IMG/VR virus record: IMGVR_UViG_3300006921_000176
Span: 1 to 22,540 of that record
Reading direction: 5' to 3' (one strand)
Source of the DNA: a virus
Length of the DNA stretch: 22,540 nucleotides
The notes under the pieces were generated by a model. That model made no database searches. It was not told where the DNA came from and saw nothing but the letters and a program-made list of their open reading frames with translations. Shown here piece after piece: positions 1 through 22,540 of the stretch. Positions within the stretch are counted from its first letter, which is position 1. Each line of letters starts with the position of its first letter. The position numbers and the translations under genes were made by a program.

Positions 1-3000
1 TCGCTCAATAGCTTTCTGGTCTTTACCACTTACAGCCATTAAATCAATCCATTCTGTGCCTTTCTTAGGAGTATTTTTATCTCTCTGTTTAGGCATATGA
101 GATAGAGCTTGCCTAATATACTCTGCAGTTTTCATGTCTTTTAGTTCAAGCTTCTTTGATTTAATATCTTTAATAATGTTTTCAGATAAAAGTTTAGGCT
201 GGTCTACAGTCTTCTCTCTTACTTGATTCATTTTTTCAACTAAATTATCATACGTCTTATACCATCTATCTTTTATCTCTCTTGGGATCGCATCTGATCC
301 ATGAATCTCTCTTTTGTATTCTAATACCCCTACTTTATCTGCACCTACAGATCTTTGCTTACCTGTAAATGGAGACATTAACATAGTATAATACATATTT
401 AATACAGGCTCTGGGCTTATGTTTTTATTTGATTTATATAAATCGTTTGTAATAGCCTCGACATCAGCCTTAACAGCATTGTCAAATACTTGTTGCTGTA
501 TTGCTTTGTCTCTTTCATTTCTTAATTTGTTTTTAGCCTCATTGCTAAGCTTATATAATTGCTTAGTTAATTTCTTATACCCTTTATTTGACTTAGTTTT
601 TATAAGATGTTTTTCCAAACCAATCATTTGTTTATTTAGCATCTCAACAGTAGAAAACTGTCCAAGAGTTTTTCCAAAAATATCTAATCCATAGCTTCTA
701 TCAGCACCACCTAATGTTGTATTTACAGTTGACTGTAATTGTATGTCTAAATCTTTTAATAAAAATTTTGTTTGATTTTCTAAGGCTTTATGTAGCTCTG
801 GTGCAATCTTTACAATCTTAGTATTTACTTTACCATCTATACCTATTGGGTTTTGTGCATTAATATATGTTTCAAGAAACTTTCTATATTCTTGTACTTT
901 TCTACCACCATAGCCATTTTGCCCAGTTATGCCAAGATTTTTATTCATATCCAATACTGCTTCGACAGCATAGCTTTTGTTTTTACCAGCTAGTGTCTCA
1001 ACTGAAGTACCTAATATTTGATCTTCTAGATCCTGAAGCTGTGGCTTAGAAGGTTTTTTTGATGACTTATATAAGCGATAATCTTGAATGTCCTTACCTT
1101 GCTTAACAAGATCAGCTAAAGTTTGATAAACAGGTTTGCCTTTTTCATACTTTATATTCATTACAACATCACCATGCTTAGCTAAACTTATTTTTTCTTT
1201 TCTTGCAGGGTGTGTTATTAATGGATTGTCCCAACCTAAAACAACTCTTTCAGTATCACGTTTATTTAAAGGGTTAGTACCTTTACCTACAGGTTCTACT
1301 AAATGTTTATGCACTATCCATCTAAAAGTTTTGCCTTTTCTATATCCATCAAACCCAAGTAAGCCTTGGGTTTTCCATTCTTTTAATATTTGACTATCAA
1401 TACTTCTAAAGCCATTATTATTTTTAACAGCTTGAGGAGCACGTGCAATGTCTTTTAGTTTACTTGATTCAATCAAAGTTTTAAAAAGACCTGAGTCTTC
1501 TAATGGAAGACTTTCTCCTGTACTTTTATCTATCCTGTGCACTTTAAATAAGGTATTAAAGAACATATCTCTAGCACTAGAATAAGGCTTAACAGTAGGA
1601 TCAGAACTAGCATCTGCTGATTTGTTTACAAATTTAGCTTTAAGATCTCGAAATTCTTGTATCTTATCTTTATTAACTTCTATTTCTAATACATATTCAT
1701 TAGACATAGGAGACATTCTAGGTATATCTACAGTTAATTTTCCCCCATTGTATCTTACGTGATCTGCTATTCCTTGTAAATACATAGCACTAGATAGACC
1801 ACTAGCTAACCCATCTTGCCCAGAAGATGCTCTTTTTGCAACCATAAGTCTAGAATTAGGATCAAACATTATCATTTTAGATTCAATGTCATCTAGTAAT
1901 GTTGGTTTAAATTTTTTACCCTTACTATCTTTAATAATTTTTTGAGACATATTGTATACGTCTTTTGCATTAAGGCTTGTGTCAATAAATTGATCTTCTA
2001 ATCTTTGATTATACTCTTTATCATTAAGCTGTTTGCTCTTGCCATCTTTTTCTTTTTTAATAATGCTTTTTAATTTCTTGGGAGCACTCTGAAATATTTT
2101 AATATAATCTGAATCTTTATCAGCACCACCTAAATAATAATCATCTTTAGAGTGAGTGATTGCTCCAGAGCCATTCTCATTAGTAAAGCCTCCAAGCCTA
2201 AGAACTCTAGTGCCACTAGGAGAGTCAGATGGCACACGTATAACAACGAGGTCAAGGGCGTTATCAACCATCTCTGGAGTAATCCCTTCTGGCAGGGATT
2301 TTTTCCCAGTATGAAACTCCCAAAGCTTGCCAAGAGTGAGTCCTTCGTTGATATTGTCCAAAGCAGTTGGTTCCATTTTAGGGTTTTCCAATTTAGCAGG
2401 CGTGTTCTTATGGTTGTTGTCAAGATATACATGTCCTTCTTTTATTACACCACCATCTAATTTTCTAATTTGATCTGGAGTAACTGGTTTAAGCCAAGCC
2501 TGTCCACCTTCTTTAATAAAAGGATTAGCGTATCGTGAAATAATAAATCTTTTTAAAAATCTTAAATGGTCATCTTTAAAAATGGTTAGTCTAGAATTGT
2601 ATTTATTAATATTGGCTTGTGCAATATTGTCTGTAACTGAATTAAAATCAGTATACATAGATGCATTGTCACCTTTAAAAGTATCTATGTCTAAATCCAA
2701 TCTTTGTATCTTATCAAATAAGAAAGAACCAATTTTAGAATGGCTGTCTTTCCCTACTAAGTGTTTCATTAAAAAATCAAAGGGAAGCTCTCTTATATCA
2801 AGTTTACCAGTTTCAAATTTATTCTGAAGCTCTTGAGTAAATATTTCATTAGACTTGCCTTTAAGCTCTGATGCTTTTTTATCAGCCCATTCAGCAAAAA
2901 CTTTTCCTTCTAAACTTCCTTTTCTTGACTGAGAAGTCCAGTCCATAAAAGCTTCTTGAAAGCCTTTATGATCATAATCAAACTGATTCCATAACTGTAT

Positions 3001-5772
3001 AGGAGTATCTGCACCAGAAATAGATTTCTTATTATTAACAAACGTACCTGTACTTATCTGAATATTTTTAATAGGAGTATTATATATAAAAGCTTCTTGA
3101 GTAGGCCCAAATAAATTAGCCTGATCAGATGTTTCATTTTTTAAAGAATACTCTCCAGTTTTAGCATCGTACTCTAATGGAGTATATTTATGATTACCTT
3201 TTATTTTAAATGCACTACCCAATACGATAGCATCTACTCCAATCCTATTCATAAATTTCTGTAATGCATCTGTTGCTCTAAGTCCACTCGACTTAGTTGC
3301 AAAAGTACCTACCTCACCTTTACCTATATGAACAGGTTTAAACATAGATGCATTTGGCAACCCTATGCTAGGTATTGCTCTATCTGTAAATCTTTGACTG
3401 TATACAACTCCACCATCACTTAAACTTCTATTGTCAGCCCACTTATCTAATTTCATATGTGGCAAAAGATCTTTTATGTCATCAATATATATAGTTTTAA
3501 GATTTCCATCTGGCGTTATATCTACAAATGATTGAGGATCAAGCGATGCCATTTTATTGCCTAACAACTGCATACGTTTATTAAAGTCTGCTACATTAGT
3601 CATATATCTGCCATCAAATAACTTATGCAATCTTTTAACTCCAGATCCTTCTGGTAGTAAATTGTTTATCTTTGCATGATGAAGTATGTTGCTTACGTAT
3701 ATTTGTTCGTACATATCTTTTGTAAAAGATTTTTTGGATAGAGTTTGATCTACTAGTCTTGTAGCAAGATCTACTTTAACATCTTGTCCATAATTATAAG
3801 CTTTTTCCATTTGAGACCTAACCATCTGTGGCGTTAGGCCTTCGTATCCCATCTTAGACATAGAATCCCAAAGCATTTCTTTGGTGATTTCTACTCCATC
3901 TACTTTAGTTTTTAATGGAGCTATAAGTAATTGTTTCTTTGACTTTACTCCACCATATACATACTTGCCTTCACCAAATAAAGCCCTGTGCAACCCTTCT
4001 TGCATTTCAGGCTTAAGACTATAATTTAATTTTCCATTACTGTAATCTGGGCTTTGATCTAATATTCTAACTGCATTGCCTTTCTTATCAACAAAGTGTG
4101 TCATCGTTTCAAACTTTTCACCAGTCAATTGCTCAATAGGGAGCTTGTTATGCCTTTCTCCTATTTGAATTCCATTGTTACCAATTTTATGTGCACCTCT
4201 ACCTAAGGTAACATCTGCAGGGTTCTGCCCTTGAGTAAAATAAACTGATTCTACCATAGGAGAAGCTTCTGATATAAACCACTTTCGTAAATCTTGACTT
4301 TCTTGTTCTTTTAACTTTCTATCTAATGTTTTTTCTACCTTAGAAATAAACTGTTCTGTATTAACTTGGTTGTTTTTAATAGACGAATCTTTATGTTCAA
4401 TAATTCTTTTAGCTAAATGCCCTTCACTTGTAAATACATTTTTAACTGAAGGGAACATTTTCTTTGCTATCTTATTTACATTTATATCTGGGATCTCAAC
4501 TGGATCATTGAAATCCATTGCCACATCTGGTCTAGTCTGCTTTGTTTTGGTAGGCTCATTAATACGAGATGCCATTGCATTTTTATATAAGTCTCCTGCT
4601 TTTTGGCCATACCATATTCTCATTTGAGATTCAGAAGCATTGTTCCCCAGTATTCTTTTGGCTTCAGCTTTAGCATTAATGTGAGGATAAAAGTGTTCTA
4701 GGTATCTTAACGCTTGACCAGTAGTTCCACCATAACCCATAGAATTAGGCTTACCATCAAGCATTTTACTGTCTTTAGGCACAGGATGATCAAATAGCAA
4801 ATATTCTTTAGCCTCATTGCTAAGCTCTCTGTATCTAGGACTACGTGTAGGATCTAAGGTTTCTGGGATACCATCTCTTTCTGTTAGCAACCTTCTGCTT
4901 AATAGATACTTACCAGCTTCCACTTCTTTAACTGGTCTAGCATTGTAACCAAAGAATCCACCTAATAGGTATTCATAGATTTGCATCTCTGTAGGCTCGC
5001 CTCTAAGAGTAGCAGGAAGACCTGTTACAGCAGAACCTAGTCCCATACGCAACAATTTATTTGCGTGCTCTACTTGTTCAGGAGTTCCTTTATGGAATCT
5101 AGATAAGTTTGCAAAGTTACCAATACCACCAAAGGCTCCACCTGCTATAGCACCACCTATAAAAGAATCTATAATTACGTCTGGCCCTTTCCATATACTA
5201 GAAACTGCTGATGCACCTGCTAGACCAACAGCTTCGTCTGCAATAGCTCTAGTCTTAGCTCCACGTTTCATATAGTCTAAGGCATCTGCTCCAGATCTTT
5301 TCAAACCTCTTTGGAATAATTCTTGAGATTTCTTTTGAGCAATCATAGGTATAGACTTATGTCCAATAAAATCTATACCATTCATAACAGAACTAGTGAT
5401 CTTACCTGCGAGAATATCTGTGCTTTTCTTACCAGTAAATGCACCTATTGCTTTAGCCATACCTACTATAGGAACCTTCATTATACTAGGAGCAAAACCT
5501 GCAAGGTGTCCTAACTGTCTAAAGATAGCCTCACCTGTATTCCTAGGTTCTTTAGGCATCAAGTCTAGTGTGGTGAATCCTTCTATGAATCCAGCACTAG
5601 CTTGTTGCATAGCACGTGTTAAGCTAAAAGGACTTGTGCTCCTTTTAAAACTGATCTGATGTTGTTCAGCAAGCTGTTCCAGTTCATCCAACTGATCATC
5701 GTTGAACATATCTGGATTAGCCCTGTACTGGTTAACTAAGCTGTTAACCTTGTAGGCTTCGTATTGATTCAT
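1..5772 (-). CDS. Giant virion protein, probable two-barrel virion RNA polymerase (crAss gp66-like), 3' end beyond window
   Basis: The frame opens with ATG at 5772 and stays open for 1924 codons to the window edge, so the C-terminus is missing. A first double-psi barrel is suggested at about residues 786-858: D786-G-G, then A-T-K827-S, then S853-A-F-K856-I-K-G after a helix-like stretch. This order resembles the D-A-Q, h-K-N-S and S-A-V-K-V-G motifs I recall from crAss-like gp66. The second barrel is suggested by V-V-I-R1179-V-P-x-x-S-P-S-G followed by Y-L-G-G-A-D1218-K-D1220-S-D1222, matching the R-x-P ... G-x-D-x-D-x-D loop whose aspartates bind the catalytic magnesium ions in two-barrel RNA polymerases. 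Residues about 150-225 are rich in glycine and alanine and could act in membrane passage. Residues 1-45 resemble the N-terminus of the upstream 245-residue protein. The gene follows the ejection proteins, so I infer it is packaged and injected to transcribe early genes. The family assignment rests on remembered motifs, not a search; a non-polymerase large virion protein remains possible. Confidence 0.68.
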   Translation of the reverse strand, partial: MNQYEAYKVNSLVNQYRANPDMFNDDQLDELEQLAEQHQISFKRSTSPFSLTRAMQQASAGFIEGFTTLDLMPKEPRNTGEAIFRQLGHLAGFAPSIMKVPIVGMAKAIGAFTGKKSTDILAGKITSSVMNGIDFIGHKSIPMIAQKKSQELFQRGLKRSGADALDYMKRGAKTRAIADEAVGLAGASAVSSIWKGPDVIIDSFIGGAIAGGAFGGIGNFANLSRFHKGTPEQVEHANKLLRMGLGSAVTGLPATLRGEPTEMQIYEYLLGGFFGYNARPVKEVEAGKYLLSRRLLTERDGIPETLDPTRSPRYRELSNEAKEYLLFDHPVPKDSKMLDGKPNSMGYGGTTGQALRYLEHFYPHINAKAEAKRILGNNASESQMRIWYGQKAGDLYKNAMASRINEPTKTKQTRPDVAMDFNDPVEIPDINVNKIAKKMFPSVKNVFTSEGHLAKRIIEHKDSSIKNNQVNTEQFISKVEKTLDRKLKEQESQDLRKWFISEASPMVESVYFTQGQNPADVTLGRGAHKIGNNGIQIGERHNKLPIEQLTGEKFETMTHFVDKKGNAVRILDQSPDYSNGKLNYSLKPEMQEGLHRALFGEGKYVYGGVKSKKQLLIAPLKTKVDGVEITKEMLWDSMSKMGYEGLTPQMVRSQMEKAYNYGQDVKVDLATRLVDQTLSKKSFTKDMYEQIYVSNILHHAKINNLLPEGSGVKRLHKLFDGRYMTNVADFNKRMQLLGNKMASLDPQSFVDITPDGNLKTIYIDDIKDLLPHMKLDKWADNRSLSDGGVVYSQRFTDRAIPSIGLPNASMFKPVHIGKGEVGTFATKSSGLRATDALQKFMNRIGVDAIVLGSAFKIKGNHKYTPLEYDAKTGEYSLKNETSDQANLFGPTQEAFIYNTPIKNIQISTGTFVNNKKSISGADTPIQLWNQFDYDHKGFQEAFMDWTSQSRKGSLEGKVFAEWADKKASELKGKSNEIFTQELQNKFETGKLDIRELPFDFLMKHLVGKDSHSKIGSFLFDKIQRLDLDIDTFKGDNASMYTDFNSVTDNIAQANINKYNSRLTIFKDDHLRFLKRFIISRYANPFIKEGGQAWLKPVTPDQIRKLDGGVIKEGHVYLDNNHKNTPAKLENPKMEPTALDNINEGLTLGKLWEFHTGKKSLPEGITPEMVDNALDLVVIRVPSDSPSGTRVLRLGGFTNENGSGAITHSKDDYYLGGADKDSDYIKIFQSAPKKLKSIIKKEKDGKSKQLNDKEYNQRLEDQFIDTSLNAKDVYNMSQKIIKDSKGKKFKPTLLDDIESKMIMFDPNSRLMVAKRASSGQDGLASGLSSAMYLQGIADHVRYNGGKLTVDIPRMSPMSNEYVLEIEVNKDKIQEFRDLKAKFVNKSADASSDPTVKPYSSARDMFFNTLFKVHRIDKSTGESLPLEDSGLFKTLIESSKLKDIARAPQAVKNNNGFRSIDSQILKEWKTQGLLGFDGYRKGKTFRWIVHKHLVEPVGKGTNPLNKRDTERVVLGWDNPLITHPARKEKISLAKHGDVVMNIKYEKGKPVYQTLADLVKQGKDIQDYRLYKSSKKPSKPQLQDLEDQILGTSVETLAGKNKSYAVEAVLDMNKNLGITGQNGYGGRKVQEYRKFLETYINAQNPIGIDGKVNTKIVKIAPELHKALENQTKFLLKDLDIQLQSTVNTTLGGADRSYGLDIFGKTLGQFSTVEMLNKQMIGLEKHLIKTKSNKGYKKLTKQLYKLSNEAKNKLRNERDKAIQQQVFDNAVKADVEAITNDLYKSNKNISPEPVLNMYYTMLMSPFTGKQRSVGADKVGVLEYKREIHGSDAIPREIKDRWYKTYDNLVEKMNQVREKTVDQPKLLSENIIKDIKSKKLELKDMKTAEYIRQALSHMPKQRDKNTPKKGTEWIDLMAVSGKDQKAIER

Positions 5773-5775
5773 TTA

Positions 5776-6513
5776 TTATAGTGTAGCTGGATCAATAGTA
5801 TTTAGTAAACTCCTATCGTAGAATCTTACTCTGCCTTGATCTCCTATGTTGCTATAAGGTATTTGGTTAGGTCTCCAACGAGTTCTTGGAGCATACATTC
5901 TATTCATACCTTTATAAAACCCATCTACTGCATTGTCATATGCAGTAGCTACTCTGCCTCTGTTCATAGAAGTAATTCCTTTTGCACTTGCATTTCTATA
6001 AACACTTCCTGCTTCATCAAAAGCATTTCTAACTCTACCTACGCCTTCACCCATCTTTTCAAAGTTAGGCCTCCATTTTACAGACCTTGCTCTATCCATT
6101 ACTTTGCCACCTACATTCCTAGCGTAGCCTGCTCCTTTAGCACCTGCTTGAAGCCCTGCTTTACCTACTGCTTTACCACCAGCCCACATTGCACCTCTTC
6201 CTGCCCATCCAGCTCCTAGCGTAGGAACAGCACCAAGTAACCCAAGTCTACCTGCCCATTTATCAGCATCTGTTTCACCAAATGTATCTTCACCTCTAGA
6301 TTTAGGTCTCCATGAATTAGGAACCATGCCTAATGCCAAACTATCTACTGCATCAAAAGCTAGCTTCCTACCAAATTTGCTTTCCCTTGGAAAACGTATA
6401 CCTAATCTTTTAGCTTCTCTTGCAATCTTTTCTGCTTGTTCGTCTGTAAACTGATCAGGATTACGTCTGTACTGCCTCATCAAGTCTTGGAACATTTCCA
6501 TTCTACTTACCAT
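5776..6513 (-). CDS. Probable internal virion / ejection protein sharing an N-terminal module with the giant protein
   Basis: A 245-residue basic protein. Residues 11-45 (L-M-R-Q-Y-R-x-N-P-D-x-F-x-D-x-Q, then I-x-F-x-R) align residue for residue, offset by one, with residues 12-46 of the giant protein that follows. Residues about 85-135 are rich in Gly, Ala and Trp (repeated G-W-A-G-R-G, A-G-G-K-A, A-G-A-K-G), like the amphipathic segments of phage ejection proteins that insert into the host envelope. The C-terminal half is rich in Arg and Asn. The ATG at 6513 has GGAGA about nine bases upstream. The gene ends in tandem TAA-TAA, directly followed in the same frame by the ATG of the giant protein. 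I recognise no named family; the ejection role is inferred from composition and neighbours. Confidence 0.6.
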   Translation of the reverse strand: MVSRMEMFQDLMRQYRRNPDQFTDEQAEKIAREAKRLGIRFPRESKFGRKLAFDAVDSLALGMVPNSWRPKSRGEDTFGETDADKWAGRLGLLGAVPTLGAGWAGRGAMWAGGKAVGKAGLQAGAKGAGYARNVGGKVMDRARSVKWRPNFEKMGEGVGRVRNAFDEAGSVYRNASAKGITSMNRGRVATAYDNAVDGFYKGMNRMYAPRTRWRPNQIPYSNIGDQGRVRFYDRSLLNTIDPATL

Positions 6514-6514
6514 T

Positions 6515-7117
6515 TTATTCTTCTCCGAAATAACCTTTCATTAACGATTGACCAGTCTGTTGCAAATAGTCCAACAGTCCTATGTCTCCTCTATTTTGAA
6601 TTTTACCTACTAAACTTTCGTCCATTTTAGGCTCTATTAACTTTCCTTCTTTTCGTAAAGTAGCTTCAGCCATTTTAGCAGGAGTTTGATATTGATAAAA
6701 CTCCCATCCATCTTTACCATGTACGTCTGGCTTAAACCAGAAAGATTCTTTTTCATTTGCAGGGCCATCGTGCAATAGATTAGCTTTTTCTGCAACTTGT
6801 TGCTGGGCTTTATTCTTTTGAACTTTAAAGTCAACAACTCCACGTATTAAATCCCTTTCATTTTGCATAGCTTGTTGCTGATCCTGAAAGTTCTTCTTAG
6901 TCATGTTTAATGCTTGATCTTGAAAGTATCTATTGTTTTCCATAGTCTGTCTTTGGATATCAATACGCTGTTTTTCATTCTCCATCATCTTAGCCTTATG
7001 CTTATTCTCATTATGCATACGAACTCCATCTAAGAAAGAACGTGCAGTATCTCTACCACTTTGTGAAATTAGATTTGCATAACTTGCGTTTTGCATTGCT
7101 GGTACATATAAACTCAT
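6515..7117 (-). CDS. Probable internal virion protein, coiled-coil
   Basis: A 200-residue protein. Residues about 35-110 form a long, highly charged, Gln-rich helix with repeated E-x-x-R/K and Q-x-x-Q patterns, likely a coiled coil. The C-terminal third is mixed, with W-F-K-P, G-W-E-F-Y-Q-Y and a C-terminal G-D-I-G-L-L-D-Y-L-Q-Q. There is no signal peptide or membrane segment. GGAG lies nine bases before the ATG. The gene sits between the Gln/Asn-rich protein and the 245-residue protein with no spacing, which places it in the ejection-protein block. T7 gp14-16 and crAss cargo proteins occupy similar positions, but I see no sequence identity to them. Confidence 0.5.
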   Translation of the reverse strand: MSLYVPAMQNASYANLISQSGRDTARSFLDGVRMHNENKHKAKMMENEKQRIDIQRQTMENNRYFQDQALNMTKKNFQDQQQAMQNERDLIRGVVDFKVQKNKAQQQVAEKANLLHDGPANEKESFWFKPDVHGKDGWEFYQYQTPAKMAEATLRKEGKLIEPKMDESLVGKIQNRGDIGLLDYLQQTGQSLMKGYFGEE

Positions 7118-7120
7118 ATA

Positions 7121-7957
7121 TTATCTCCAATTTAAATCGTTATTACCACCTACTGGCATACCTTGTGGCATTCCTCCACCAAACATATTTTGCATTCCAC
7201 CCCATGCTGAACTAGCCATATTACTTAAGCCTTGAGTAGGGATACTTCCTGTCATTCCAAGAAGGCTAGATCCAGCACCCATAATAGCTTGATTGGTAGC
7301 ATTTTTATGTGCCCATGAATTCTGAGCATTAGCACTATCTTGATTAAACTGTGATGTCTTTAGATATTGATTGTACTGGTTCTGATTCTGTGCATTGAAC
7401 TGATCATTATTCAACTGCCTAGCATCTATCTGACTTCCTAATCCACCTGCTTGAGCATACATATTTCCTTGTTGCCCATATGCATTCATTCCCAATTGAC
7501 CAAATTGTCCTGCTTGATTTACACTATTCTGCCTTATTTGATTTGTGGCATTTAATAAGCTTTCAGCACCTTGGTTTCTACGAACATGCCCTAATAAATT
7601 AGATAAGTTTTTAGGGCCACCAGTTCCCATAACTGCTTCCCTAATGTTATTCATTTGAGTAGTATTGGCATCAGCTACCTGTGTCCCTGCCTGTGCTATT
7701 TGGCTTTGATTGTATGCACTATTAGGATCAATCATATCTTGATACTGCTGATTAAACGTATTACCCATTTCTCCTAAGTTTCCAGCAGTACTATTTAAAT
7801 TATTAATAGATGCTAACATATTTGGATTTGCTGAATACTCTGGTGTAGCTAAGTTAAAACTAAAATCTTGATTTAAAGTCCTAGGCTTATTCTGGGCAGA
7901 TCTTACAGCTCCGTAAGCTGATACCCCTGCTCCTATTAATGCTAATGGTACTGGCAT
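7121..7957 (-). CDS. Probable DNA-ejection / internal virion protein, Gln/Asn-rich
   Basis: A 278-residue protein opening with a short hydrophobic Gly-zipper-like helix (A-L-I-G-A-G-V-S-A-Y-G-A-V, residues 6-18). A long low-complexity region extremely rich in Gln, Asn, Ala and Gly follows, with many N-Q and Q-N pairs (about residues 45-225). The C-terminus is rich in Gly and Met (M-F-G-G-G-M-P-Q-G-M-P). This build, a hydrophobic N-terminus with an alpha-helical N/Q-rich body just after the nozzle gene, is typical of the smallest ejection protein of short-tailed phages. AAGGAG precedes the ATG at good spacing. The identity is inferred from architecture and position. Confidence 0.55.
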   Translation of the reverse strand: MPVPLALIGAGVSAYGAVRSAQNKPRTLNQDFSFNLATPEYSANPNMLASINNLNSTAGNLGEMGNTFNQQYQDMIDPNSAYNQSQIAQAGTQVADANTTQMNNIREAVMGTGGPKNLSNLLGHVRRNQGAESLLNATNQIRQNSVNQAGQFGQLGMNAYGQQGNMYAQAGGLGSQIDARQLNNDQFNAQNQNQYNQYLKTSQFNQDSANAQNSWAHKNATNQAIMGAGSSLLGMTGSIPTQGLSNMASSAWGGMQNMFGGGMPQGMPVGGNNDLNWR

Positions 7958-7958
7958 A

Positions 7959-8210
7959 TTATTTCTCCTTAAAATTCATTGCTGTTGCAACCCACCCTTC
8001 TTGGGCACGCCCTTGTATTTCATAAGATCCATCACCTAATCGTATGAGTCTTATGTCTCCTTCTTTACCTGTATAAGATTTATCTTCTACAGTTACCTCG
8101 CTACTATTGACTGACTCAATCAAAGAATTGAGGTCATCATAAATTTGTTTTAAAGCCCTGCTTAATTGAGGATCCTGTACTGCAGGAGGCTTCTTTTTAG
8201 ATATTGACAT
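7959..8210 (-). CDS. Small probable virion-associated protein
   Basis: An 83-residue protein. Residues 13-38 look helical (Q-D-P-Q-L-S-R-A-L-K-Q-I-Y-D-D-L-N-S-L). Then comes a compact beta module, G-D-I-R-L-I-R-L-G-D-G-S-Y-E-I-Q-G-R, ending G-W-V-A-T-A. Similar G-D-I-R ... G-x-Y-x-L ... G-W modules occur in phage fibre and tail proteins, so a small trimeric tail or head decoration role is possible. AGGAG lies seven bases upstream of the ATG. The start overlaps the 3' end of the nozzle-type gene by 14 bases, suggesting coupled translation. Confidence 0.5.
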   Translation of the reverse strand: MSISKKKPPAVQDPQLSRALKQIYDDLNSLIESVNSSEVTVEDKSYTGKEGDIRLIRLGDGSYEIQGRAQEGWVATAMNFKEK

Positions 8211-14579: not shown

Positions 14580-17500
14580 TTAGGCTACTATGTAATGAAC
14601 GTTAAAATGAAAGTTGCTATCACTTGCATAATTACTAGCAGATGTGTTTAATTGACTGTTATCCTCTCTTGATTCTCCAAAAAACAACATATTACTTGTA
14701 CCACTTGATGAGTTCCCTAGCGTTAACTGAACACACCTATCACTTATACCAATATTTTCAAACCTTGGAACTGCTGTGATATATTTATCTGAAGCACCAT
14801 TATAATTAAATGGAAGGGTTACTTGTAGAGTGCCTCCAGAACCAGCTTGGTTTGATACAACCCTCACCTGTACATAAACTTGATTTCCTATTTTTGTATA
14901 GTACCCTACTGCTGTAGATGCTGTGTAATTGGTAGTTCCATTACTTACTACAGGGGTATACGAACCTTCTTCGTAATCATCAAAAGCATTTGCACTTGAA
15001 CTTGCATTTTGTGTAGCTGGAAATTTTATTCCTGTAGCATGAAGAAAAGCTCCACCATCTTGACTTGCATAAACATCAGTTACAGAAGAGTTACCAAGAA
15101 CTACTGTATTGTCTCCTCCAACAGTAACACCACTTCCTAATGCAGTTCTATTTGTTGAGCCACCAGCACTTACATTTGAGCTATGACCAATACAAGTATT
15201 TGTTGTTCCAGTAGTGATTGAATTTCCAGCACTTGAGCCTACTCCAACATTATTACTACCACTTGCATATCTTAACGCTTCAGTTCCTACTGCGACTGAA
15301 TTACTAGGATTGACACCAGAAGCATTTAGAGATGCTTTACCTATTGCAATATTATTGCTTCCATCTGTTAAGTTCATCAAACTTTCTGTTCCAATAGAAA
15401 TATTGCCAGAGCCAGAAGTAATATCTTCCATACTTTCTTTACCAATAGCAACATTTTCTGAGCCAGTTCTGATGTTTTTCATAGCCTCAAACCCAATACC
15501 TACATTTGAGCTATGGCTATTCCCACTAGCACCTAATCCAGCTTGGTAGCCTACAAATGTATTATTACTTCCTGTTTGATTATAATTATCACTCGTATAT
15601 CCTACTGCTGTATTACCAGCACCCGAAGTCAATCCTTTAAGTGACTGATAGCCTACAGCAACTGTTCCATCTGCTCCTGTATTGTTTATCGCAGTTCCAG
15701 CTTGATGACCAATAAGAACTGTATCTGAAGTTCCTGTCATTGCAAAGCCTGTATCATTACCAATTAATACATTATCATCTCCTGTAGTAACGCTAAATCC
15801 ACTATATGAACCAATAGCTTGATTTCTTGATGCAGTTGTTAAACCTTGTAGTGTTTCAGCACCTATAGCAGTATTATTGTCTCCTCCATCTATAGAGCCA
15901 CTTCCTGAAGCATGACCTATGAAGGTGTTATTTACAGCACCACTATTTACATTTCCAGCACTATATCCAAATATAGTATTTCCACTTGTGCTATCTCTTC
16001 CTCCTGTACCACCACTATCATTATTACTTAGTGAGATTCTGGAGTTGTCATCAAGTTTAAGTCTTGTAGCACTACCAGTTACAAGCCTTATATCTTCTCC
16101 TCTAATCCCCATTGGTTTTAAAGCAACTCCAGAGGCATTAGTAACTTGTAATGCAAAGACACCAGAACCAATTTCTCCTATATTATCAGTAAATGAACCT
16201 CTTGCATCTGTGCTGATATTTACATCTAAAGTGCCTGTAGGCACTATACCTATTCCAACCTTCCCACTATTAGAAATTGCTATACCATCTGTGTTACTAA
16301 GGCTATTACTTGCATTAATTCTATAAGTCTCATCTGTATCTCTATAGCCTTGAATAAATTGAATAGTTCCAGCTTCATCTTGATACTCAATAAAACCCCA
16401 TCCACCACTACCTTCTACTGATAGTCTTATTCCAGTATTAGTATCAGAAAGATTTAATCCTGTTCCGTAAGATAATGCTGGAGTTGTAATCCCAATACCA
16501 AAGCTACCACCTTCAAAATATCCATTAGTTCCAGATGGAAATACTATTCTGTTTGTTCCACCAGATGAGGAACCTACCCATGCAAAGTTATTGCCTTTAT
16601 CTGCCACTAATTGTGCATTGACACCAGTATCATTAGAATTGACAATAATTCTTGATGGTGCAGTACTATGAGTATTTCTAAAAATATAATCTTGAGTAGT
16701 TGGATTGCTACTCTCTATTTGAAATTTTGCATTCGCATCATTGGAGTCAGTTCCAATAGATACATCGTTATCAAAAATAACCCCTCCATTCATTACCCTT
16801 AAAGAAGGATTATCTTTATTGGAGCCATTTCCTATTTGAACAACACTTGTCCAAGTGCTTACTCGTTGACTTTGAAAAGTAGTTAGTATTCCAGCATTAC
16901 CACTATCAGCTTGTAATGTTCTAAAGCCATATTGCGATGTAAAAGATGGATGATTTATTTGTAATGCATTTGTTGAACCTTTGATATTAAGAGTACCAGT
17001 TGTCCTTCCTAACTCCATTAATCTTGAAGTTGTTCCGTAAGAATACCAATAAAAATTATTCCCTGACTCTAGACCAACATTGAAGAGTGGTGTCCCACCA
17101 TCACTTTGATATTGAGTTACAGCCCATCCAGAAGCACTTTGTTTTGTAGTAAAATATTGACCAGTAGAAGAATTTGCAATGTTTGATATATTGTCAGCAA
17201 AAACAGCATTCCCACTTTGTGTTATTGTCATTGCAGTATCAGATGCACTTGCAATTAAAAGACTATCAGTAGAGTTGCTATTGTAAATACTCCATTTAAC
17301 AGTATTAGCTTCCATAAGTCTAAGATAAGCATCATTCCCTGTATGACCATCAATATCTACAAATGCACTACCACCATCAGAATCAACTAAAATTTGAGCA
17401 TTGCCACTTGCATCTTTCACATGAAGGTCAACTGAGGGACTTGGAGTACCAATACCTACTTTGCCTGTCTCATCCATCAACATTACAACTTTTGATTGGT

Positions 17501-19841
17501 CTATATTTTTAAATTGTAGCGTAGATGTTGCACCACTATTAGCATTAAATATCTGCCACTCATCTCCATTCGTTTGTGTTGTATCCAGAGATAAATAAAC
17601 ATTATTATCAGATACTACCTTTAAGTTTGCTCCACTTGCATTTATTTCAAGAGCTTCTGAAGGACTTGTTGCTCCACTACCAATACCTACATTACCACCT
17701 TGTGTGATTCTAACTTTTTCAACACCAGCAGTTGTAAAAGTCATAGTGTCTGCACCATTCTCTTTTATATAGGTATTGCTTCCACCATCTAAAAATAGAT
17801 TAGCACCACTTGCTATATAAACGTTTGTATTAAAAGATACAGCACCTACAAACCTACCAGTTCCATTTACATCTAGCTTATATGATGGGCTTGTATCACC
17901 AATCCCAACGTCTCCTCCACCTAATACAGTTATTCTTTCAATATTATTTGTTGCAATATTTACATGAGCATTTTCAACATTCCATACATTTAAATGGTTT
18001 GATGAACCACCTGTATATCCCAAATATCCTTTTACTGCACTTGTATCGTGAAACGACATATAGGTATTACCATCAGCATTGGTATCATTTTCTATTCTTA
18101 GTATTTCACCAGCACCTTTCACATGAAGTTTTGTTGCTGGAGAACTAGTACCAATACCAACAAAAGCACCACCACTCATTCCTCTTATTCTTAACCCATT
18201 TGTTAAAGTACTATTGTACATAACATTTAGGTCTAATATACCATCTTCAAGGTCGTTAGTTACATCTGTAGATTCTGCTATAATTCTAGCATACTGTGTT
18301 CTCCTTCCAGCTGAATCATTAGCTTCAAAATCTATCTGTCCTATATAATCACCATCTGCTGGTGATGTAGAATTATTATAAAAGTTTAACTGAGGTGCTA
18401 AATTATTAGCATTTGTATTTTCCAATAAAATAACAGGCGTAGCAGATGCTTCGCTTGATGAAATGTGTAAAGCTTCTGAAGGACTTGTAGTCCCAATACC
18501 TACATTGCCTGTTGCTCCATCTATTTTTAACTTTACTTCTTCCCCAGTTCCAAGATTATCTGTAGTTGTGGCAAAGTTTAAACTTTTCGCATGGTCAAAA
18601 TAGTGTTTAATATCTCCATTAGCAGAATAAATTGTATAGTATTGAGTAGCTGTATTGCTACTCGTAGTATCTCTTAGTAATAATGCTGGGGAACCACCTT
18701 CAATAGTTAAGTTGGGAGCAAATCCAGTTGTCATACTTGTTGCACCAATACCAACATTGCCAGTAGCATCAATAACCATTCTCTGTGTGCCAGTAGCAGT
18801 TGTTGAATTTGATGCTGTATGAAATTTAATTTCTTCAGTAGCATTGTGTTGAGAATTACCACCACCAATATCAACTCTATTTGTAGATGAATTACTAAAG
18901 CCTTGCATCAACATAAAGCCTTCAGTTTCTGTGTCTGAGGCATACTGACTATGTGTTATAACTCCATTTTTATCTGTATTATTTGCTGTAGTATTAGTAA
19001 CATGAAAAGTACTGGCATCTACTTTCCTTGCGAATAAATCTCCTTTACTACCATATCCTTGATTATAAATAGTAATCTTACCATCTGTATTGTCAGCTCT
19101 TAAGCTTGATACATAAGTAGCTTTTCTTAGATAATTACTATAGGCATCCATCTCAAAGCATATATTACTACCCACTCCTAACCTTAAGGTTGTTGCACTA
19201 TCTGTTGCTCTAATTGTTGGTTCAACACCAGCATGTACATAGAGCTCTAAATTTTTATTATCATATCTTTGCTCAATTCTTAATCTTGAATTATGATGAG
19301 AATCCATCATAAGGTTAGTATCCCAAGTACCATCGTTGTTCGATGATGCATCCCCTACATATAAAAATGCTGTAGTGTTTGATACATTTAAAGCACCACT
19401 AATATTGGTAGTACCACCAATAGCAGTTGTCGTAGCATTAATTGTTACATTTCTACCACTAGCACCAATGTATGTATGGTCAGTTGAAGCTGTTCCTAAA
19501 TGTAAATTAGCTTGTGGATTAATATATAATGAATCAGAACCACCAACTGTTTCTATTGTTTGGTTTCCATCAAACTGCATTGTTGAAGCTACTTTTGTAA
19601 CTCCAAGCAGACTAATTACACCAGCACTTGTAATAGAGATTCTATATGTACTATTTGTTTTAATATGAAAATTCTGACCATCCGTAGTGCCTATACTGTC
19701 TCCACCACCAGATACATCAAATATTGCACTTCTAAGATTTGTTAATGCTGTGCCTGTTGGAGCTGATGTCAGATATCCAGCATCATTAGTTAATTCAGAT
19801 ACATTATCTGATGATATTATTAACTTTTTATACGTTGCCAT
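14580..19841 (-). CDS. Giant tail fibre / adhesin
   Basis: A 1753-residue protein with a modular fibre build. Residues 1-25 are M-A-T-Y-K-K-L-I then a V-S-E-L-T-N-D-A-G-Y-L-T motif typical of fibre N-termini. Residues about 350-1230 hold at least nine G-x-V-G-I-G-(T)-(S)-P-S-x-x-L-x-V units separated by beta domains. Residues about 1286-1590 form a beta-roll of some 18 N-x-x-x-G repeats (such as N-N-T-F-V-G-Y-Q-A-G and N-V-A-I-G-K-E-S-M) like trimeric YadA heads. Residues about 1615-1753 are a terminal domain opening D-D-Y-E-E-G-S-Y-T-P and Y-Y-T-K-I-G. No S74 auto-chaperone is seen at the C-terminus. The start is ATG at 19841 with AAGGA upstream; a TTG at 19862 is in frame but less likely. 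It should trimerise and bind the host surface. Confidence 0.85.
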   Translation of the reverse strand: MATYKKLIISSDNVSELTNDAGYLTSAPTGTALTNLRSAIFDVSGGGDSIGTTDGQNFHIKTNSTYRISITSAGVISLLGVTKVASTMQFDGNQTIETVGGSDSLYINPQANLHLGTASTDHTYIGASGRNVTINATTTAIGGTTNISGALNVSNTTAFLYVGDASSNNDGTWDTNLMMDSHHNSRLRIEQRYDNKNLELYVHAGVEPTIRATDSATTLRLGVGSNICFEMDAYSNYLRKATYVSSLRADNTDGKITIYNQGYGSKGDLFARKVDASTFHVTNTTANNTDKNGVITHSQYASDTETEGFMLMQGFSNSSTNRVDIGGGNSQHNATEEIKFHTASNSTTATGTQRMVIDATGNVGIGATSMTTGFAPNLTIEGGSPALLLRDTTSSNTATQYYTIYSANGDIKHYFDHAKSLNFATTTDNLGTGEEVKLKIDGATGNVGIGTTSPSEALHISSSEASATPVILLENTNANNLAPQLNFYNNSTSPADGDYIGQIDFEANDSAGRRTQYARIIAESTDVTNDLEDGILDLNVMYNSTLTNGLRIRGMSGGAFVGIGTSSPATKLHVKGAGEILRIENDTNADGNTYMSFHDTSAVKGYLGYTGGSSNHLNVWNVENAHVNIATNNIERITVLGGGDVGIGDTSPSYKLDVNGTGRFVGAVSFNTNVYIASGANLFLDGGSNTYIKENGADTMTFTTAGVEKVRITQGGNVGIGSGATSPSEALEINASGANLKVVSDNNVYLSLDTTQTNGDEWQIFNANSGATSTLQFKNIDQSKVVMLMDETGKVGIGTPSPSVDLHVKDASGNAQILVDSDGGSAFVDIDGHTGNDAYLRLMEANTVKWSIYNSNSTDSLLIASASDTAMTITQSGNAVFADNISNIANSSTGQYFTTKQSASGWAVTQYQSDGGTPLFNVGLESGNNFYWYSYGTTSRLMELGRTTGTLNIKGSTNALQINHPSFTSQYGFRTLQADSGNAGILTTFQSQRVSTWTSVVQIGNGSNKDNPSLRVMNGGVIFDNDVSIGTDSNDANAKFQIESSNPTTQDYIFRNTHSTAPSRIIVNSNDTGVNAQLVADKGNNFAWVGSSSGGTNRIVFPSGTNGYFEGGSFGIGITTPALSYGTGLNLSDTNTGIRLSVEGSGGWGFIEYQDEAGTIQFIQGYRDTDETYRINASNSLSNTDGIAISNSGKVGIGIVPTGTLDVNISTDARGSFTDNIGEIGSGVFALQVTNASGVALKPMGIRGEDIRLVTGSATRLKLDDNSRISLSNNDSGGTGGRDSTSGNTIFGYSAGNVNSGAVNNTFIGHASGSGSIDGGDNNTAIGAETLQGLTTASRNQAIGSYSGFSVTTGDDNVLIGNDTGFAMTGTSDTVLIGHQAGTAINNTGADGTVAVGYQSLKGLTSGAGNTAVGYTSDNYNQTGSNNTFVGYQAGLGASGNSHSSNVGIGFEAMKNIRTGSENVAIGKESMEDITSGSGNISIGTESLMNLTDGSNNIAIGKASLNASGVNPSNSVAVGTEALRYASGSNNVGVGSSAGNSITTGTTNTCIGHSSNVSAGGSTNRTALGSGVTVGGDNTVVLGNSSVTDVYASQDGGAFLHATGIKFPATQNASSSANAFDDYEEGSYTPVVSNGTTNYTASTAVGYYTKIGNQVYVQVRVVSNQAGSGGTLQVTLPFNYNGASDKYITAVPRFENIGISDRCVQLTLGNSSSGTSNMLFFGESREDNSQLNTSASNYASDSNFHFNVHYIVA
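15070..15990 (-). repeat. YadA-head-like beta-roll repeat region inside the fibre gene
   Basis: About 18 degenerate protein repeats of 14-20 residues, each with N-x-x-x-G or N-x-x-I-G followed by a small residue and L, M or G. Examples are N-T-A-I-G-A-E-T-L, N-V-L-I-G-N-D-T-G and N-S-V-A-V-G-T-E-A-L. The repeats have diverged at DNA level, so they are old and held by structure rather than recent copies. Confidence 0.75.
17652..18488 (-). repeat. 18-bp exact direct repeat pair inside the fibre gene
   Basis: AGCTTCTGAAGGACTTGT occurs on the plus strand at 17652-17669 and 18471-18488, in the same reading frame. It encodes part of the S-P-S-E-A-L units. The 819-base spacing equals 273 codons, so recombination between the copies would remove a block in frame. 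Confidence 0.7.
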
Positions 19842-19983
19842 CTTTAGCTTGTTCCTTTTCAAACGCCTTTGTCAGTTTTTCTAGAACCTGTCCAAAGACA
19901 ACAGCATCTGCACCTTTAATTGTGGCACCATTCAATGCTTGTATAATTATATGTAAATTTTGTAAATCCAATTCAACTTTCAA
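19828..19983 (-). CDS. 51-residue protein with TTG start, unknown
   Basis: A short gene starting at TTG 19983, four bases after a full AGGAGG, and ending TAA at 19828. The protein begins (M)K-V-E-L-D-L-Q-N-L-H-I-I-I-Q-A-L-N-G-A and ends in a charged helix K-A-F-E-K-E-Q-A-K-D. The L-x-x-L-x-x-I-I-x-A-L pattern recalls small phage proteins found beside fibre genes. It overlaps the preceding gene by 11 bases and the giant fibre start by 14, a tight arrangement that supports translation and coupling. Its function is unknown. Confidence 0.55.
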   Translation of the reverse strand: MKVELDLQNLHIIIQALNGATIKGADAVVFGQVLEKLTKAFEKEQAKDGNV

Positions 19984-20161
19984 GATTCCTCCTATGTAGT
20001 TCACCTAGCTTCTGTATTACTAGATATGCTTGTTCAATTTCATGCCCCTCAAAAGTTGACCTACTCAATAATTTTAATATGAAGTCTGTGTCCCTAACCC
20101 CCAGATCAACTGGAGGTTTAGGAACACTTGTTACTTCTTTGTTTTTACTATACTTAGACAA
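19973..20161 (-). CDS. 62-residue protein with TTG start, unknown
   Basis: A lysine-rich N-terminus is followed by V-D-L-G-V-R-D-T-D-F-I-L-K-L-L-S-R-S-T-F-E-G and a helix ending L-G-E-L-H-R-R-N-L. No ATG or GTG occurs early in the frame. The TTG at 20161 directly follows the TAA of the upstream gene, so translation probably continues by coupling; the ribosome site is weak. The L-G-V/x-D-x-D-F-I/L-L-x-L-L pattern appears in small proteins paired with the next gene in other phages, by memory only. No function can be given. Confidence 0.5.
   Translation of the reverse strand: MSKYSKNKEVTSVPKPPVDLGVRDTDFILKLLSRSTFEGHEIEQAYLVIQKLGELHRRNLES
19988..19993 (-). promoter_or_regulatory. AGGAGG ribosome site for the 51-residue gene
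   Basis: A perfect minus-strand AGGAGG lies inside the 3' end of the 62-residue gene, four bases before TTG 19983. It is the main evidence that the TTG-started frame is real. Confidence 0.6.
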
Positions 20162-21049
20162 TTAAGCTGTTCTTAGGTAAATCTCAGTACCAGATGTATC
20201 GTATACTAATCCACCTACTGGTGCTTCTGTGTCACTTGCCCCAGGAGTTCCATTCTTATTTACATTGCTCATTAAAGCAGTAGATGTAGAAGGAAAATTA
20301 GAACTTGAATCATCAGAACCAGTTGCCCATGCACCTAAAGATTCATCCCAGAATAGATGCTTATACTGGTCTCCAGTAGCATCTGCCCTATTGGCTACAA
20401 TACCAGTATCAACTGCTGTTGAACCTGACAAATCAGAGTTTAATAACATCTTGTTATCAGCAATCTCTAATGTTTCTGTAGCTGTGCTAAAGGTTGTACC
20501 ATCAACTACCAAGTTTCCAGCAATCGCTAGGTTTCCAGATATGTTTGTGATAGCCTGTGTTGCATCTACAGATAACACACCAGAACTATGGCTAATACCT
20601 GTACCAGCCACGTTTGGGTCTAGTGTAAGCGTAATGTTTTCATTTGAAGCTTGGTTAGTTGTGAAGTCTCCACCCGTAATTAAACCATCCCCAGCAGTAA
20701 TAGTAATTGTTGCATTTTCTGGTACACTTGGTGTAAGCCAACCTACAGTTCCATCTCCTTCTGATTTTAAAACCTGTCCAGAAGTTCCATTGCCCAATGC
20801 ACCATCATTCTTATCACGAAAAAGATTGGCAGTAATAGATGCATTTGCAATTTCGTCATTTTCTACTACATTATCAGCTAGTGTCAATGCTAATGATACA
20901 TTTCCAGAACCATCAAAGCTTACTGCTGAAGCTGTAGCATTTCCCGTAATTGAAAAATCTCTTGCTGTTCGTAATATAGTAGCTGAAGCCGCCTCCTGAG
21001 CAATATGCCCTGTCGAGTCTTCAACTACAATCTGTTTATATGTTGCCAT
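20162..21049 (-). CDS. Fibre-like structural protein
   Basis: A 295-residue protein opening M-A-T-Y-K-Q-I-V-V-E-D-S-T-G-H-I, close to the first residues of the giant fibre. Middle sections are Gly/Ser/Thr/Asn-rich beta stretches: G-T-S-G-Q-V-L-K-S-E-G-D-G-T-V-G-W, I-T-A-G-D-G-L-I-T-G-G, I-S-G-N-L-A-I-A-G-N-L-V-V-D-G-T. The G-Q-V-L-x-S-x-G-D-G-x-V-x-W motif is widespread in phage fibres. It ends G-L-V-Y-D-T-S-G-T-E-I-Y-L-R. GGAGA lies upstream of the ATG. It is probably a short fibre or a fibre-attachment protein. Confidence 0.7.
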   Translation of the reverse strand: MATYKQIVVEDSTGHIAQEAASATILRTARDFSITGNATASAVSFDGSGNVSLALTLADNVVENDEIANASITANLFRDKNDGALGNGTSGQVLKSEGDGTVGWLTPSVPENATITITAGDGLITGGDFTTNQASNENITLTLDPNVAGTGISHSSGVLSVDATQAITNISGNLAIAGNLVVDGTTFSTATETLEIADNKMLLNSDLSGSTAVDTGIVANRADATGDQYKHLFWDESLGAWATGSDDSSSNFPSTSTALMSNVNKNGTPGASDTEAPVGGLVYDTSGTEIYLRTA

Positions 21050-21084
21050 ATCTATGCTCTCCTATTGTTGTTAGTTGTAGGCAC

Positions 21085-21486
21085 TTATATAGCCATATAT
21101 AAATGCCCATTAATATTCACCAAGTCTCCTGCTGTAGGATTACTAGGTGCACTACTTACGCTATTTAACCTAAAAGTACCATCGCTTTTAAGGTTAAGCA
21201 TCGTAGTTGAACCTGACTTAAAGTTCAATGTATCTTGATTAGATGAGATGTTCCCATCTGTACTAAATAATGTATTCATATCTGCATTATTAATTGTACC
21301 TGTAACTGTAAGATCTCCTGCGATCTCAACTGCAGTAGTGCTTAAAAACAGAGGACTACTTACCCCATCTCCATCTAATACTCTTTTTTTTGTAGCCTCT
21401 AGTCCTGTATTAGGATTCCCATTGTCTAGTACTGTTAATAAATCTTTATAAGAACTTGCAATTTGATAATCAGCTAATCCTGCCAC
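21085..21486 (-). CDS. Small fibre-like structural protein
   Basis: A 133-residue protein. The helical N-terminus (Y-Q-I-A-S-S-Y-K-D-L-L-T-V-L-D) leads into beta stretches with V-E-I-A-G-D-L-T-V-T-G-T-I-N-N-A and a C-terminal P-T-A-G-D-L-V-N-I-N-G-H-L-Y-M-A-I. The last motif matches the ends of many phage structural proteins and is echoed at the end of the 295-residue neighbour. The start is GTG at 21486, sharing a base with the upstream TAG, with GAGGAG six bases before it. It is probably part of the fibre or adaptor complex. Confidence 0.6.
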   Translation of the reverse strand: MAGLADYQIASSYKDLLTVLDNGNPNTGLEATKKRVLDGDGVSSPLFLSTTAVEIAGDLTVTGTINNADMNTLFSTDGNISSNQDTLNFKSGSTTMLNLKSDGTFRLNSVSSAPSNPTAGDLVNINGHLYMAI

Positions 21487-21680
21487 TATATACTCCTCAT
21501 TACAATTTTAGGGGGGTTTGCTACTTTTCTTACGTTTTTAACTTGGCTTCTTATGACCACAGGAATCTTAGGTTGCCAAGGCCCATTATTAGATACACCC
21601 CAGATTATATCTGTAACTGTCCAAGAACTAGGGCCATATGAAGACATAATTCTTGACTTATTTTTGATCTCACCAGCCAT
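21486..21680 (-). CDS. 64-residue basic protein, unknown
   Basis: Notable features are a lysine/arginine-rich N-terminus, a central W-T-V-T-D-I-I-W-G-V-S-N-N-G-P-W-Q-P and a basic, proline-containing C-terminus (V-R-K-V-A-N-P-P-K-I-V-M-R). There is no membrane helix. Its ATG shares a base with the TAA of the upstream gene (TAATG) and its TAG shares one with the next GTG. It is likely a minor virion or assembly protein judging by its neighbours, but unrecognised. Confidence 0.5.
   Translation of the reverse strand: MAGEIKNKSRIMSSYGPSSWTVTDIIWGVSNNGPWQPKIPVVIRSQVKNVRKVANPPKIVMRSI
21493..21498 (-). promoter_or_regulatory. GAGGAG ribosome site for a GTG start
   Basis: Minus-strand GAGGAG is separated by TATATA from GTG 21486. 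It fixes a non-ATG start that overlaps the preceding TAG. Confidence 0.6.
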
Positions 21681-22045
21681 TAATATTCATGTCCCATGAT
21701 TCTTATCGTACTGCCATCAAAATCTTTATTTGATGATTTCTTAGCTTCTGAAACCATTTCTTCAAACTGTGCTTTAAAATATTGGGCTAAGGCTAATTGC
21801 TCTGGCTTTCTTTCGTATCCTTGTTGGATTACTTTATATGCTAATGCTTCATGAAATTCATCTGGTAATATAGGGCTTTCTAGCATACCAATACCTGTAT
21901 CTGTAGCATCATTAGCTTCAAAAACTTCATCTTCTTTTGTACAAAATATGGTAACAACTTTTACTTCATCTGGGCTAGTAAAGTTTTTCCCATCAGAAGT
22001 TTCTGCCACGCCAATAGACTCTCTATCCAGCCAATACACTTTCAT
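21680..22045 (-). CDS. Probable virion connector/adaptor-type protein
   Basis: A 121-residue acidic protein. A beta N-terminus (M-K-V-Y-W-L-D-R-E-S-I-G-V-A and V-K-V-V-T-I-F-C) is followed by a helical C-terminal half (F-H-E-A-L-A-Y-K-V-I-Q-Q-G-Y-E-R-K and A-Q-Y-F-K-A-Q-F-E-E-M). The L-P-D-E-F-H-E-A-L-A-Y-x-V-x-x-x-G pattern occurs in phage head-tail adaptor-like proteins, where a helix follows an I-P-x-x-F/Y-H-x-x-L motif. The ATGA overlap with the preceding gene supports co-translation. The exact role is not provable here. Confidence 0.5.
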   Translation of the reverse strand: MKVYWLDRESIGVAETSDGKNFTSPDEVKVVTIFCTKEDEVFEANDATDTGIGMLESPILPDEFHEALAYKVIQQGYERKPEQLALAQYFKAQFEEMVSEAKKSSNKDFDGSTIRIMGHEY

Positions 22046-22305
22046 ATTAAATCTCTCTCTTCTGGCTTACCTATTAATCTTTTAATTTCTTTACCATCGT
22101 AGTCAACAGAGTTTATTTCTATGATCTTAGAATCAAGACCATAGTATCTTTGGTTGGCTACTGTATCAAACTGAAAAGCACCTTTCAGTACTCTTGTTTT
22201 ACGACAGAATTCTTTCATAGCGTTATTAAGTCTTAATCGTATCTCACCCTCTTTCATGTCAGGATGATGTACTCGTATTAGTTCGTGTAATTGCTGTTGT
22301 GTCAT
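22042..22305 (-). CDS. Probable connector/adaptor-type virion protein
   Basis: An 87-residue protein. It has a helical N-terminus (L-H-E-L-I-R-V-H-H-P-D and I-R-L-R-L-N-N-A-M-K-E-F-C-R-K-T), then F-D-T-V-A-N-Q-R-Y-Y-G-L-D-S-K-I-I-E-I-N-S-V-D-Y-D-G. The series F-C-x-x-T ... Y-Y-x-L ... I-I-E-I-x-x-V is seen in phage head-tail connector proteins (gp4/gp6-like). It overlaps both neighbours by ATGA. The assignment is by pattern only. Confidence 0.5.
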   Translation of the reverse strand: MTQQQLHELIRVHHPDMKEGEIRLRLNNAMKEFCRKTRVLKGAFQFDTVANQRYYGLDSKIIEINSVDYDGKEIKRLIGKPEERDLI

Positions 22306-22540
22306 TTTAATCCACTTAGTCTTTGCATTTCCTGTTGATACAATCCATTGATAGTGTCCATCTGTAGCTTTACGCCTTGGGCTATTTCCATATCTTCATT
22401 ATCTACTGCATCTGCCATTGATTGAGCTAAGTGCTTTACACACGCTCCTAGGACAATAGGGTATTCTGCAGTTTCAGGATATCCAGTTATATTGGAGTCT
22501 CCATGTGCTACTGTTGGATAAGAAACATACTTGAACTGAA
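22302..22540 (-). CDS. C-terminal fragment of a probable virion protein (5' end beyond window)
   Basis: Seventy-eight codons precede a TGA at 22302; the start lies outside the window. The visible part has a beta stretch F-K-Y-V-S-Y-P-T-V-A-H-G-D-S-N-I-T-G-Y-P, then helices E-Y-P-I-V-L-G-A-C-V-K-H-L-A-Q-S-M and a charged helix to the end. This arrangement, with an A-E-Y-x-x-V-L-x-A-x-x-K-x-L motif, is common in phage adaptor or neck proteins next to fibre genes. The stop overlaps the next ATG (ATGA). Confidence 0.5.
   Translation of the reverse strand, partial: QFKYVSYPTVAHGDSNITGYPETAEYPIVLGACVKHLAQSMADAVDNEDMEIAQGVKLQMDTINGLYQQEMQRLSGLK

Follow-up and report, generated by a model that had tools for sequence, protein, structure and literature searches.

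The window, the whole stretch of DNA analysed here (22,540 nucleotides), is a 22.5-kb virus record of IMG/VR (IMGVR_UViG_3300006921_000176). Read from right to left, it carries tail genes, long tail-fibre-like proteins, an M15 endolysin, a metallophosphoesterase, a 1050-aa structural protein, three small cassette proteins and, last, a giant protein whose gene is cut by the record end. The features are:

1..5772, minus strand: giant protein gene, 1924 codons with the 3' end missing, in which a two-barrel RNA polymerase is flanked by an N-terminal module and a long C-terminal stretch
1393..4275, minus strand: RNA polymerase region, residues 500-1460 of the giant protein (AlphaFold2 model with Foldseek and VIA matches)
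1750..1860, minus strand: candidate bridge helix, residues 1305-1341 (AlphaFold2 model)
2092..2508, minus strand: second barrel region, DPBB-A like, residues 1089-1227 (predicted strands, residue map and conservation)
3034..3426, minus strand: first barrel region, DPBB-B like, residues 783-913 (predicted strands, residue map and conservation)
4873..5772, minus strand: N-terminal module, residues 1-300, conserved in the family
5776..6513, minus strand: 245-aa probable internal virion or ejection protein, with its N-terminal ~40-75 residues in common with the giant protein
6515..7117, minus strand: 200-aa cassette protein with no family assigned (open reading frame and PHROG search)
7121..7957, minus strand: 278-aa Gln/Asn-rich cassette protein, conserved in relatives
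8197..11349, minus strand: 1050-aa probable tail-tip or nozzle-type structural protein, judged by position and sequence character only
11342..12115, minus strand: calcineurin-like metallophosphoesterase of PHROG 221, to which phi14:2 gp86 also belongs
12124..12525, minus strand: M15-type endolysin (Pfam and PHROG searches)

The giant frame opens with the ATG at 5772 and is stop-free to base 1, which is the contig edge. A sequence-only reading of this DNA had described a 1924-codon frame open at the edge; the frame stands, with its strand corrected to minus (5772 to 1). Full-length giant proteins of IMG/VR relatives are 2453-3305 aa and, thus, the window carries about the first 60% of the protein. 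Wider IMG/VR scans recover approximately 35 loci of the giant-protein family; the giant protein of locus L003 is 56-59% identical to that of the window, and that of L005, which is complete at 3119 aa, is 46-47% identical. Searches of Pfam, PHROG and (by single sequence) the PDB with the giant protein yield no significant match, and tblastn against 50,697 phage records yields none. An interferon helical region, the sole match in a profile search of PDB sequences, is judged to be a chance hit.

The motifs that suggested a polymerase to the sequence-only reading (D786-G-G, A-T-K827-S, S-A-F-K856-I-K-G, R1179-V-P-S-D-S-P-S-G and G-A-D1218-K-D1220-S-D1222) are all present at the residues it gave. 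In an alignment of 35 cores (the window and 34 IMG/VR sequences that are 20-57% identical to it), D786, G787, K827 and K856 are invariant, as is N731-K-R, an addition to the motifs picked earlier. R1179, P1181, D1218, D1220 and D1222 are kept in each aligned sequence long enough to include them, and the x positions of the triad vary (GADKDSD, GADKDAD, GADHDID, GADLDGD and GMDKDID). The triad and the lysine, on whose conservation in homologues the polymerase claim had been staked, are both conserved in this alignment wherever the sequences include them. Invariant D, K, R-x-P and triad residues with free x positions form a catalytic-site pattern; by this comparison of sequences, the motifs are not a product of chance. 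One family member, L019 (IMGVR_UViG_3300014839_000021), has the triad GGADLDGD, nearest to the cellular NADFDGD form, and a GC content of 60%, compared to 31-35% in the other measured contigs.

The first barrel region holds D786, K812, K827 and K856, while the second holds R1179-x-P and the predicted metal-binding triad D1218/D1220/D1222. C-terminal of the triad, the model places a 37-residue helix (residues 1305-1341) that fits a bridge helix and is a candidate for one; it is followed by the conserved N1383...D1387...DP1391-1392. These residues have counterparts in gp66 of the crAss-like phage phi14:2. A gp66 family profile, made from IMG/VR relatives of phi14:2 gp66, matches the 35-sequence profile of the window family with a probability of 96.1 and a score of 92.1, and the alignment is colinear across both barrels and the post-triad region, with every catalytic motif in order. 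The aligned pairs (window-gp66) are D786-D962, K812-K1012, K827-K1027 and K856-K1065 in the first barrel; R1179-R1322, P1181-P1324 and D1218/1220/1222-D1361/1363/1365 in the second; and N1383-N1608, D1387-D1612 and D1391-P1392 with D1616-P1617 after the triad, with a confidence of 8-9 at the paired positions. An earlier 25-sequence profile scores 88.3 against gp66, compared to at most 24.2 for 30 column shuffles, 19.7 for its reversal and at most 58.6 for 30 block shuffles that preserve local motifs. The similarity to gp66 is wholly lost on column shuffling or profile reversal. Direct sequence comparison of the giant protein with gp96 of Thermus phage P23-45 reveals nothing significant.

The predicted fold leads to the same family of enzymes. 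With residues 500-1460 and the family alignment as input, AlphaFold2 returns a core model with a pLDDT of 82.2 and a pTM of 0.83. The top PDB match of this model by Foldseek is gp66 (6vr4, E 6.7e-11), with QDE-1 structures next; the solved structures matched are 6vr4, QDE-1, RDR2, 8f5m, 8f72 and 8h2m, and identity to these solved relatives is 10-13%. Realignment by VIA gives Z scores of 17.9 to QDE-1, 16.7 to RDR2, 12.7 to P74-26 gp62, 12.3 to P23-45 gp64, 11.8 to gp66 (across 663 residues) and 10.4 to P23-45 gp96. The core model, therefore, matches solved two-barrel RNA polymerases, and a fold devoid of double-psi barrels is not what is predicted. The likeness to the gp66 and QDE-1 polymerases that had been drawn from motif order is borne out by the profile match, Foldseek and VIA, and it is virtually certain, on fold and homology, that the middle third of the giant protein belongs to the gp66/QDE-1 clade of single-chain two-barrel RNA polymerases. 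Among predicted viral structures, unnamed entries match the core model best and crAss-like phage proteins come after; similar proteins are, thus, probably unannotated in public databases.

The N-terminal module of the giant protein has a charged start (YRANPDMFNDDQLDELEQLAEQHQISFKR) followed by conserved Gly-rich hydrophobic stretches (GGAIAGGAFGGIGNF and YEYLLGGFFGYN). The module is predicted to be helical, mostly at low confidence (the model of the first 520 residues has a pLDDT of 61). Its start is similar to that of the 245-aa neighbour (BLASTP E 6e-6 in the window), and the equivalent pair in L003 is also similar at the N-terminus (E 1e-8). This common module of ~40-75 residues (YR-NPD-F-D-Q...) in adjacent cassette proteins is perhaps a packaging or ejection signal. 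Profile comparison of the remaining cassette proteins with phi14:2 proteins finds no link except a weak phosphoesterase match.

A subset of the giant polymerase proteins (5 of 39) have an AlkB-like 2OG-Fe(II) oxygenase domain (PF13532) inserted at two different sites. The insertions span residues ~1300-1475 in L005, ~1816-1988 in L008, ~1827-1999 in L015, ~1829-2000 in L119 and ~2094-2262 in L125, with E values of 3e-25 (L005) and 2e-27 (L125), and one of them lies ~100 residues C-terminal of the catalytic triad.

The nearest full (near-complete) relative, G001, encodes a P22-like portal (PHROG 156) and a capsid protein of PHROG 1328, as well as an Erf recombinase, a DnaB-like primase-helicase and a tyrosine integrase. 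The portal and capsid protein of phi14:2 belong to PHROG 6547 and PHROG 11589. By these portal and capsid families, read from G001 since the window stops before the genes in question, the phage is not a member of the Crassvirales. A Shine-Dalgarno-like 4-mer is present at 13 of the 21 window genes versus 11% by chance, and at 1 of the 26 phi14:2 genes. The integrase gene of G001 (L116:7893-8864) adjoins the 3' end of the giant gene; thus, some members of the family may be temperate.

Relatives of the giant protein extend to a Prochlorococcus single-cell genome (AG-436-M02), in which a contig scan using the N-terminal module finds a 46-kb phage-type contig, QCPL01000010.1 (L156, L158 and L159). 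This contig holds a complete relative of the giant protein (2632 aa) with the same cassette; its readable functions are all phage-type, and its terminal terminase is 66% identical to that of G001. The polymerase-core scan of genome contigs finds no match, and 13 other Prochlorococcus genomes have no such relative. The link to Prochlorococcus is suggestive: the contig may come from a cell under infection or from a particle sorted along with the cell. The phage is uncultured and probably marine, the latter solely because of this contig. Two more genes of QCPL01000010.1 resemble 2-oxoglutarate oxygenases by eye (L156:19123-19734 and 20184-20756). Shine-Dalgarno use and lysis genes had looked unlike those of a Bacteroidota phage, and a lineage outside the crassviruses is supported by the portal and capsid families, Shine-Dalgarno use and the Prochlorococcus single-cell relative. 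The structural block of crassviruses carries an IHF gene (PMC7886860); a search for IHF (PF00216) finds none in the family contigs, and phi14:2 itself is also without a match. Of other polymerase types, the T7-like RNA polymerase domain PF00940 has no match in 20 family contigs, nor in the control genomes, and beta'-type RNA polymerase genes are absent from the 20 contigs in a search whose control worked.

A heptamer, CTCTCTT, recurs in the early regions of three relatives, namely G001, G002 and the single-cell contig (e.g., CTCTCTTTAATTATAA, CTCTCTTCTTGTGTCGTAA and CTCTCTTTTTTTTTGTAT), mostly 33-180 bases upstream of gene starts and on the coding strand. The repeats are located as follows:

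L115:14558-17732: CTCTCTT repeats upstream of early genes
L117:1470-5784: CTCTCTT repeats upstream of early genes
L158:222-5994: CTCTCTT repeats upstream of early genes

Upstream regions with the motif number 6 in G001, 4 in G002 and 3 in the single-cell contig, versus 0.14, 0.11 and 0.10 expected; six more distant family contigs have none. CTCTCTT is, thus, a candidate early promoter in the relatives (the window stops short of the early genes), and it might, as a guess, be read by the two-barrel polymerase.

The giant protein likely contains the complete catalytic core of an active, virion-borne, DNA-dependent two-barrel RNA polymerase that is ejected and starts early transcription. Sequence and model establish the homology, the fold, the conserved catalytic residues and the position in the late cassette; packaging, ejection, template and promoter are inferred. 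The protein would be expressed late, alongside those of the tail and of ejection, and loaded into the head; from there it would pass through portal and tail into the host, either together with the DNA or before it, and would transcribe the first phage genes from a promoter that is probably phage-specific (with a CTCTCTT core in the nearest relatives). Packaging and injection are suggested by the position at the end of the cassette, the N-terminal start in common with the neighbour, the Gly-rich hydrophobic stretches and the precedent of phi14:2 gp66, which is recorded as structural by MS/MS. In a crassvirus structure, the polymerase is cargo inside the capsid and is modelled to unfold partially through the tail (PMC10172136); by analogy, a similar route from capsid to tail may apply here.

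Other readings of the giant protein differ in where, or whether, RNA is made. The polymerase could be active yet unpackaged, made late and transcribing middle or late genes in the cell like P23-45 gp64. The non-virion P23-45 gp64 and P74-26 gp62 do have structural Z values a little higher than those of gp66 and gp96, and presence in the virion is what we infer for the giant protein. However, the polymerase is built into a giant tail/ejection-cassette protein whose N-terminal start recurs in a cassette neighbour, and its gene is the last of the late operon and so hardly able to serve late genes first, which leaves this alternative improbable. Somewhat less probable still is a degenerate relative, in which the polymerase fold survives as a structural or DNA-threading element of an ejection protein while RNA synthesis is lost. 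While the strong divergence from solved relatives would be in keeping with such decay, the DxDxD, R-x-P and barrel lysines are conserved above all other residues even at 20-30% identity, and a structural role has no need of them.

Intact residues in a polymerase fold do not by themselves specify a DNA template, and QDE-1 is closest by Z. An RNA-templated enzyme like QDE-1 and RDR2, the two top structural scores, is nevertheless very unlikely: to our knowledge, no RNA-based step occurs in a dsDNA phage of this type. Foldseek and profile similarity are, moreover, highest to gp66, a DNA-dependent enzyme according to PDB 6vr4. That the protein is no polymerase at all, with the motifs falling in order by chance within a large ejection protein, would agree with the lack of matches in Pfam, PHROG and PDB sequence searches, but it is contradicted by the fold search, the controlled profile match and the conservation, and its probability is negligible. 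An ejected, DNA-dependent polymerase remains the preferred reading.

Giant polymerases packaged in virions have a precedent in N4 vRNAP of the Schitoviridae, which is carried by a short-tailed phage and has a T7-like single-subunit fold. The packaging concept is alike, whereas the fold in the window protein is two-barrel. QDE-1 of fungi and RDR2 of plants, the RNA-interference polymerases with the closest solved folds by Z, differ in that they are cellular, RNA-templated in vivo and without a virion role. Like the window protein, phi14:2 gp66 has both barrels in a single chain, its catalytic motifs pair one to one with those of the window, and its giant gene lies near the end of a late structural block that includes an endolysin and a PHROG 221 metallophosphoesterase. 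By contrast, identity to gp66 is ~10-14%, the triad is GADKDSD in the window and GSDFDID in gp66, and the core here is embedded in a protein that reaches 3,305 aa, with an ejection-like N-terminal module before it and a long C-terminal part after it. The portal and capsid families also differ, and the family contigs are mostly ~35-50 kb compared to 100-kb genomes. Crassvirus polymerases are described in PMC7886860. The two-barrel fold is also common to the window core and to the virion gp96 and non-virion gp64 of P23-45. According to PMC10770324, gp96 too is a fusion with a tail protein that is ejected, namely the tape-measure protein; the paper also discusses polymerase fusions in crAss-like phages and reports, from a survey, that two are encoded in many of the viral genomes that have such polymerases. 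P23-45 differs in its very long tail and tape-measure fusion, while the portal here falls in PHROG 156 (P22-like) and no tape-measure protein is seen.

The sequence-only reading held that this phage would extend virion polymerases of the two-barrel fold to another lineage. A further lineage is indeed added, but in view of P23-45 (PMC10770324), it is one more and not the first outside phages of Bacteroidota. The kind of enzyme is, thus, already known (gp66 and P23-45 gp96), while the lineage, the fusion architecture and the AlkB insertions appear undescribed; open-licence papers yield no description of the lineage, and the supplement of PMC10770324 may list it. The broadest proposal, which falls a little short of an even chance, is that a whole uncultured lineage with a P22-like portal, with some members in marine picocyanobacteria, injects a single-chain two-barrel polymerase within a giant ejection protein independently of the crassviruses, reads its own CTCTCTT-core promoter in one clade and carries an AlkB-type dioxygenase in some of the chains.

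Single-chain two-barrel polymerases connect phages with the eukaryotic polymerases of RNA interference; few of the phage members have structures. The 35 aligned cores and one Prochlorococcus single-cell relative form a new, well-sampled family beyond the crassviruses and Thermus phages, which offers a candidate promoter and a compact core. If the polymerase is injected, phages of the open ocean would bring their own transcription enzyme into the cell.
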